64,000 nucleotides of DNA, taken from positions 1 through 64,000 of the forward strand of contig NZ_JANLGY010000004.1 of the NCBI RefSeq assembly GCF_024653915.1, given 5' to 3'. Source of the DNA: Sulfuricaulis sp. Lineage in GTDB: Bacteria; Pseudomonadota; Gammaproteobacteria; Acidiferrobacterales; Sulfurifustaceae. A program made the position numbers and the translations under genes. The notes under the pieces are model-generated. The model searched no databases. It was given only the letters and a program-made list of their open reading frames with translations, and was not told where the DNA came from. Positions 1-64,000 of the stretch are shown piece after piece (position 1 is the first letter of the stretch; every line of letters begins with the position of its first letter).

Positions 1-27
1 CGTGAACACACGTTAAGTGTGTTCACG
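1..27. repeat. Perfect hairpin at the window edge
   Basis: An 11-base arm CGTGAACACAC is followed by a 5-base loop and its exact complement. On the plus strand it is followed by AAAACTCC rather than a T run, so it is not a typical intrinsic terminator in that direction. The 97 bases between it and the first gene hold no further recognisable element. Confidence 0.6.
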
Positions 28-124
28 AAAACTCCGCTTCACCCTACCGTCTCGACATCAGGCGCAAGGTAATCTTGTGAGTGCTCTTAATCAAAAGGAA
101 TGATTCATAACGGACGATGAACGG

Positions 125-2056
125 ATGAAAGAAATTCTCTGGTACTTCCGTTCACGCGCCGCCGCCTTTACGCATGACGTGGCGATGGTTCCCATCGCCT
201 GGTTCGGCGCCTACTGGCTTCGTTTCAATCTCGAACCGATTCCCGAAGGTTTTTTCAACCAGGCGCTGATATTGCTGCCGGTGGTGTGGAGCGTGCAGGG
301 CGGAATGTTCTGGTATTTCGGACTCTACCGCGGCATCTGGCGGTTTGCCTCGATCCCGGACCTGGTGCGCATTATCAAGGCCGTCGCGGCAGGGGTGGCC
401 GTGGCCGCGGCAGTCAGTTTCATTCTCACCCGTCTGCAAAGCGTTCCTCGTTCGGTTTTTATTCTGGATGGCATCCTGCTTGTGTTGCTATTGGGAGGGC
501 CTAGGTTTGTATATCGCTGGTTCAAGGATCGGCATCTGCACGGTTCTGCCCATGCCTCCAGTCTTTATGCGAATGACGAAATCAAGAATGCGTTGATAGT
601 CGGTGCCGGCAAGGCCGGTGAAATGCTGGTGCGTGATCTGCTCCGCGAGCAGAGTGGTCCTTACTACCCGGTCGCTTTTGTTGATGACGATACCAGCAAA
701 ATCGGCAAGGAAATTCATGGTATTCCCGTTACCGGAACCTGTGACGAGGTTCCCGGCATCGTCACGAAACTGGGTGTCGACCTGATTATTATCGCCTTGC
801 CTTCGGCGACGTCACGTCAGATCCGTCGCATTGTCGAGATTTGCGAAACCACTAAGCTGCCTTTCCGCATCCTGCCGCAGCTACAGGATCTTGTCAGCGG
901 CCGGGCGAGCCTCAAGGATTTGCGGGATGTAAAAATTGAGGATCTGCTGGGAAGGGAGCCGGTCAGCCTCGACTGGCGCGCCATTACCGACGCGACGCAC
1001 GGCAAGACGATTCTTGTCACCGGCGGCGGCGGTTCCATCGGTGCCGAGCTTTGCCGTCAAATTGCCCGGCTCAAGCCAGGGAAACTCGTCATTCTTGAAC
1101 GTAGCGAGTTCAATTTATACAACATTGATCTTGAATTACGGCGCGACATCCCGGACCTGCCCCTTGCCAGCCTGCTCGGCGATACCAATGATGTTGTGCA
1201 GGTGGAAAATATATTGCGCAATTATTCGCCCGCCGTAATTTATCATGCTGCCGCCTACAAACATGTCCCGATTCTCGAGGACCAGACACGCGCTGCCGTA
1301 ACCAATAATATATTGGGAACGCGCGTGATGGCCGATCTCGCTGACAAATACGGATGCGAATCGTTTGTGATGGTATCCACGGATAAGGCGGTCAATCCCG
1401 CCAATGTCATGGGCGCCAGCAAACGTGTGGCCGAAATGTATTGCCAGGGTTTGAATGCCAGATCCAAGACACGCTTCATCACCGTGCGGTTTGGCAATGT
1501 CCTTGGTTCTTCCGGCAGTGTTATCCCCTTGTTTCAACAGCAGATTGTGCAAGGCGGCCCTGTCACGGTAACGCATCCGGAAATCTCGCGCTACTTCATG
1601 ACTATCCCCGAGGCGAGTCAGCTCATTCTTCAGGCGGGTGTAATTGGAAAGGGGGGAGAAATCTTTGTGCTGGATATGGGAGAACCGGTTAAAATTTCCT
1701 ATCTCGCCGAACAATTGATACGCCTGTCCGGAAAAATCCCCGGTGAGGATATCGAAATTGTCTATACCGGGTTGCGTCCGGGCGAGAAGCTTCACGAAGA
1801 ACTTTTCCATGATGCGGAAGAACTGGCGGAAACCAGCCACCCCAAAATCCTGTTGGCGCACTGCCGTATGATGGATAAAGACTCGCTTGAGAAATCCTTC
1901 GATGTCATGCAGCAGGCTTGTGAGCAAGGAAATGATATCTCTTTGAGAGGCATGCTGGCGGAACTGGTTCCAGAGCATACCGGTCTGGTTGCTTCGCCAA
2001 CGATTGGGGGCAAAACTGCCGTGGTGGTTCCCTTGAAACAGACAAATTCTCCCTGA
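125..2056 (+). CDS. Polysaccharide biosynthesis nucleoside-diphosphate sugar epimerase/dehydratase (FlaA1/WbpM/CapD type)
   Basis: A 643-residue membrane-bound enzyme of the family that makes 4-keto-6-deoxy UDP-sugars for surface polysaccharide. The first ~115 residues hold about four hydrophobic helices. A CoA-binding-like Rossmann domain follows (NALIVGAGKAGEMLVRDLL, about residue 155), then an extended SDR domain starting at ILVTGGGGSIGAEL (about 295). The catalytic stretch reads STDKAVNPANVMGASK, with M-x3-K in place of the usual Y-x3-K, as is known for the PglF/WbpM branch. The C-terminal GLRPGEKLHEELF is also typical of the family. It lies 45 bases upstream of ugd and galU, suggesting a sugar-nucleotide operon. 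The exact sugar product cannot be read from sequence. Confidence 0.93.
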   Translation: MKEILWYFRSRAAAFTHDVAMVPIAWFGAYWLRFNLEPIPEGFFNQALILLPVVWSVQGGMFWYFGLYRGIWRFASIPDLVRIIKAVAAGVAVAAAVSFILTRLQSVPRSVFILDGILLVLLLGGPRFVYRWFKDRHLHGSAHASSLYANDEIKNALIVGAGKAGEMLVRDLLREQSGPYYPVAFVDDDTSKIGKEIHGIPVTGTCDEVPGIVTKLGVDLIIIALPSATSRQIRRIVEICETTKLPFRILPQLQDLVSGRASLKDLRDVKIEDLLGREPVSLDWRAITDATHGKTILVTGGGGSIGAELCRQIARLKPGKLVILERSEFNLYNIDLELRRDIPDLPLASLLGDTNDVVQVENILRNYSPAVIYHAAAYKHVPILEDQTRAAVTNNILGTRVMADLADKYGCESFVMVSTDKAVNPANVMGASKRVAEMYCQGLNARSKTRFITVRFGNVLGSSGSVIPLFQQQIVQGGPVTVTHPEISRYFMTIPEASQLILQAGVIGKGGEIFVLDMGEPVKISYLAEQLIRLSGKIPGEDIEIVYTGLRPGEKLHEELFHDAEELAETSHPKILLAHCRMMDKDSLEKSFDVMQQACEQGNDISLRGMLAELVPEHTGLVASPTIGGKTAVVVPLKQTNSP

Positions 2057-2101
2057 GAGAGTCCAGAAACATATACAAATCATTTCGCGGGTAATTCATT
2101 C

Positions 2102-3433
2102 ATGAAGTTAACGATCATCGGAACAGGCTACGTTGGCCTGGTAACGGGAGCCTGTTTCGCGGAAATGGGCAACACTGTTACTTGTGTTGACATCGACGAA
2201 AAAAAAATAGCTGGCCTCAAAAATGGCATTTTGCCGATATACGAACCGGGCCTGGAATCCATTGTAATAAACAATTACAAAAACGGCCGCCTGCAATTCT
2301 GCGCGTCGCTCGCAGATCCATCCGCGAAATCCAGTGTTTATTTTATAGCAGTGGGCACCCCGCCTGGCGAGGACGGTTCGGCGGACCTGCGATATGTTTT
2401 GACCGTTGCCCGTGAGATTGGACAGCACATTAACGATTACACCGTTGTGGTGGATAAATCGACCGTCCCGGTAGGCACGGCGGACAAAGTTAATGCTTCC
2501 ATTCGCAATGAATTAACCAATAGGGGCGTAAAGGTGGCTTATGACGTTGTAAGTAATCCTGAATTTCTCAAAGAGGGTGCGGCGGTTGAGGATTTTATGC
2601 GCCCGGACCGCGTCATCATCGGCACCGACAGCGAACAAGTCCGAAAGGTTATGCGCGATCTCTATCTTCCATTCATGCGCAACCATGAGCGTCTGATCTT
2701 TATGGGTGTGCGCGATGCCGAGATGAGCAAGTACGCCGGCAATGCCATGCTCGCCACCAAGATCTCATTCATGAATGAGATTGCCAATCTTTGTGAGCGT
2801 ATGGGGGTCGATATCGAGAACGTCCGCCAGGGCATCGGCTCAGATTCGCGGATTGGGCATTCATTCATCTATCCAGGTGCGGGGTATGGTGGGTCTTGCT
2901 TTCCGAAGGACGTCAAGGCGCTGATTCGGATGGCCAAAGATCAGAACTTTGAGCCTATGGTGCTTAATGCTGTGGAACAAAGAAATGAGACTCAAAAGCA
3001 CGTGTTGTTTGAAAAAATCAGCCAGCGTTTTGGCGCTAAACTCAAAGGTCTGACATTTGGTCTCTGGGGCCTGGCATTCAAGCCAGGCACGGATGACATG
3101 CGCGAGGCCCCATCAGTGGTTTTGCTAGAGAAACTCATGAATGCTGGCGCTATCGTGAAGGCCTATGACCCGGTCGCGATGCCGACTGCCAAACGCGAAC
3201 TACCCAATGAATGGTTTAAGACCGGACAGCTGAAGCTCGTCGATGAGCAATACAGCGCGCTCGATGGGACAGATGCCATGGTTCTTGTGACGGAATGGAA
3301 ACCTTTCCGTCATCCTGATTTCAGCCGTATCAAGAAGATCATGAAAAACGCTGTGATATTCGACGGCCGCAATCAATATGATCCGACGCTTCTGCGAGAA
3401 GCTGGATTTGAGTACAGTGGCATCGGGCGCTGA
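2102..3433 (+). CDS. ugd: UDP-glucose 6-dehydrogenase
   Basis: A cytosolic NAD-dependent enzyme that oxidises UDP-glucose to UDP-glucuronate for surface polysaccharide. The N-terminal Rossmann motif is IGTGYVGLVTGACFAEMG. The catalytic cysteine lies in PGAGYGGSCFPKDVKAL at about residue 260. The C-terminal UDP-binding domain has LTFGLWGLAFKPGTDDMREA. The length of 443 residues is normal for the family. It precedes galU by 31 bases; GalU makes UDP-glucose, the substrate of this enzyme, so the pair forms a short pathway. No separate promoter is evident. Confidence 0.96.
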   Translation: MKLTIIGTGYVGLVTGACFAEMGNTVTCVDIDEKKIAGLKNGILPIYEPGLESIVINNYKNGRLQFCASLADPSAKSSVYFIAVGTPPGEDGSADLRYVLTVAREIGQHINDYTVVVDKSTVPVGTADKVNASIRNELTNRGVKVAYDVVSNPEFLKEGAAVEDFMRPDRVIIGTDSEQVRKVMRDLYLPFMRNHERLIFMGVRDAEMSKYAGNAMLATKISFMNEIANLCERMGVDIENVRQGIGSDSRIGHSFIYPGAGYGGSCFPKDVKALIRMAKDQNFEPMVLNAVEQRNETQKHVLFEKISQRFGAKLKGLTFGLWGLAFKPGTDDMREAPSVVLLEKLMNAGAIVKAYDPVAMPTAKRELPNEWFKTGQLKLVDEQYSALDGTDAMVLVTEWKPFRHPDFSRIKKIMKNAVIFDGRNQYDPTLLREAGFEYSGIGR

Positions 3434-3464
3434 GCGCTAACAAAATAAATTCACGGGCAGAAGA

Positions 3465-4334
3465 ATGAAAAAAGTTACCAAGGCAGTATTTCCAGTCGCC
3501 GGTCTCGGCACACGTTTTCTGCCGGTCACCAAAGCGAGCCCCAAGGAAATGCTTCCCATCGTCGACAAACCGCTTATCCAGTATGCCGCGGAAGAAGCGA
3601 TTGCTGCCGGTATTGATGAACTGATTTTTGTTACGGGACGAAACAAGCGCTCGATCGAAGATCATTTCGACAAGGCCTATGAATTGGAAGCCGAACTTCA
3701 GGCGGACGGTAAGCATGACTTGTTGTCCGTTGTGCAAAACGTTCTTCCCAACCGGGCCTCCTGTGTGTACATACGCCAGACTGAAGCCCTTGGGCTGGGC
3801 CATGCGGTCCTGCGCGCCAAGCAGGTAGTGGGTGATGATCCTTTCGCCGTCATACTCGCCGACGACCTCATCCGCAGTGAGCCCGGGACCCTCAAGCAAA
3901 TGGTGGATCTGTATCAGTCCTGCCAGTGTTCTGTCATTGGGGTCCAGAATGTCTCGCGCGATGAGACTCAAAGTTACGGAATCGTAAAAGCGAAAGCTCA
4001 GGGGCCGCGTATTCATATCGTGGAGGGCATCGTGGAAAAACCTTCCCCTGAGAACGCCCCGTCTACGCTGGCGGTGGTTGGCCGGTATATCCTGACGCCA
4101 CGAATTTTCAGCTTGCTTGAGGGCGTCACACCCGGCACAGGAGGGGAAATCCAACTAACGGACGGTATCGCGGCGCTGCTATCCCACGAGAAAGTGCTGG
4201 CCTATGAGTTCATCGGAAAACGTTATGATTGCGGTAGCAAATTCGGCTACCTGCAGGCGACGGTTGAATATGCGCTGGAACATCCCGAGCTCAAGGATAA
4301 ATTCCATGCCTATCTTAAAAACCTAAAATTTTGA
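3465..4334 (+). CDS. galU: UTP-glucose-1-phosphate uridylyltransferase
   Basis: A 289-residue cytosolic nucleotidyltransferase that makes UDP-glucose from UTP and glucose 1-phosphate. The nucleotide-binding signature is [20 protein letters not shown] at the N-terminus, followed by the lysine-containing EKP motif ([15 protein letters not shown], about residue 190) and [10 protein letters not shown]. Length and domain order match bacterial GalU. It is co-directional with ugd and probably shares its transcript. The 144 bases after it, before the DsrE-like gene, hold only a good ribosome-binding site for the next gene. Confidence 0.96.
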
Positions 4335-4478
4335 TTTTGGTCAAGACTGTTTCCCTGGCTTGATGTAGGTTCCTGCTAGCTGTATGTCGTTGAAGGGCAG
4401 GTAGCTTTGGCAAGCGGGGGGCAGATATAATTCGCTGATCCCAGATACCAGCATATCGCCAGTATTCAGGAGAAACTC

Positions 4479-4847
4479 ATGGCTGACAAATTGATGATTG
4501 TAATGGTGAACACCGACCCCTCGGACCCGTCCGAATTGGGGGCGCCGTTTTTTCAGGCGACAGTGGCGGCGGCCATGGAGTATGAAGTGGAGGTAATCCT
4601 CACCGGGCGCGCGGGTGAGCTGGCTATCAAGGGTGTGGCGGAGAAACTGCATGTACAGGAAGGCAGTCCGAAGTCCGTTTATGACTTCATCAAAGACGCC
4701 CATGAAGCGGGCGTGAAGTTCAAGGTATGCACACCGACCCTCGAGCTGTGGGGCAACGAGCTGATCCCCGAGATCGAGGAAACTGTGGGCGGCGCCTATG
4801 TCATCAGCCAGGCGATGGACGAGGACGTCGTTACCTTTACTTATTAA
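4479..4847 (+). CDS. DsrE-family protein (stand-alone)
   Basis: A 122-residue soluble protein with the DsrE/F/H-like alpha-beta fold. It opens with a hydrophobic strand (LMIVMVNTDPSD), has FFQATVAAAMEYEVEVILTG in the middle, and a single cysteine in the C-terminal half (FKVCTPTLELWG), where members of the family carry their sulfur-binding cysteine. It starts after AGGAGAAACTC, a good ribosome-binding site. It lies about 39 kb from dsrEFH, between galU and hpt, so it is not part of the dsr operon. A role in sulfur transfer is inferred only from the family and from the sulfur-oxidising setting. Confidence 0.75.
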   Translation: MADKLMIVMVNTDPSDPSELGAPFFQATVAAAMEYEVEVILTGRAGELAIKGVAEKLHVQEGSPKSVYDFIKDAHEAGVKFKVCTPTLELWGNELIPEIEETVGGAYVISQAMDEDVVTFTY

Positions 4848-4870
4848 TCACCTGATTAAAAAATCCAACG

Positions 4871-5434
4871 TTGAATCCCATTAACGCGCAGCAGGCATGG
4901 GAAGTGCTGCAGCGGGCGGACTGTCTCTATTCTCCCGAGAGAGTGGAAGCGGCGCTCGCGGACATGGCCGCGCGCATCAACCAGACCCTTGCCGGTACAG
5001 ACCCCCTTGTGGTCTGTGTCATGACCGGCGGTGTGGTACCGTTCGGTCAGATCCTTCCCCGGCTGAAATTCCCACTTCAAATTGATTATGTTCATGCCAC
5101 CCGCTATGGAAAAAAGTTACAAGGTGGCCAGTTGCAGTGGATATCCGGTCCGCATCAAGACCCGCGCGGCCGGGTCGTGCTGCTGATTGACGATATCCTC
5201 GATGAGGGCACGACGCTGGCCGGTATCGAGGCGCGCTACCGGGCCGAGGGCGCGCGTGAAGTTTACAAGGCGGCGCTGGTGGTGAAGAGTCGCCCGCGCC
5301 AGTATGACGTTAAGGTGGAATTTGCCGGGCTTGAAGTTCCGGATCGCTATGTGTTCGGTTGTGGCATGGACTACAAGGGTTATCTTCGCAACATTCCGGG
5401 AATTTACGCCGAGGGCGAGGCGGAGTCTTCGTGA
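4871..5434 (+). CDS. hpt: Hypoxanthine-guanine phosphoribosyltransferase
   Basis: A purine-salvage enzyme that attaches hypoxanthine or guanine to PRPP. The PRPP-binding motif VVLLIDDILDEGTTLAGI is at about residue 100 and the protein is 187 residues, the normal length. The start is a TTG at 4871, only 23 bases after the DsrE-like gene; no ATG in frame would preserve the conserved N-terminal region. It is followed on the same strand by the thioinosine phosphorylase gene, also purine salvage, after a 217-base gap filled by a palindromic repeat. Confidence 0.92.
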   Translation: MNPINAQQAWEVLQRADCLYSPERVEAALADMAARINQTLAGTDPLVVCVMTGGVVPFGQILPRLKFPLQIDYVHATRYGKKLQGGQLQWISGPHQDPRGRVVLLIDDILDEGTTLAGIEARYRAEGAREVYKAALVVKSRPRQYDVKVEFAGLEVPDRYVFGCGMDYKGYLRNIPGIYAEGEAESS

Positions 5435-5460
5435 ATGTCCTGTGGGTGAGCTGGAAAATA

Positions 5461-5640
5461 TGCGAGTGTCCAATGGACACTCGCATCCGGCGAACGGGCG
5501 GCATGGATGCCGCCCTGGAGGATGAGCGAAGCATGGAATGCGCAGCGAATCCTTCACGCCGTCGAGCGAGAGACAGGGACGTCGAACTGGGGGTGCGACA
5601 GGGATGTTACGCTGTAGGTAGACAAACGAAGAATAGTCGA
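5461..5640. repeat. Linked-hairpin repeat between hpt and MTIP genes
   Basis: A 25-base palindrome (5461-5485; arms TGCGAGTGTCCA and its complement round one base) is followed by CGGCGAAC and a second hairpin, GGGCGGCATGGATGCCGCCC. After this come segments reading GACAGGGACGTCGAACTGGG and GCGACAGGGATGTTACGC. The same plan recurs at 26995-27125 and 55195-55450. No start codon with a plausible coding frame lies inside. Confidence 0.75.
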
Positions 5641-5651
5641 AGGGACAATAT

Positions 5652-6404
5652 ATGACGGCAGTAGCAATCATCGGTGGCAGTGGCTTGACCAATCTCAAAA
5701 ACCTGCGCATCACGCGGCGAGAGGTTATACGCACGCCCTATGGTGAGCCATCGGCACCCATGGTTTTCGGGCAACTGGGAGGGCAGGAAGCCGTATTCCT
5801 GCCCCGTCACGGGGCCGGGCACACGATCCCGCCGCATGAGGTTAATTACCGCGCCAACATTTGGGCAATCAAACAGACCGGTGTCGACAAGGTAATTGCC
5901 GTCAATGCCGTGGGCGGTATCTCACCCGACTATCTGGCTTCAGGTACCTTGGTGGTGCCTGACCAGATTATTGATTACACCTATGGGCGCGCCAATACGT
6001 TTTTCGGCAGTGAACACAAAAAGGTGACCCACGTTGATTTTACCTTTCCCTATTGTGAATCGCTGCGTCAGACTGTCATTCAGGCTGCGGCGCGCACCCA
6101 GTTCAAGGTGGTGGGGCGGGGAACCTATGGTGCAACCCAGGGCCCCCGCTTCGAAAGCGCGGCGGAAATTCGGCGCATGGAGCGTGACGGGGCAGATGTC
6201 GTTGGCATGACAGGCATGCCTGAGGCTGGCCTCGCACGTGAACTGGAGCTTTGTTACGTCTCTATTGCCCTGGTGGTAAACCCGGCGGCCGGCAAGGCCA
6301 AGGACACTATCAGCATCAAGGAAATTGAAAAGAATCTGGAAACGGGCATGGTGTCGGTACGTTCACTGTTGGAGCAGGTGATTCCCCTGATTGTTCAGGG
6401 CTGA
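5652..6404 (+). CDS. S-methyl-5'-thioinosine phosphorylase (MTAP/PNP family)
   Basis: A 250-residue nucleoside phosphorylase that salvages purine and methylthioribose from methylthio-nucleosides produced by polyamine synthesis. The phosphate-binding and substrate motifs are AIIGGSGLTNLKNL at the start, LPRHGAGHTIPPHEVNYRAN at about residue 55, and the substrate loop VVGMTGMPEAGLARELEL at about 185. The MTGMPEA version resembles the Pseudomonas enzyme specific for methylthioinosine, so that activity is preferred over methylthioadenosine phosphorylase, although the two cannot be fully separated by eye. Its 3' end overlaps the convergent csiV gene by 10 bases. Confidence 0.85.
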   Translation: MTAVAIIGGSGLTNLKNLRITRREVIRTPYGEPSAPMVFGQLGGQEAVFLPRHGAGHTIPPHEVNYRANIWAIKQTGVDKVIAVNAVGGISPDYLASGTLVVPDQIIDYTYGRANTFFGSEHKKVTHVDFTFPYCESLRQTVIQAAARTQFKVVGRGTYGATQGPRFESAAEIRRMERDGADVVGMTGMPEAGLARELELCYVSIALVVNPAAGKAKDTISIKEIEKNLETGMVSVRSLLEQVIPLIVQG

Positions 6405-6982
6405 CCCGTTGCTTTAGCGGGCGAAACGCGCACCAGTGCGCCAAATTTTGGGTGATCAAAGTATTGGGTCTCCGAAACCTTAATGCGACGGGGCTCATTT
6501 AAACGGTACACCGTAGCGTCTTTCTCCGATACCCCGCTGAAAATTCCCCCACTTTGCATTTCACGCAAGCCCAGATTCAGGTCCAGAATCAGGAAACGGC
6601 TCAGATAGAACCGCAGCGATCCGTCGAGCCCGCCTTCCACATTGCTGATTTTCACCGGCTTTGACACAGACTTGGCTTCGGCGCTCTGTTGCCAGCGTAG
6701 ATGCGCCAGGACGTGATGCCGGCCGGATTTTTCCAGCGCCGTTGACGCGGCTGACAAGGGAGAATCCGCCGGGGGTTTTTCGCCGGCGCCTACTGCTTCA
6801 TTCTTTTGCGCGTTCGCCGGTTTTTCCATGCCACGCGTCCAAAGCTCGCCACCTTCCAGGTCAGACAGCCGATTCTCGAATACGACTATCTCGATCTCAT
6901 ACATATTGGTTGCCGCCGGCGCTGCTTGGAGCGTCGTGACGGGTGCGGTAATCAGAAAAATCATCAGGAATAGTCTTTTCAC
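6395..6982 (-). CDS. csiV: CsiV-family periplasmic protein
   Basis: A 195-residue exported protein. It starts with a clear signal peptide (KRLFLMIFLITAPVTTLQA), followed by YEIEIVVFENR, the hallmark of the CsiV family. The C-terminal half has VEGGLDGSLRFYLSRFLILD and a final strand-rich segment. CsiV was described in Vibrio as a peptidoglycan-binding protein affecting cell shape and D-amino-acid response, and its gene commonly lies next to mfd in gammaproteobacteria, as here. It is divergent from def with about 65 bases between the starts, so the two promoters must lie close together. Confidence 0.8.
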   Translation of the reverse strand: MKRLFLMIFLITAPVTTLQAAPAATNMYEIEIVVFENRLSDLEGGELWTRGMEKPANAQKNEAVGAGEKPPADSPLSAASTALEKSGRHHVLAHLRWQQSAEAKSVSKPVKISNVEGGLDGSLRFYLSRFLILDLNLGLREMQSGGIFSGVSEKDATVYRLNEPRRIKVSETQYFDHPKFGALVRVSPAKATGQP

Positions 6983-7047
6983 GGTATTTCCCTTGCTGTG
7001 ATTAATTTATAGTATCTCTTATTCCCTGCACAATTTCGAGTGATGAG

Positions 7048-7566
7048 ATGACCGTCAGACGCGTACTCAAGATGGGCGATCCGTTGTTGTACCAGAAGGC
7101 CGAGCCGGTGCAGCAGTTCAATACGCCGGAACTCGAAATACTCATTGCCGACATGTTTGACACCATGGCCGAGCTGAGCGGCGCGGGTCTCGCGGCGCCT
7201 CAGATTGGGGTTTCGCAACGCATAGTGATTTTCGGCGTAGAGGCCAATCCACGTTATCCCCACGTAGAACCGGTGCCGACGACCGTGCTGGTGAATCCGG
7301 TGCTGACACCCATCGGCAATGACATGGAAGACGGGTGGGAGGGTTGTCTTAGTGTCCCGGGTTTACGTGGGCTGGTAGCGCGCCATCTCAATCTGCGTTA
7401 TACCGGCTTCGATCAGCACGGAAAGCCGATCGATCGCACGGTTTCCGGGTTCCACGCACGCGTCGTGCAGCATGAATGCGATCATCTCGACGGGGTCCTG
7501 TACCCTATGCGCCTACGCGACATTCGTCTATTGGGTTTTGAAGAGTCCCTGTTTCCCGATCTCTGA
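7048..7566 (+). CDS. def: Peptide deformylase
   Basis: A 172-residue metalloenzyme that removes the formyl group from nascent proteins. All three signature motifs are present: GLAAPQIGV (about residue 48), EGCLSVPG with the metal-binding cysteine (about 97), and QHECDHLDGVLY with the two metal-binding histidines and catalytic glutamate (about 138). The 3' end is one base from the convergent mfd stop. This copy is not linked to fmt, so a second deformylase elsewhere in the genome is possible. Confidence 0.95.
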   Translation: MTVRRVLKMGDPLLYQKAEPVQQFNTPELEILIADMFDTMAELSGAGLAAPQIGVSQRIVIFGVEANPRYPHVEPVPTTVLVNPVLTPIGNDMEDGWEGCLSVPGLRGLVARHLNLRYTGFDQHGKPIDRTVSGFHARVVQHECDHLDGVLYPMRLRDIRLLGFEESLFPDL

Positions 7567-7567
7567 G

Positions 7568-10500
7568 TTATCCGGATTCCGTGGTTTGTGTTTCAGGCGT
7601 GAGCTCTGTCAGGAATCGGCTTACAGTGGTGATGCGTGACGTGATATCCGGCATCTCGCCGAGTATTCTGATTCTGTTTGGTCCGTCCAGTTTGTACCGG
7701 CGGGGCGCGGATTGGAGCAGGCGCAGAATGGAACCGGGGTCAATATCCGGTTTTTCGATGAAATCAATGCGCGCGCCGCGTGGTCCCGCGTCGATCTTCC
7801 GGATTCCCAGAGGCGTGGCCAGTATCTTGAGTTCGGTGGCGTGGAACAGGAGTTTCCCAGATTCGGGCAGTACACCGAAGCGATCGATGATTTCCTCTTT
7901 CATCTCCTGAAGCGCATCCAGCTTCCGTACGGCGGACAGGCGTTTGTAAAGCACCAGCCGCATGTGCACATCCGGTAAATAGTTCTCAGGGAAAAGCGCC
8001 GGTGCGTGCAAGTTGATTTCAGTTCCACTGTGCAGCGACGTATCCGTTCCCGGCAGTCTCCCGGCCTGCAGTGATTTCACCGCCCGGTTCAGCAGCTCTG
8101 AATAGAGCGTAAATCCCACCTCGTCGATCATCCCGCTCTGGGTCTCGCCCAGCAGCTCGCCCGCACCGCGTATCTCCAGATCGTGCGAGGCGAGCGTAAA
8201 CCCCGCCCCCAGTTCCTCCAATGACTCGATGGCTTCGAGGCGCTTGCTCGCGTCCTCGGAAAGTGCGCGCCGGTCCGCCACCAGCAAGTAGGCATAGGCG
8301 CGATGATGCGAGCGACCGACACGACCGCGCAGCTGATGCAGCTGCGCCAGGCCAAATTTATCCGCGCGCTCCATGATAATGGTGTTGGCCGTCGGAACGT
8401 CAATACCGGACTCAATGATCGTGGAGCACACCAGCACATTGAAACGCTGATGATAGAAGTCGAGCATGATGTGTTCCAAATCATGTTCCGGCAGTTGACC
8501 GTGGCCAACACGGATATTTGCTTCAGGCACAAGCTCCTGAAGTTCTCTGGCGGCCTTGTCGATGGTGCGGACTTCGTTATGAAGGTAATACACCTGACCG
8601 CCGCGGCGGATTTCGCGCAGGCAGGCCTCGCGAATGACGGCTCGGTTTTTCTCGCTGATGAAGGTCTTGACCGACAAGCGGCCTTCCGGGGCCGTGGTGA
8701 TCAGCGAGATATCGCGCAGGCCGGACAGTGACATATTCAGGGTGCGGGGTATGGGCGTGGCCGTCATGGCCAGGATATCGGCCTCGCTGCGCAGTTTTTT
8801 CAGGCGCTCCTTCTGGCGCACACCGAATCGGTGCTCCTCATCAAGAATGACAAGCCCCAGGTGCTTGAAACGGACATCGTCCTGCAACAAACGATGGGTG
8901 CCGATTACGATGTCCACGGACCCATCTGCGAGCGCGGCAAGTATTCCGCGCTGTTCGCTCTGGCTGCGGACCCGCGATAGCAGCTCGATGCGGAACGGCA
9001 GACCCGCGAACCGGTCCTGGAAATTCTGGTAATGCTGTTGCGCCAGCAGGGTGGTTGGCACCAGCACCGCGACTTGGGTCTTGCCCATGGCGGCCACGAA
9101 AGCAGCGCGCATGGCGACTTCGGTCTTGCCGAATCCGACGTCGCCACAGACCAGCCGGTCCATGGGTTTGGCGGTTTGCATGTCTTTCAGGACTTCCTGG
9201 ATGGCGCGTTCCTGGTCGGGTGTTTCCTCAAAAGGGAAGGCGCTGGCGAAGGATTGGTAATGCTCGTCCGGCGGCGGGAAAGCATGGCCTTCACGCGCGG
9301 CGCGCAGGGCGTATATTTCCAGTAACTCCGCGGCGGCGTCATGCGCCTTTTCGAGGGCGCGGCGCTTGGCCTTTTCCCAGGCCTCGCCACCGAGCTTGTG
9401 CAGCGGGGCGTTTTCCGGGTCGGTGCCCGTATAACGGCTGATCAGGTGCAGCGCCAAAACCGGAATATAAAGTTTATCTTTGTCGGCGTATTCGAGCGCC
9501 AGGAATTCGGCAGGCCCGTCGCCGATATCGAGCGTCAGCAAGCCGAGATATCGGCCCACGCCATGATCCTCGTGCACCACTGGATCGCCATTTTTCAGCT
9601 CCGCCAGGCTGCGGATGATCGCCTCCGGCTCGCGCTCCGAACGACTCCGCCGGCGGCGCTGCGCAGCGCGTTCACCGTATAGCTGTGCCTCGGTTATGAC
9701 GGATATTTCCGGCTCCTTGAGCAGCAGGCCTTTTTCCAGATCGGCTACCGTCAGCCCAAGTCTCATTCGCCCCTGAAGGAACATGCCCCATCCAGCGACA
9801 TCTTCGAGCGGCAGGCTATTCTCCTGAAGCAGGCCTCTCAGCGTTTCGCGTCGGCCCGCGGATTCTGCCACCATCAATACGCGCCCCGGAAAAGTTCGCA
9901 AATGCTGAAACAGCGCGCCATAAGGTGAATGGGATTTGTGATCGGCCGGTAACAGCGTTGGCGGGCGTGTGTTGTATTGAGTTATGTTGTTGTTCTGTAA
10001 TGCTTCTATTGGCTGGTTTTCATCCGTGATGTATTCCTGCATCTCGACTATTGGCCACGCGCTCATATTTCCAAAGAATTCATCCGTGGCAACGAATACC
10101 TCGGAGGGTTCCAGCAAGGGTCTTTCCCGGTCATGACGCATTTCGTTGTAGCGCTGACCGGTTTCGCGCTGAAAGTTTTCGGCGATTTCCGTGATCCCGG
10201 CTTCCATCAGGCACAGCGCAGACTTCGGAAGGTAATCGAAAATGCTGGCCATATCCGGGAAAAAAAGTGGCAGGTAATAATCCGCTCCCGGCGAGCTGAT
10301 GCCCTTGCTGATATCGCGGTATAAGGTTACTTTCTGGGGATCACCTTCGAAACGCGCCCGGAAGGTTTGACGAAAGCGCTGGATGGATTCTTCCGTCAGC
10401 GGGTATTCACGCGCGGGCAGGAGGCGGATGGCATCGATGGATTTTTCCGAGCGCTGTGTGGCGGCGTCGAACTCGCGGATGGATTCCACCTGATCGCCGA

Positions 10501-11080
10501 ACAGATCGAGGCGATAGGGCCGGTGGCTGCCCATGGGAAATATATCAACCAATCCGCCACGTACGGCAAACTCCCCGGCCTCCATGACCTGTGACACGCT
10601 GTGGTAGTTGACGCGCGTCAGCTGTTCGCGCAGTCGCTGAATATCAAGTTGATCACCGACCTTGAGCAGGAAGCTGTGGGCGCTGACGTAATCACGTGGC
10701 GAAAGGCGATGTAGCAGCGTGGCCACGGATGCCAGCACCACGCCTTGCCTCAGGTCCGGCAGCCGGTGCAGCGTCTCGAGCCGCTGCGAGATGATGTCCT
10801 GATGTGGAGAAAAGATGTCGTAAGGCAGACACTCCCAGTCGGGGAACGGCAGGATGGTCAATTCCGGGGCATAGAAACGAATCTCGTCTTCCAGCCGCTG
10901 GGCCGAGAAACTGCTGGCCGTGATGACCAGCACAGGACCACTGTGAGCGGTGGCCGCCGAGGCAATGGCCAGGCCGCGCCCACTACCTGTCAAGCCGCGC
11001 CAGCTGAGTCTGCCCCCGGACTCGGTGGGCAAAATTGGCTTCAGGGGCGATGCCAAACGGTTTTTATCGAGAATGGGCAA
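7568..11080 (-). CDS. mfd: Transcription-repair coupling factor
   Basis: An 1170-residue ATP-dependent translocase that displaces RNA polymerase stalled at DNA damage and recruits UvrA. It has the UvrB-like N-terminal module, the RNA-polymerase-interacting CarD-like domain (GDPVVHEDHGVGRYLGL, about residue 500), and the RecG-like motor with Walker A GDVGFGKTEVAMRAAF and the DEEH box LVILDEEHRFGVRQKERL. The C-terminal translocation region includes QLHQLRGRVGRS. Length matches E. coli Mfd. It runs towards def, and its start faces a CarD-like gene carrying a related polymerase-binding domain. Confidence 0.97.
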   Translation of the reverse strand: MPILDKNRLASPLKPILPTESGGRLSWRGLTGSGRGLAIASAATAHSGPVLVITASSFSAQRLEDEIRFYAPELTILPFPDWECLPYDIFSPHQDIISQRLETLHRLPDLRQGVVLASVATLLHRLSPRDYVSAHSFLLKVGDQLDIQRLREQLTRVNYHSVSQVMEAGEFAVRGGLVDIFPMGSHRPYRLDLFGDQVESIREFDAATQRSEKSIDAIRLLPAREYPLTEESIQRFRQTFRARFEGDPQKVTLYRDISKGISSPGADYYLPLFFPDMASIFDYLPKSALCLMEAGITEIAENFQRETGQRYNEMRHDRERPLLEPSEVFVATDEFFGNMSAWPIVEMQEYITDENQPIEALQNNNITQYNTRPPTLLPADHKSHSPYGALFQHLRTFPGRVLMVAESAGRRETLRGLLQENSLPLEDVAGWGMFLQGRMRLGLTVADLEKGLLLKEPEISVITEAQLYGERAAQRRRRSRSEREPEAIIRSLAELKNGDPVVHEDHGVGRYLGLLTLDIGDGPAEFLALEYADKDKLYIPVLALHLISRYTGTDPENAPLHKLGGEAWEKAKRRALEKAHDAAAELLEIYALRAAREGHAFPPPDEHYQSFASAFPFEETPDQERAIQEVLKDMQTAKPMDRLVCGDVGFGKTEVAMRAAFVAAMGKTQVAVLVPTTLLAQQHYQNFQDRFAGLPFRIELLSRVRSQSEQRGILAALADGSVDIVIGTHRLLQDDVRFKHLGLVILDEEHRFGVRQKERLKKLRSEADILAMTATPIPRTLNMSLSGLRDISLITTAPEGRLSVKTFISEKNRAVIREACLREIRRGGQVYYLHNEVRTIDKAARELQELVPEANIRVGHGQLPEHDLEHIMLDFYHQRFNVLVCSTIIESGIDVPTANTIIMERADKFGLAQLHQLRGRVGRSHHRAYAYLLVADRRALSEDASKRLEAIESLEELGAGFTLASHDLEIRGAGELLGETQSGMIDEVGFTLYSELLNRAVKSLQAGRLPGTDTSLHSGTEINLHAPALFPENYLPDVHMRLVLYKRLSAVRKLDALQEMKEEIIDRFGVLPESGKLLFHATELKILATPLGIRKIDAGPRGARIDFIEKPDIDPGSILRLLQSAPRRYKLDGPNRIRILGEMPDITSRITTVSRFLTELTPETQTTESG

Positions 11081-11260
11081 ACGGGCAATCCGCGGACGTA
11101 CCGCAAGGCCGGCAATTCTACCTCAAGAAGAGGCCAGGATGATCACAGGCCCAATACTCAAAAGTCTTGTCAGGGAGGGGGGTTACGTGCATAATTTAAT
11201 CCAGCTTAAGAATAACTGTCCCTAAGTAACGGCAGTATATCAACTCAGGAGAATGGCTGA

Positions 11261-11770
11261 ATGGCGACGAAACGTCCGCGCTTTAAGGTTGGTGAAACGG
11301 TTTTTTATCCTTCCGCAGGTGTAGGCGTGATTTTAGCAGTCGAAGACATTTATCTATCCGGCCAGGTCGAGTCCTGTTTTGTCATCCGCATTCAGGACAC
11401 CCAGATGACCGTCAAAGTGCCAAAATCCAATCTCGAAAAAAGCGGCATCCGCCCATTGCTGGACGGGAAAAAGCTCAAGGAATTGTTCAAGATTCTCTCC
11501 GCCAAGGGCAAGCGCCGTGTCACCGGTGGCAACTGGGCCGAACGCTGCAAGGACATCGAGCGCCGCATTAACTCCGGCTCCTGCCTCGAGCTCGGCGAAG
11601 TGGTGCGTGATTTGACCCGTTGGAAAAAACAATCCGGCCTGTCGTTCGAGGAATCCATGCTGCTGGAAACTGCGAACAGCTATCTCGCGCGCGAAGTGGC
11701 CGCCGTGCAGGGCATCGCACCGGACGACGCCAGAGTTCGCATCCTGAGTTATATCGAAGAGCGCGCCTGA
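11261..11770 (+). CDS. CarD/CdnL-family transcriptional regulator
   Basis: A 169-residue cytosolic protein with an N-terminal CarD/TRCF-type RNA-polymerase-interacting domain (FKVGETVFYPSAGVGVILAV) and a mainly helical C-terminal domain, the plan of CdnL/CarD proteins that act at promoter open complexes. Closest known relatives are the CarD-like proteins of proteobacteria. AGGAG precedes the ATG by about 9 bases. It lies divergently beside mfd, which has the same kind of domain. The direct DNA contacts and targets cannot be inferred. Confidence 0.85.
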   Translation: MATKRPRFKVGETVFYPSAGVGVILAVEDIYLSGQVESCFVIRIQDTQMTVKVPKSNLEKSGIRPLLDGKKLKELFKILSAKGKRRVTGGNWAERCKDIERRINSGSCLELGEVVRDLTRWKKQSGLSFEESMLLETANSYLAREVAAVQGIAPDDARVRILSYIEERA

Positions 11771-11793
11771 TTTTTCTCGGGCCGTAATCCTGC

Positions 11794-12513
11794 TTGACTA
11801 CTGTTGCCGGAATTTGGGCCCTCATCCCCGCGGGTGGGCAGGGCCGGCGGATGAACTCCTCGGTACCCAAACAGTATCTCCCGCTTCTCGGTCGTCCTGT
11901 CATACTGCATACCCTTGAGCGTCTGTGCGCGCATCCGTGCATTCAGGGTGTTCTTGTGGGTGTGGCGCCGGATGACCAGGATTGGCAAAAAATGACCCCC
12001 GATCTGAAGCGCTTGTCAAAATTTCTTGGCACCAGCGATGGCGGCGCGTCCCGCGCGCATACGGTATTGAATGGGCTTAAGGCATTGGCAAAACATTCCA
12101 AGCCTGATGACTGGGTGCTGGTGCACGATGCGGTGCGGCCGTGCGTACGCAATGGCGATATTGATAAACTGATCTCAGCCGTAAGCGAAGGGGAAGAGGG
12201 TGGCTTGCTCGCGTTCCCCGTAACCGACACGGTCAAGCGCGTGGATAATGCCGGGCAGGTGCTGGAAACGGTCAAACGCGACGGCCTCTGGCGCGCGGCC
12301 ACGCCACAGATGTTCCGGATCAACAAACTGATACCAGCACTTGAGCAGGCCATGAAAACAGGAAAAAATATCACCGACGAAGCCTCGGCGATTGAAGCCG
12401 CTGGCGGCCATCCGCGCGTGGTAGTTTGTCACACCGACAATATTAAAATAACGCTCCCGGAAGATTTGGCGCTGGCAGAACTATATATGAAGCAACAGCA
12501 GGGAAACGCCTGA
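11794..12513 (+). CDS. ispD: 2-C-methyl-D-erythritol 4-phosphate cytidylyltransferase
   Basis: The third enzyme of the MEP isoprenoid pathway. It shows the nucleotide-binding loop [20 protein letters not shown] at the N-terminus and HDAVRPCV at about residue 110, with [11 protein letters not shown] later. Length is 239 residues. The start is a TTG at 11794; no ATG precedes the nucleotide-binding loop in frame. Its stop shares one base with the start codon of ispF, the standard translationally coupled ispD-ispF arrangement. Confidence 0.94.
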
Positions 12514-12986
12514 TGCGTATCGGTCACGGTTACGATGTGCATCCGCTGGTCGCCGGACGAGATTTAGTCCTTGGCGGCGTAAAAATCCCACACAGCAAAG
12601 GATTGCAGGGTCATTCCGATGCGGATGTTTTGATCCACGCTATTTGCGACGCCTGCCTCGGCGCCGCCGGGCTCGGCGACATCGGCCGGCACTTTCCCGA
12701 CACTGACCCGCAGTACAAGAATATTGACAGCCGCAAACTGCTGCGCAAGGTTAAAGAGGCGATCGCCGGACGTGGCTTGAAGGTTGGCAACATCGACAGC
12801 ACGCTGGTGGCCCAGGCCCCGCGCCTGACCCCACACCTGTCGCAGATGATTCAGAACATCGCCGCGGATCTTGGCATCACGCCGGAGAGTGTGAACATCA
12901 AGGCCACTAGTACGGAAAAGCTCGGTTTTGCCGGGCGGGAAGAGGGCATCGGCGCCCATGCGGTTGTGCTTCTGATGACTAAATAA
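12513..12986 (+). CDS. ispF: 2-C-methyl-D-erythritol 2,4-cyclodiphosphate synthase
   Basis: A 157-residue MEP-pathway enzyme. It has the metal-binding GHGYDVHPL at the start, [17 protein letters not shown] at about residue 35, and the C-terminal [19 protein letters not shown]. It overlaps the last base of ispD. The gene faces the Smr-domain gene, and only eight bases separate the two stop codons. Confidence 0.96.
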
Positions 12987-12994
12987 TTAATAAA

Positions 12995-13537
12995 TCAAAC
13001 TCGTTTTAGAAGCACATACACCGCCCCCGTCCCACCGTCGTTGGCGCGGGCGGAGCAGAAGGCGAGGACCTCGCCTTTCTGACGCAGCCACGAGTTGACC
13101 TTGCCCTTCAACACCGGTATTTTGCCGATCGATGTGTTTCCCTTGCCGTGAATAATGCGCACCACGCGTTTTTCCTGGTCGCGCGCTTTCTTGAGAAAGG
13201 TATTCACGGCCTCGCGCGCCTGGACCGAGGTGGCGCCGTGCAGGTCGAGTTCGGCTTCGATGGCGTATTGGCCGCGGCGCAGTTTGCGGATAACGGAGTG
13301 TTGCAAGCCGGGGCGGACGAAGAGCGTTTCGTCGCCGGTTTCGATATCTTCTGCCGGTTCGTAGTCGTCCGACAGTAAACTTTGCATCACCTCGCGCTGA
13401 TCGCGCAGGGTCTGGTCGGGAACCGGCTTGCGGCCTTTGCGGTGGGGATGAATCTTGTCCTGTTTGACCGGACGGATCTTGCCGACGGCCTTGCGGAACA
13501 GGTCGTGCTCGTCGTCATCCTGATGATCGGTAGACAT
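12995..13537 (-). CDS. Smr-domain protein
   Basis: A 180-residue protein with a charged, basic N-terminal half and a C-terminal Smr (small MutS-related) domain. The domain begins at IEAELDLHGATSVQAREAV with the conserved LDLHG, and continues with the nucleic-acid-binding loop VVRIIHGKGN and FCSARANDGGTGAVYVLLKR. Smr proteins of this kind (SmrA/SmrB/YdaL) are nucleases on DNA or on mRNA at collided ribosomes; which applies here cannot be told from sequence. It is convergent with ispF. Confidence 0.88.
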   Translation of the reverse strand: MSTDHQDDDEHDLFRKAVGKIRPVKQDKIHPHRKGRKPVPDQTLRDQREVMQSLLSDDYEPAEDIETGDETLFVRPGLQHSVIRKLRRGQYAIEAELDLHGATSVQAREAVNTFLKKARDQEKRVVRIIHGKGNTSIGKIPVLKGKVNSWLRQKGEVLAFCSARANDGGTGAVYVLLKRV

Positions 13538-13866
13538 GTGCCAGGCTCCGACTGGTATCCCTCACCCTCGATGCGTTGGGTTTGTGAAGTTCATCCCTGA
13601 ACTTCACCCTGTGGGCCAGCCTTCGGCTGTCCAATCAGTTCCAAGCGTGGCTTTCCTGCCTCGCTAAGAACTCCAGGGCTTGCCATCCTTGGCAAGCCCG
13701 TTCGGCGAACCGCGATTCAATAAATCGCAAACGGTTCGCCTCACCCCGGCGATTTTGTCGTTGCGCTCAACTCAACCTATGAAGCTCATGGACTGGCTTG
13801 GCTGCTGGATTTTGGACTGTAAACTGTTTTTTGACAGGTGTCAACAAACAGGCTACAGTGCTTGTC
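13538..13866. repeat. Gene-free stretch with a chain of hairpins
   Basis: The 329 bases between the Smr gene and the HigB toxin contain no supportable gene. They hold successive hairpins: TGAAGTTCA-TCCC-TGAACTTCA; GGGCTTGCCA (13676-13685) paired with TGGCAAGCCC; and GGCGAACCG (13704-13712) paired with CGGTTCGCC (13732-13740). The GGCGAAC linker after a hairpin matches the linked-hairpin repeats elsewhere in the window. The last ~60 bases, rich in A and T, should hold the higBA promoter. Confidence 0.6.
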
Positions 13867-14142
13867 ATGATACGGAGCTTCCAGCACAAGGGATTGAAGG
13901 AGCTCTATGAGACCGGCCGCAGCGCCAAAGTGCGAGCCGACCTGCGGGAACGATGTTTGCGCCGGTTGGATGCGCTAAACGCGGCTAAGGATTTGAACAA
14001 GCTTAATGTGCCGGGCTTTGACTTTCACGGACTGGAAGGAAAACCCAAGCGATACAGTATCCATGTCAACGGCCCGTTCTGTATCACATTCGAGTGGATT
14101 GAAGGCGATGCCTGGCGCGTGGATTTGGAAAATTATCACTGA
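13867..14142 (+). CDS. higB: HigB-type (RelE superfamily) toxin
   Basis: A 91-residue predicted mRNA interferase of a type II toxin-antitoxin system. It begins IRSFQHKGLKELYETGR and ends with FCITFEWIEGDAWRVDLENYH, the typical HigB/GraT C-terminus. The ATG at 13867 is preferred over an upstream in-frame GTG, whose extra residues are not family-like. Toxin precedes antitoxin, as is usual for higBA, with an eight-base gap. The pair is convergent with trxB. The operon is expected to be repressed by the antitoxin at its own promoter. Confidence 0.88.
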   Translation: MIRSFQHKGLKELYETGRSAKVRADLRERCLRRLDALNAAKDLNKLNVPGFDFHGLEGKPKRYSIHVNGPFCITFEWIEGDAWRVDLENYH

Positions 14143-14150
14143 GGTGAACT

Positions 14151-14468
14151 ATGGCTGAATACCTTGTCAAGAACAACCCCAAGCGGCGGCCCACACACCC
14201 CGGCGCGATTCTGCGCGAGGACGTATTGCCGGCAATGACGATTTCGGTGAGTGAATTCGCGCGCGGACTCGGCGTTTCGCGCCAGGTGTTGCACAGGATT
14301 CTGGCGGAGACACATGGTATCACGCCGGAAATGGCGCTACGCATCGGTGAGTTTCTCGGCAACGGAGCGGAGCTGTGGTTGCGCATGCAGCAGGATTACG
14401 ATTTGTGGCAGGCACGGGACGCCATGAAACCGACACTCGACCGGATTCGTCGCAACAAGGCAGCGTAA
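14151..14468 (+). CDS. higA: HigA-type antitoxin
   Basis: A 105-residue XRE/HTH antitoxin. It contains the family start RRPTHPGAILREDVLPA, a helix-turn-helix at SVSEFARGLGVSRQVLHRIL, and the downstream ITPEMALRIGEFLGNGAELW typical of HigA (VapI family). It neutralises the upstream toxin and probably represses the operon. The gene ends seven bases before the convergent trxB stop. Confidence 0.92.
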   Translation: MAEYLVKNNPKRRPTHPGAILREDVLPAMTISVSEFARGLGVSRQVLHRILAETHGITPEMALRIGEFLGNGAELWLRMQQDYDLWQARDAMKPTLDRIRRNKAA

Positions 14469-14475
14469 CAGCACG

Positions 14476-15486
<1,011 letters not shown>

Positions 15487-15566
15487 TTATGGTGCAGCCT
15501 CGAAAAAGAGCCGTAATTTCAGCGTGTATGTTACGCCATTGATGCGACAGCGGTAAAGGAGAAGGC

Positions 15567-16634
15567 ATGCGGATCGGCATCCCCAAGGAAGTAAAAGTGC
15601 GCGAAGGTCGCGTGGCCCTGATACCGTCCGCCGCGAGCGAGCTGGTGCGACATGGCCATGAGGTTTTTATTCAGTCGACCGCCGGTGTCGCGAGCGGGTA
15701 TCCGGATGAGGATTATCAAAGCGCGGGCGCGCAGATCGCGCCGGATGCCGCGGCGCTTTACGGTGGCGTGCAAATGGTGCTCAAGGTCAAAGAACCGGTC
15801 GCCTCGGAATACCCGCTCCTGCGCAAAGACCATATTCTGTTTTCGTATCTACATCTTGCGGCCCTGCCGAAGCTGGCGCAGACGCTGAAGGAAAAGGGCC
15901 TGACGGCCGTGGCTTTTGAAACCGTCGAGGCCAATGGAAAACTGCCGCTGCTGGCCCCCATGAGCTATATCGCCGGACGTCTCTCGGTACATATCGGCAC
16001 GACTTTGTTGCATGGCCACGCGGGTGGGCGGGGTGTCATGCTGGGCGGGTTGCCGTCCACCGAACGTGGACATGTCGTGATTCTCGGCGCGGGCGTGGCC
16101 GGCGGCAATGCCGCCGCAGTGGCGGCTGCGCTCGGCGCGCAGGTGACGGTGCTGGCACCCTATCGCGAGGAGCTGGAACGCATGCACGCACTCGGCCCGA
16201 ATGTGACGGCGCTGCCATCCCATGCGCGACAGATACACGAAGCGGTGCTCAGCGCTGATTTACTGATTGGCGCGGTACTGATCCCCGGGGCGAAAGCGCC
16301 GAAGCTGGTGACAGCCGACATGGTGCGCCAGATGAAACCGGGCAGTGTGATCATAGACATCTCCGTGGATCAGGGCGGCTGTATCGAAACCATCCGTCCG
16401 ACGGATTACGACCATCCGACCTATATAGAACATGGCGTGTTGCACTTTGGCGTGACCAACATGCCGGGTGCGGTGCCGCGTACGGCGTCACAAGCGCTGT
16501 CGACGGTGCTCACGCCTTACGCGTTGCGGCTCGCGACAGAAGGCGGCTTGAAAGATCCGGCCATTGCCAAAGGCATCAACGTTGCCGGCGGCAAGTTTGT
16601 CCACCCGGCGGTTGCCGCGGCGCTGTCCGGCTGA
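15567..16634 (+). CDS. ald: Alanine dehydrogenase
   Basis: A 355-residue NAD-dependent enzyme that interconverts alanine and pyruvate plus ammonia. It starts MRIGIPKEVKVREGRVALIP, has the substrate-binding HILFSYLHLAALP at about residue 90, the NAD motif VVILGAGVAGGNAAAVAAAL at about 170, and VIIDISVDQGGCIETI. A good ribosome-binding site AAGGAG precedes the ATG. The length is slightly below the 370 residues of many homologues, without an obvious missing segment. It lies between trxB (divergent) and ftsK (30 bases downstream). Confidence 0.92.
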   Translation: MRIGIPKEVKVREGRVALIPSAASELVRHGHEVFIQSTAGVASGYPDEDYQSAGAQIAPDAAALYGGVQMVLKVKEPVASEYPLLRKDHILFSYLHLAALPKLAQTLKEKGLTAVAFETVEANGKLPLLAPMSYIAGRLSVHIGTTLLHGHAGGRGVMLGGLPSTERGHVVILGAGVAGGNAAAVAAALGAQVTVLAPYREELERMHALGPNVTALPSHARQIHEAVLSADLLIGAVLIPGAKAPKLVTADMVRQMKPGSVIIDISVDQGGCIETIRPTDYDHPTYIEHGVLHFGVTNMPGAVPRTASQALSTVLTPYALRLATEGGLKDPAIAKGINVAGGKFVHPAVAAALSG

Positions 16635-16664
16635 ACTTTAATAATTGGCGCAGAACCCTGAAAA

Positions 16665-19010
16665 ATGGGAAAATCCGCCATTCTCGACGGCACTCTAAGG
16701 AAGGTTGTGACGCAGGCTACCCGCAACAAGAACAGCCCACCGCTGACACCGCGTATCCTCCGCCTGTTGCGTGAAGCGTCCCTGTATGTCCTTGGGGCCA
16801 TCGCCATCTATCTGCTGATTTCGCTGTGGACCTATACCACCTCGGACACGTCGTGGTCGCACCGGGGCTCTAATACAACCATTTATAATATCGGCGGTCG
16901 GGCCGGGGCCTGGCTTTCGGACGTGTTTTTCAACTTGTTTGGCTACGTGGCATACCTGCTGCCCATCATGATCGCCATTACCGGTTGGCGTATTTATTTA
17001 CATCGCAAGGACCCGGCACCCACGGGTTTGAAGCATCGCCTTCTGATGACCAGTAGTTTTCTTGCCGCCGTGATCGGGGCCTGCGGGCTGGCCGGATTGC
17101 ATTTCGCACAGGGCAAGACCGGCATGCCGTTCGCGAGCGGCGGCTGGCTGGGAAATGCCGTGGGACTCGGCATGGCCTCGACCTTCAGTTTCACCGGCGC
17201 CACGCTGTTCCTGCTGGCGCTATTTCTTTCAGGCGTGACGATGTTTACAGGCCTGTCCTGGCTCAAGCTGATGGACAGCGTCGGCCACGGAAGCTTTGTG
17301 TTTGCTGACTGGCTGTATGAATTCAGCTCCACCCAAATCGACCGCTTTATCGGCATGCGCGCCCGTCGTGCGCGGCGCGAAGTGGTCGCAGAAGATACGA
17401 AAGTGCTGGAAAAACATTCCCCGCCTCGCATTGAACCGGTGATTACCAAGCCGGCGCCGAGCCGGCGCGCCGAAAAGGAAAAACAGGTGCCGTTGTTCAA
17501 TCTTCCGGCGCCGGGCGAGTTACCGCCATTGTCACTGCTTGATCCGGCGGAGAAGGACAAGGCCCCGCAGTTCTCCAAGCAGTCACTCGAAAGCATGGCG
17601 CGTTTGCTGGAGAAAAAGCTGCTCGATTTTGACATCGAGGCGCAGGTGGTGGCGGTACATCCGGGTCCGGTGATCACGCTTTTTGAAATTGAGCCGGCAC
17701 CTGGCATCAAGGCGGCGCAGATCACCAACCTGCAGCGTGATCTGGCACGTTCACTGTCTGTCGTCAGCCTGCGCGTGGTGGAAAACATTCCAGGAAAGAC
17801 TTCGGTGGGTATCGAGATACCCAATGAGTCTCGCGAAACCATCCGGCTTTCCGAAGTATTATCTTCGCAGGCCTATGAAGAATCGGTTTCGCCGCTGTCG
17901 CTGGCGCTGGGCAAGGACATCAGCGGCAATCCGGTGGTGGTGGATTTGTCCAAGATGCCGCATCTCATGATTGCCGGCACCACCGGGTCGGGGAAATCGG
18001 TGTGCATCAACTCGTTGATTCTGAGTCTGGTGTATAAATCCACACCGGAAAACGTGCGCATGATCATGATCGATCCCAAAATGCTGGAGCTCGCGGTGTA
18101 CCAGGGCATCCCGCATTTGTTGGCACCCGTGGTGACGGACATGAAGCAGGCGGCCAATGCCTTCAAGTGGTCTATTGCCGAGATGGAACGGCGTTATCGC
18201 CTGATGGCCGCGCTCGGCGTGCGTAATCTTGCAGGCTACAACCGCAAGATTACGGATGCACAGGAGGCCGGCAAACCCATCATGGATCCGCTGGTGCAAC
18301 CGGGCGAAGAAGCATCAGAACTCAAGCCATTGCCGCTGATCGTCATCATCGTGGACGAGCTGGCGGATATGATGATGGTCGTCGGCAAGAAAGTGGAAGA
18401 ACTTATCACGCGTCTGGCGCAAAAGGCGCGCGCCGCCGGGTTGCACCTGGTTTTAGCGACGCAACGTCCGTCCGTCGACGTCATTACGGGGCTCATCAAA
18501 GCCAATATTCCTGCGCGTATTGCATTTCAGATGTCTGCGCGCGTGGATTCGCGCACCGTGCTCGACATGATGGGCGCTGAACAACTGCTTGGCACCGGAG
18601 ACATGTTGTACTTGAGCGTGGGCCAACCGTTACAACGCGTGCACGGAGCCTTTGTGGCCGACCACGAGGTGCACAAGGTCGCCGCCTTTTTGAAGAAAAG
18701 TGGCGAGCCCGTTTACGATGAGCAGATTCTGGTTGGCGACACCGGCGTAAATGATCAGGGTTTTTTGCATGAAGGCGGCAATGGCAATGGCGGAGTGAAT
18801 GGTGAGTCAGATCCGCTGTACGACGAAGCGCTCAAGATCGTGACCGAGACTCGGCGCGCCTCTATATCGGGCGTCCAGCGCCGTCTGCGCATCGGTTATA
18901 ACCGTGCGGCACGGCTGATTGAGGATATGGAGCGCTCCGGTGTTGTCGGGCCGCTGCAACCCAATGGCAGCCGCGAAGTGCTGGCACCGCCACCGCCCCG
19001 CGTTGGTTGA
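16665..19010 (+). CDS. ftsK: DNA translocase FtsK
   Basis: A 781-residue inner-membrane protein that pumps chromosomal DNA through the closing septum and activates XerCD at dif. The first ~200 residues contain four to five membrane segments. A short linker follows, then the motor with Walker A GTTGSGKSVCIN (about residue 445) and Walker B IVIIVDELADMMMVVG (about 560). The C-terminal winged-helix gamma domain (SISGVQRRLRIGYNRAARLIE) reads the KOPS sequence. The linker is much shorter than in E. coli FtsK but normal for many other bacteria. It is followed closely by lolA. Confidence 0.96.
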   Translation: MGKSAILDGTLRKVVTQATRNKNSPPLTPRILRLLREASLYVLGAIAIYLLISLWTYTTSDTSWSHRGSNTTIYNIGGRAGAWLSDVFFNLFGYVAYLLPIMIAITGWRIYLHRKDPAPTGLKHRLLMTSSFLAAVIGACGLAGLHFAQGKTGMPFASGGWLGNAVGLGMASTFSFTGATLFLLALFLSGVTMFTGLSWLKLMDSVGHGSFVFADWLYEFSSTQIDRFIGMRARRARREVVAEDTKVLEKHSPPRIEPVITKPAPSRRAEKEKQVPLFNLPAPGELPPLSLLDPAEKDKAPQFSKQSLESMARLLEKKLLDFDIEAQVVAVHPGPVITLFEIEPAPGIKAAQITNLQRDLARSLSVVSLRVVENIPGKTSVGIEIPNESRETIRLSEVLSSQAYEESVSPLSLALGKDISGNPVVVDLSKMPHLMIAGTTGSGKSVCINSLILSLVYKSTPENVRMIMIDPKMLELAVYQGIPHLLAPVVTDMKQAANAFKWSIAEMERRYRLMAALGVRNLAGYNRKITDAQEAGKPIMDPLVQPGEEASELKPLPLIVIIVDELADMMMVVGKKVEELITRLAQKARAAGLHLVLATQRPSVDVITGLIKANIPARIAFQMSARVDSRTVLDMMGAEQLLGTGDMLYLSVGQPLQRVHGAFVADHEVHKVAAFLKKSGEPVYDEQILVGDTGVNDQGFLHEGGNGNGGVNGESDPLYDEALKIVTETRRASISGVQRRLRIGYNRAARLIEDMERSGVVGPLQPNGSREVLAPPPPRVG

Positions 19011-19031
19011 CTCAGGCCAATTCGCTACCGC

Positions 19032-19658
19032 ATGAAGCGCTTTTTAATCCTGCTGCCCATCCTGTTTTTAACGGGTTTTGCCCAGGCGGCGAATAATCCC
19101 AAATCGGGCACGGACAGCCTGCGTCGGTTTTTTAATGAGGTAAACAGTTTCAGTGCCCGCTTCAGTCAGGTGGTGCTCGACGAGCGGCACAGCCCGATCC
19201 AGGAGTCCTCCGGTACGCTCTGGATAGAGAGACCGAATAAATTCCGCTGGGATTATGATAAGCCTTACAAGCAACAGATCGTGGCCGATGGCAAGCGCCT
19301 CTGGGTTTACGATGTTGGCCTGCAACAGGTGACCGTGCGAGCCCTGTCCAATGGTCTGGGCGATACGCCGGCCATGCTGCTTGCCGGCAAGGGCCGGCTG
19401 GATGACAATTTCAAAATCAAGGCGCTCAGCACGCAGAACGATCTCGAGTGGGTACAGTTGACGCCGAAACACAAGGACAGCGGCTATGAGGACATCCGTA
19501 TTGGGTTCGCGCTGGGCAAGTTACGCGCGCTGGAAATGGTGGATGGTTTCGGGCACGTGACGCGCGTGACGCTCGAATCTCCCAGAGAAAATATACGGAT
19601 TGAATCAACTCGTTTCAGTTTCACGCCACCCGAAGGCGTGGATGTGGTGGGCGAGTAG
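19032..19658 (+). CDS. lolA: Outer-membrane lipoprotein carrier protein
   Basis: A 208-residue periplasmic chaperone that carries lipoproteins from LolCDE to LolB. It has a signal peptide (KRFLILLPILFLTGFAQA), then LRRFFNEVNSFSARFSQVVLDE, GTLWIERPNKFRWDYDKPY and VADGKRLWVYDVGLQQVTV, all characteristic of LolA. It begins 21 bases after ftsK and is followed by rarA, the same order as in Pseudomonas and relatives. Confidence 0.95.
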   Translation: MKRFLILLPILFLTGFAQAANNPKSGTDSLRRFFNEVNSFSARFSQVVLDERHSPIQESSGTLWIERPNKFRWDYDKPYKQQIVADGKRLWVYDVGLQQVTVRALSNGLGDTPAMLLAGKGRLDDNFKIKALSTQNDLEWVQLTPKHKDSGYEDIRIGFALGKLRALEMVDGFGHVTRVTLESPRENIRIESTRFSFTPPEGVDVVGE

Positions 19659-19698
19659 GCCATTCCATTCTGAAAGATTCTGATTTATGAGTTTTTGA

Positions 19699-19775
19699 CG
19701 CAAAGGCGCAAAGACGCAAAGTTTTTTTGAGGCTTCATTCTCAAACTCTTTTCTTTGCGCCTTCGCGTCTTTGCG
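19699..19775. repeat. Inverted repeat upstream of rarA
   Basis: A 23-base left arm (19699-19721, built of CGCAAAG units) and an inverted right arm (19753-19775) agree at 20 of 23 positions across a 31-base loop. It lies between lolA and rarA, 32 bases upstream of the preferred rarA start. The palindrome could form a large hairpin in the transcript. Confidence 0.7.
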
Positions 19776-19807
19776 ACAGACGATCATATAAATCATATAT
19801 TCATCGT

Positions 19808-21178
<1,371 letters not shown>

Positions 21179-21217
21179 GGCAAGTAATGAGATGAAAATG
21201 ATGCACAGGGCTCAATA

Positions 21218-21772
21218 GTGAAAATTATTCTGATAATACATGGCGTTTACCTCTGGCTAGTAGCATTGCCGATCTTGGCTAACGGCTCAGACTCGACGCC
21301 TTCTGTGACACAGGCGCAGATATCAGCACCGAAAGCAGCTCAAAAACCATCCGGCGCTAACTACGAGGCTGGGTTGGCAGCTTATGATGCCGGCGACTAC
21401 GGCAAGGCACGCCATATATGGAAGCCTCTGGCGGAAACAGGCGACGTGAGCGCGCAGCGTGGCATGGGAAAAATGTATTCAAAGGGGCAAGGTGTTGATC
21501 GCGATTTCACTGCGGCGCACAAGTGGTATCGCCCGGCGGCGGAAAAAGGTGATGCTGAGAGCCAATACCGTCTGGCCGTTGGTTATGCGTATGGTTTGGG
21601 GGTCAAGAAAGATGAGGCCGCCGCGGCCACGTGGTTGAAGAAAGCCGCCACCAACGGGCAGAAACGCGCGCAGAAGTCATTGGCCAAAGCCTACGAAGAC
21701 GGTTTGTTCGGTCTGCCGCGCGACCCGGCCCAGGCGAAGTACTGGTACGACAAGGCCAATTCCGGTTCGTGA
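21218..21772 (+). CDS. Exported Sel1-repeat protein
   Basis: A 184-residue predicted periplasmic protein. It has a hydrophobic signal segment of about 20 residues, a low-complexity linker rich in Ala, Ser and Gln, then about three to four Sel1-like repeats such as YGKARHIWKPLAETGDVSAQ and VGYAYGLGVKKDEAAAATWL. Sel1 repeats are TPR-like helical scaffolds for protein contacts; the partner is unknown. The start is a GTG preceded by a weak AGGG. It interrupts the otherwise common rarA-crcB-serS order. Confidence 0.8.
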   Translation: MKIILIIHGVYLWLVALPILANGSDSTPSVTQAQISAPKAAQKPSGANYEAGLAAYDAGDYGKARHIWKPLAETGDVSAQRGMGKMYSKGQGVDRDFTAAHKWYRPAAEKGDAESQYRLAVGYAYGLGVKKDEAAAATWLKKAATNGQKRAQKSLAKAYEDGLFGLPRDPAQAKYWYDKANSGS

Positions 21773-21811
21773 AAAAACATAGATATTTCCACCCGTGAGG
21801 TGCGCATTCCC

Positions 21812-22186
21812 ATGAGACAAGTGCTGGCGATAGCCGCGGGCGGCGCTGTAGGGAGTCTGTTGCGCTTCTGGATGTCAAACTGGGTGCATTCATTTGCTGA
21901 CCGATCGTTTCCTTATGGCACGCTGGTTGTAAACGTGCTGGGTTGTCTCCTGATGGGATTTTTGTTTGTGCTCTTCATCGATCGACTGAGCGACAACCCG
22001 GTGCTGCGTGCCGGCATCCTCATCGGTATCCTGGGCGGATTTACCACGTTCTCGGCGTTTTCCATCGAAACATTCAATCTCATTGATCAAGGTGCCTGGG
22101 CTAAAGCCGTGGCGAACATGAGCGGGAGCCTGGTGCTGTGTGTTGGAGCCACCTGGATTGGCGTGTTGCTGGGGAGGCAGGTATGA
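21812..22186 (+). CDS. crcB: Fluoride-specific ion channel CrcB/FluC
   Basis: A 124-residue membrane protein with four hydrophobic helices that exports fluoride as a dual-topology dimer. Family motifs are AAGGAVGSLLRFW at the N-terminus, YGTLVVNVLGCLLMGF (the conserved Asn) and GILGGFTTFSAFSIE (the Phe-box and sodium site). The ATG at 21812 is chosen over a GTG at 21800. Its stop overlaps the start of the next gene (ATGA), so the two are translationally coupled. No fluoride riboswitch was recognised upstream. Confidence 0.94.
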   Translation: MRQVLAIAAGGAVGSLLRFWMSNWVHSFADRSFPYGTLVVNVLGCLLMGFLFVLFIDRLSDNPVLRAGILIGILGGFTTFSAFSIETFNLIDQGAWAKAVANMSGSLVLCVGATWIGVLLGRQV

Positions 22187-22491
22187 AGGTAAGCGATATC
22201 ATCATGGTGCGAATCTATCTGACCGAAGCCGGCGAACTGCAGAAAACTCTGCTTGCCAAGCTGCACGATGAGGAAAAGGTGCGGGGCGTGACCGTGTTCC
22301 GCGGCATTTCCGGCTTCGGCCGTTCCGGCATAATGCATTCTTCATCATTACTGGATCTCTCGCTTGATCTGCCCCTGGTCATAGAGTTTTTCGATAAGCC
22401 AGAAAAGATAAAACGCATACTGACGCACCTCAGGGAAATCCTGCCTCCCGGACATGTCGTTTCGTGGTATGCGCATGTGAACGAAGGTTGA
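22183..22491 (+). CDS. DUF190-family protein
   Basis: A 102-residue cytosolic protein of the DUF190 family, which has a GlnB-like ferredoxin fold. Typical features are VSDIIMVRIYLTEA at the start, LAKLHDEEKVRGVTVFRGISGFG, and LPLVIEFFDKPEKI in the C-terminal half. It overlaps crcB by four bases; the crcB-DUF190 pairing is widespread and suggests a role in fluoride resistance or its sensing, but no activity is established. Confidence 0.88.
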   Translation: MKVSDIIMVRIYLTEAGELQKTLLAKLHDEEKVRGVTVFRGISGFGRSGIMHSSSLLDLSLDLPLVIEFFDKPEKIKRILTHLREILPPGHVVSWYAHVNEG

Positions 22492-23808
<1,317 letters not shown>

Positions 23809-23878
23809 CGTCGTTTATCTGATGATATAATCAGCGGCAAAATTGGGGGAGAGTCTCTGTTCAGGAGACATAATAAAA

Positions 23879-26086
23879 GTGGTGCCGGATTCCAAACGAA
23901 CAATAACCCGACTTAGGGCGCTCATTGTCCTTTCATTCATCGTCTATGCGCCTTATTACCTGATATGGCGTTTGGGCACGTTTAACCCGTCAGCCCCGTT
24001 TTTTTCATGGCTAATCTGGGGTGCTGAGGTATTCGGTTACCTGACAGCGGTCTTGCATGTTTTTATGGTCAGCCGTCTGACCTCGCCTGAGGCCACCCCC
24101 CCGCCGAAGGGCCTGACAGTCGATGTGTTCATCCCCACGTATAACGAGAGCGCCAACCTGCTGCGGCATACGCTGTTGGCCGCTACACGCATGGAATATC
24201 CGCATGAAACCTGGTTGCTGGATGACGGCAACCGTCCCGAGATGGCGGCCCTGGCCAAGGAACTGGGGTGTCGTTATCTGACGCGGACTGAAAATATCAA
24301 TGCCAAGGCAGGTAATTTGAATAATGCGTTGACTCAGAGTCGGGCTGATTTCGTAGCGGTATTTGACGCCGACCATGTACCACACAAAGATTTTCTCAAT
24401 AAGACATTAGGTTTCTTTCGCGACGAAAAGGTGTCGTTCGTTCAGACGCCGCAGGATTTCTACAACCTCGATTCGTACCAGCACCGACGTCACCGGCGGC
24501 TGAGTTATGTCTGGACAGAACAATCCCTGTTTTTCCGCGTGATACAGCGCGGGAAGGACTATTGGAACGCCGCTTACTTTTGTGGCAGCTGTGCCGTGCT
24601 GCGGCGCAGCGCCCTGGAAAGCATCGGTGGTTTTGCCACCGGTACCGTGACGGAGGATTTGCATACTTCCATTCGCCTCCACAAGAAAGGATACAAGGCG
24701 ACCTATTACCCGGAGAGTCTGGCATTCGGACTGGCGCCGGATTCCGTACGCGCTTTTTTGTTGCAGAGACGACGGTGGGGGCAGGGCGCCATGCAGGTTT
24801 GGCGCAAGGAAGGTATTTTGTTTGCGCGTGGACTTACATTGCCACAGCGTCTGAATTATCTGGCGTCGGTATTAACCTATTTCGACGGCTGGCAAAAAGC
24901 CATATTTTACGCGGCGCCGGCGGTGGTGCTGATGACGGGGGTAATGCCGATCAGTGCGCTCGGAACAGATTTCTTGCTGCATTTCATCCCCTTTTATATC
25001 TTGTGTTTTTGGGCCTATGAAGAAGCGGGACGCGGTTATGGCGGCACTCTCCTGACAGAGCAATATAATATGGCGCGCTTTGCCACGTTTGCGCTGGCGA
25101 CCATCAGTGGTTTTGGGCGACACCTGAAGTTCACCGTGACACAAAAAGTCAGTCTGGAGCAGGATAAGGCCCGCACCGTTATTCCGCAGCTATTCGTGTT
25201 GATGCTCAGTATCGCTGCGATAATCATCGGGGCAGTCTTGTGGTCGTCGCAGCAGTATCTGACTCCCGGAGCGTTTTGGGGCAATGTTATCTGGGCGAGC
25301 ATTAACCTCGGGTTGGCCGGGTCGGTAGTACGCTTCACGTTGTTGCGCAAACACCGGAGACGTGAATATCGATTCCCGATCCCTTTGCCGGCCTTCATTG
25401 GCAAGACAGAAGAAGACAGAGTGCTCGGTCTGGTCGAGGATATTTCGGCTGCCGGGTGCCGTTTCATATCTGAAAATCCGGTTACCACGAGTCGCAATGT
25501 GAACGGCGAAATCTTTCTGCCCAGCGGGCGGATGACGTTCACGGCCAGCATCAGCCGTCACGAAGCGCCAGTGTCGCCGGCCCCGGACCGTCATGGTAAA
25601 TCACCTGAATTCGAGAAACGTATATCGCGACAAAAACTTGAATATGGCCTGGCATTCCAGTGGAAATCAGCCAACGACGCTGTTCAATTGGAGAATTTTC
25701 TCTACGGATCGGATTTGCAATGGCGGATTCTTGATTTGCAAGAAGGCATAACGACCCCGGTTGACTGGGTCGCCGGTCTGTTTACAACTGCAAAAATGGA
25801 AAAAGTTTCCGGAATCTCGACAGGCGAGTGGCTCCCGGTAATTTATCACCAAGCCAGCAAGGGCGGCGTGCAAGACAAATTTGCCGTGCTGTCCAGAACA
25901 GACAGGACGCAGCATACTGCCAGAATGATCATGTTCGAGCCTGTCCCGAGAGGTTCACGACTCGAATTTTACATTTTTGGCCAGATGCCTCGGGATCACG
26001 TGCAGGGAAAAATTACAGAAGTGAACAAATTACAGGCGACAACCGCGGATGTCTATATTTCCCATGTCATGCTGGATTCCAGGTGA
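23879..26086 (+). CDS. Cellulose-synthase-like glycosyltransferase with PilZ domain (BcsA-like)
   Basis: A ~735-residue inner-membrane processive GT2 enzyme. It shows the substrate motifs VDVFIPTYNE, VAVFDADHVPHKDF and TVTEDLHTSIRLHKKG, the product-site LLQRRRWGQGAMQVW, and about seven membrane helices around the catalytic domain. The C-terminal region from about residue 500 begins with a PilZ-type segment (RREYRFP, with DISAAGCRF further on), which in BcsA binds cyclic-di-GMP. The GTG at 23879 follows AGGAG by 11 bases; a TTG at 23843 lacks a ribosome-binding site. It pairs with a BcsS-like gene five bases on. No bcsB, bcsZ or bcsC is nearby, so the polymer could be cellulose or another beta-glucan. 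Confidence 0.85.
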   Translation: MVPDSKRTITRLRALIVLSFIVYAPYYLIWRLGTFNPSAPFFSWLIWGAEVFGYLTAVLHVFMVSRLTSPEATPPPKGLTVDVFIPTYNESANLLRHTLLAATRMEYPHETWLLDDGNRPEMAALAKELGCRYLTRTENINAKAGNLNNALTQSRADFVAVFDADHVPHKDFLNKTLGFFRDEKVSFVQTPQDFYNLDSYQHRRHRRLSYVWTEQSLFFRVIQRGKDYWNAAYFCGSCAVLRRSALESIGGFATGTVTEDLHTSIRLHKKGYKATYYPESLAFGLAPDSVRAFLLQRRRWGQGAMQVWRKEGILFARGLTLPQRLNYLASVLTYFDGWQKAIFYAAPAVVLMTGVMPISALGTDFLLHFIPFYILCFWAYEEAGRGYGGTLLTEQYNMARFATFALATISGFGRHLKFTVTQKVSLEQDKARTVIPQLFVLMLSIAAIIIGAVLWSSQQYLTPGAFWGNVIWASINLGLAGSVVRFTLLRKHRRREYRFPIPLPAFIGKTEEDRVLGLVEDISAAGCRFISENPVTTSRNVNGEIFLPSGRMTFTASISRHEAPVSPAPDRHGKSPEFEKRISRQKLEYGLAFQWKSANDAVQLENFLYGSDLQWRILDLQEGITTPVDWVAGLFTTAKMEKVSGISTGEWLPVIYHQASKGGVQDKFAVLSRTDRTQHTARMIMFEPVPRGSRLEFYIFGQMPRDHVQGKITEVNKLQATTADVYISHVMLDSR

Positions 26087-26090
26087 TTTA

Positions 26091-26852
26091 ATGAAGCGCC
26101 ATGACTGTAAATATTTATTTGTGCCACAAACGGTATCATCGATGCCGTTTGTTGTTGCCATATTGGTATCGATTAGTTTGCCATGGTCTAATCAAACCCA
26201 TGCAAGGGAGTGGCTCGGACTAACCGGGCTGGAGTTGGCGGAACAGAGCAATACCTATGCCTTCGCCGGCGTTGTCGCGCCGCTTGATTCAAACACTGCC
26301 CTCGGTCAGGGATGGGTGCAGCGTTACTGGCTCGATTGGGTGAAATACCGTTTCGATTCGGGAGGCGAGGAAGTGCGGGCACGGGCACCTGGTTTTTCGG
26401 CCTCGCTGGGTTATCAGCAGAGCAATTCCACAGGTTTCTGGGCTGCTTATGCTGGTGCCGGTTATCGAGACACTACCCTGACGCCCGACAGACCCGCTGT
26501 AGAAGTGCGTGGCAGCCATAGTTCTTTGCAATTGCTCGCTGAGCTGGACAGTCGCTTTGCCAAAGACTGGCGTTTTGCCGGAGCGGTCCAATATTCTGCC
26601 GGGCCGGACAGTTACTGGTCACGTGCCAAGTTTTTGAATAAATTATCAACTGTCTCTTTTTGGCACGGTATAGAGTTCGTTTTCCAGGGCGACCCAGACT
26701 ATAAAGCCTACAAGATTGGATTAGTCCTCGATGAATTGCCTGTGGGTAATGGTGTTACTGCCAATTTTAAAGTTGGGGTCAATAAAACAAAGGGTCTCAA
26801 TACTATCGGCTATGTCGGGATAGAGTTTGTAGGTATTTTTGGAAATAAATAA
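26091..26852 (+). CDS. BcsS-like cellulose-biosynthesis outer-membrane protein
   Basis: A 253-residue exported protein. After a charged start and a signal-like hydrophobic stretch (about residues 18-36) it contains alternating aromatic strands (WLDWVKYRFDS, FSASLGYQQSNSTGFWAAYA, LLAELDSRFAKDWRFAGAVQ), with a C-terminal NTIGYVGIEFVGIFGNK, as expected of a small outer-membrane beta-barrel. This resembles the BcsS family found beside some bcsA genes. It follows the BcsA-like gene by four bases and is surely co-transcribed. The assignment to BcsS is from general resemblance and should be treated as probable. Confidence 0.65.
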   Translation: MKRHDCKYLFVPQTVSSMPFVVAILVSISLPWSNQTHAREWLGLTGLELAEQSNTYAFAGVVAPLDSNTALGQGWVQRYWLDWVKYRFDSGGEEVRARAPGFSASLGYQQSNSTGFWAAYAGAGYRDTTLTPDRPAVEVRGSHSSLQLLAELDSRFAKDWRFAGAVQYSAGPDSYWSRAKFLNKLSTVSFWHGIEFVFQGDPDYKAYKIGLVLDELPVGNGVTANFKVGVNKTKGLNTIGYVGIEFVGIFGNK

Positions 26853-26994
26853 AAAGCTCAAATCGTTATATCTCTAATGGCTGCCGTGACCAATATCTGC
26901 CCCAGTCTTATCGCTGGAATAATTTGTACTTGCTCGATCTTTTCCGTGGCTTGGCAGGATGTGCAGCGCTCTAGCATGTGTGTCTGTTTCTAAG

Positions 26995-27125
26995 CTATTC
27001 TCCTCTCTCCGGAGGGGTGGGTGAGGCGGGAATTCGCGAGAGTCCAGTGGACTCTCGCGCCGCCGAACGCGAGGCAGGAGCCGAGCTGGGGGGCGCGACA
27101 GGGACGTTACCCTGTAGGTGGATGA
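26995..27125. repeat. Linked-hairpin repeat upstream of the tRNA-Ser pair
   Basis: CTCCTCTCTCCGGAGGGG is followed by GTGAGGCGGG, a perfect 25-base palindrome at 27035-27059 (arms CGCGAGAGTCCA round one base), then CGCCGAAC and GCGACAGGGACGTTACCCTG. The same order of parts is seen at 5461-5640. From 26853 to 27175 nothing else gene-like is seen; the T-rich part near 27150 probably carries the tRNA promoter. Confidence 0.75.
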
Positions 27126-27175
27126 ATGAGCCCCACCGATGTAAAGCTCACAATTCAATCTACAGTTAAATAATT

Positions 27176-27303
27176 GGAGGGGTGGCCGAGCGGTTTAAGG
27201 CACCGGTCTTGACGAGGATCGTCGGGAGCGATCCCGGACAGCGGAGCGCAGCGACGCTGGCCCCGAAGGGGCGCCGGACAAGGATGTCCGGCGCAAAACC
27301 GGC
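27176..27303 (+). pseudogene. tRNA-Ser(TGA) pseudogene interrupted in the anticodon loop
   Basis: The first 37 bases (27176-27212) match the intact tRNA-Ser downstream: GGAGGGG acceptor strand, GTGGCCGAG D-arm and an anticodon stem and loop up to the TGA anticodon. About 82 bases (27213-27294) of hairpin-forming sequence are then inserted, including GCCCCTT-type and CCGGACAAGGATGTCCGG palindromes, after which AAAACCGG closes the anticodon stem. No variable arm, T-arm, 3' acceptor strand or CCA follows, so no functional tRNA can form. The 30 bases before this gene and before the intact tRNA are near-identical, pointing to a tandem duplication. Confidence 0.8.
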
Positions 27304-27328
27304 AGTTCAATTTTTACAGTTAACAATT

Positions 27329-27416
27329 GGAGAGGTGGCCGAGTGGTTTAAGGCGGCGGTCTTGAAAACCGTTGACGGGTAACCGTCCGGGGGTTCGAAT
27401 CCCTCCCTCTCCGCCA
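27329..27416 (+). tRNA. tRNA-Ser (anticodon TGA)
   Basis: An 88-base gene including an encoded CCA. The acceptor arm pairs GGAGAGG with CCTCTCC, the discriminator is G, and the anticodon loop CTTGAAA is closed by CGGT/ACCG. A long variable arm (GACGGGTAACCGTC) marks a serine tRNA, and the T-arm has GGTTCGAATCC. It reads UCN codons. Confidence 0.97.
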
Positions 27417-27514
27417 ATTAATCTAGGCAATTACAACATTGGCAGAACATATTTTCCCACGAAATAGGAAACTCGAAAAATATCTACAAACCTGACGACC
27501 GGTATAAAGGAAGC

Positions 27515-28306
27515 ATGCGTATTGAGACAAGGGGGCCGAAAGAAGGTGTATGCAATATCTGTGGTACTTACGGTCCACTTACCGAGGATCACACCCCGCC
27601 GAAGGGCAGTATCCGTGTCTCGCAGGTTGAGATGCGACATATCACAGGCTTGCTCAGCACAGGGAAAGCGGACCGAGAGTTTCGCCTGTCACAGAATGGA
27701 GTCAAATACCGGACCCTCTGCGCACGGTGTAATAACACCTTATTGGGCGCGAATTACGATCCAGCCTTTATTGATTTCACTTCCCAGATCGGCGCATTTT
27801 TAAAAAGTAGCCTTGCGCTTCCGCCGACCATGAACGTGAAAGCTAAGCCGCAGAAAATCATGCGTTCCGTGCTCGGTCATATTTCGGCTCAGGGTGTGGA
27901 TCGTTACAAGAAGGGGCCAAATACTGAACCATTGCGGGATTACATCCTTGACCCGTCTGCGCCATTACCTGCCGCAATTAACATTTATTATTGGATTTAC
28001 CCATTTCAAAGACAGGTGCTAGTTCGTGACTGCGCGCTGTCTGATCTTAAGGTGGGTCAGCCGGTTGTGATTTGGCTCATGAAATTTTTCCCTGTCACTT
28101 TTATGGTCACATGGAACGAACCAGCTGGTTACGCTTTTCGCGTTCCCATCTTATCAACACACAGGACGCTCGGGATTAATGGCGAGGTTGAATTGCCGAT
28201 CCCCCTGAGGCCGATAGTACATGAGTTTTGGCCCCAAGCGCCGACTCAGTATTCCTTTCTGCTTTATGGCCAGGAAGCCATCTGGGCTATTGGCAGACCA
28301 GCATAA
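27515..28306 (+). CDS. Unknown protein with HNH-like zinc-binding N-terminus
   Basis: A 263-residue protein I do not recognise beyond its first quarter. The N-terminus has a C-x2-C pair (VCNICGTYG), then LTEDHTPPKG, and later a second pair in LCARCNNTLLG, the plan of an HNH-type zinc-supported nuclease or a related zinc domain: D-H as core and two cysteine knuckles. The last ~150 residues are rich in aromatic residues and proline without a known motif. It stands alone 99 bases downstream of tRNA-Ser, before cysG, in an accessory stretch. A nuclease role is inference only; it could also be a structural zinc domain. Confidence 0.6.
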   Translation: MRIETRGPKEGVCNICGTYGPLTEDHTPPKGSIRVSQVEMRHITGLLSTGKADREFRLSQNGVKYRTLCARCNNTLLGANYDPAFIDFTSQIGAFLKSSLALPPTMNVKAKPQKIMRSVLGHISAQGVDRYKKGPNTEPLRDYILDPSAPLPAAINIYYWIYPFQRQVLVRDCALSDLKVGQPVVIWLMKFFPVTFMVTWNEPAGYAFRVPILSTHRTLGINGEVELPIPLRPIVHEFWPQAPTQYSFLLYGQEAIWAIGRPA

Positions 28307-28398
28307 GGTGCGTTCTGCATTTTCTACCACTTTACGGATATCCGTAACGGGATAGAACTCTACGCAGCGTGTCAGAGAATCCGGGGTATAATTCACGC

Positions 28399-29805
28399 AT
28401 GGATTTTTTCCCAATTTTCCTCAATCTCAGGAAACGTCCCTGTGTCGTCATCGGGGGTGGAGAGGTAGCGTCACGTAAAATATTCCTGTTACTGGATGCC
28501 GGGGCGCTGGTCACCGTATTTTCCCCGGCTCTCGGTGAGACAATTCGCAAATGGTCGGATGAGGGAAAGATCAAGCATGTTGCACAGGAATTCCACCCAG
28601 AGATGCTGGAGGGGTGCGTGCTCGTGATTGCGGCAACAGACGACGCCTCGGTCAACCGCCAGGTTTCCGAGGCCGCCAAGGCGCGCGGTATCCCGGTGAA
28701 TGTCGTGGATCAACCGGATCTGTGTACGTTCATCATGCCATCCATCATTGACCGATCGCCTATTACCATAGCGGTTTCCACCGGAGGACGTTCTCCTGTT
28801 TTGGCGCGCCTGATCCGCGCGCGCCTGGAATCGATGATCCCCGCCGGTTACGGCAGACTGGCCGGGCAGGTGACCACATTTCGTGAAAAGGTCAAACAGA
28901 CATTCAAACATCCGCCACGTCGCCGGCAGTTCTGGGAAGAAGTGTTACAGGGTCGCATCGCTGAGCTGGTTTATTCGGGGCAGGACAAGGCCGCGGAGAA
29001 AGCGCTGCAGGAGAGAATTGATTCTGCCGACGGGAATAAGCCCCGGATCGGCGAGGTATACCTGGTTGGTGGAGGCCCGGGAGACCCCGATTTGCTGACT
29101 TTTCGCGCGCTGCGGTTGATGCAGCAGGCGGATGTGGTTGTCTACGACCGGTTGGTGTCGCCAGCCGTGCTGGAGTTGGTGCGGCGCGATGCCGAACGCA
29201 TTTACGCCGGTAAGGAGCGCGATAATCATGCGCTTCCGCAGGAGGACATCAATCACCTGCTGGTGCGGCTGGCAAAAGAAGGCAAGTGCGTGGTGCGGCT
29301 CAAGGGTGGCGACCCCTTCATCTTTGGCCGCGGTGGTGAGGAAATTGACACGCTGGCAGCCGAAGGCATTCCGTTCCAGGTGGTGCCCGGTATCACTGCC
29401 GCCGCTGGATGTGCGGCTTACGCCGGTATTCCCCTCACTCACCGCGACTATGCCCAGTCAGTCGTGTTTGTGACCGGGCATTTGCAGGATGGCACCGTCA
29501 ATCTGAACTGGAAGGCGTTGGTGCAACCGGACCAGACCATCGTCTTTTATATGGGTCTGCATGGCGTTGAATCAATCTGCCGCGAGCTGATCAAACATGG
29601 CCTGCCGGCGAACATGCCGGCGGCACTGGTGCAGCAGGGCACCACACGCAATCAGCGGGTGCTGACCGGCGATCTGAGCAGTCTTCCGGAAATCGTGAAG
29701 CAGGCCAAGGTCAAACCACCGACGCTGATTATTGTCGGCGAGGTTATCAAGCTGCACGAGAAATTGAAGTGGTTCCATCCGACGCCTGCCAGCGGAGACC
29801 AGTGA
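28399..29805 (+). CDS. cysG: Sirohaem synthase (multifunctional)
   Basis: A 468-residue fusion enzyme that makes sirohaem from uroporphyrinogen III. The N-terminal precorrin-2 dehydrogenase/ferrochelatase half has [20 protein letters not shown]; the C-terminal methyltransferase half has [35 protein letters not shown] and [20 protein letters not shown]. The ATG at 28399 is preferred, giving the family N-terminus. Sirohaem is the prosthetic group of DsrAB, encoded about 15 kb away, and also of assimilatory sulfite and nitrite reductases. In Pseudomonas-like genomes cysG also follows serS and is adjacent to tusBCDE, the relatives of dsrEFHC. Confidence 0.96.
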
Positions 29806-30082
29806 GGTCAGTTCGTTTTAGAAACAGGATGCCAGACAACGCTTGATTTTGCATCAAGTGGGCGACATGCTTGTCGACGGCGAGGCCGGTGAGAAAGGCT
29901 GTGATTTCTTGCTCACCTATTTCGAGGGGGGGGTAACGCTGCGCACCTAGTCGATCTGTTTGGGTGGCTGGAAAGGAGTGGTGTATTTCTGAACCAGTAT
30001 CGGGTGTGTGTAATATTGAGTGTCTTGTAAAAACATTAGATTACAGACAATGAAAAAGATTATACGCCTCGCTGGTGTCTTT
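29806..30082. other. Gene-free stretch after cysG
   Basis: I see no gene in this part. Several short open frames have no recognisable sequence or ribosome-binding site. A small palindrome (GACATGCTTGTC) is the only other structure before the terminator. Confidence 0.5.
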
Positions 30083-30110
30083 ACACCCGAATTTTCGGGT
30101 GTCTATTTTT
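30083..30110 (+). terminator. Intrinsic terminator, probably for cysG
   Basis: An 8-base stem ACACCCGA/TCGGGTGT with a four-base loop ATTT is followed by CTATTTTT. It lies two bases before the left boundary of the gene cassette. Confidence 0.75.
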
Positions 30111-30112
30111 AG

Positions 30113-31130
30113 TTAGACCTTCCAAACAGGGCGCGCTATGCGAGAAATTTCTCCAGAGGAAGCCAAAGATAAATTCGGCGTTTTCACTCGCCACCACGAA
30201 CTAGATCTAGGCGGTGAAAAGCGATTTCGCTTATACAAGAATGATGGCACTGGTTACATTCGGACAGATCGCAGTGAGGCGAAAGGTGAATGGCAGGAAG
30301 GGCATTGGCACGACAAAATTATGGAGACTTATATCATTCAGTGCGGATGGATCGGTTTTGCCGAGTTAATCGAAGGGGCCTTGAAGGTTCAGGTGCTTAA
30401 GGAAGGGGCAATTGTTACGACTAGGCCCGGAATAAGTCACAACGTGTATATGCCTAATGGAGCGGTAATTCATACGGTGAAGCACGGCATAGGAGAAGGC
30501 GAAGATCGCATGCCAGATAAGAACATCACTCAAATGACTAAGGGGCTGTCTGAATCAGCAATTCATACTCTTGCCCGGCAAAACAACGGCAGTACTGCAC
30601 GGGCCGCGACCACCTACTGTGATGAATATCGTCACTTCGACAACCTGATATGGCAGTTGCCTGGCTGGTCTACAGCTGTGTTTCTAGGTGCAGCAGCGAT
30701 CTTAGGCCAAGCGAATGTCCAGAGCGCCCAGAAATTGATGCCTGGAACAAACCTAATGATATTCGTTGTCGGCTTCTTGGCGATCGTATTCATGTTCTTG
30801 TTGGGGTTAACCCAAGTTCTTGTTCGTTTCCGCCGACATCAACGTCCTCTAAAGATATATTCGCGTACACCTTGGTATTCTTCGGCTTCAACATACCTTC
30901 AGTTGTTCGTAACCATTCAAGCGTTCTCGGTATTGTTTCTTCTGTTGGTGATCTCAGGGGTTTCAGCGCCCTGGGCAGGGGTAATCTGCGCTGTTATTAC
31001 TATTGTGCTCTCCATCATACGAGAGCGTGCACTTCGAAGCAGTAACCGTGCCGGGCAGGTCTAACACGTCGCTCAACCTGACTCGCCACGTCGGCGCTGC
31101 GCGCCTCGTGGCTCGCAGGTTAGCTTAGCG
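30113..31130 (+). mobile_element. Integron-type gene cassette (no integrase nearby)
   Basis: A core site GTTAGAC at 30112-30118 is the exact reverse complement of the inverse core GTCTAAC at 31059-31065, which begins an attC-like site. This is the defining relation between the two ends of a linear inserted cassette, giving boundaries G/TT at 30112/30113 and 31130/31131. One gene fills it, starting 25 bases from the left end and ending inside the attC site. No integron integrase gene or attI is seen within the window, so this is either an insertion at a secondary site or a relic. Confidence 0.75.
30138..31064 (+). CDS. Cupin-like domain fused to a membrane domain (unknown function)
   Basis: A 308-residue protein I cannot assign to a named family. 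Residues ~1-130 look like a cupin: EGHWHDKIMETYIIQCGWIG (candidate metal-binding histidines and a glutamate), then VLKEGAIVTTRPGISHNVYM with a further histidine. Residues ~170-300 hold three to four membrane helices (LMIFVVGFLAIVFMFLLGL, YLQLFVTIQAFSVLFLLLVI, VICAVITIVLSIIRERALR) separated by basic loops, preceded by DEYRHFDNLIWQLPGW. The layout of a soluble sensor or ligand-binding domain ahead of a membrane module recalls membrane effectors of anti-phage systems, but no nucleotide cyclase is adjacent. It is the sole gene of an attC-bounded cassette. Confidence 0.6.
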   Translation: MREISPEEAKDKFGVFTRHHELDLGGEKRFRLYKNDGTGYIRTDRSEAKGEWQEGHWHDKIMETYIIQCGWIGFAELIEGALKVQVLKEGAIVTTRPGISHNVYMPNGAVIHTVKHGIGEGEDRMPDKNITQMTKGLSESAIHTLARQNNGSTARAATTYCDEYRHFDNLIWQLPGWSTAVFLGAAAILGQANVQSAQKLMPGTNLMIFVVGFLAIVFMFLLGLTQVLVRFRRHQRPLKIYSRTPWYSSASTYLQLFVTIQAFSVLFLLLVISGVSAPWAGVICAVITIVLSIIRERALRSSNRAGQV

Positions 31131-31136
31131 TTATGC
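31059..31136 (+). other. attC recombination site
   Basis: A 78-base imperfect palindrome running from GTCTAAC (R'') to GTTATGC (R'). Paired inner blocks are CGCTCAACCTG with CAGGTTAGCTTAGCG and GCCACG with CGTGGC, with a 15-base centre. The stop codon of the upstream gene lies in R'', as is common for cassette genes. Confidence 0.8.
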
Positions 31137-31163
31137 CGCTAAGCCCGGCGAGGAGAAGTCGAA

Positions 31164-31445
31164 ATGAGGTATTCCCCGAAATATGCAATTCAGGCTGGTG
31201 GAGACATGCGTCAGTGGAGCAACCCAGAACGCACTTTCCGCTTCAGCCTGGTTAAAGTTAACTTTGACTGCGAACCCGATGCATACCCGGGCGTTTTGAT
31301 TCTCACCGATCAGAGCTACAAGGAAGCCTTCGGCGAACGTTCTGTCCTCCAAACATCGGACCCTGACTATGAAGTAGTGAAGAGGCGAATAGAGACTCTT
31401 AACACCGAAGTCAACGAAATGCTGAAGTCCGATATTGAAAAATAG
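31164..31445 (+). CDS. Small unknown protein next to the attC site
   Basis: A 93-residue soluble, acidic protein without a recognised family. It contains RQWSNPERTFRFSLVKVNF and a C-terminal predicted helix EVVKRRIETLNTEVNEMLKS. AGGAG precedes its ATG by nine bases, and the whole leader from the attC core (31130) to the start is only 33 bases, the compact form typical of a cassette gene. No second attC could be found behind it, only the GTTATGT sequence at 31550-31556. It may be the first half of a degraded second cassette. Confidence 0.6.
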   Translation: MRYSPKYAIQAGGDMRQWSNPERTFRFSLVKVNFDCEPDAYPGVLILTDQSYKEAFGERSVLQTSDPDYEVVKRRIETLNTEVNEMLKSDIEK

Positions 31446-31454
31446 CCCGCGTAG

Positions 31455-31480
31455 GGCGCAATAGCGCAGCGTATTGCGCC
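31455..31480. repeat. Hairpin just after the small cassette-like gene
   Basis: GGCGCAATA and its exact complement TATTGCGCC enclose GCGCAGCG. It begins nine bases after the stop codon and may act as a transcript end or be a dispersed GTAGGGCGCAATA-type repeat. Confidence 0.6.
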
Positions 31481-31486
31481 GCATGC

Positions 31487-31595
31487 TTGAGGATGAAATC
31501 GTTCGTCCAAGCCCGTTATCGACGTGCCTGGTATCCGGTATTTCACTGCGTTATGTTGTAACGAAGGGCTCATGTCCTACGCCACTATTATTTTA
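31487..31595. other. Gene-free stretch with weak inverted repeat
   Basis: GCTTGAGGATGAA pairs imperfectly with TTCGTCCAAGC near 31485-31512, and GTTATGT at 31550 resembles a cassette core site. Nothing here supports a gene. Confidence 0.4.
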
Positions 31596-31725
31596 GGGAA
31601 CCTCTAAATATTTCTTCTCATGTAGGTTGGGTCAAGTTACGTTACGGCGGACCCAACAAAATCACATTGTTCGGTGGGTATCGCTTCGCTCAACCCACCC
31701 TACATTTGAATTATTAGAGGTTCCC
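31596..31725. mobile_element. MITE-like element
   Basis: A 130-base element with perfect 12-base terminal inverted repeats GGGAACCTCTAA (31596-31607) and TTAGAGGTTCCC (31714-31725), flanked on both sides by TTTA (31592-31595 and 31726-31729), a likely target duplication. The inside carries TGTAGGTTGGGTC and CAACCCACCCTACA palindromic parts and no coding capacity. The parent transposase family is not identified. Confidence 0.75.
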
Positions 31726-31749
31726 TTTAGTTAAAGATATCTTGAGCTG

Positions 31750-32427
31750 TTACTCCGTGGACCTGGCAGCATCTGCTGCTTTTTTCCGTCCCAGCCCCTG
31801 TTCCACCGCAATCACGGCGGCTTCCACGCGCGAATGCACCCCCAGTTTTCGCAGGATGGCCTTGACGTGAAGTTTGACGGTGCCGTCCGTAATACTCAGA
31901 TCGCGGGCAATCATCTTGTTGCTCTGACCCTCGGCGACGTGTCTCAGAATTTCCATCTCGCGCGGAGTCAGGCCTGAAAGCGGCGCGGCGGAGCGTTTAG
32001 GTGGTTCGTTCGTCTGGCCCTGCACAATACGCGCGAGCGTTCCGACCATTTCCTTGGCGACCACGTTGTCGCCGCGCAGGGCGGCCTCCAGCGCCGGCAC
32101 CAGGTCTTCGGGCTCCATGTCCTTGAGCAGATAACCCTCGGCGCCGCCGCGCAGGGCGGCGCGCAGATCGGCATCGTCCCGGCTCATGGTCAGCATGAGT
32201 ATGGGCACCGTGACATTGCTGGCGCGCAGTTTTTCGAGGGTTTCGATGCCGTTCATCCCGGGCATTTTGATGTCCAGCAGTATGACATCGGGTACGAGTG
32301 CCAAAGCCTGTTTGATGCCTTCGTCGCCGCTGCCAACGGATGCTGCTACTTCCACGCCCCGACTGCGCAGCAGCTCCTCAAGGCCCTTGCGGACCAGGGC
32401 ATGATCATCGATTAGCAGAACGCGCAA
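31750..32427 (-). CDS. NarL/FixJ-family response regulator
   Basis: A 225-residue DNA-binding regulator. The receiver domain has the acidic pocket (LLIDDHALVRKGL), the phospho-acceptor aspartate in VILLDIKMPGMNG at about residue 55, and a conserved lysine (GYLLKDMEP). The C-terminal LuxR-type helix-turn-helix contains LTPREMEILRHVAEGQSNKM. It follows the histidine kinase gene by 20 bases on the same strand, so they form a two-component pair. The position directly downstream of dsrR suggests, but does not prove, control of sulfur or nitrogen respiration genes. Confidence 0.9.
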   Translation of the reverse strand: MRVLLIDDHALVRKGLEELLRSRGVEVAASVGSGDEGIKQALALVPDVILLDIKMPGMNGIETLEKLRASNVTVPILMLTMSRDDADLRAALRGGAEGYLLKDMEPEDLVPALEAALRGDNVVAKEMVGTLARIVQGQTNEPPKRSAAPLSGLTPREMEILRHVAEGQSNKMIARDLSITDGTVKLHVKAILRKLGVHSRVEAAVIAVEQGLGRKKAADAARSTE

Positions 32428-32447
32428 TCCGGATCCCCTTTGTTCTG

Positions 32448-34076
32448 TTATTTTGCCGCGGCGGTCTGGTGCGGCGCGAGCGGAAACGATAACACAATAC
32501 GTGTGCCTTCACCGGGCTCGCTTTCAATGGTGAGTTCGCCTGGCAGACGTTCCGCGCGTTCGCGCATCACGGAAAGCCCGATGTGTTCGCCGGGTCGCGC
32601 CTCAGAAACTGCCGCGATGCCCTCGCCATCGTCCTCGATCAGCAGGGTATAGGCCCCACGACTGTCGTTATTGAGCAATATACGGGCGTTGCAGGCGTGG
32701 CTGTGCTGGCGGATGTTCGACAGGGCTTCTTTGACGATGTGGAAAATCTGGCTTTCCTGAAGTGGCGTGAGGTTGAGCTTTTGGCATTCGTTGTGAAAAT
32801 AAACATTGATCCCGGTTTCCTGGCTGAAGCGTTCCACCATGCCGGCCACAGCGGGCACCAGCCCACGCTCATCAATTTTCAACCGGTAATTGGCCAGCAG
32901 TTCACGCAGGCTGACATGTGCCTCCTCGATAGCAGTTCGCAGGTGGCGCACCTCGCTTTGGGAGACGCGCAGGTCCTTCTTGTGCAAGGATTCGCCGAGC
33001 ATTTTGACCTGCAGGCGCATGCTGACCAGTCCCTGCGCCAGTGAATCATGCAATTCATTGCCGATGATGTTGCGCTCTTCCATGATGGCGAGCTGTCGCG
33101 CCTGGTTGTCGAGCCGGGATTTTTCGAGCGCCAGGCCAAGATGTTTGCCGATACTGTTCAGCAGATCATGGATATCCTCCCCCAGTGCTGACATGGGCCG
33201 GTCAAGGAACAAGTTGTAAACACCCACGATACGATCCTGGTAAGTGACGGGGACCACGACAAATTCCTGGCAGTCCTGATTCAGCATCGGTGTGCCCAGC
33301 AGTTTGGCGCAGGGCTGGGTTCCGCGCTGGATACGGATGCCGCCTTCTTTGGCGGCCCAACCGCACTGACACAGGCTGGTATCCATCGAGCGGTCTTTCT
33401 CCACCACTTCCGCCGACAGGCCGCGACTGGCGACGAGGCGTGTCTGGCCGTTGTTCGTGAGTATGCGCACGGTCGCGGCGCGCGCATCCACCAGTTCGAT
33501 GAAGGTGTCGAGGAAACTTTCCAGCAGTTTGTCGAGATCGCCCGGCTGGCTGAGGCTTGAAGCGATGTCGTAAAGAATATCCAGTGACTGGGTTTTGCGC
33601 GCCAGTCGCACGGTTTGGGCGCGTACGTGTGAATCCATATCCATGGTCAGCGATTTGAGCTCATCGCTCAGGCGGTTCATGTCTTGCGCCAGCTCGCGAA
33701 ATTCGCCGTTTTCGGGAACCGGAATGCGAGCCGAAAGGTTACCGCTGCGCATACGCAGCGACCAATTCCGCAGGTGAGCCAAGGGCTCCACCAGATCGTG
33801 GCGCACGCGCGCGATAATCAGCCAGATCAGCGCGAGGCCCGTCAGCATCAGCAGACCCAGCAGGGGATAAAGCGCATAGGCATGTTGCGGATAGGCCAGG
33901 ATAACAAACGCTTCCGCCCCCACGCCGGCAAAGATCAAGGCCAGACCCAACAACGGCAATGACAGGCGATTCAGGAAAAGCCTGTGCGTTTTTCGCTGCC
34001 ATTCCGTGGCGGGCGGTATTGCCAGCGTGGCCGGCCGGGGAGATCCTGACCTTGTCTGTTCGGGAGAAGTACTCAT
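32448..34076 (-). CDS. NarX-type membrane histidine kinase with GAF domain
   Basis: A 542-residue kinase. Two membrane helices (about residues 34-60 and 69-90) are separated by only ~8 residues, so the large periplasmic nitrate-sensing loop of NarX is missing. A HAMP domain follows, then a GAF domain (~165-320) with four cysteines (SLCQCGWAA, QPCAKLLG, NQDCQEFV) that could hold a redox or metal site. The dimerisation box is ERNIIGNELHDSLAQGL with the phospho-acceptor histidine; the ATPase has NIRQHSHACNA, DDGEGI and EPGEGTRI. The start at 34076 is preferred over longer frames. It is paired with the response regulator. Confidence 0.88.
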   Translation of the reverse strand: MSTSPEQTRSGSPRPATLAIPPATEWQRKTHRLFLNRLSLPLLGLALIFAGVGAEAFVILAYPQHAYALYPLLGLLMLTGLALIWLIIARVRHDLVEPLAHLRNWSLRMRSGNLSARIPVPENGEFRELAQDMNRLSDELKSLTMDMDSHVRAQTVRLARKTQSLDILYDIASSLSQPGDLDKLLESFLDTFIELVDARAATVRILTNNGQTRLVASRGLSAEVVEKDRSMDTSLCQCGWAAKEGGIRIQRGTQPCAKLLGTPMLNQDCQEFVVVPVTYQDRIVGVYNLFLDRPMSALGEDIHDLLNSIGKHLGLALEKSRLDNQARQLAIMEERNIIGNELHDSLAQGLVSMRLQVKMLGESLHKKDLRVSQSEVRHLRTAIEEAHVSLRELLANYRLKIDERGLVPAVAGMVERFSQETGINVYFHNECQKLNLTPLQESQIFHIVKEALSNIRQHSHACNARILLNNDSRGAYTLLIEDDGEGIAAVSEARPGEHIGLSVMRERAERLPGELTIESEPGEGTRIVLSFPLAPHQTAAAK

Positions 34077-34264
34077 ATATACGCCGCATCCGTGAGCGGC
34101 GGGAAACCTTTGATCATTAGATAGATTAGCCTTGGCGCCGGATGGCGTCCAGCCGGATAACGGTAAAACCATACATACCGTGGGTGCCCATGCCAATCAG
34201 TATGTCAGCATGCCAACGATCGAGATGAAGAGGTGTTTGTCGAGGGCGCAGGATAAGGACTGTC

Positions 34265-34591
34265 TCACGCCTGGCCCTCGGTCGGGGGCGAAGCAGCATG
34301 CGCCGGATCGTTGGGGTTGACGAAGATGAATTGGCGCTCGCCCGGGCTGATCTCAACAAAATCAAGCGTGGCGCCTGTGATCAGCTCCTTGCTGGAGTTT
34401 GAGATGAGCACCTTGATTCCTTCAGATTCGAAATGCACATCATCGGTACCTTCGTCATCAAAGCCCATGCCGTAAACGAACGTACCATCTTCATCTTTGC
34501 GCACCGCGATGCGCAGAGACAAGTTTTGTGCGTTGCTGTGTTCCGACGATTGGCGTACTTGCGCGGCGGCTTCTGGAGTGATCTTGATCAT
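34265..34591 (-). CDS. dsrR: DsrR, A-type carrier-like protein without cysteines
   Basis: A 108-residue protein with the IscA/SufA fold: IKITPEAAAQVRQSSEHS at the start, GMGFDDEGTDDVHFESEGIK in the middle and TLDFVEISPGERQFIFVNPN. It has no cysteine at all, so the three iron-sulfur ligands of A-type carriers are absent. This is the known hallmark of DsrR, which in Allochromatium affects dsr expression after transcription. It begins 41 bases after dsrN. The start at 34591 gives the family N-terminus. The usual following gene dsrS is absent and a two-component system stands in its place. Confidence 0.9.
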   Translation of the reverse strand: MIKITPEAAAQVRQSSEHSNAQNLSLRIAVRKDEDGTFVYGMGFDDEGTDDVHFESEGIKVLISNSSKELITGATLDFVEISPGERQFIFVNPNDPAHAASPPTEGQA

Positions 34592-34632
34592 AAACGCGTT
34601 CTCAGGCGGAGGTGGGTGGCTGGGCGTGACGC

Positions 34633-36078
34633 TCAATGCGCCCGATTCTGATTCACGGCTTTGTGGCGCTGTTGGCGCACGAAATTGACGAAGCGGGCGG
34701 CCCAGTGGTTGTTTTCCAAGTCACGCAGATGCGCATAACAGGCGAACAGATTCTTGTAGACGATGCCATCGTGTTTGCCGTCGATGCCGGTTCCGCGTAG
34801 CACGTCATAGGCATATACCGCATCCGGAGGAAGATTTTCCAGACTGGAGTAGTGAAATTCGTGCGCGTGGATTTCAGACGGTGATTGGCCCGATCCTGTG
34901 GCAGGCCACAGGCCCCGGCCGGAATCGCGCAGCACGACATAACCGCGTCCCCTGGGCCGGTCATGCATTACGACGTCTCCCGGAATTACCCCTGCCATTT
35001 CACAGCGCTTGCCTCGCCAAGTGAGACTGCGCGCGAGGTACATCAACCCGCCACATTCCGCGTAGGCTGGCATACCTGCCTCAATAGCCTGTCGGATATG
35101 CTGACGCAGGGAGACGTTGGCCTCCAGCTGCAGCATGGATACTTCAGGAAAACCACCGCCAATGAGCAAGGCATCGACTTCCGGTAATTTTGCATCGTGC
35201 AGCGTGTTTATTGGCACGAGATCGGCGCCTGCGGCGCGCAGCGCCTCAAGATCGCCGGGATAATAGAAGGCAAAAGCGGCGTCACGGGCAATGCCAATTC
35301 TTACTGGTGTCGCGCGCAGCGCGTTCGGCTCGCCTCCCTCTCCCCCTTGCGGGAGAGGGAATGAGGGTGAGGGGGCGGCAGGGGATGTAAGCGCCGGTGC
35401 TTCGGCTGAGACAGCCAGCAGACGATCGAGATCGACCGAATCGGCAATCACGGAGGCTATGGCGTCAATTTTAGCTCTGGCTTCAGTCGCCTCGTTGCTG
35501 GGTATCAAACCAAGATGGCGCTCGACAATGGTAAGCCGTTTGTCATGATGCACCGCCCCCAGCACCGGAATGTCCGTGTAATGCTCGATGACGGCGCGCA
35601 ACTTGGCTTCGTGACGCGAGCCGCCCAGCTGATTGAGAATGACTCCAGCAATGTGAATATCCTTGTCGAACGCCTGATAGCCCAGAATCAGCGGGGCGAT
35701 GCCGCGGGTCATGCCGCGCGCATCGATGACCAGCACCACGGGAGCTTTCAGCAGGTTGGCCAGCGCCGCATTGCTGTTGCTGCCGTCAAGACTCAAGCCG
35801 TCGTACAGCCCCTTGTTGGCTTCAATCAGCGAAATGTCGGCATCCTGGGAACGCGACGAAAATGTGCGCAGTATTTCCTCGCGGCCCATGAGGAAGAAAT
35901 CGAGATTATGGCAATCGCGGCCGGTGGCCAGCGACAGCCACATGGGATCGATGAAATCGGGGCCTTTCTTGAAGGCTTGCACGGCGAGACCGCGTTGACG
36001 CAGGGCGGCGCACAGTCCGATGCTGAGCGTGGTTTTGCCGGAGGATTTGTGGGCGGCGGAGATGAGCAGTCGATTCAT
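34633..36078 (-). CDS. dsrN: DsrN, sirohaem amidase (cobyrinate a,c-diamide synthase family)
   Basis: A 481-residue glutamine-dependent amidase thought to convert sirohaem to sirohaem amide for DsrAB. The N-terminal ATPase half starts RLLISAAHKSSGKTTLSIGL (P-loop) and the C-terminal class I glutaminase half has the catalytic cysteine in AYAECGGLMYLAR and a histidine in IHAHEFHYS. The linker between the halves, coded at about 35310-35390, contains SFPLPQGGEGGEP, the translation of a CCCTCTCCC-type palindromic repeat. The reading frame is intact across it. It lies between dsrP and dsrR. Confidence 0.9.
   Translation of the reverse strand: MNRLLISAAHKSSGKTTLSIGLCAALRQRGLAVQAFKKGPDFIDPMWLSLATGRDCHNLDFFLMGREEILRTFSSRSQDADISLIEANKGLYDGLSLDGSNSNAALANLLKAPVVLVIDARGMTRGIAPLILGYQAFDKDIHIAGVILNQLGGSRHEAKLRAVIEHYTDIPVLGAVHHDKRLTIVERHLGLIPSNEATEARAKIDAIASVIADSVDLDRLLAVSAEAPALTSPAAPSPSFPLPQGGEGGEPNALRATPVRIGIARDAAFAFYYPGDLEALRAAGADLVPINTLHDAKLPEVDALLIGGGFPEVSMLQLEANVSLRQHIRQAIEAGMPAYAECGGLMYLARSLTWRGKRCEMAGVIPGDVVMHDRPRGRGYVVLRDSGRGLWPATGSGQSPSEIHAHEFHYSSLENLPPDAVYAYDVLRGTGIDGKHDGIVYKNLFACYAHLRDLENNHWAARFVNFVRQQRHKAVNQNRAH
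35336..35359. repeat. Palindromic repeat inside dsrN
   Basis: CCCTCTCCC and GGGAGAGGG enclose CCTTGC. It is in frame and encodes part of a low-complexity linker. Relatives of this palindrome lie at 48288-48310 and near 55200 and 55430. Confidence 0.75.
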
Positions 36079-36182
36079 GCGGCCGTTTCCCGGAAATTGT
36101 TGGCCACGATGCTCACGGATGGGATGGCAGCGTGTTTAGACCAAAACCCTGCCTGTTCGCGAGCTCAGGGATGATGGACGAA

Positions 36183-37418
36183 TCACGCCGCCGCGGTTTC
36201 CGATTTGGCCGGTGTGGCCTTGAAGTGCGGGTCAGCGTCTGCATCCGACAAACTGTTCGGCAGGAACGGAAGTATTTTCAGGGCCACGACCACCATGGCC
36301 AATGCCAATGCGATACCGCCAATGCCCAGGATTGCTTCTGGCAAGCTCGGCACATAGCTGGCCACAACACCGTCAAAGAAGCTGCTGCTGGCCTCCTTGC
36401 CAGTAACGAGGGGCATGGGATAGGCCTGTCCGCCGATGATGGTGACGTACATCTGGGCCAGACCACCGAGAACGATAAGCAGCGATGCCAGTACCACCAT
36501 GGCACGCGATTTGCCAAGGCGCGAGAACAATATGATGAGCGGAACCACGCTGCCCAGGAAGATCTGGCCGATCCAGAACATTTTCGTGTAAACGCCGCCA
36601 TGCAACAGGATGAAACCCTCGATGCCATGGCGCTGGGTGATGTACAGATTTGTCAGATGATAGATGGTAACAAAATAAAGCACGGCGGCCACGAACACTC
36701 CGAGCAGGCTGCGCAGCCGTTCGAAAACCACGTTGCCCAGTTCCCGCTCGGTCCAGCGCATGGCCGCTAACAGCACGATCATGAAAATGGCCAGTCCATA
36801 GGCGAAAGACATGATGATGAACATGGGGGCGATGACAGCCGTGTCGTAGGCGTCGCGCGCGACGAGGAAGCCGAAAATCGAACCGGTACCGGTGGTGAGC
36901 GTGAGACGCCAGAGGAACGCGAAAATGCCTGCCGGTTTGGTGTAATCGTTCATGCGGCGTTCCATCATCATCCACAAATAGACAGCGACCACGGCGAAGA
37001 AACCGATGTAGAGAAAGATATTCCAGGCAAAGATGGATTTGAAGTTGTAATAGGTCATGGCCTCGATCAGCCGGTCCGGACGCCCGAGGTCCAGCACCAG
37101 CACGATCAGGCCGCCCGTGAGCAGGGCGATGGCCAGCAGGCCCGAGAGCCGCGCCAGGGGTTTATAGAGTTGCCGGCCGAAGACCGAGGCGATCGAGGCA
37201 ACGTTGAGCGCGCCCGAGGCGGCGACTATCAGGAACACGGCGAACACGTGCGGCGTGCCCCAGACGATCTGGTTCGACATGCCGGTCACCCAGTGACCGT
37301 TGTGCTCCATGTATAAGGCAGCCAGTCCGCCGGCGAGAATAAAACCACCAAGAATCGCGAGCAGAATATAAAAACCAAAACCGCGGCCTTCCATCGTGTT
37401 GAAATGCGCGTGTGCCAT
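36183..37418 (-). CDS. dsrP: DsrP, NrfD/HybB-type membrane quinol-interacting subunit
   Basis: A 411-residue integral membrane protein with about ten hydrophobic helices, the quinone-interacting subunit of DsrMKJOP. It begins FYILLAILGGFILAGGLAAL and carries VFAVFLIVAASGALNVASI and VLDLGRPDRLIEAMTYYNF, both typical of the NrfD/PsrC family. It follows dsrO by three bases. In the oxidative pathway the complex is thought to pass electrons from DsrC-linked sulfur into the quinone pool. Confidence 0.94.
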   Translation of the reverse strand: MAHAHFNTMEGRGFGFYILLAILGGFILAGGLAALYMEHNGHWVTGMSNQIVWGTPHVFAVFLIVAASGALNVASIASVFGRQLYKPLARLSGLLAIALLTGGLIVLVLDLGRPDRLIEAMTYYNFKSIFAWNIFLYIGFFAVVAVYLWMMMERRMNDYTKPAGIFAFLWRLTLTTGTGSIFGFLVARDAYDTAVIAPMFIIMSFAYGLAIFMIVLLAAMRWTERELGNVVFERLRSLLGVFVAAVLYFVTIYHLTNLYITQRHGIEGFILLHGGVYTKMFWIGQIFLGSVVPLIILFSRLGKSRAMVVLASLLIVLGGLAQMYVTIIGGQAYPMPLVTGKEASSSFFDGVVASYVPSLPEAILGIGGIALALAMVVVALKILPFLPNSLSDADADPHFKATPAKSETAAA

Positions 37419-37421
37419 GCG

Positions 37422-38147
37422 TCAGATCCCCCGGTAACGCACGCCGGTGTTGAGGTTCAGGTCCGGTCGTAATTGGGTTGACGATCCCGAGGCCAGATGT
37501 TTGCTGATATCGCTGTTTCGGTCTTTGAGGTCACCGAAGACCATGGCCTTGTTGCCATCCTTGTTGCAGGCCTCGACGCAGGCCGGGACTTTCCCGGCGT
37601 CTACCCGGTGCACGCACAAGGTGCAGGACTCGACCGTGCCTTTGCCGCGCGGGGCATGCGGTTTCTGGTCGGTGGTGTCCTCGTGCACGAACGAGCGCGC
37701 CTTGTACGGACAGGCCATCATGCAGTAACGGCAACCGATGCAAATATGCTTGTCGACCAGCACGATGCCGTCGGCGCGTTTGAACGAAGCGCCGGTGGGG
37801 CAGACGTCCACGCACGGCGGTTCTTCGCAATGCTGGCACATGACTGGCAGAGTTTGCACGTAGCCGGTCTGCTTGTCCTTGAGCGTCACTTTGCGAATCC
37901 ACTGCGCATCGGTGGCGGGGCGATCATGCCCGACAACGCCGTTTTCCTCGTGACAGGCGGTCACGCAGGCGTTGCAGTCGTTGCATTTATTGATATCGAC
38001 GAGCAGACCCCAGCGTTTCAGGCTGGTGACGGCTTCGTCGGGCGAACGGGCCTGCGCCAGGTCGACCAGACGCAGGCCGGGGGAGAGCGCCATGCCGGCA
38101 ACCGCGGCACTGCCGATACCGATGAATTCGCGACGGCTGAGGCTCAT
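37422..38147 (-). CDS. dsrO: DsrO, periplasmic iron-sulfur subunit
   Basis: A 241-residue ferredoxin-like protein with four [4Fe-4S] motifs: CNDCNACVTACHEENG, CQHCEEPPCVDVCPTG, CIGCRYCMMACPYKARSF and CTLCVHRVDAGKVPACVEAC. A twin-arginine signal (SRREFIGIGSAAVAG) at the N-terminus indicates Tat export. It overlaps dsrJ by four bases (ATGA) and precedes dsrP. It links the haem subunit DsrJ with the membrane subunit DsrP. Confidence 0.95.
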   Translation of the reverse strand: MSLSRREFIGIGSAAVAGMALSPGLRLVDLAQARSPDEAVTSLKRWGLLVDINKCNDCNACVTACHEENGVVGHDRPATDAQWIRKVTLKDKQTGYVQTLPVMCQHCEEPPCVDVCPTGASFKRADGIVLVDKHICIGCRYCMMACPYKARSFVHEDTTDQKPHAPRGKGTVESCTLCVHRVDAGKVPACVEACNKDGNKAMVFGDLKDRNSDISKHLASGSSTQLRPDLNLNTGVRYRGI

Positions 38148-38560
38148 GGTTGGCCTCCGGGGGCTGCGCTGCCTTTGAAGGGTGCGACGGCTACGGCGTT
38201 CTTGTCGCGTTTGTCGGTGTGACAGCTGAAGCAGTCGATCTTGACCGAGGCAAATTCATGACAGGAGGAACAGAAACCATCCTGCCCGAGCACGCTGTTG
38301 GTCTTGGGGTCGGCATGACAATCGACGCAGTTTTTCAGGCTATGTTTCGTGGTGCGGATACCCTGATGCATGGTTTTGTCGCGCTGGTGCAGGATGTGTT
38401 GCATGTGATTGCGCCGCATGTCCTCGGTCGGCTCCACGCATTTCTCGCCGCGATGAATCTTCACCGTCGGGCCGATGCTCGCAGATTTTCCCGTTTCGGC
38501 GGCAAAAGCCACCGGTGTCGAGAGCAGACCGGCGATCATGCCGACAACGAGTCGTTTCAT
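38144..38560 (-). CDS. dsrJ: DsrJ, triheme cytochrome c subunit
   Basis: A 138-residue exported cytochrome. A signal peptide (KRLVVGMIAGLLSTPVAFA) is followed by three CXXCH haem sites: CVDCH, CSSCH and CFSCH. A further cysteine upstream (GEKCVEPTEDMRRNHM) is in the position of the unusual His/Cys haem ligand described for DsrJ. The ATG at 38560 is chosen because it begins the signal peptide; a longer GTG frame would translate a simple repeat. There is no clear ribosome-binding site: the 46 bases after dsrL are made of AAAGTG-type units. Confidence 0.93.
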   Translation of the reverse strand: MKRLVVGMIAGLLSTPVAFAAETGKSASIGPTVKIHRGEKCVEPTEDMRRNHMQHILHQRDKTMHQGIRTTKHSLKNCVDCHADPKTNSVLGQDGFCSSCHEFASVKIDCFSCHTDKRDKNAVAVAPFKGSAAPGGQP

Positions 38561-38562
38561 GG

Positions 38563-38601
38563 CACTTTTCACTTTCAACTTTTCACTTTCCACTTTCCAC
38601 T
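38563..38601. repeat. Degenerate tandem repeat between dsrL and dsrJ
   Basis: On the minus strand the stretch reads as near-repeats of GAAAGTG (GTGGAAAGTGGAAAGTGAAA and onwards). It fills almost all the space between the dsrL stop and the dsrJ start and replaces a normal ribosome-binding site. Confidence 0.7.
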
Positions 38602-38606
38602 GTCGT

Positions 38607-40610
38607 TCAGTGATCGCCCATACCCATCTTGATGTAGCCGGTCGGACATACGTCGGCGCAAATGTGGCAACCGATGCACAAGTCGTAATCGGTGTACACG
38701 TAACGCCCCATGGTCGATTCCGTCTTGGGCGTGCGCTTGACCGCGATTTGCGGGCAGTAGATCACGCAGTTGTCGCATTCGAAGCACATGCCGCAACTCA
38801 TGCAGCGCTTGGCTTCATCCACGGTCTGTTTTTCGTCCAGGCCGAGCATGCGTTCCTTGAAGTGGCCCAAGACCTCGTTGGCGTCAGGCACCATCTCGGT
38901 GCGCTTCAGACGCGGCGTATATTGGAAGTGTCCGAGGAAAAGTTCATTTGACTGACAGACTTCGGCATCCGCACGATCTTCGTAGTTGTGGATGGCGTAA
39001 CCGCCGACCGACTTGCCTTCCTCAAAAGTGCCCCAGCGCCCGCGGTCAATCGGACGTTCGTCTTCCGGGCCGTCCGGCTTGAATGTCTGCGGCGTCAGGC
39101 CGACTTCCTGCAGTTTCTCCAGCAGGTTGAAATGATGCACGTCCACCTTGGGGCGCTTGCTCATTTCCTGTTTCTTGAGGTAATGATCGATGCTTTCCGC
39201 TGCGATTGAACCCTGGCCGATCACGGTGGTGAGCAGGTGCGGGCGAATGATGTCGCCGCACACGAAGTGGCCGGGTTTGCCTGGCACCTGGTAGAACTTG
39301 TCGGCGTTGATCAGGCCTTTGCCATTGTTGAATTCTTCCATGCCGCGGAAATCACCCATCTGGCCGATGGCAGAGACAATAAGATCCGCTTCCAGATCCT
39401 GCTCCGTGCCCGGTTTTTCCACCGCTTTGCCGCTCGAGAAATCGAGCTCGACTACGCGCAGAGCCTTGGCACGGCCCTTGTCGTCGAGAATGACCTTCAC
39501 CGGCTGCAGCGAACCGCGGATGGTCACACCTTCGCGCTGGGCATCGTCGATTTCGTGCTTGGCGGCGTTCATTTTTTCCACCGGCTGGCGTGAAATCAGC
39601 ATGACTTCAGCACCTTGCTTCTTGGCGGTGACCGCCACGTCATGGGCGGTCTGGCCCATGATGATATATTCCGGACGCTCGGTTTCAGCCATCTCCTTGA
39701 TGTAACCCAGACGGCGTGCCACTGAGACCACGTCGATGGAGGTGTCACCACCGCCGATCACGACCACGCGACCGGAAACAGCCTTCAGGCGGCCTTGGTT
39801 AAAGGCCTCGAGGAAGGCGACACCGGTAATGCAATTTGGGGCGTCCGCGCCGGGAACCGGCAGGGCGCGGCCGGATTTGCAGCCGATGGCGAACAAGACG
39901 GCGTCGTGCTGTTTTTCCACGTCCTGCATGGGCACATCCACGCCAACACGTGTCTTGAGTTTAACCTCTACGCCCATATCAATGATGCGGCCGATTTCAC
40001 CGTCCAGCGACTCGCGCGGGAGACGATAGCCCGGCACGCCGTACTTCGCCATGCCGCCCAACTGATCATGGTCGTCGTACAGGGTGACCGCGTGCCCCTG
40101 GCGGCGCAACTGATAGGCCGCCGCCAGGCCGGCCGGTCCGCCGCCGATGATGGCGACTTTCTTGCCAGTGGATTGCTCGGCTGGTTTGAACGTGTATTTG
40201 TTGGCCAGCGCGGTGTCGCCAATGTATTGCTCGACGGCGTTGATGCCGACATAGTCTTCCACCACGTTACGATTGCAACCGGTTTGGCAGGGCGCGGGGC
40301 AGACGCGGCCCATCATGGACGGGAAGGGGTTGGCTTCCGTCAGGCGGCGGAAGGCATACTCCTGCATGGTCGTGTCCTTCGACGGTTTCTCGATGCCGCG
40401 CACGATATTCAACCAGCCGCGGATGTCCTCGCCCGAGGGACAGCTCGCCTGACAGGGCGGCGTCTTGTGCACGTAGGTCGGGCACTTGTCAGTCTCGTCG
40501 GCCGTGAAAATACGGGATTGGAAAGAAGGCCATTCCTGGTCATCGTCCTTGAATTTGCGGAACGTGAAACCTGCCTTAACTTCTTTCGTCTTGTCTGCGG
40601 GAGTAGCCAT
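38607..40610 (-). CDS. dsrL: DsrL, NAD(P)H-linked iron-sulfur flavoprotein
   Basis: A 667-residue cytosolic oxidoreductase related to the small subunit of glutamate synthase. The N-terminus has TPPCQASCPSGEDIRGW and CPAPCQTGCNR, the FAD motif AIIGGGPAGLAAAYQL lies at about residue 150, and an NAD(P) motif VVVIGGGDTSIDVVSVA at about 285. The C-terminal ferredoxin domain carries CMSCGMCFECDNCVIYCP and CIGCHICADVCPTGY. In sulfur oxidisers DsrL is thought to take electrons from DsrAB to NAD(P)+. The long form with a ferredoxin domain is the type linked to sulfur oxidation. It is between dsrK and dsrJ. Confidence 0.95.
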   Translation of the reverse strand: MATPADKTKEVKAGFTFRKFKDDDQEWPSFQSRIFTADETDKCPTYVHKTPPCQASCPSGEDIRGWLNIVRGIEKPSKDTTMQEYAFRRLTEANPFPSMMGRVCPAPCQTGCNRNVVEDYVGINAVEQYIGDTALANKYTFKPAEQSTGKKVAIIGGGPAGLAAAYQLRRQGHAVTLYDDHDQLGGMAKYGVPGYRLPRESLDGEIGRIIDMGVEVKLKTRVGVDVPMQDVEKQHDAVLFAIGCKSGRALPVPGADAPNCITGVAFLEAFNQGRLKAVSGRVVVIGGGDTSIDVVSVARRLGYIKEMAETERPEYIIMGQTAHDVAVTAKKQGAEVMLISRQPVEKMNAAKHEIDDAQREGVTIRGSLQPVKVILDDKGRAKALRVVELDFSSGKAVEKPGTEQDLEADLIVSAIGQMGDFRGMEEFNNGKGLINADKFYQVPGKPGHFVCGDIIRPHLLTTVIGQGSIAAESIDHYLKKQEMSKRPKVDVHHFNLLEKLQEVGLTPQTFKPDGPEDERPIDRGRWGTFEEGKSVGGYAIHNYEDRADAEVCQSNELFLGHFQYTPRLKRTEMVPDANEVLGHFKERMLGLDEKQTVDEAKRCMSCGMCFECDNCVIYCPQIAVKRTPKTESTMGRYVYTDYDLCIGCHICADVCPTGYIKMGMGDH

Positions 40611-40653
40611 TACGAATCTCCTGTCGTCATTCAGTTACATGTAATACGAAAAA

Positions 40654-42144
40654 TCAGTTCTTGGCGCCCAATTGAATCGCCCTGCTCACCAGTCCGTGCA
40701 CGCTGCCGATCATGTCCATTGGAAATTTGTAGTAGGGCAGCACCTTGCTGAACTGGCTCTTGCAGATGGCGCAAATGGCGGCAACGTGATTAACGCCATA
40801 TTCGTCCACTACCTGTTTGAGTGCCTGCATGCGCGGCTGCGCGCCCTTGACGCGCAGTTCCATCAAATCGTCGGTCAGCAATCCGCCGCCACCGCCGCAG
40901 CAGAAGGTGTTCTCGTGTATCGTTTCCGGCGCCATGTCGTAAAACTTGTTAACGCTGGCCTTGATGATGGCGCGCGGTATCGTGAACTGTCCGCCCGGTG
41001 TATTGCCCATGCGCGAGGCACGTGACACGTTGCAGGAATCGTGGAACGTCACGATCCTGTCGTCGTTGGCCGACTTGTCGAGCGTGAGCGCGCCGCGCTG
41101 GATCAGGTCATAGGTGAATTCGCAGATGTGCTGCGGGATGGGATAGCGCTGGTCCAGAAAATCAAACGGACCGATGAGCGTGTTCCAGAAGCTGTAGGCC
41201 ACACGCCAGGCGTGGCCGCATTCGCCGACGACGATGCGTTTGACCCCGAGATCCAGCGCCGCCTCGCGGATGCGCAGCGCCGCTTTATGCAGGTTATCGC
41301 GCGAACCAATAAACATGGAGAAATTGGCGGCCTCGGAGGCATGCGATGACACCGTCCAGGAGATACCGGCCTGATGAAATACCTTGCCGTAGCCGATCAG
41401 GCCATCGATGTGCGGCTCGGCGAAGAAATCGGCGGAGGGGGTAATGAGCAGCACCTCGGCGCCTTTGACATCCACCGGATACTTCACGTCCACGCCGGTT
41501 TCGGCTTTGACGTCTTCCTCGAGGCCCTCAAGAGTGTTTACCAGCGCCGGTTCCGGTAGTCCGAGGTTGTTGCCGATCTTGTGAACCTTGCCAATGATTT
41601 CGTTGCAATATTTTTGGCCCAAGCCGACTTCATCCATGATATCGCGCGCGGCCATGGAGATCTCGGCGGTATCGATGCCGTAGGGGCAGAACACCGAACA
41701 GCGGCGGCACTGCGAGCACTGATGAAAGTACGTATACCATTCATCAAGCACGTCCTTGGTCATGTCGCGTGCGCCAACGAGTTTGGGGAAATGCTTTCCG
41801 GCGAAGGTGTAGTAACGCCGGTAAACCGAGCGCAGCAAATCCTGGCGCGCCACCGGCATGTTTTTCGGATCGGAGGTGCCGAGATAATAGTGGCACTTGT
41901 CGGTGCAGGCGCCGCACTTTACGCAGGAATCGAGAAACACCTGAAGCGCGCGCGATTCGGAGACCAGGTCACCCAGCTTTTTGACGGCGACGTTTTCCCA
42001 GTCCGGCACCAGCTCGCCTGGAAAACCGACACTGGCTTGAATGTCCGGTTTGGCCACGTACGGCTTGCTGTTGACCATCGTACCCGGAAGCACATCCGGG
42101 ATGGTCTGGTATTCGCCAAGGACGGGTGTCTCAAAATTTGCCAT
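40654..42144 (-). CDS. dsrK: DsrK, heterodisulfide-reductase-like iron-sulfur subunit
   Basis: A 496-residue HdrD-like protein, the catalytic cytoplasmic subunit of DsrMKJOP that reacts with DsrC disulfides. Two [4Fe-4S] motifs are present (CVKCGACTDKCHYYLGTSDP and CSQCRRCSVFCPYG) and a CCG domain (ENTFCCGGGGGLLTDDLMEL, followed by AAICAICKSQFSK) that holds the special catalytic cluster. It begins six bases after dsrM. The N-terminal region before the first cluster resembles other DsrK proteins. Confidence 0.95.
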   Translation of the reverse strand: MANFETPVLGEYQTIPDVLPGTMVNSKPYVAKPDIQASVGFPGELVPDWENVAVKKLGDLVSESRALQVFLDSCVKCGACTDKCHYYLGTSDPKNMPVARQDLLRSVYRRYYTFAGKHFPKLVGARDMTKDVLDEWYTYFHQCSQCRRCSVFCPYGIDTAEISMAARDIMDEVGLGQKYCNEIIGKVHKIGNNLGLPEPALVNTLEGLEEDVKAETGVDVKYPVDVKGAEVLLITPSADFFAEPHIDGLIGYGKVFHQAGISWTVSSHASEAANFSMFIGSRDNLHKAALRIREAALDLGVKRIVVGECGHAWRVAYSFWNTLIGPFDFLDQRYPIPQHICEFTYDLIQRGALTLDKSANDDRIVTFHDSCNVSRASRMGNTPGGQFTIPRAIIKASVNKFYDMAPETIHENTFCCGGGGGLLTDDLMELRVKGAQPRMQALKQVVDEYGVNHVAAICAICKSQFSKVLPYYKFPMDMIGSVHGLVSRAIQLGAKN

Positions 42145-42150
42145 GGTTCG

Positions 42151-42894
42151 CTACCCTGACGCCTTGGTGTTGTCGATTTTGGCGCTCCAGCCGGCGACCC
42201 AGCGCTTTTCACGCGGATTGTCCACCTGGTTGCGGGTAGGGCTGAAGAAAACGCCTGGAGCGTGCAGCAGTTTGCTGATGGGGAAAATAATCATCAGCGT
42301 GGCGACCAATGTCAGGTGCACCAATAAAACCAGGTCAGCCGGCAAAGGCTGCCAGTTGAGCGTCATCAAGCCCAGAAAAAACGCCTTGAGAGCGACGATG
42401 TCCGTGTGAACAATAAATTTCATCACAAGGCCGCTGGCGCCGATGGCGACCAGCAGGGCCAGCATCAAGTGATCGGACGGGCTGCTGATATAGCGCACGC
42501 GGTCCACCAGGAAGCGGCGACCCCACAGTCCCAGCAGGCCGAGCACCATACCGTATCCGGTGAAATTAATGAACCACTGGAGCCACGGTAGGAAAAACAG
42601 AACCGGCTCGGTGAAGTAACGCAGGTGCCAGACCAGTTCCACGAACAGGCAGAAATGGAAGATCCAGCCGAACAGCCAGGTCCACTTGTTGGACTTGAAC
42701 AGGCTTTCGAACACGGTGACTTCGCGCACCATGCGCGCTGCCACCCCCAGACGGGTGGTCGGTGCCGGCGTGGTAGGGATTTTTAACGGCTGCGGCGTGC
42801 GCGCGTAGATAAAAATCTTGCGTGCCACGCCGATGACGAGGATAGCCGTCGCCACATAAAAGAGCAGCGTATAAATCACTGTCACGATCGACAT
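42151..42894 (-). CDS. dsrM: DsrM, membrane cytochrome b subunit
   Basis: A 247-residue NarI-like membrane protein with about six helices (TVIYTLLFYVATAILVIGVA, LLVAIGASGLVMKFIVHTDI, VLLVHLTLVATLMIIFPISK). Histidines in the helices (FHFCLFVELVWHL, VHLTLVAT) are candidate haem b ligands. It connects DsrK to the quinone pool and is encoded just before dsrK, six bases away. The length is shorter than DsrM of sulfate reducers, as is usual for sulfur oxidisers. Confidence 0.93.
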   Translation of the reverse strand: MSIVTVIYTLLFYVATAILVIGVARKIFIYARTPQPLKIPTTPAPTTRLGVAARMVREVTVFESLFKSNKWTWLFGWIFHFCLFVELVWHLRYFTEPVLFFLPWLQWFINFTGYGMVLGLLGLWGRRFLVDRVRYISSPSDHLMLALLVAIGASGLVMKFIVHTDIVALKAFFLGLMTLNWQPLPADLVLLVHLTLVATLMIIFPISKLLHAPGVFFSPTRNQVDNPREKRWVAGWSAKIDNTKASG

Positions 42895-42949
42895 CGATGA
42901 CCCCGCTGGTTAGCGGCAGGGGAAAAATCCCCCACCGAGGGTTGTCGAA

Positions 42950-43282
42950 TTAGACGCAGCCGGTCGGCTTGGGCAGGCCGGCGTATTTGCACGCCTGCTT
43001 GGCCGGGCCGTACGGGAACAGCTCGTACAGATACTTGCTGTTGCCCTTGTCCGGGCCAAGTTTCTTGCCGATGGCCTTGGTCAGTACGCGCACGGCGGGC
43101 GCAATCTGGTATTCCTCGTAATATTCGCGCAGGAAGTTGAGAACTTCCCAGTGGTTCGGTGACAGATCGCAGTTGTCGATCTTGGCCATTTCCTTGGCGA
43201 TTTCCTCGCTCCAGTCGGTACGGTTGGCGAGATATCCTTCCTCGTCGGTTTCAATGGTCTTACCTGCTACGGTGATAGGCAT
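42950..43282 (-). CDS. dsrC: DsrC, sulfur-carrier protein
   Basis: A 110-residue protein that carries sulfur as a trisulfide between DsrEFH, DsrAB and DsrMKJOP. Both redox cysteines of the flexible C-terminal arm are present in KQACKYAGLPKPTGCV, ten residues apart, the feature that separates true DsrC from TusE. The body has VLNFLREYYEEYQIAPAVRV. Its paralogue at 50025-50363 lacks both cysteines. It lies between dsrH and dsrM. Confidence 0.97.
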   Translation of the reverse strand: MPITVAGKTIETDEEGYLANRTDWSEEIAKEMAKIDNCDLSPNHWEVLNFLREYYEEYQIAPAVRVLTKAIGKKLGPDKGNSKYLYELFPYGPAKQACKYAGLPKPTGCV

Positions 43283-43319
43283 GTAAACACTCCTCGTCAG
43301 TTAAAGTCGTTGATAATAA

Positions 43320-43625
43320 TCAAAGCCAGGCTTGCACGCTGGGGTGTTCCACCGCCAGGTCCACAAACCCGCTGTAATCGACCAGCTTGATACCGTCGAT
43401 GACCCGGTCCTGCATCCCGCGTGCTTCGATATCGGGATAAAGCGCATAGATCGGATGATTCTTGAGCGCCTGCTCGACCAGTTTGGTACTCACGGTGCCC
43501 TTGAGGGCGCCATAGACACCATCCTCGATCAGCAGAACGGCGCATCCTTTTTTGAGGTGCTTGAGGCAGCTCTCCAAGGTGTTACGTTCCGTGGGCGACT
43601 TGTTTACGGTATGCAGCATCGTCAT
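43320..43625 (-). CDS. dsrH: DsrH, sulfurtransferase subunit
   Basis: A 101-residue TusB-like subunit of the DsrE2F2H2 hexamer. It starts LHTVNKSPTERNTLESCLKH, with a cysteine in the position conserved in DsrH, and has AVLLIEDGVYGALKG. It forms with DsrE and DsrF the complex that hands sulfur to DsrC. The gap to dsrF is only five bases. Confidence 0.93.
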   Translation of the reverse strand: MTMLHTVNKSPTERNTLESCLKHLKKGCAVLLIEDGVYGALKGTVSTKLVEQALKNHPIYALYPDIEARGMQDRVIDGIKLVDYSGFVDLAVEHPSVQAWL

Positions 43626-43630
43626 TCCCC

Positions 43631-44038
43631 CTAAAAGCTTAAAATCACGTCTTGCGATTGCATGAGGTCCGTCATTTCCTGCGTACCGATGACCTTCACG
43701 GGAACGATGAAGTCCTCCTCTTTCAGGCCGCGGGCATCCATGGACTCCTTTTCCACGTAAAGTTTCTCGATGTCATAACCTTCCAGTGCGCGAAAGGTTG
43801 GAGAGAAATTCTTGACGTCGATCGGTTTCGTGTGCTGCCCCTTGACGATCTGGTACACGCCGTCGTCCAGAAACGCCAGGCTCACGTCCTGATCGAATGC
43901 CGCCGCGATCAACACCACTTCCAGCGACTCCAGGGCGTAAATCGTGCCATAAGGCGCCTTGCGGTTGATGTACAGGAACTTTTTTACCTTGCCGCCCGCG
44001 TCCTCTTCCATATCAATTCCACCAGTTGCTTCAGTCAT
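43631..44038 (-). CDS. dsrF: DsrF, sulfurtransferase subunit
   Basis: A 135-residue TusC-like subunit of DsrEFH. The family start is FLYINRKAPYGTIYALESLE, followed by DQDVSLAFLDDGVYQIVKGQ and ALEGYDIEKLYVEKESMDARG. The N-terminal ~15 residues before this are charged and probably disordered; a shorter start at an internal Met is possible. DsrF has no active-site cysteine, as in other species. It lies between dsrE and dsrH. Confidence 0.93.
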   Translation of the reverse strand: MTEATGGIDMEEDAGGKVKKFLYINRKAPYGTIYALESLEVVLIAAAFDQDVSLAFLDDGVYQIVKGQHTKPIDVKNFSPTFRALEGYDIEKLYVEKESMDARGLKEEDFIVPVKVIGTQEMTDLMQSQDVILSF

Positions 44039-44062
44039 TCTACTAGCCTCGATAGTTCCGGG

Positions 44063-44425
44063 TTAATCGCCAAAGGTTACCAGCCGGTCCGACTGGATTC
44101 CCGTTTCGATCAACTGGCCCAGGCCGGAAATGCGAAAACCTTCCTGCAGGTTTTCGTCCTTGATGCCCCGGCGCAGTGCCGCCGCCACGCAGACTACCAG
44201 ATCGATGTGGTGATCCTTGGCCAGTTTCTGCCAGCGGTTGACGATATGACGGTCATCCGTCGGCGGCTCAGTCAACCGGCTCGAGTTGTAAACGCCGTCA
44301 TGATAGAAGAACACGCGATGAATCTTGTGCCCCTTTTCAATTGCGGCCTTGGTAAAAAGATAAGCCGTATCCGACGCCTGATGCGTATACGGCCCCTCGT
44401 TAATCAAAATACCCAACTTCATCAT
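44063..44425 (-). CDS. dsrE: DsrE, sulfurtransferase subunit with active-site cysteine
   Basis: A 120-residue TusD-like subunit. It starts LGILINEGPYTHQASDTAYL, has VFFYHDGVYNSSRLTEPP, and places the conserved cysteine in LVVCVAAALRRGIKDE at about residue 78, the residue that is persulfurated in Allochromatium DsrE. It is the first gene after dsrB, with a 94-base gap that could hold a transcript-processing site. It receives sulfur from upstream sulfurtransferases and passes it to DsrC. Confidence 0.95.
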   Translation of the reverse strand: MMKLGILINEGPYTHQASDTAYLFTKAAIEKGHKIHRVFFYHDGVYNSSRLTEPPTDDRHIVNRWQKLAKDHHIDLVVCVAAALRRGIKDENLQEGFRISGLGQLIETGIQSDRLVTFGD

Positions 44426-44519
44426 CGCTCCCCTTGATATTTATCAACACCCCGACGGTTTACGGGCCGACGCCGGGAAAACCCGGCGTCGATTGTGGCA
44501 ACAGCGTTTACGCTACGGG

Positions 44520-45599
44520 CTAAAAACGGATATGTGCCGACTGATTCAGCATGTGACGTGAACCACGCCAGTTGTCGATGTGGAACTTGGTAAACGGCAG
44601 TTCCGTCAGCTCAAAGAACCGCGGCCAGCCGATGCGTTCCACCCACTCGCCGACGCGTTCCCAATCTTTGGCGTCCTGCTTGTAGACCTTGAGAATTTTC
44701 TTGACGATGGTACCCACTTCCGGCCAGCGCGGCGGATTGTTCGGGATACCCGCGGCCACGAGTTTATGGAACATCGGCTTGGAGCGCGCATTGGAGTTTT
44801 TACCGCCGACCCAGATGGCGAGCTTGGAGTGTTCGGGGTCGTTGATCTGCATCGGCGGGCAGGGCGGAAAGCACGCGCCACAGCAGATGCATTTTTTTTC
44901 GTCGACTTCAAGCGAGGGCTTGCCGTTGACCATGGCCGGACGAATTGCCGCCACCGGGCAGCGCGCCACCACGGAAGGACGCTCGCACACGTTGGCCACG
45001 AGATCATGATTGATCTTCGGCGGCTTGGTGTGCTGCACGTTGATGGCGATGTCGCCCTGACCGCCGCAGTTGATCTGGCAGCAGGAGGTGGTGATGTGCA
45101 CGCGGTTCGGCATGTCTTCCTTGATGAACTCATCATGCAGGTCGTCCATCAGCGCCTTCACCACGCCCGAAGCGTCGGTGCCCGGGATGTCGCAATGCAG
45201 CCAGCCCTGGGTGTGGGAAATCATGGTCACCGAGTTGCCGGTGCCGCCGACTGGGTAGCCGGCCTCTTCAAACGCCTTGATCAGCGGTTCGACCTTGTCG
45301 GCGCTGGAGAGCGAGATTTCCATATTCGAACGGATGGTAAACCGCACATATCCTTCGCCGAGTTTGTCGATGATGTCGCACAGCAGGTTGATCTCGTAGG
45401 GACCAAGTTGACGCTGGGTGCCGACGCGCACCGTCCAGATTTCGTCGCCGCTCTTGGCGACGTGATGCAGAACGCCAGGACGGGGACGGTCGTGATACGC
45501 CCAGTTTCCGTAGTTTCTGATCATCAGGGGATGCATATATTGGAACGCATCCGGGCACCCGGTCTCAATCGGTGGGCGCATTTTTGGTGCTTCTGCCAT
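44520..45599 (-). CDS. dsrB: DsrB, reverse dissimilatory sulfite reductase beta subunit
   Basis: A 359-residue subunit carrying the catalytic sirohaem-[4Fe-4S] centre. Motif TSCCQINCGGQGDIAINV provides part of the cluster ligands, and CERPSVVARCPVAAIRP the rest. A ferredoxin domain follows (KCICCGACFPPCPPMQIND). It starts with PIETGCPDAFQYMHPLMIRN, typical of DsrB. It lies 57 bases after dsrA. In sulfur oxidisers the enzyme runs in reverse, turning DsrC-bound sulfane sulfur into sulfite. Confidence 0.97.
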   Translation of the reverse strand: MAEAPKMRPPIETGCPDAFQYMHPLMIRNYGNWAYHDRPRPGVLHHVAKSGDEIWTVRVGTQRQLGPYEINLLCDIIDKLGEGYVRFTIRSNMEISLSSADKVEPLIKAFEEAGYPVGGTGNSVTMISHTQGWLHCDIPGTDASGVVKALMDDLHDEFIKEDMPNRVHITTSCCQINCGGQGDIAINVQHTKPPKINHDLVANVCERPSVVARCPVAAIRPAMVNGKPSLEVDEKKCICCGACFPPCPPMQINDPEHSKLAIWVGGKNSNARSKPMFHKLVAAGIPNNPPRWPEVGTIVKKILKVYKQDAKDWERVGEWVERIGWPRFFELTELPFTKFHIDNWRGSRHMLNQSAHIRF

Positions 45600-45656
45600 G
45601 GGTCAGTTCTCCAAAACGTTTGTTCGACGTGTATGCAATGTTTTGCCGGATCCGGA

Positions 45657-46970
45657 TCAGCCTGCTGCCTGCTGCTTGCGCTTCTTCCACTTTTCGGCTT
45701 CCTGATCCCACTCGTCCAGGCGGACGTAGGAGCTGGTGCGTGGCTGGTTGATCATGTTCGGATCCACCTCGAGGCCGATGCCTTCCAGAAAGTTAACCAA
45801 GCCGATGCGCTCGATCATTTCGCCACAACGCTCGTGCTCCAGGCCGTTCTCGGCCCAGAAGTCGATGGTGCTGGCGGCAATCTCGCGAATCCGCTCGTAA
45901 TCCGCGTCGGTATCGAGCTTCATGAACGGAATAATGACGGTGCCAAAGGTGTCGCCGATCTTCAGCGTGCGCTTGCCGCCGATGAGCAGGGTGATGCCCT
46001 TGTCGTCGCCGGGCTTGAGTGCCTTGGTCATGACGTTAATGCAATGCATGCAGCGCACGCAGTTGCGGTTGTCCACGTCCAAGGTGTCGTCGTCGTTCAG
46101 TGACAACGCCTTGGTCGGGCAGCGGTTCACAACATTGTCGATGACATACTTGCGGCTCTTGCTCTTGATGAAGGTTTTGACTTCCTTCTGGTCGACCTTC
46201 ATGTCGTCGCGCCAGGTGCCGATGACAGCAAAGTCGGCGCGCTGGATCGAGTTCATGCAGTCGTTCGGACAGCCCGATACCTTGAACTTGAATTTGTAGG
46301 GCAGGGCCGGACGATGCATGTCGTCGATGAAGTTGTTCACCAGAACGCGATGGATTTTCTGCTCGTTGGCGTTCGACTGCTCGCAACGTGCCGCGCCGAC
46401 GCAGGACATGGCGGTGCGCACACAGGGGCCGGCGCCGCCGAGGTCCCAGCCGTATTCGTTGATCTCGTCGAAGAAGTGCTGCGTGTTCTCGCTGGTGGTA
46501 CCGATGAACATGATGTTGCCGGTCTGGCCGTGGAACGCGATCAGACCCGAGCCCCATTTATTCCAGGAGTCGGATAACTGACGCAGCATTTTGGTGGTGT
46601 AGTGATTGCCGGCAGGCGGCTGAACGCGGAGGGTGTGGAATTCTTTGGCTTCGGGGAACATGGGCTTGCCATCCTTCCCCATCAGCTCGGTGAAGCGGGG
46701 AATGATGCCACCGCCGTAACCGAATACGGATACTGTTCCGCCTTTCCAATAGCCTTTACGAGTGGTGTAGGAGTGTTCGAGCTGCCCCAGCAGGTCGACC
46801 ATCATGTTGTTGTTGTGCGCCAGACGTTTCAGTCCGGTCACGAAGCTGGGCCACGGTCCGCTCTCCAGCTGATCCAGCATCGGTGTCTTGTGGAACGGCT
46901 TGGTGGATTTCTTTTCCTTCGGGATGAAGGACGAATGTTTATCCGGATTCTTCGGTTGATTCTGGGCCAT
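45657..46970 (-). CDS. dsrA: DsrA, reverse dissimilatory sulfite reductase alpha subunit
   Basis: A 437-residue alpha subunit of the alpha2beta2 sulfite reductase. The sirohaem and cluster ligands are in RTAMSCVGAARCEQSNANEQ and FKVSGCPNDCMNSIQRADFA, and a ferredoxin domain has VVNRCPTKALSL and CVRCMHCINVM. It opens the minus-strand dsr operon and has a strong ribosome-binding site (AGGAGGT, about ten bases before the ATG). The charged first ~30 residues are longer than in some homologues. The following genes dsrB to dsrR are all on this strand with short gaps. Confidence 0.97.
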   Translation of the reverse strand: MAQNQPKNPDKHSSFIPKEKKSTKPFHKTPMLDQLESGPWPSFVTGLKRLAHNNNMMVDLLGQLEHSYTTRKGYWKGGTVSVFGYGGGIIPRFTELMGKDGKPMFPEAKEFHTLRVQPPAGNHYTTKMLRQLSDSWNKWGSGLIAFHGQTGNIMFIGTTSENTQHFFDEINEYGWDLGGAGPCVRTAMSCVGAARCEQSNANEQKIHRVLVNNFIDDMHRPALPYKFKFKVSGCPNDCMNSIQRADFAVIGTWRDDMKVDQKEVKTFIKSKSRKYVIDNVVNRCPTKALSLNDDDTLDVDNRNCVRCMHCINVMTKALKPGDDKGITLLIGGKRTLKIGDTFGTVIIPFMKLDTDADYERIREIAASTIDFWAENGLEHERCGEMIERIGLVNFLEGIGLEVDPNMINQPRTSSYVRLDEWDQEAEKWKKRKQQAAG

Positions 46971-47335
46971 TTAAACTACCTCCTGCGCGTCGGAAGGATA
47001 TAATACGGTCTTCAAGCGGTTATCTCGCTGAAAGGCTATCGTTTCTGTTAATTCAATTCTTGCGAAGGGTCAGTCTAAACGGGACCCCTAATAAAAAAAT
47101 CACTCGTTAGAGAGAGCCTTCCCGGGTTTGTCCCTCCCGAAAGGGATATAAGAAGCAGTGCGAAGGTCTCCACCGGAAAGCGTGTAATATACAACTAATT
47201 GATTTAAAGTACTAATGTCGCAGGAAAACCCCTCATAATATAATTTGATCAAGACGAATAGCAGCGGCGTTTTTGATTTAAATATTTGCCAGACGTTCCC
47301 ATTACTACCCTTAGTCACGCACAGGATTTCGCACA
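46971..47335. promoter_or_regulatory. Divergent control region between dsrA and the TauD-like gene
   Basis: The 365 bases hold no supportable gene. The dsrA ribosome-binding site is at the left end. AT-rich segments such as TAATATAATTTGATCAA near 47238-47252 could carry promoter or FNR-type half sites, and a hairpin with TCCCTCCCGAAAGGGA arms lies near 47130. The region must contain start sites for both the dsr operon and the opposite gene run, so it is the place where the two would be coordinated. No regulator site can be named with confidence. Confidence 0.55.
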
Positions 47336-48331
47336 TTGAATAATCCCGCCGATGTTGCTCGTGCCAGCGAAGCGCCGGAAAGCAGCCCCTTCAGCCTGCA
47401 ATACAGTGCGGCGTATCAGCGTTGGCGTGATGCCAAGCTGAAATCGTATCCCGCCACGGCGGATGACCTGGTAGTGGAAGTTGCTAACCCCCTGGTGCTG
47501 ACAAATGCCGAGGCCGGAGCGATGTTGAGTGCCTGCAGAAAAACCAACATGGTCATCTATGCAAGCCAGGCGAGCCGGGAAGACAAGGAAATTCCGCGCG
47601 CCGTAAGCGAGCGTTTCGGTTTGCACCGCTTCGACAGCAACATGCTCGCGGACGATGATGGCATTACTTCGCTGCAAGTGGCGGAGGAGAAGTCGCAGCG
47701 TGGCTATATCCCGTATTCCAGCAAGCGCCTCCTGTGGCACACGGACGGCTATTACAATAGTGCCGAGAGGCGCATTCGCGCGTTTGCATTGCATTGCGTT
47801 TCGCCGGCGGCGGAAGGCGGCGATAACAGTCTGCTGGACCACGAGGCTGCCTACATCTTGATGCGTGATGCCAATCCGGAATATATCCACGCGCTGATGG
47901 CACCGGACGCCATGACCATTCCCGCCAACACGGAAGCCGGCGCGGAAACGCGTCCGGCGGTGACCGGACCGGTGTTTTCCGTCGATCCTGCCGGCGGCAA
48001 TCTGCACATGCGCTATACCGCGCGCACGCGCTCCATTGAATGGAAGCAGGACGCGGCTACGCGGGAGGCGGTGCAGTTTCTGGAGAAGCTGCTGGCCGGC
48101 GAGTCGCCATTCATATTCCGACATCGAATGACAGCCGGGCAGGGCCTGATGTGCAACAACGTGCTGCATAACCGCACGGCCTTTGCGGATGATATCGACA
48201 GGGGAATCGCTAGACTGGTGTACCGGGCGCGCTATTATGACCGCATCCGCGGGACAAATTTGAACGAAGTTTTCACCCCCTTTCCATCTCTCCCCCGTAA
48301 AGGGGGAGAGGAAGTCGGTAGAGAACCTTGA
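47336..48331 (+). CDS. TauD/TfdA-family Fe(II)/2-oxoglutarate dioxygenase
   Basis: A 331-residue cytosolic oxygenase. The iron ligands are visible: HTD in RLLWHTDGYYN at about residue 135, and the distal His in MCNNVLHNRTAFADD at about 280, followed by RLVYRARYYDRI. It resembles the GbbH/TauD branch; the substrate is not evident, but a sulfonate or related sulfur compound is possible. The start is a TTG at 47336 after AGGATTT. The last ~15 residues (SLPRKGGEEVGREP) translate a palindromic repeat and probably extended the protein. It heads the run diverging from dsrA. Confidence 0.85.
   Translation: MNNPADVARASEAPESSPFSLQYSAAYQRWRDAKLKSYPATADDLVVEVANPLVLTNAEAGAMLSACRKTNMVIYASQASREDKEIPRAVSERFGLHRFDSNMLADDDGITSLQVAEEKSQRGYIPYSSKRLLWHTDGYYNSAERRIRAFALHCVSPAAEGGDNSLLDHEAAYILMRDANPEYIHALMAPDAMTIPANTEAGAETRPAVTGPVFSVDPAGGNLHMRYTARTRSIEWKQDAATREAVQFLEKLLAGESPFIFRHRMTAGQGLMCNNVLHNRTAFADDIDRGIARLVYRARYYDRIRGTNLNEVFTPFPSLPRKGGEEVGREP
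48288..48310. repeat. Palindromic repeat at the 3' end of the TauD-like gene
   Basis: CTCTCCCCC and GGGGGAGAG enclose GTAAA. It is translated as part of the last residues of the oxygenase and resembles the palindrome inside dsrN. Confidence 0.75.
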
Positions 48332-48344
48332 ATATGGTCTGGCC

Positions 48345-48542
48345 ATGTTGCACCTGAGCGAAATACTTTTGCAGCATCACGACATCGCGACGTTTGAACA
48401 ACTGTTGGAAGTGGTGCGTAGCCGCGCGCAATCGGAAATGTTTTTTCGCATCGATATCAAGCCGACTTATCCGGACACACCGGCAAATTGGGAAGATCAG
48501 CTCGAAGGCGCTTTCGTCGGCATCCATTCCATTACCAGATAA
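48345..48542 (+). CDS. Small unknown protein in the dsr-linked run
   Basis: A 65-residue acidic soluble protein with no family I recognise. It has a helix-like N-terminus (MLHLSEILLQHHDIATFEQL) and a C-terminal part with PTYPDTPANWEDQLEGAFVG. It lies 13 bases after the TauD-like gene and five bases before the next gene, all on the plus strand, which supports it being real. No cysteine is present. Confidence 0.6.
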   Translation: MLHLSEILLQHHDIATFEQLLEVVRSRAQSEMFFRIDIKPTYPDTPANWEDQLEGAFVGIHSITR

Positions 48543-48547
48543 TTTTT

Positions 48548-49255
48548 ATGAAATACCTTAAAGATGAAAGTTTCACGACAGACATGGACAGCGCAGAGGA
48601 TTCTCAGGAATCCTCTGTCTTGCTCGAAGCCCAGCTGGCCGAGTTCAGGCGCCAAATGCTGGAGCTGCCACCCAACTACGATCCACTCTCGCGCGCTGAC
48701 CTGCTGTTGCAAATCGGACGCACGCTGATACGGCTGGAAAAAAACCAGGACGCCTGGGACGCCGGGCGCGAGGCCTTCGATATTTTCACGGTGCGCGAAG
48801 CCTGGGAGGGCGCGGTGCAGGCCTGCGACATCCTGTTTCTGTCGGAGCAACCGGAATCGCTCGCGGCGCTCGGGCAGGGGATTTGGCTCACGGTTACCTT
48901 TCCCATGGACCCCGAGCTGTCGGTGGCGATGTTGCAACACGTGGTGGATGAAACTCCAGCGGACTCCGACGGCGCCGCGGTGGCGGCGACGGTGGCGCAT
49001 TACCTCGTGGACTTGCGCGCCGAGGGGCGCCAACGTGAAGACCTGATGTTTTACAGCAACCAGCTTCTGGCAACGGTAGCGCGGCGGCACAGCGACGCGC
49101 ACGACCAGGAGGCTTTTAGCCGCTGGTTCAAGAAACTCGAGCTCGACGATCCGGCGAAATTCCTGCCACGTCTGCGTAATGTCGTGGACGTGCTGGTGCA
49201 GGATGAGTGGTGGATCGACCGCGATGCCATACGCGAGAAGCTCCCGGTTAACTGA
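48548..49255 (+). CDS. Unknown helical protein in the dsr-linked run
   Basis: A 235-residue acidic soluble protein, probably all-helical. Segments such as LSRADLLLQIGRTLIRLEKN and AWDAGREAFDIFTVREAWEG look like degenerate TPR-type helical pairs, but no clear TPR consensus repeats. The single cysteine (AVQACDILFL) is not in a known motif. The start at 48548 is chosen for its spacing. It is 12 bases before the Cas6-like gene. I do not recognise the family. Confidence 0.7.
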   Translation: MKYLKDESFTTDMDSAEDSQESSVLLEAQLAEFRRQMLELPPNYDPLSRADLLLQIGRTLIRLEKNQDAWDAGREAFDIFTVREAWEGAVQACDILFLSEQPESLAALGQGIWLTVTFPMDPELSVAMLQHVVDETPADSDGAAVAATVAHYLVDLRAEGRQREDLMFYSNQLLATVARRHSDAHDQEAFSRWFKKLELDDPAKFLPRLRNVVDVLVQDEWWIDRDAIREKLPVN

Positions 49256-49267
49256 CGACTCGCGGAA

Positions 49268-49951
49268 ATGTTCTGGCAAGAAGCCAAAGATAATGAGCGT
49301 TATATCGTCCCGGACGATATCGTGGATCTGGTCTTCAGCATCCAGTGTCGCACCCTGCCGGTGGACCATTCCTACTCGTTGTCACAAGCCATTTCCAAAG
49401 CGCTCCCCTGGTTTGCGGCTGAAGCGCATGCCGGGCTTCATACCATCCACGGAGCGGAGTCGGGCAATGGCTGGATGCGCCCGGAAGATCCCAACGCCTT
49501 GCTGCATTTGTCACGCCGCACCAAGCTCATGCTGCGCCTGCCCAAGCAGCGCATCGAGGATGCCTGCAAATTGACCGGGCAGACGCTGGATATCGGCGGG
49601 AATTCAATGCAAGTGGGAAAGGCCGTGGTCAAACCGCTCAGCCCGATTACGACACTTTTCTCACGCTATATTGTTGCCAGCGAAAGCCTGGACGAAACGG
49701 CTTTCATGCGCGAGGCACAGTCACTGCTGGCAAATATCGGGGTCAATCCGATAAAAATGCTATGTGGCATCGAGCGGGTAATCAGCACGCCTGCCAGGAA
49801 AATACGTACCCGTAGCCTGATGCTCGCGGACTTGGCCGTGGAGGAATCGGTCAGGCTCCAGCAGCGCGGTTTGGGCCCGGAGCGAACGCTTGGCTGCGGG
49901 CTGTTTCTCCCGCACAAGGATATTCATGAAGTCCGGCCTGACTTGGATTAA
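49268..49951 (+). CDS. Cas6/Cmx6-family (RAMP) protein without a CRISPR array
   Basis: A 227-residue protein matching the Cas6 subtype known from MYXAN CRISPR systems. Characteristic parts are CRTLPVDHSYSLSQAISKAL at the start, LHTIHGAESGNGW with a histidine in the usual active-site region, KLMLRLPKQRIEDACKL, and the C-terminal EESVRLQQRGLGPERTLGCG glycine-rich loop followed by LFLPHKD. Cas6 proteins cut or bind CRISPR RNA hairpins. No other cas gene and no repeat array lies in this window. The gene sits 12 bases after an unknown and 73 bases before the DsrC paralogue, so a non-CRISPR role linked to sulfur oxidation is more likely. Confidence 0.78.
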   Translation: MFWQEAKDNERYIVPDDIVDLVFSIQCRTLPVDHSYSLSQAISKALPWFAAEAHAGLHTIHGAESGNGWMRPEDPNALLHLSRRTKLMLRLPKQRIEDACKLTGQTLDIGGNSMQVGKAVVKPLSPITTLFSRYIVASESLDETAFMREAQSLLANIGVNPIKMLCGIERVISTPARKIRTRSLMLADLAVEESVRLQQRGLGPERTLGCGLFLPHKDIHEVRPDLD

Positions 49952-50024
49952 GCCTCATCGCTTTGTATTATTCGTTTTTTCGACGTCATTAAAAACATCT
50001 GCCTGAAATTTGAGGGGAACTTAT

Positions 50025-50363
50025 ATGAGTTATGAGTTTAACGGCAAGACCATCGACACCGATGCCAACGGTTATCTGAAAAACGCCGAAGACTGGAACA
50101 AGGAACTGGCCGAGCATATTGCCACGTCGGAAGGCATTTCGCTGACACCAAAGCACTGGGATCTCATCGACTACCTGCGGGATATGTATCTCAGCCACGG
50201 TGGTGAGCAGCCCAACACGCGTCATATTGTGAAGGCGATGTCGGACAAGTGGGGCACCAATGCCAGTCAGAAGGATATTTACGATTTGTTCCCGAAGGAC
50301 CCGAGCAAGCAGGGCGGACGCATCGCCGGTTTGCCCGAGTCGCGCCGCAAGGGCGGATATTAA
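50025..50363 (+). CDS. DsrC/TusE-family protein lacking both redox cysteines
   Basis: A 112-residue DsrC-like protein. The core is well kept (TIDTDANGYLKNAEDWNKEL, LTPKHWDLIDYLRDMYLSHG, TNASQKDIYDLFPKDPSKQG). The C-terminal arm ends GGRIAGLPESRRKGGY, so both cysteines of DsrC, and the penultimate one of TusE, are replaced; it cannot carry sulfur the same way. This fits the cysteine-free RspA-type branch, thought to be regulatory. A good ribosome-binding site (GAGGGGAA) precedes the ATG at 50025. It lies between the Cas6-like gene and a rhodanese. Confidence 0.9.
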   Translation: MSYEFNGKTIDTDANGYLKNAEDWNKELAEHIATSEGISLTPKHWDLIDYLRDMYLSHGGEQPNTRHIVKAMSDKWGTNASQKDIYDLFPKDPSKQGGRIAGLPESRRKGGY

Positions 50364-50366
50364 AAA

Positions 50367-50448
50367 TCAGCAGCAAGTTACAAGTTGCAAGTGGCAAGGT
50401 AGAATCGTTTTTTACTCGCCACTTTAAACTTGCTACTGGCTACTGCTG
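50367..50448. repeat. Inverted repeat abutting the rhodanese start
   Basis: A left arm beginning CAGCAGCAAGTTACAAGTTG and an inverted right arm ending ACTGGCTACTGCTG enclose about 20 bases. The right arm ends directly before the GTG start codon, leaving no room for a usual ribosome-binding site. Its degenerate AAGT units resemble those between dsrL and dsrJ. Confidence 0.7.
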
Positions 50449-51294
50449 GTGTTAACCACCCTTGTCGATACGGAAACGCTGTCACGGCACCTGGACGACC
50501 CGCGCTGGGTCGTCGTGGATTGCCGTTTTGCCCTGACAGACCCGGAAGCCGGACGGCGCGCTTATGCCGTCGGGCACATTCCCGGCGCGCGCTACGCACA
50601 CCTCAACGAGGATCTGTCGTCTCCCGTTACACGCAACAGCGGTCGGCATCCGCTTCCCTTTCCCAATACGTTAGCGGAAAAACTCAGCCGTTGGGGCATC
50701 GATAAAAACAGCCAGGTTGTTGTGTATGACGATTCCTTCGGCGCCATGGCGGCGCGGCTGTGGTGGCTGCTGCGTTGGCTTGGACATGAGACCGTGGCGG
50801 TGCTCGATGCCGGTTACCCGAAGTGGGTGCGCGAGAAGCGTCCGGTGACGACTGAATTGCCCGAGATCAAGGCAACACAATTCCATCCGACGATTAATAA
50901 CGGTTTGTGGGTTGACGCCGATCATGTATTGGAAATGACACGCGACATGAAAGGGCTTCTGATCGACGCACGCGCCGAGGAGCGTTTCCGTGGCGAGGTC
51001 GAACCACTGGACAAGGTGGCGGGCCATATTCCTGGCGCGAACAATATGCCTTATGAAGACAATCTCGACATCAGCAGCGAATTCATGTCTGATGAAGCCT
51101 TGCGCGAGCATTATCTGGCGCTGCTGGACAAGACGCCGCCGGACAAAGTCGTGCACATGTGCGGGTCGGGCGTGACCGCCTGCCACAGCATCCTCGCCAT
51201 GGAGCACGCCGGGCTTTCAGGCGCAAAATTGTATCCCGGCAGCTGGAGCGAGTGGATCGCCGACCCGAAGCGCCCGGTTGCCAAAGGCGAGTAA
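50449..51294 (+). CDS. Thiosulfate/3-mercaptopyruvate sulfurtransferase (rhodanese)
   Basis: A 281-residue tandem-rhodanese enzyme (SseA/TST family). The inactive first domain has HLDDPRWVVVDCRFALTDP and GHIPGARYAHLNEDLSSPV; the active second domain has the catalytic cysteine in VVHMCGSGVTACHSILAM at about residue 240, and ends with YPGSWSEWIADPKRPVAKGE. It should deliver sulfane sulfur in the cytosol, a possible donor for the Dsr pathway. The GTG start follows an inverted repeat with no clear ribosome-binding site, so the exact start is uncertain. Confidence 0.9.
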   Translation: MLTTLVDTETLSRHLDDPRWVVVDCRFALTDPEAGRRAYAVGHIPGARYAHLNEDLSSPVTRNSGRHPLPFPNTLAEKLSRWGIDKNSQVVVYDDSFGAMAARLWWLLRWLGHETVAVLDAGYPKWVREKRPVTTELPEIKATQFHPTINNGLWVDADHVLEMTRDMKGLLIDARAEERFRGEVEPLDKVAGHIPGANNMPYEDNLDISSEFMSDEALREHYLALLDKTPPDKVVHMCGSGVTACHSILAMEHAGLSGAKLYPGSWSEWIADPKRPVAKGE

Positions 51295-51322
51295 AAATTT
51301 CAATTGAAGTCACAATCGAGCC

Positions 51323-52570
51323 ATGAAACGCGTAGATGATTTTCGTCTGAGACTCGGCAAGCATGAGTTGGTGCCGATCATGGCCGGCGGCATGGGCGTT
51401 GATATCTCGACCGCGGAGCTGGCGCTGGTAGCCGCGCGCCTGGGCGGGATCGGCCATATTTCGGATGCCATGGTCCCTACCGTTTCCGATCGTCGGTTCA
51501 AAACCGGCTTCGTGAAGGAAAAACAGAAGAAGTACAAATACAACGTTGCCAACCGCGACAAGTCGGACGTGCATTTCAATCTTGAACGCCTGGCCGAGGC
51601 CACCAAGCTGCACGTGGGCCGCACCATGGAAGCCAAAAAGGGTGATGGCCTGATTTTCATCAACACCATGGAAAAGCTCACCATGAACAGTCCGCGCGAA
51701 ACCCTGCGCGTGCGCATTACCGCGGCCATGGACGCGGGCATCGATGGCGTCACGCTGAGCGCCGGGTTGCATCTGGGATCGCTCGCGCTGGTGCAGGACC
51801 ATCCGCGCTTCCGCGACGTGAAGTTCGGGATTATCGTATCTTCGCTGCGCGCGTTGCTGTTGTTCCTGCGCAAGAGCGCGCGCCTCAACCGCCTGCCGGA
51901 TTACATCATCGTGGAAGGCCCGCTGGCGGGCGGCCATCTCGGTTTTGGCATGGACTGGGTGCAGTACGACCTTAAGACCATCGTTAACGAGATACATCAG
52001 TATCTCAAGCAGGAAAATCTCGACATCCCCGTGATCCCGGCCGGCGGTATCTTCACCGGCAGCGACGCGGTGGAATTTTTCGAGGCTGGTGCGGCGGCGG
52101 TACAGTTGGCAACGCGCTTCACCGTGACGAAGGAATGCGGTCTGCCAGACAAGGTCAAGCAGGAATATTTCAAGGCCAAAGAGGAAGACATCGAGGTCAA
52201 CCTGATCTCGCCCACCGGCTATCCGATGCGCATGCTGAAGAACAGCCCGGCGATCGGCGCCGGCATCCGCCCGAATTGCGAAGCCTACGGTTATCTACTG
52301 GATGGATCAGGCAACTGCGCCTATATCGAGGCCTACAATCGCGAGCTGGACAAGCATCCGGACGAGGAGGACATTTCGGTCAAGGACAAGACCTGTCTTT
52401 GTACGCACATGCGCAACTTCGATTGCTGGACCTGCGGGCACTACACCTACCGACTCAAGGACACATCGCGCCGGTTACCGAATGGGAGCTACCAGCTCCT
52501 GAACGCGGAGGACGTGTTCAAGGATTATTTGTACAGCAAGGATCATCTCATCGCCTTGCCGGCAGCCTGA
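51323..52570 (+). CDS. Nitronate-monooxygenase-like FMN protein with C-terminal cysteine cluster
   Basis: A 415-residue FMN-binding TIM-barrel protein of the NPD/NMO family. Flavin motifs are VPIMAGGMGVDISTAELALV, IIVEGPLAGGHLGFG and VIPAGGIFTGSDAVEFFEAG. The last ~100 residues form an extension with many cysteines (CEAYGY, GNCAYIEAY, TCLCTHMRNFDCWTCGHYTY), which may bind a metal or iron-sulfur cluster. The substrate is unknown; linkage to the dsr region suggests a sulfur-related redox role rather than nitroalkane detoxification. It closes the co-directional run that starts at 47336. Confidence 0.82.
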   Translation: MKRVDDFRLRLGKHELVPIMAGGMGVDISTAELALVAARLGGIGHISDAMVPTVSDRRFKTGFVKEKQKKYKYNVANRDKSDVHFNLERLAEATKLHVGRTMEAKKGDGLIFINTMEKLTMNSPRETLRVRITAAMDAGIDGVTLSAGLHLGSLALVQDHPRFRDVKFGIIVSSLRALLLFLRKSARLNRLPDYIIVEGPLAGGHLGFGMDWVQYDLKTIVNEIHQYLKQENLDIPVIPAGGIFTGSDAVEFFEAGAAAVQLATRFTVTKECGLPDKVKQEYFKAKEEDIEVNLISPTGYPMRMLKNSPAIGAGIRPNCEAYGYLLDGSGNCAYIEAYNRELDKHPDEEDISVKDKTCLCTHMRNFDCWTCGHYTYRLKDTSRRLPNGSYQLLNAEDVFKDYLYSKDHLIALPAA

Positions 52571-52588
52571 AATCCACGACGCTGATTT

Positions 52589-53205
52589 TCAGCGATCGAT
52601 GACCTCGCGCGATTTGTCATGCGCGGGATCCTTGGCAGGCAGGGTATCGCCGACCCATTCGCCTTTTTTCCAGCCTGGCACCGGGGTGGAGCATTCATTT
52701 TTTGGTACAAAGCGAGAGCGTTGCACCAGCTTCATCTTGTGGATGTAGCGAGGGCAGTTGGCAAAAACTTCGCGCGCCCGCACATGCACGATGAACTGTG
52801 CCTCGGGGTATTCCTTCATGAGCGGATCTTCCTGGCTAATCGTCGCCTCGCCGTTCAGGCGCATGCGTTTCTGATTCTCGAAATCTATAAACAGCATGCC
52901 CACCTGGCGGGTTCGGAGAATATTCCCCATGGTGAGATACATGCCATTGCCGTCGTAGTTGGGAAAGGCGAGGGATGCTCATCCACGACGCGCACTAAAC
53001 CGGGTGCACCGGCTTTGTAGGAGCAATTCGCATGACCGCGCTCATCCACGGTGGCAATGAAGAACATGTCCAGACACTCGATAAAGTCTTTATCGCTTGG
53101 CTGGAGACTGTCTTGCACGATGGCCTCGTCGAGGCGATCGGCTAGACGACGGGTATCGAATTCATCCTGAAGCTGACGACTGCCGTCGTGATAGATATCT
53201 GACAC
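52589..53205 (-). pseudogene. Pyridoxamine-5'-phosphate-oxidase-family protein, frameshifted
   Basis: Two overlapping minus-strand frames together give one FMN-binding split-barrel protein. The first (from 53205) runs DFIECLDMFFIATVDERGHA to VRVVDEHPSPF, then loses similarity; the second frame continues with FPNYDGNGMYLTMGNILRTR and on to the end at 52589. One base appears missing near 52970-52978. It is therefore either a recent pseudogene or a single-base sequencing error. It is convergent with the nitronate-monooxygenase-like gene and divergent from nothing close. Confidence 0.8.
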
Positions 53206-53268
53206 AGCGCCTCCTTGCCCTTACGGGAATCAGGCCTGTGAAGGCCTGAGAGTTTCTCCCTGATGCAG

Positions 53269-53292
53269 CGCCATCGTCGCTGGCGCTTTTCT
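53269..53292 (+). terminator. Hairpin with T run
   Basis: AGCGCCA and TGGCGCT enclose TCGTCGC, followed by TTTCTATTT on the plus strand. It lies between the PPOX pseudogene start and the yqhA stop. It may terminate plus-strand transcripts or act as a shared processing hairpin. Confidence 0.5.
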
Positions 53293-53851
53293 ATTTATGT
53301 ATTTTGTCGGTATGGCTCTTGGTGCCCTCGGCGATGCGGTCCATGACTGCGAACAGCACACCGGATACGATCAACACAAAATGGATGCCAACCTTCCATG
53401 CCAGCTGCTTGTCCGCCACCGTCCAGCCAGCCGCGTCGCTGCCAACACCGATGTTGGAGACATTTACAAAGGCCTTCAAGAGTTCGATGGCGGAGATCGC
53501 CACGATCGAGGCGATGAGTTTTACCTTAAGGCCTGAGAAATCCACCTTGCCCATCCAGCTGGGTCGGTCCTCGTGGCCGGCGGTATCAATCTTGGAGACG
53601 AAGTTCTCATAGCCGCTGAAGATAATGATGAGCAGCAGGTTGGCCACCAGCGACATGTCCACCAGCGTCAGGATGGCCAGGATAACTGCGCTTTCGCTCA
53701 TGGTGAAGATATTCGGCAGCATGTGAAAGAAATCCTGACCGAATTTGACCAGCAGCAGGGCGATGGAGGCCACCAGAGCCAGATAAAACGGAGCCAACAG
53801 CCAGCGGCTGTTGAATATCACGACTTCTATAGCGTGCTCGACTCTTTTCAT
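53291..53851 (-). CDS. YqhA-family membrane protein (UPF0114)
   Basis: A 186-residue inner-membrane protein with four predicted helices (LLAPFYLALVASIALLLVKF, VILAILTLVDMSLVANLLLI, LIASIVAISAIELLKAF and IHFVLIVSGVLFAVMDRIAE). The start RVEHAIEVVIFNSRWLLAPF and GYENFVSKID are typical of the family. Function is unknown. It stands alone on the minus strand with a palindromic repeat upstream. Confidence 0.88.
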   Translation of the reverse strand: MKRVEHAIEVVIFNSRWLLAPFYLALVASIALLLVKFGQDFFHMLPNIFTMSESAVILAILTLVDMSLVANLLLIIIFSGYENFVSKIDTAGHEDRPSWMGKVDFSGLKVKLIASIVAISAIELLKAFVNVSNIGVGSDAAGWTVADKQLAWKVGIHFVLIVSGVLFAVMDRIAEGTKSHTDKIHK

Positions 53852-53940
53852 GTGAATGAATGATTAGTTATGTACGGGTGAATCGCTGGGCGGCATTATG
53901 TCGGGATTGCCAGAACAATCAAGCCGTATATGAAATTTTC

Positions 53941-54020
53941 ACCGCAGAGGGCGCAGAGATCGCGGAGCTTGTTCAGTTAATACCCGCGATTTTCTCTGCG
54001 TTCCCCGCGCTCTCTGCGGT
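53941..54020. repeat. Palindromic element upstream of yqhA
   Basis: A left arm ACCGCAGAGGGCGCAGAG and a long right arm ending GCGCTCTCTGCGGT are imperfect inverses. It resembles in style the inverted repeat before rarA. It lies between the yqhA start and the msrB stop. Confidence 0.65.
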
Positions 54021-54044
54021 AGACACTCATATATCAGACATTCC

Positions 54045-54440
54045 TTATTTTTTGTCCAGCTTCAGCGAAGCCGAGTTGATGCAATAGCGCAGGCCAGTCG
54101 GGTTCGGTCCGTCGGGGAAGACATGCCCCAGGTGCGCGCCGCACTGGTTGCAATGCACCTCGGTGCGTTTCATGAAAAAGCTGACATCTTCCTGCTCGGC
54201 GACATTTTCGGATTTCAGCGGGGAGTGAAAGCTGGGCCAGCCGGTGCCGGAATCGAACTTGGTGTCCGAGCTGAACAGCTCAGCGCCGCAACAGCTGCAT
54301 TGGTAGGTGCCCTTGTCCTTGCAGTCGTGATAGACGCCACTAAAGGCGCGCTCGGTGCCTTTCTGGCGCGTGACCTTGTATTGCTCCCCCGTGAGGATTT
54401 TTTTCCATTCGTCGTCGTTCTTGTGGATCTTGTATTTCAT
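54045..54440 (-). CDS. msrB: Peptide-methionine (R)-S-oxide reductase
   Basis: A 131-residue repair enzyme for oxidised methionine. It has the zinc pairs CSCCGAELF and [12 protein letters not shown], the substrate segment [13 protein letters not shown], and the catalytic cysteine in [13 protein letters not shown]. The start at 54440 gives the usual N-terminus. It is 18 bases from the PKHD hydroxylase gene on the same strand. Confidence 0.95.
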
Positions 54441-54457
54441 GGCAGCGTCTCCGTGGC

Positions 54458-55132
54458 CTAGATGTCGCCCCACATGCGGATCAGGTTCATGTAGGCGGTG
54501 TTGACCTGAGTGGTTTCTCCCGCGTCGGGTGAAATTCTGAGCAGCTTTTCCCGCGCTTGATGAAGTTCATACAACAGCTCGCGCCGTGCCGGGTCGCGCA
54601 CCAGGCTTTGCACCCAGGTGACGGCCACGAGGCGCTCGCCGCGCGTGACCTTGTTCACGTGATGCAGACTGGAAGCGGGATACATCACGCCATCACCGGC
54701 GGCAAACTTGACCGCGTTGTCGCCGAAGGCGGTGCGAATGACGAGCTCGCCGCCATCGTACTGATCCGGCTCGTTCAGAAAAACCGTGATGGCGATATCC
54801 GAGCGGTACAGCACGCCGTCGGCGCCCATGATGGGATTGTCCAGATGATCGCCATAAGCCATGCCTGATTTGTAGCGCGCGTAGTAAGGCGCGGCCACGC
54901 GCAGGGGCAGAGCGCCGGCGCGGTACACGGGGTGTTGCACCAGCGCACCCATCACAAGGTTGTTCAGCAGGTCCATCTGCTTCGCGCCCTTATCCAGCTC
55001 CTGATTGTGCTTGACGCGTTGGGCCATCTGTCCGGCAGAAAGTTTCCCGTCCACGAATTTCGCATCGGCCAGCAGTTTGTGCACGGTATCGAGCTGATTC
55101 GGGTCGAGGACGGCAGGGAGGCGGAGCATCAT
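54458..55132 (-). CDS. PKHD-type Fe(II)/2-oxoglutarate hydroxylase (YbiX/PiuC-like)
   Basis: A 224-residue dioxygenase. The iron ligands are HLDNP (HxD) in [15 protein letters not shown] at about residue 96, and the distal histidine in [20 protein letters not shown], with an arginine that binds oxoglutarate. The start [20 protein letters not shown] and the [13 protein letters not shown] segment match the YbiX/PiuC family, often linked to siderophore receptors and iron shortage; no receptor is nearby here. It lies directly upstream of msrB. Confidence 0.92.
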
Positions 55133-55481
55133 GATGGGTTCCTGATGTTTGCCGGGATTATAGGGGAGGCCGACAAAATGTTAAAAAAACCAGTTAGCAG
55201 GTCCCCTCTCCCCTTGCGGGAGGTGAGGCGGGGTTATCATGAATGTCCAGTGGACATTCATGCCGCCGAACGGGCGCAAATGGTTCTTTTGCGCCCCGGC
55301 GGGAACAGTTAGGGTGAGGGGGATCACCCCTCATCCCCACCAGTTTCCTGCCGGGGTGCGCGAACCGCCCGCGCACCCGCTCGAGGGCGCGGATGTCCAC
55401 CGGACATCCGCGACACCTCCCTCTCGCCTCCCGCGAGGGGAGAGGGAGGCGAGCCGTTGCGCGCTGCACGCGCACTTCCTT
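55133..55481. repeat. Gene-free stretch filled by palindromic repeats
   Basis: No gene is supported in these 349 bases. Parts in order: CCCCTCTCCCCTTGCGGGAG; GTGAGGCGGG; a perfect 25-base palindrome at 55238-55262 (arms CATGAATGTCCA); CGCCGAAC; the hairpin GGGCGCAAA/TTTTGCGCCC; a second 25-base palindrome at 55388-55412 (arms CGCGGATGTCC round ACC); and a terminal CTCGCCTCCC-type inverted block before 55460. This is the most complete example of the linked-hairpin family. Confidence 0.75.
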
Positions 55482-56195
55482 CTATCGGTAAAAAAGCGAG
55501 AGTCCGCCCAGCAGGATCATCCACGACACGACCTTTCTGAACATCTGTTCGTTGATATGCAGGTGCAACTGGTTGCTGAACCATAAGGTAACGGCGAGAA
55601 ACGGCGCGCTGACCGCCATCATCCACAGGATTTCCCCGGTGTAGGTGCCGTGGACGGCGTACTCGGTCGCGCGCAGGCAGTTCATGGAAAGAAAAAAAGC
55701 GAAGGCGTAATGCCGTACGGTATTCTTATCGTGGTAGGTCGCGAGCAGCCGCGTCATGGCAATCGGCCCGCTAATGCCGAACAGCGCCTGCGACGTGCCT
55801 GCCAGTGTGTCCATCGCACGCAGGCCTGCTGGATTGAATTTCGCCCGGTGCGGCGCGATCACCATGAACAGCCCCGCCGCCGTAATCCCCGCCGCCAGCA
55901 GTACCCGGAACGTATCCGACGAAACGTTATAGAAGAGTGTGAATCCCACCACCGCACCCGTGAACGCGAAAACCAGCATGCCACCGAGAAATTTCCGGTC
56001 GACCTTTTTCGGCGAGCGCATGATACCGATGGTCGCTACCAGCACCTGCGGCAGAACCGAATAGACGACCAGTGTTTTAACGGGGAAAAGAAAACTTAAC
56101 AACGGAATCATCAAAATCGTCCCGGCGAGACCGAAGACGATTTCAAATGTGTAGGTAAGGGCGCAGACGAGAGTGAGGATGATGAGGGCGGACAT
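55482..56195 (-). CDS. TauE/SafE-family (TSUP) membrane permease
   Basis: A 237-residue inner-membrane protein with seven to eight helices (LIILTLVCALTYTFEIVFGL, MIPLLSFLFPVKTLVVYSVL, VLLAAGITAAGLFMVIAP). The TSUP family is linked to the export or uptake of sulfite, sulfonates and related anions. In a cell that makes sulfite by DsrAB, a sulfite exporter would be sensible, but the gene is not in the dsr operon and the substrate is not shown by sequence. It lies five bases after the 2OG-oxygenase gene on the same strand. Confidence 0.82.
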   Translation of the reverse strand: MSALIILTLVCALTYTFEIVFGLAGTILMIPLLSFLFPVKTLVVYSVLPQVLVATIGIMRSPKKVDRKFLGGMLVFAFTGAVVGFTLFYNVSSDTFRVLLAAGITAAGLFMVIAPHRAKFNPAGLRAMDTLAGTSQALFGISGPIAMTRLLATYHDKNTVRHYAFAFFLSMNCLRATEYAVHGTYTGEILWMMAVSAPFLAVTLWFSNQLHLHINEQMFRKVVSWMILLGGLSLFYR

Positions 56196-56200
56196 TTAGT

Positions 56201-56773
56201 TCACGCGAAACATACCCAAGTTGTTGCAATATATTTGATTCCTTTCGCCATTGTTACGGCACGATGAATATGCGTCCAGAACGGCGGGAATAGCACCAGC
56301 TTGCCTTCCTCGGGTTTGACCGAAATTTCCTGCAACGGGAATTCGGTCTCGCCGCCGGGGCCTTCGACGTCGTTGAGATACCAGATGGCGACCAACTGGC
56401 GCTGGCTGAATTCACCCGGGCCGCCGTCCACGTGCCAGTGGTAATACTCGCCCGGCTGGTAGCGCTGCATGTTGTAGCCGATATCCTTGAATGAGTTGGC
56501 GGCAAAGAACGGGAAGGTCTGGCCGATTTCATTGAAGTGCCTGGCCAGCGATTGCATCAGTGCCTGGTCCACGTCCTTCCAGTCGGCGCGCCCGCTGATG
56601 CGAAGGTCAGTGGTTTTCTTGACGCTGATTTCCTCGGACTGGCTTTGGCCGATGCGCCCGGCGTATTGCTGGTAGGGGTTGGCCTCGAAGCGCTGGATCA
56701 TGTCACGGCACAGCTCGCCCGGCAGGGCGTTTTTGATCTCGTATATAAAGGAGAGCGGCTTGACCTCGTGCAT
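56201..56773 (-). CDS. 2OG-Fe(II) oxygenase (prolyl-4-hydroxylase-like)
   Basis: A 190-residue double-stranded beta-helix oxygenase. Iron ligands are H-x-D in YYHWHVDGGPGEF at about residue 112 and the distal histidine in FPPFWTHIHRAVTMAKG at about 165. The typical sequence VAIWYLNDVEGPGGETEF links the two. Substrate unknown. It is the first gene of a short minus-strand pair with the TauE/SafE permease, and divergent from the HPP-CBS gene, whose start is 24 bases away. Confidence 0.85.
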   Translation of the reverse strand: MHEVKPLSFIYEIKNALPGELCRDMIQRFEANPYQQYAGRIGQSQSEEISVKKTTDLRISGRADWKDVDQALMQSLARHFNEIGQTFPFFAANSFKDIGYNMQRYQPGEYYHWHVDGGPGEFSQRQLVAIWYLNDVEGPGGETEFPLQEISVKPEEGKLVLFPPFWTHIHRAVTMAKGIKYIATTWVCFA

Positions 56774-56797
56774 GGAATCTTCGCGGGGGTAGTGTGA

Positions 56798-58021
56798 ATG
56801 ATGGGCGTTTTCGATTATCTTACGCGACCTTCGCGCAGGTCAAACCGCTCAAAACGCATGTCGTTCAAAGAGATCATTGGTTCGCTGTTTCATGTGTCCG
56901 CGCCGGTCGGACACAAGGAGAAGATCGTCTCCATGCTATCCGCGTTCGTTGGCATCCTGCTGACCGGCATCCTGAGCGCGAGTCTCGGCCACAGCGCGCT
57001 GCCGCTCATGATTGCCTCCATGGGCGCCTCGTCGGTGCTGCTGTTCGCCGCGCCGCATAGCCCGATGGCGCAGCCGTGGTCGTTTGTCGGCGGTCATCTG
57101 CTCTCGGCGTTCATCGGCATCACCTGTCTCAAATTCATCCCCAGCCTGTTCGTGGCGGCCGCGGTGGCAGTGGCGCTGTCCATCTTCGCCATGCACTGGC
57201 TGAATTGCCTGCATCCGCCCGGCGGCGCCACGGCGCTGGCCATGGTTCTCAGCGGTCAGGAGATGCATGTTCTGGGTTATGGCGCCATGCTCTCGCCGGT
57301 CGGCCTCAATGTGTTGATCCTGATGATCATCGCACTCTCGATCAACAACCTGTTTCCCGGGCGGCGCTATCCCATGCTGCCGGCGCCTGCGGGCGAGAAG
57401 GCGGCGCCGCCACCGGCACTGACCTTCGGCCGCGCGGTGCTGACCAGAGAAGATATCGAAACCGCGCTCAAGGACATGAACACCTACATTGACGTCACCG
57501 AGGAGGATCTCGAGCAGATCTATGCCCGCGCCTCGCTGCATCACATGCGTCAGCGCATGGGCGAGGTGACCTGCCGCGACATCATGACACGAGACGTGGG
57601 TACGGCTGAATTCGGCGATGAACTGGCGACGGTGTGGGAAATGATGCGTGAACGCAAGCTCAAGGGCGTGCCCGTGGTGGACCGCACGCGGCGCGTGATC
57701 GGTATCGTGACCATCGTTGATTTCCTGAAGCGCGTCGATAAAACACAACACCCGCATCCACAATTCTTCGATCGCCTGCGCTCCTTCATCCGCCGCACCA
57801 GCGGATTGACTTCCGACAAGCCAGAAGTGATCGGGGAGATTATGTCGGCGCCTGTCATGACCGCGCGCGAGGACACGCATATCGTGTCGCTGATACCGAT
57901 GTTTTCCGAGCACAACATCCACCATGTTCCGATCGTGGACGAGGACGGACGTGTGACGGGAATGGTAACGCAGACGGACCTGTCGGTGGCGATGTACCGC
58001 TACTGGGCGGCGATGCCCTAG
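56798..58021 (+). CDS. HPP-family membrane protein with a CBS-domain pair
   Basis: A 407-residue protein. The N-terminal half has five to six helices with the eponymous HPP in NCLHPPGGATALAMVLSG (about residue 145). The C-terminal half carries two CBS domains (DIMTRDVGTAEFGDELATVW and a second at IMSAPVMTAREDTHIVSLIP), which usually bind adenine nucleotides. HPP proteins have been linked to nitrite transport in plastids, but bacterial roles are unclear. Two ATG codons, 56798 and 56801, overlap; either could start the protein. Confidence 0.87.
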   Translation: MMGVFDYLTRPSRRSNRSKRMSFKEIIGSLFHVSAPVGHKEKIVSMLSAFVGILLTGILSASLGHSALPLMIASMGASSVLLFAAPHSPMAQPWSFVGGHLLSAFIGITCLKFIPSLFVAAAVAVALSIFAMHWLNCLHPPGGATALAMVLSGQEMHVLGYGAMLSPVGLNVLILMIIALSINNLFPGRRYPMLPAPAGEKAAPPPALTFGRAVLTREDIETALKDMNTYIDVTEEDLEQIYARASLHHMRQRMGEVTCRDIMTRDVGTAEFGDELATVWEMMRERKLKGVPVVDRTRRVIGIVTIVDFLKRVDKTQHPHPQFFDRLRSFIRRTSGLTSDKPEVIGEIMSAPVMTAREDTHIVSLIPMFSEHNIHHVPIVDEDGRVTGMVTQTDLSVAMYRYWAAMP

Positions 58022-58030
58022 AGAGCTGAA

Positions 58031-58150
58031 AAATAAAATGGACAGGATTAACAGGATTTTTCAGGATTCACAGGATTAAAGAATTTTTAGAATTAAGAAA
58101 TCCTGTTAATCGTGTTTTTTAATCCTGTAAATCCTGTCTGATTTTATCTT
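58031..58150. repeat. Inverted repeat of ACAGGATT units
   Basis: Left copies of ACAGGATT (GACAGGATTAACAGGATTTT and onwards) face inverted AATCCTGT copies, the whole spanning about 115 bases. It lies between the HPP-CBS stop and the convergent stop of the next gene and may form a two-way transcript end. Confidence 0.65.
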
Positions 58151-58156
58151 TTATTG

Positions 58157-58744
58157 CTAACCGGATGACCCGGTCAGTTCATCGAGGCGGCGTTTGTACG
58201 CCTGCATTCTTTTTTCGTAGGCTTCCTGCTCGGTTTCCATCGGTCCGGATTCCAGCCATTCGCCGGTTTTCAGGTCGCGCACCGCGAAGCGGTGACTTTT
58301 GCCGACTTTATACACCTTGGTGACGTCCTTGCCGGCCTGTTCCATGGCTTCGAGCTTTCCGAGTTTCTGCGCACGCGATGCGGCAGGCGCCGACGCGGTT
58401 GCCGGGGCGGCGTTCGCGCTTTTCTCGTAGAGCAATTCGGTGTGCAGCATTTCCCCGGCGGTGTCGATGCGCACGCCGGTGATGCCCGGTAGTTGCTTGA
58501 GAATGTAGCCGGCCATGAGCGTGATCATGGTTTCATTGGCGGTGCTGAGCGAAGTCAGCAGCTTGTTGGCCGCGATCTGGCAGCGCTGCTCCTTGTCCGG
58601 ATTTTCGATGAACTCGGGACCCATTTGCCAGCCGTGGTCCATGTCACTGTCCATCTTGCGATAGAAATCCTCCGCCTCGCGCAGCATGTGTGGCGGTACG
58701 TCCACCGCCAGCGCGCGCTCATCGACGATGATGTTGAGCTTCAT
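58157..58744 (-). CDS. Unknown conserved-looking protein, coupled to the upstream gene
   Basis: A 195-residue soluble protein. The first ~110 residues (NIIVDERALAVDVPPHMLRE, QIAANKLLTSLSTANETMIT, QLPGITGVRIDTAGEM) look like an ordered alpha-beta domain; an Ala-rich linker follows, then a segment FAVRDLKTGEWLESGPMETE with a basic C-terminal helix. The start at 58744 overlaps the stop of the upstream gene by four bases (ATGA). I do not recognise the family. Confidence 0.75.
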   Translation of the reverse strand: MKLNIIVDERALAVDVPPHMLREAEDFYRKMDSDMDHGWQMGPEFIENPDKEQRCQIAANKLLTSLSTANETMITLMAGYILKQLPGITGVRIDTAGEMLHTELLYEKSANAAPATASAPAASRAQKLGKLEAMEQAGKDVTKVYKVGKSHRFAVRDLKTGEWLESGPMETEQEAYEKRMQAYKRRLDELTGSSG

Positions 58745-59883
58745 GAGTTTGATGCGGTTTTCGGCAGGGGGCAAAACGCGGCCTCGGTTTCCGGCTCCAG
58801 CAGGTTCTCGATCGCCGTGCCGGCATCCTGACCTCTGTCCTTATATAGAGTGAGCAGGGTGCGTGCCGTGTCGAGCCAGCGGCGTTGGCCCTCATTCACG
58901 AATATCTGCAGCGCGCCGGTATCCTTGTCCACCACCCATTGCCGGTAGGCTTCGATGGCCTCGGGAAAGAGATGTTTGCGCATGCCGGTGAAGTTGGCAA
59001 AGTAGAAATGCAGTGAGCCGGTGTTGTTCGCCGCCAGCAGGGCGGGCAGGGTGGACAGGCAATCGGCCAGGATGTCACGCACGGCGCGGATCATGATTTC
59101 CACTTTTGAGCGTGAGAAGGCGGTAATCATCTCGTGCCACTTGCCGCCAAGTTTTTCACCTGCCAGACCTTCGCCGAGTTCGTGCAGAATCATGGCCTCG
59201 GTTTCGTTCTCGGTCATGCGATCGAGCGCCGAGTTCACGTCGAGATCGAAGGAATAACAATCCAGCGCCCGTTCCATGGCCTCGTTCTTGCGGTTCCAGC
59301 GCCACTCTTCGATCTTCTCCCACAGGAAGCGGCGTACCGATTCCTGACGGATGTAAATCGTCTGGCCCTGCAACATGGCCGGCGGGGCTTCCAGGTCGCG
59401 CGCGTATTCGCAGGAAGAAATGTAGATGGTGTAGCCGGCGCGCTTTTCCTTTTTGAGCAACGTGCCCAGAAAGAAATGTGGTTTGGAGAAGCGTCCGTAA
59501 CCGCCGCTGTACACATAGCCCTGGGGAATCAATTCACGATTGATGTTGTCGGCATCGAAAGGGTCAAACTTGTGTCTCTCGAGCGGAAGCGATTCGAACG
59601 GGTTTTCTTCGAGATCGGACCACAGGCCCTCACGTTCCTGCATCCAGGCACCCACTTCCTCGCGGGGAAGGTCAAGCGCGAACGGGATGTCGTTTTCCCA
59701 ACGGAAATACTCGCGCATCTTCAAGAGAAAAATACACAGCGTAAAGTCGCCCGCGTGCCGCGCGTCCGAGATGTGGCAATTTTTCTGGACCGTGTTGACC
59801 AGTTGTCCGAGATTCAGCATGAGGCCCAGCCCTGCGAGGTATTCATTAAAGTATAGGTCGATGGTGCCCCGGGAAACCAGCAT
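58741..59883 (-). CDS. Large unknown soluble protein, coupled to the downstream gene
   Basis: A 380-residue protein. It begins MLVSRGTIDLYFNEYLAGLG and has KPHFFLGTLLKKEKRAGYTI, QTIYIRQESVRRFLWEKIEE and AMILHELGEGLAGEKLGGKW. The last contains an H-E-L-G-E stretch that could bind metal but is not the HExxH of a protease. The start at 59883 is set by GGAGGAAAT just upstream; a longer frame to 59973 lacks such a site. It resembles a family of uncharacterised proteins in sulfur- and metal-cycling bacteria, but I cannot name it with certainty. Confidence 0.75.
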   Translation of the reverse strand: MLVSRGTIDLYFNEYLAGLGLMLNLGQLVNTVQKNCHISDARHAGDFTLCIFLLKMREYFRWENDIPFALDLPREEVGAWMQEREGLWSDLEENPFESLPLERHKFDPFDADNINRELIPQGYVYSGGYGRFSKPHFFLGTLLKKEKRAGYTIYISSCEYARDLEAPPAMLQGQTIYIRQESVRRFLWEKIEEWRWNRKNEAMERALDCYSFDLDVNSALDRMTENETEAMILHELGEGLAGEKLGGKWHEMITAFSRSKVEIMIRAVRDILADCLSTLPALLAANNTGSLHFYFANFTGMRKHLFPEAIEAYRQWVVDKDTGALQIFVNEGQRRWLDTARTLLTLYKDRGQDAGTAIENLLEPETEAAFCPLPKTASNS

Positions 59884-60101
59884 CCATTTCCTCCAAAACC
59901 CTTGGGTGAGTGCGCCTAATCCTCGGGCAGCCTCTCTTTGGTTCACCGATTCCTGGATTGCTTTCAGACCCATTCTGCGCCCATTATCAAAATATATGCC
60001 GGCATTTTGATATCGGTCCTTGAAAACCCGATTTCAATGGGTAATATATGCGCCGCTTTGACGCAGTTCGAATGTCTGATTTCTCTGAGGAGCAGCGTTT
60101 C

Positions 60102-60299
60102 ATGAACAAATCGTATTACGACACCATCAGCGTGATGGAAAAGAAGGGTGTGGACAAGGAGTACATCAACGGCTGGGCGTGCGGTTTTCTGCACAACCCC
60201 AAGCGCGAAGAGCAGCGCCTGAACGAAGCCTACAACGCCGGCTACGATGACGGCCACGCGGGCAAGACCGACGGTTATTCATCCTGGGCCAAGAAGTAA
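60102..60299 (+). CDS. Small unknown protein
   Basis: A 65-residue protein (NKSYYDTISVMEKKGVDKEY, then INGWACGFLHNPKREEQRLN). The ATG at 60102 is preferred for its AGGAG nine bases upstream; an in-frame ATG at 60048 would add 18 residues. The C-terminal YNAGYDDGHAGKTDGYSSWA is rich in Gly and aromatics. It stands between two minus-strand genes and has its own terminator. Confidence 0.7.
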   Translation: MNKSYYDTISVMEKKGVDKEYINGWACGFLHNPKREEQRLNEAYNAGYDDGHAGKTDGYSSWAKK

Positions 60300-60312
60300 C
60301 GCGTCCGTCGCG

Positions 60313-60344
60313 ACAGGCTGTGCAGTGCACAGCCTGTTTCTTTC
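60313..60344 (+). terminator. Strong intrinsic terminator
   Basis: ACAGGCTGTGCA and its exact complement TGCACAGCCTGT enclose one G, followed by TTCTTTC. It serves the small plus-strand gene ending at 60299 and reads partly into the Sel1 gene end on the other strand. Confidence 0.85.
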
Positions 60345-60771
60345 AGGAATTCTGCTGCGCCTTTTCGTACCACTTCCGGGCTTCGGCTTCGTTCTTCTCC
60401 ACGCCAACGCCCTGCTCGTAGAGCATCCCGAGCGTCATCTGTGATCCGGCCAGCCCCTGTTCGGCGGCGCGCTGGAACCATTCGGCTGCCTGCTTTTCGT
60501 TTTTCGGTGCGCATTCGCCCTGCATGTACATGAAGCCCAAGCCGTGCTGGGCCAGCGCGTCGCCCTGTTCAGCGGCGGCGCGCATCCATTTCAGCGCCAT
60601 CATCTCGTTGCGCACATGCCCGAGGCCGTTCTGATACATGACAGCAAGGCGGTATTGCGCCAGGGCATTGCCGGCATTCGCCAGCGGCGAGAGAAACTGG
60701 AAGGCCTTGGCGAATTCCTTGGCCTCGAAGGCGGCGACGCCGCTGGCAAGATTCATATCCAATTCCGACAT
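60343..60771 (-). CDS. Sel1-repeat protein (cytosolic)
   Basis: A 142-residue protein made of about three Sel1-like repeats (AQYRLAVMYQNGLGHVRNEM, AQHGLGFMYMQGECAPKNEK, SQMTLGMLYEQGVGVEKNEA). No signal peptide is present, unlike the Sel1 protein at 21218. The repeats form a helical scaffold; partner unknown. It is a single gene on the minus strand with a palindromic repeat upstream. Confidence 0.85.
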   Translation of the reverse strand: MSELDMNLASGVAAFEAKEFAKAFQFLSPLANAGNALAQYRLAVMYQNGLGHVRNEMMALKWMRAAAEQGDALAQHGLGFMYMQGECAPKNEKQAAEWFQRAAEQGLAGSQMTLGMLYEQGVGVEKNEAEARKWYEKAQQNS

Positions 60772-60846
60772 AGAGAGACTCCGTGACTGTTAATCCGCTA
60801 TTTTGCCAGAGACGCGCGACGCGCGCGAAGCAATAAGAGTCTCTAA

Positions 60847-60971
60847 CAAAATGAGAACCAGAATTTTAAACCACGGGGAGCACGGGGATTGAAAATTGCG
60901 GGAAAAAAAGGAAGATTGTTCATAATTTTTATGTCTTTCCCCGTGTTCCCCGTGGTTTGAATTCATTTTGT
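60847..60971. repeat. Inverted repeat upstream of the Sel1 gene
   Basis: A left arm with AAAATGAG and AAACCACGGGGAGCACGGGG faces a right arm with CCCCGTGTTCCCCGTGGTTT and TTCATTTTG. The arms are separated by about 45 bases. Confidence 0.7.
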
Positions 60972-61047
60972 TACGGATTCTAGCGGACATTCCGTGTGTG
61001 ATCTTCGTGATTCCGTGACACGCAGAAACTCCCTTATAATGCGCGCC

Positions 61048-61608
61048 ATGGCGATCCGTCTTAAAACAAAATTTCGCAAGAAAGGCCCGAAGACGCTGGA
61101 AGACCGTGCCAGCGTCGTCGCCACGAACATCTGGCGCATCGCGCAGGAAACCGCGCGCCACATGGAGAAGGAGGGCTACCCCATGGGCGGCGACCGCCAG
61201 GTGGTGGCGGTGATTACCGAAATGATCGCCTTCCTGATCCAGATCGCGGATCGCCTGGTGTACGGCCAGTTGAGCGAAGAGGAGCGCGGGCGATTCATCA
61301 ATGCCCTGGGCCAGCATACCGTACGGATTACCTCCACCAATCTTGCGGAGTTCATCGGCGAGGGCAGCTATGCAGGGGAGATCGTGAACACGCTCAATGC
61401 CCGCCTCGCCGATTATGCGGAGATGGAATTCAACGGCCGCGACCCGAGCTACTCGGTGCTGCGCTACCTGGGCGAGAAAGTATCCGATGCCATGGAACAG
61501 ACCGACAGCAAATGGGTGCTGGAGCAGGTGGTGGACATCGAGGCGATCGAGGCGATCAAGCTATTCAAGAAAGCAGTGGGTGAAATCCTGGGCGTGAAGG
61601 TGTCCTAG
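61048..61608 (+). CDS. Unknown protein with basic N-terminus
   Basis: A 186-residue soluble, mostly helical protein. The basic start (AIRLKTKFRKKGPKTLEDRA) is followed by AFLIQIADRLVYGQLSEEER and NAALEFIGEGS-like helices, with QVVDIEAIEAIKLFKKAVGE at the end. I do not recognise the family. The ATG at 61048 is chosen over an upstream in-frame start whose extra residues are translated repeat-like sequence. The stop codon lies within the left copy of a target duplication made by a transposon-like element (61602-61611), so the native 3' end may have been altered only slightly, because both copies are identical. Confidence 0.8.
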   Translation: MAIRLKTKFRKKGPKTLEDRASVVATNIWRIAQETARHMEKEGYPMGGDRQVVAVITEMIAFLIQIADRLVYGQLSEEERGRFINALGQHTVRITSTNLAEFIGEGSYAGEIVNTLNARLADYAEMEFNGRDPSYSVLRYLGEKVSDAMEQTDSKWVLEQVVDIEAIEAIKLFKKAVGEILGVKVS

Positions 61609-61611
61609 ACT

Positions 61612-61803
61612 GAATGGCACTTAGGTACCTTTGATCGAGGATCAAGCACCTGGGTAGCTTAAAGTGCAACAAGTAGCCCGCATGAAGCGCAGCGAAATGC
61701 GGGGAAAACGATCGGTAACGGCGCCTGTACCCGGATTCCGCTGCGCTCCATCCGGGCTACACACTGGAATTTCATGGAGGCGGGCTTAAGTTAAGTGCCA
61801 TTC
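61612..61803. mobile_element. MITE-like element at a stop codon
   Basis: A 192-base element with perfect 12-base terminal inverted repeats GAATGGCACTTA (61612-61623) and TAAGTGCCATTC (61792-61803). Both sides carry the identical ten bases GTCCTAGACT (61602-61611 and 61804-61813), a target duplication. The inside has GTAGCCCGCATGAAGCGC and GCGCTCCATCCGGGCTAC as inverted parts. No transposase is encoded. A ten-base duplication is in the range of IS4-type elements, but the parent is not identified. Confidence 0.85.
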
Positions 61804-61902
61804 GTCCTAGACTTTATTATATTTAAAAAGTATCTTAGCAAAAATCTGTAAAAGGCTGATTTCAAGAACTAAAGTTACGAGATTTATTCGGGCACAAAAC
61901 CC

Positions 61903-63010
61903 ATGGAAGACCTCAACCCGCTGTTCAACAAGCTGCGCGATCTGCACGACCGGTCTCAGGTCTTACGGGGGTATCTTTGACTTCGACACCAAGCAAGAGC
62001 GCCTGACGGAAGTCCAGCGCGAACTCGAGCAGCCCGAACTGTGGAATAAGCCCCAGCGTGCGCAGGAACTGGGCCGCGAACGCGCCAAACTCGAATCCGA
62101 AGTCGGCACACTCACGCGCCTGCACACCGAACTGGCCCATTCACGCGAATTGCTGGAGCTGGCGCGCGATGAAGGCGATGCCGACGTCGCCACCTCCGTG
62201 GCCGGCGACTTGGAGAAACTGGAAAAAGAGCTTGCCGATCTTGAGTTCCGGCGCATGTTCTCGGGTGAGATGGACGCCAACAACGCTTTCCTGGATGTCC
62301 AATCCGGTTCTGGCGGCACCGAGGCCCAAGACTGGGCCAACATGCTGCTGCGCATGTACCTGATGTGGGGTGACCGGCGCGGATTTAAAACCGAAGTTCT
62401 GGAGATCTCCGAGGCGGAGGTGGCCGGCATCAAGAGCGCCACGGTCAAATTCAGCGGCCCCTATGCCTATGGCTACCTGCGCACGGAAACCGGCGTGCAT
62501 CGCCTGGTGCGTAAATCCCCGTTCGACTCCGGCAACCGCCGTCATACCTCATTCGCCTCGGTTTTTGCCTACCCGGAAGTCGAGGAAAACGTGGAGGTGG
62601 CCATCAACCCGGCCGATCTGCGTATCGACACCTACCGCGCCAGCGGCGCCGGCGGCCAGCACGTCAATCGCACCGATTCCGCGATTCGCATCACGCACAT
62701 TCCGACCGGGATTGTGGTTCAATGCCAATCTGATCGCTCCCAGCACCGCAACCGGGCGGCGGCCATGGCGATGTTGAAATCCAAGATGTTTGAGCGCGAA
62801 TTGCAGGCACGCAACAAGGAAAAGCAGAAGCTGGAAGACAGCAAGTCGGACATCGAGTGGGGTCACCAGATCCGGTCTTATGTGCTCGACCAGTCACGCG
62901 TGAAGGATTTGCGCACGGGCGTTGAGAGCGGCAATCCGGAGGCGGTATTGAATGGCGACCTCGACAAGTTTATTGATGCCAGCCTCAAAAGCGGGCTGAC
63001 AGAAAGTTAA
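61903..63010 (+). CDS. prfB: Peptide chain release factor 2, with programmed +1 frameshift
   Basis: A 368-residue factor that ends translation at UGA and UAA. Translation starts at the ATG at 61903 and meets an in-frame TGA at 61978 after 25 codons; a +1 shift (skipping the T at 61978, joining 61903-61977 to 61979-63010) continues to the end. This is the conserved autoregulation of RF2. The recognition motif [10 protein letters not shown] (SPF) and the catalytic GGQ in [14 protein letters not shown] are both present. It is followed by lysS, 46 bases later, as in E. coli. Confidence 0.97.
61967..61981 (+). promoter_or_regulatory. RF2 programmed frameshift site
   Basis: GGGGG, an internal Shine-Dalgarno-like tract, is followed by TATCTTTGAC, the standard slippery CTT and in-frame TGA with C after it. 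Low RF2 lets the ribosome shift forward one base. Confidence 0.95.
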
Positions 63011-63056
63011 TGTATAACTTTGTTAAGCATAGTTAACTATTTAATTTATCAACTAA

Positions 63057-64000
63057 ATGCCTGACGAACTAGACGAGAATCAGCAAATCGCCCAGCGCCG
63101 TTCCAAGCTCGCCGAACTGCGCCTGCAGGGCATGCCTTTCCCGAATGATTTCCGGCGCAACGTCGTGGCTGGCGAACTGCATGCCGAGTACGGCGAGAAG
63201 GACCCGGCCGAGATCGAATCTCGCAATGTGAGGGTCAAGGTGGCCGGTCGCATGATGACCCGCCGGGTGATGGGCAAGGCCAGTTTCGCCCACCTGCAGG
63301 ACATGTCGGGGCGCATCCAGATTTACGTCACGCGCGACGTCTTGGGCGAGCCGGCCTACGAGGAATTCAAGAAATGGGATATCGGCGACATTATTGGCGC
63401 CGAGGGGGTAATGTTCAAAACCAAGACCGGTGAGTTGTCGGTTAAGGTGGACGCGGTCCGCCTGCTGGCCAAAGCGCTGCGGCCATTGCCCGAGAAATTC
63501 CATGGACTGACGGACACCGAGACCAAATACCGCCAGCGTTACCTCGACCTCATCATGAACGAGGTGGCGCGCAAGACCTTCCGCACGCGCACCGCGATCG
63601 TGCGATATATAAGGAATTTCCTCGACAGTCGCGGCTATCTCGAGGTGGAGACCCCGATGATGCAGGTAATCCCGGGAGGCGCCGCCGCGCGTCCGTTTGT
63701 GACGCATCATCATGCGCTCGACATGGGGCTGTATCTGCGCGTGGCGCCGGAACTGTATCTCAAGCGCCTGATTGTCGGCGGCTTTGAGAAGGTCTATGAG
63801 GTCAACCGCAATTTCCGCAACGAGGGCTTGTCCACACGCCACAATCCGGAATTCACCATGCTCGAGTTTTATCAGGCCTTTGCCGATTATCAGGACCTGA
63901 TGAATCTCACGGAAGAAATGATGCGCGGACTCGCCAAGGAGGTGCTGGAGAGCGAAACCATTACCTACCAGGGCGAGCAGTACGATTTCAATAAACGTTT
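63057..64000 (+). CDS. lysS: Lysyl-tRNA synthetase, cut by the window end
   Basis: The first 314 codons of a class II lysyl-tRNA synthetase; no stop occurs before the window ends. The N-terminal OB-fold anticodon-binding domain has [20 protein letters not shown] and the catalytic domain has [20 protein letters not shown] (motif 1) and [20 protein letters not shown] (motif 2). About 190 residues are missing at the C-terminus. The order prfB-lysS is the usual gammaproteobacterial one. Confidence 0.95.

Follow-up and report, generated by a model that had tools for sequence, protein, structure and literature searches.

A Cas6-family protein outside CRISPR, tied to the oxidative dsr genes of Gammaproteobacteria and to a 65-aa partner ORF

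Cas6 proteins normally cut and process CRISPR RNA, and parts of CRISPR-Cas systems are also used outside immunity, as in CAST Cascade. The closest described relatives of the protein treated here are the type I-MYXAN and I-B CRISPR Cas6 proteins (Cmx6, Cas6 of cyanobacterial plasmids and the CAST Cas6 8fcj_B). A second point of comparison is given by the DsrC and RspA-type proteins of the dsr pathway, since the downstream neighbour of cas6 is a DsrC-family protein. The literature covered, which included few subscription papers, yielded neither a stand-alone Cas6 with a metabolic role nor a connection between Cas6 and dsr. Like CAST Cascade, the cas6 gene in the window (the whole 64-kb stretch of DNA that was analysed; Table 1) is a CRISPR part employed outside adaptive immunity.

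The first-pass annotation had read this ORF as a Cas6/Cmx6-type protein, which profile searches bore out. Pfam PF09559 matched with 218.6 bits (E 9.6e-65; curated cut-off 26.7 bits) over positions 1-190 of the 191 in the profile, NCBIfam TIGR02807 (cas6_cmx6) with 145.9 bits (cut-off 98.85), and several PADLOC Cas6 models matched as well. Both motifs named at that stage are present, LPVDHSYSLSQAISKALPW as residues 30-48 and QQRGLGPERTLGCGLFLPHK as the C-terminal glycine-rich loop. The nearest solved sequence was 8fcj_B (1.2e-15). The AlphaFold2 model, built from 29 homologues (pLDDT 86, pTM 0.82), has the two-ferredoxin (RAMP) fold of Cas6, and Foldseek ranked 8fcu_B, a type I-B CAST Cas6, first (E 9.6e-17, TM 0.78/0.83), followed by archaeal and Cascade Cas6. 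Loss of the RNA-binding groove in a predicted structure had been named as grounds for discarding the idea of a domesticated Cas6 acting on a cellular RNA; the Cas6 fold of the model is intact. By its full-length match above the curated cut-off, the protein belongs to the Cas6 family.

The dsr-type proteins were compared with Cmx6 from cyanobacterial plasmids and with 8fcj_B; six of the seven cyanobacterial-plasmid Cmx6 genes examined adjoin cas3. Both groups have the same fold, a PxDH motif with H34, R90, R133, Q198 and the glycines of the C-terminal loop (G201, G203, G209 and G211), at about 28% identity. Unlike the CRISPR-linked proteins, the dsr-type Cas6 carries an N-terminal [FY]W (W3), an insertion NGWMRPED and G167, has E143, K163, R182 and K217 fixed, and is found in a dsr neighbourhood without an array or cas genes. 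The candidate active-site histidines H34 and H58 are kept in 112/114 and 109/114 dsr-type sequences, and the CRISPR-linked relatives mostly have no H58. Five sequences have F or Q in place of H58, and three of these belong to a lineage whose cas6 has left dsr; therefore, the cleavage chemistry may not persist everywhere. In a tree with only eight canonical sequences, the dsr-type proteins did not group with CRISPR-linked Cmx6 and the two formed separate clades (support 0.999, branch 1.07); some of the cyanobacterial proteins stood in the canonical clade more than once, as three duplicate rows. The gene is under purifying selection (genus-level dN/dS 0.18 versus 0.065 for dsrA) and evolves faster than dsrA and rspA. 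On the Gloeobacter morelensis plasmid pGMOR1, a Cmx6-type Cas6 adjoins genes for a PAPS-reductase-family protein and a cupin, in a stretch (L152) with no cas3 or cas8 annotated.

The absence of an array from the 64 kb, noted earlier, was confirmed by a search for array-like direct repeats, which found none in the window. The search for a CRISPR-Cas locus elsewhere covered Cas1, the Cas3 core and RAMP proteins genome-wide. In the host genome (2.73 Mb, 99.78% complete), no Cas1, no RAMP protein and no Cas3 core over the curated cut-off were found; sub-threshold Cas3-core matches occur there and in all 14 control genomes. An even sample of 369 gammaproteobacterial genomes gave no significant association between Cas6 and Cas1 (p=0.13), Cas1 being carried by 50 of the 118 genomes with Cas6. 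Among 60 relatives of the host, 34 have Cas6, including all nine of the genus, and only 7 have Cas1. Because no CRISPR association was found by these searches (repeats in the window, Cas1, Cas3 core and RAMP proteins in the genome, Cas1 across the class), the window protein does not count functionally as a CRISPR Cas6/Cmx6.

The distribution follows dsrA instead. In the same sample, Cas6 was present in 118 genomes, DsrA in 115 and both in 109 (Fisher p 2.5e-74, a test which ignores shared ancestry, as do the other Fisher tests on these genomes), with one Cas6 copy per genome. The distance from cas6 to dsrA is at most about 5 kb in 80 of these 109 genomes; in 27 others, the two genes sit on separate contigs, which contig ends explain in part of the cases only. 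Six genomes have DsrA without Cas6. One of these (G178) is a contig cut, the fragment running through dsrA, tauD and the small ORF and stopping inside the next gene, and in two more (G165, G265) dsrA is also near a contig end. In family f4, dsrA is of another lineage and cas6 is mostly absent. One genome (G182) has the gene set at a contig end and no DsrA match. In four symbiont-sized genomes (1.0-1.1 Mb; L104-L107), dsrA still has tauD, the small ORF, cas6 and the DsrC relative next to it, and Cas1 had no match in them. The distances of Cas6 and DsrA correlate (Mantel r 0.59, 30 loci). Among the 219 genomes of a phylum sample, PF09559 matched the host genome only; this search, confined to Cas6, is silent on dsr carriers outside the class. 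By its distribution, the window Cas6 is a dsr gene. That it is independent of CRISPR and belongs with oxidative Dsr is well supported and, in our judgement, close to certain. Strong support for the proposal of a domesticated Cas6 comes from the co-occurrence and synteny data, from the tree, from the persistence of the gene in reduced genomes and from the purifying selection on it.

Table 1. Features of the dsr-linked cas6 locus and related sites (window positions unless a contig of the host genome is given)
Feature	Position	Strand	Basis or remark
dsrF	43631-44038	-	sequence and synteny
dsrE	44063-44425	-	sequence and synteny
10-bp hairpin in dsrB-dsrE gap of dsr transcript, stem GACGCCGGG/CCCGGCGTC	44468-44491	-	stem conserved in genus, loop variable
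dsrB	44520-45599	-	sequence and synteny
dsrA	45657-46970	-	TIGR02064, 587 bits
Dyad of TATCCC-N4-GGGATA type in dsrA-tauD space	47133-47148	.	widely conserved; two mismatches here
tauD, TauD/TfdA-type Fe(II)/2-oxoglutarate dioxygenase; heads the unit, which runs divergently from dsrA	47336-48331	+	PF02668, 2.5e-24
Small ORF, 65 aa, near-obligate Cas6 partner	48345-48542	+	constant spacing; co-occurrence with Cas6
TPR-like gene, 235 aa, helical, in part of the lineages	48548-49255	+	synteny; pairs with small ORF away from dsr
cas6, dsr-linked, 227 aa	49268-49951	+	PF09559, TIGR02807, PADLOC, AlphaFold2 model and Foldseek
rspA, DsrC relative without both C-terminal cysteines, ends …GGRIAGLPESRRKGGY	50025-50363	+	PF04358, 2.4e-33
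Rhodanese-type sulfurtransferase, in part of the lineages	50449-51294	+	PF00581; synteny
Dyad, one mismatch	28339-28354		15 nt before siroheme synthase ORF 28369-29805
Dyad, one mismatch	C11:58138		246 bp before second dsrA
Dyad, one mismatch	C11:89752		about 130 bp before another DsrC-family gene

The gene order recurs across lineages: dsrFEBA on one strand and, divergently, tauD, the small ORF, in some cases the TPR-like gene, cas6 and rspA. In the window, the first four genes of the unit are spaced by 5-13 nt. The HTD...H motif is conserved in the TauD homologues. The 235-aa protein had no Pfam or NCBIfam match, 'TPR-like' being a reading of its sequence. The cysteine-less DsrC relative, which we take to be RspA, is presumably of a type for which a regulatory role has been proposed. 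It was assigned by its DsrC-family match and the absence of both C-terminal cysteines; 119/122 homologues have no cysteine in the last 20 aa (3/122 have one), and the C-terminus is strongly conserved (LPxSxRKGGY). It differs from DsrC in lacking both functional cysteines and in travelling with tauD, the small ORF and cas6, outside the dsr operon. Allochromatium vinosum is described as having four more genes of the DsrC family whose function is open (PMC3368242). The host genome (G000) also has a second dsrAB of a different DsrA lineage (L130; C11:58384-60717), near which no dsrEF, tauD, cas6 or cysteine-less DsrC relative was detected. Further along the window, a pyridoxamine-phosphate-oxidase-like gene (52589-53205, minus strand) is split over two frames; its counterpart in L032 (9670-10287) is an intact ORF of 205 aa, therefore the window copy looks frameshifted.

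In lineages without the TPR-like gene, the gap between tauD and cas6 is nearly always about 200 nt. A small RNA was considered for this constant space and discarded, as the gap turned out to be filled by the 60-65 aa ORF. The product has the invariant pattern M-L-x-L-S...F..D..P...D.P..W....F and matched no Pfam or NCBIfam family; its structural model is confident and helical (pLDDT 87), and Foldseek found no PDB match for it. A profile of the small ORF was found in 106 of the 369 genomes, 105 of them with Cas6 (p 3e-76), the sole carrier without Cas6 being a cut contig; thus 105 of the 118 Cas6 genomes have it. Both genes are also kept where synteny is broken. Lineage f115 (1.4-1.6 Mb) retains the genes at separate sites: the dsr genes at one, the small ORF with the TPR-like gene beside a trp gene pair, and cas6 beside an RNase III-like gene. 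The small ORF and cas6 have relocated together in one genome (G359) and cas6 alone in another (G098). Nothing else points as strongly to a functional link as this joint persistence of genes that are no longer neighbours. At two loci (L117:4444-4833 region; L120:5114-5332), the usual small ORF is absent and a different ORF of about 70 aa without Pfam match lies directly upstream of cas6, possibly as an alternative partner. The set is class-wide and no local oddity; neither this extent nor the 65-aa ORF had been part of the first-pass annotation.

The explanation we favour, with a probability of roughly 0.6, is a Cas6 outside CRISPR which Gammaproteobacteria would have inherited as an accessory of their oxidative dissimilatory sulfur metabolism. 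It builds on the family and fold of the protein, its retained core residues, the lack of CRISPR markers in the searches above and the ties of cas6 to dsrA and the small ORF. It would act as a structure-specific RNA-binding protein in concert with the 65-aa partner and probably still as an endoribonuclease. RNA binding by the protein is likely and cleavage plausible. We infer that the target would be a transcript of the dsr/siroheme regulon, and Cas6 would thereby help to adjust how much of each dsr gene product is made relative to the others, the cysteine-less DsrC relative being a putative regulator. Because a CRISPR-free Cas6 stands beside dsr in nearly every gammaproteobacterial dsr carrier sampled, almost always with the 65-aa partner, the protein has probably been taken over for RNA control or processing in sulfur metabolism.

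The search for such a target gave no element common to all lineages. RNAalifold detected no structure conserved across lineages in the dsrA and tauD leaders or in the cas6-rspA, dsrA-dsrB and dsrB-dsrE stretches, and the earlier suggestion of a hairpin target in the cas6 operon or the dsr transcript gained no support from these alignments: no covarying element shared between lineages was found in the dsrA, tauD and cas6-rspA intergenic regions, and the sole strong local hairpin, between dsrB and dsrE, is lineage-restricted. Strong hairpins occupy this gap in the window and in L126, L117, L128, L129, L174, L175, L178, L194 and L198, unrelated in sequence between lineages. The window hairpin is an unproven candidate for a Cas6 substrate or a stability element; as a general Cas6 target it was rejected, being confined to the genus and absent in many lineages with a gap of about 20 nt. 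Transcript levels of dsrEFH and dsrC are reported to be higher than those of dsrA (Grimm et al. 2010, cited in PMC3397948), which processing at the dsrB-dsrE hairpin would fit; an extra dsrC promoter has also been reported (PMC3368242) and explains the differences without processing. The transcript levels and the genus hairpin were counted for processing of the dsr transcript. Counted against the favoured explanation were the want of an RNA target across lineages, the H58 losses, the extra dsrC promoter and the faster evolution of cas6.

The dyad between dsrA and tauD was likewise dismissed as a Cas6 RNA substrate in the dsrA leader, since its half-sites vary independently (TACCCC..GGGATA in L011, L018, L022, L026, L033 and L128). 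With up to one mismatch, it occurs in only three places in the host genome, each before a sulfur gene; this number is not above chance (5.6 expected), and the positions are striking but were noticed post hoc. It lies upstream of a -10-like motif, and three of the four symbiont-sized loci have no good copy while Cas6 is still present. Because of the independent half-sites, the -10-like motif, the recurrence at sulfur genes and the absence from symbiont-sized loci, it is read as a DNA operator, possibly that of a dsr/siroheme regulon.

The most serious alternative, though distinctly less probable than the favoured one, is that the Cas6 fold contributes a non-catalytic RNA- or protein-binding scaffold to a complex that also contains RspA, the TPR-like protein and the product of the small ORF and would act, for instance, as a Dsr maturation factor or redox regulator. 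The retention of the small ORF and other partners alongside Cas6, the clade-specific conserved surface residues with the insertion NGWMRP, the five sequences without H58 and the lack of an RNA target would suit a scaffold; the near-universal H34 and H58, the glycine-rich loop and the arginines common with CRISPR-linked Cas6 speak against it.

Improbable is an action of Cas6 on tRNA or another stable RNA, in a sulfur-coupled modification or repair unit in which the DsrC relative would serve as a TusE-like relay alongside the dioxygenase. The DsrC family includes TusE of tRNA thiolation (PMC3397948), and cas6 is flanked by genes for a dioxygenase and a DsrC relative; but this relative lacks both cysteines required for sulfur relay, the dioxygenase is closest, weakly, to small-molecule enzymes (trimethyllysine/butyrobetaine-type), and the distribution of Cas6 tracks dsrA.

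That Cas6 still matures crRNA in trans, for an array or type III system elsewhere, is very unlikely: the CRISPR name of the best family model and the Cas1 in 50 of 118 Cas6 genomes fit this, but the host has no Cas1, RAMP or Cas3 over the cut-off, Cas6 shows no Cas1 association in the class, and the gene is physically tied to dsrA and persists in reduced genomes in which Cas1 had no match. Toxin-antitoxin pairs usually have a patchy distribution and remain linked. Hardly any weight is given to a toxin-antitoxin or defence pair standing beside dsr by chance, which would be suggested by a small ORF that directly precedes a predicted RNase gene in nearly all carriers, since the pair is not patchy, mobile and tightly linked: there is a single copy per genome, distances correlate with DsrA, reduced genomes keep it, and the two genes are separable, yet both retained.

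The favoured reading thus concerns a Cas6 whose best model bears a CRISPR name but whose distribution is that of a sulfur-oxidation gene, in about a third of the sampled genomes (118/369), symbiont-sized ones included. On this reading, counts of CRISPR systems from Cas6 matches would be inflated in sulfur oxidisers. We see an even chance that the common ancestor of the Gammaproteobacteria with dsr already domesticated Cas6, as an RNase for regulation or processing with a new, near-obligate 65-aa partner; this would be the first Cas6 with a non-CRISPR cellular job. If true, this would show a CRISPR RNase recruited for housekeeping. Cas6 would then belong, under a wrong label, to the core of the oxidative Dsr pathway, and a globally important energy pathway would gain Cas6 and the 65-aa protein as components so far unrecognised.
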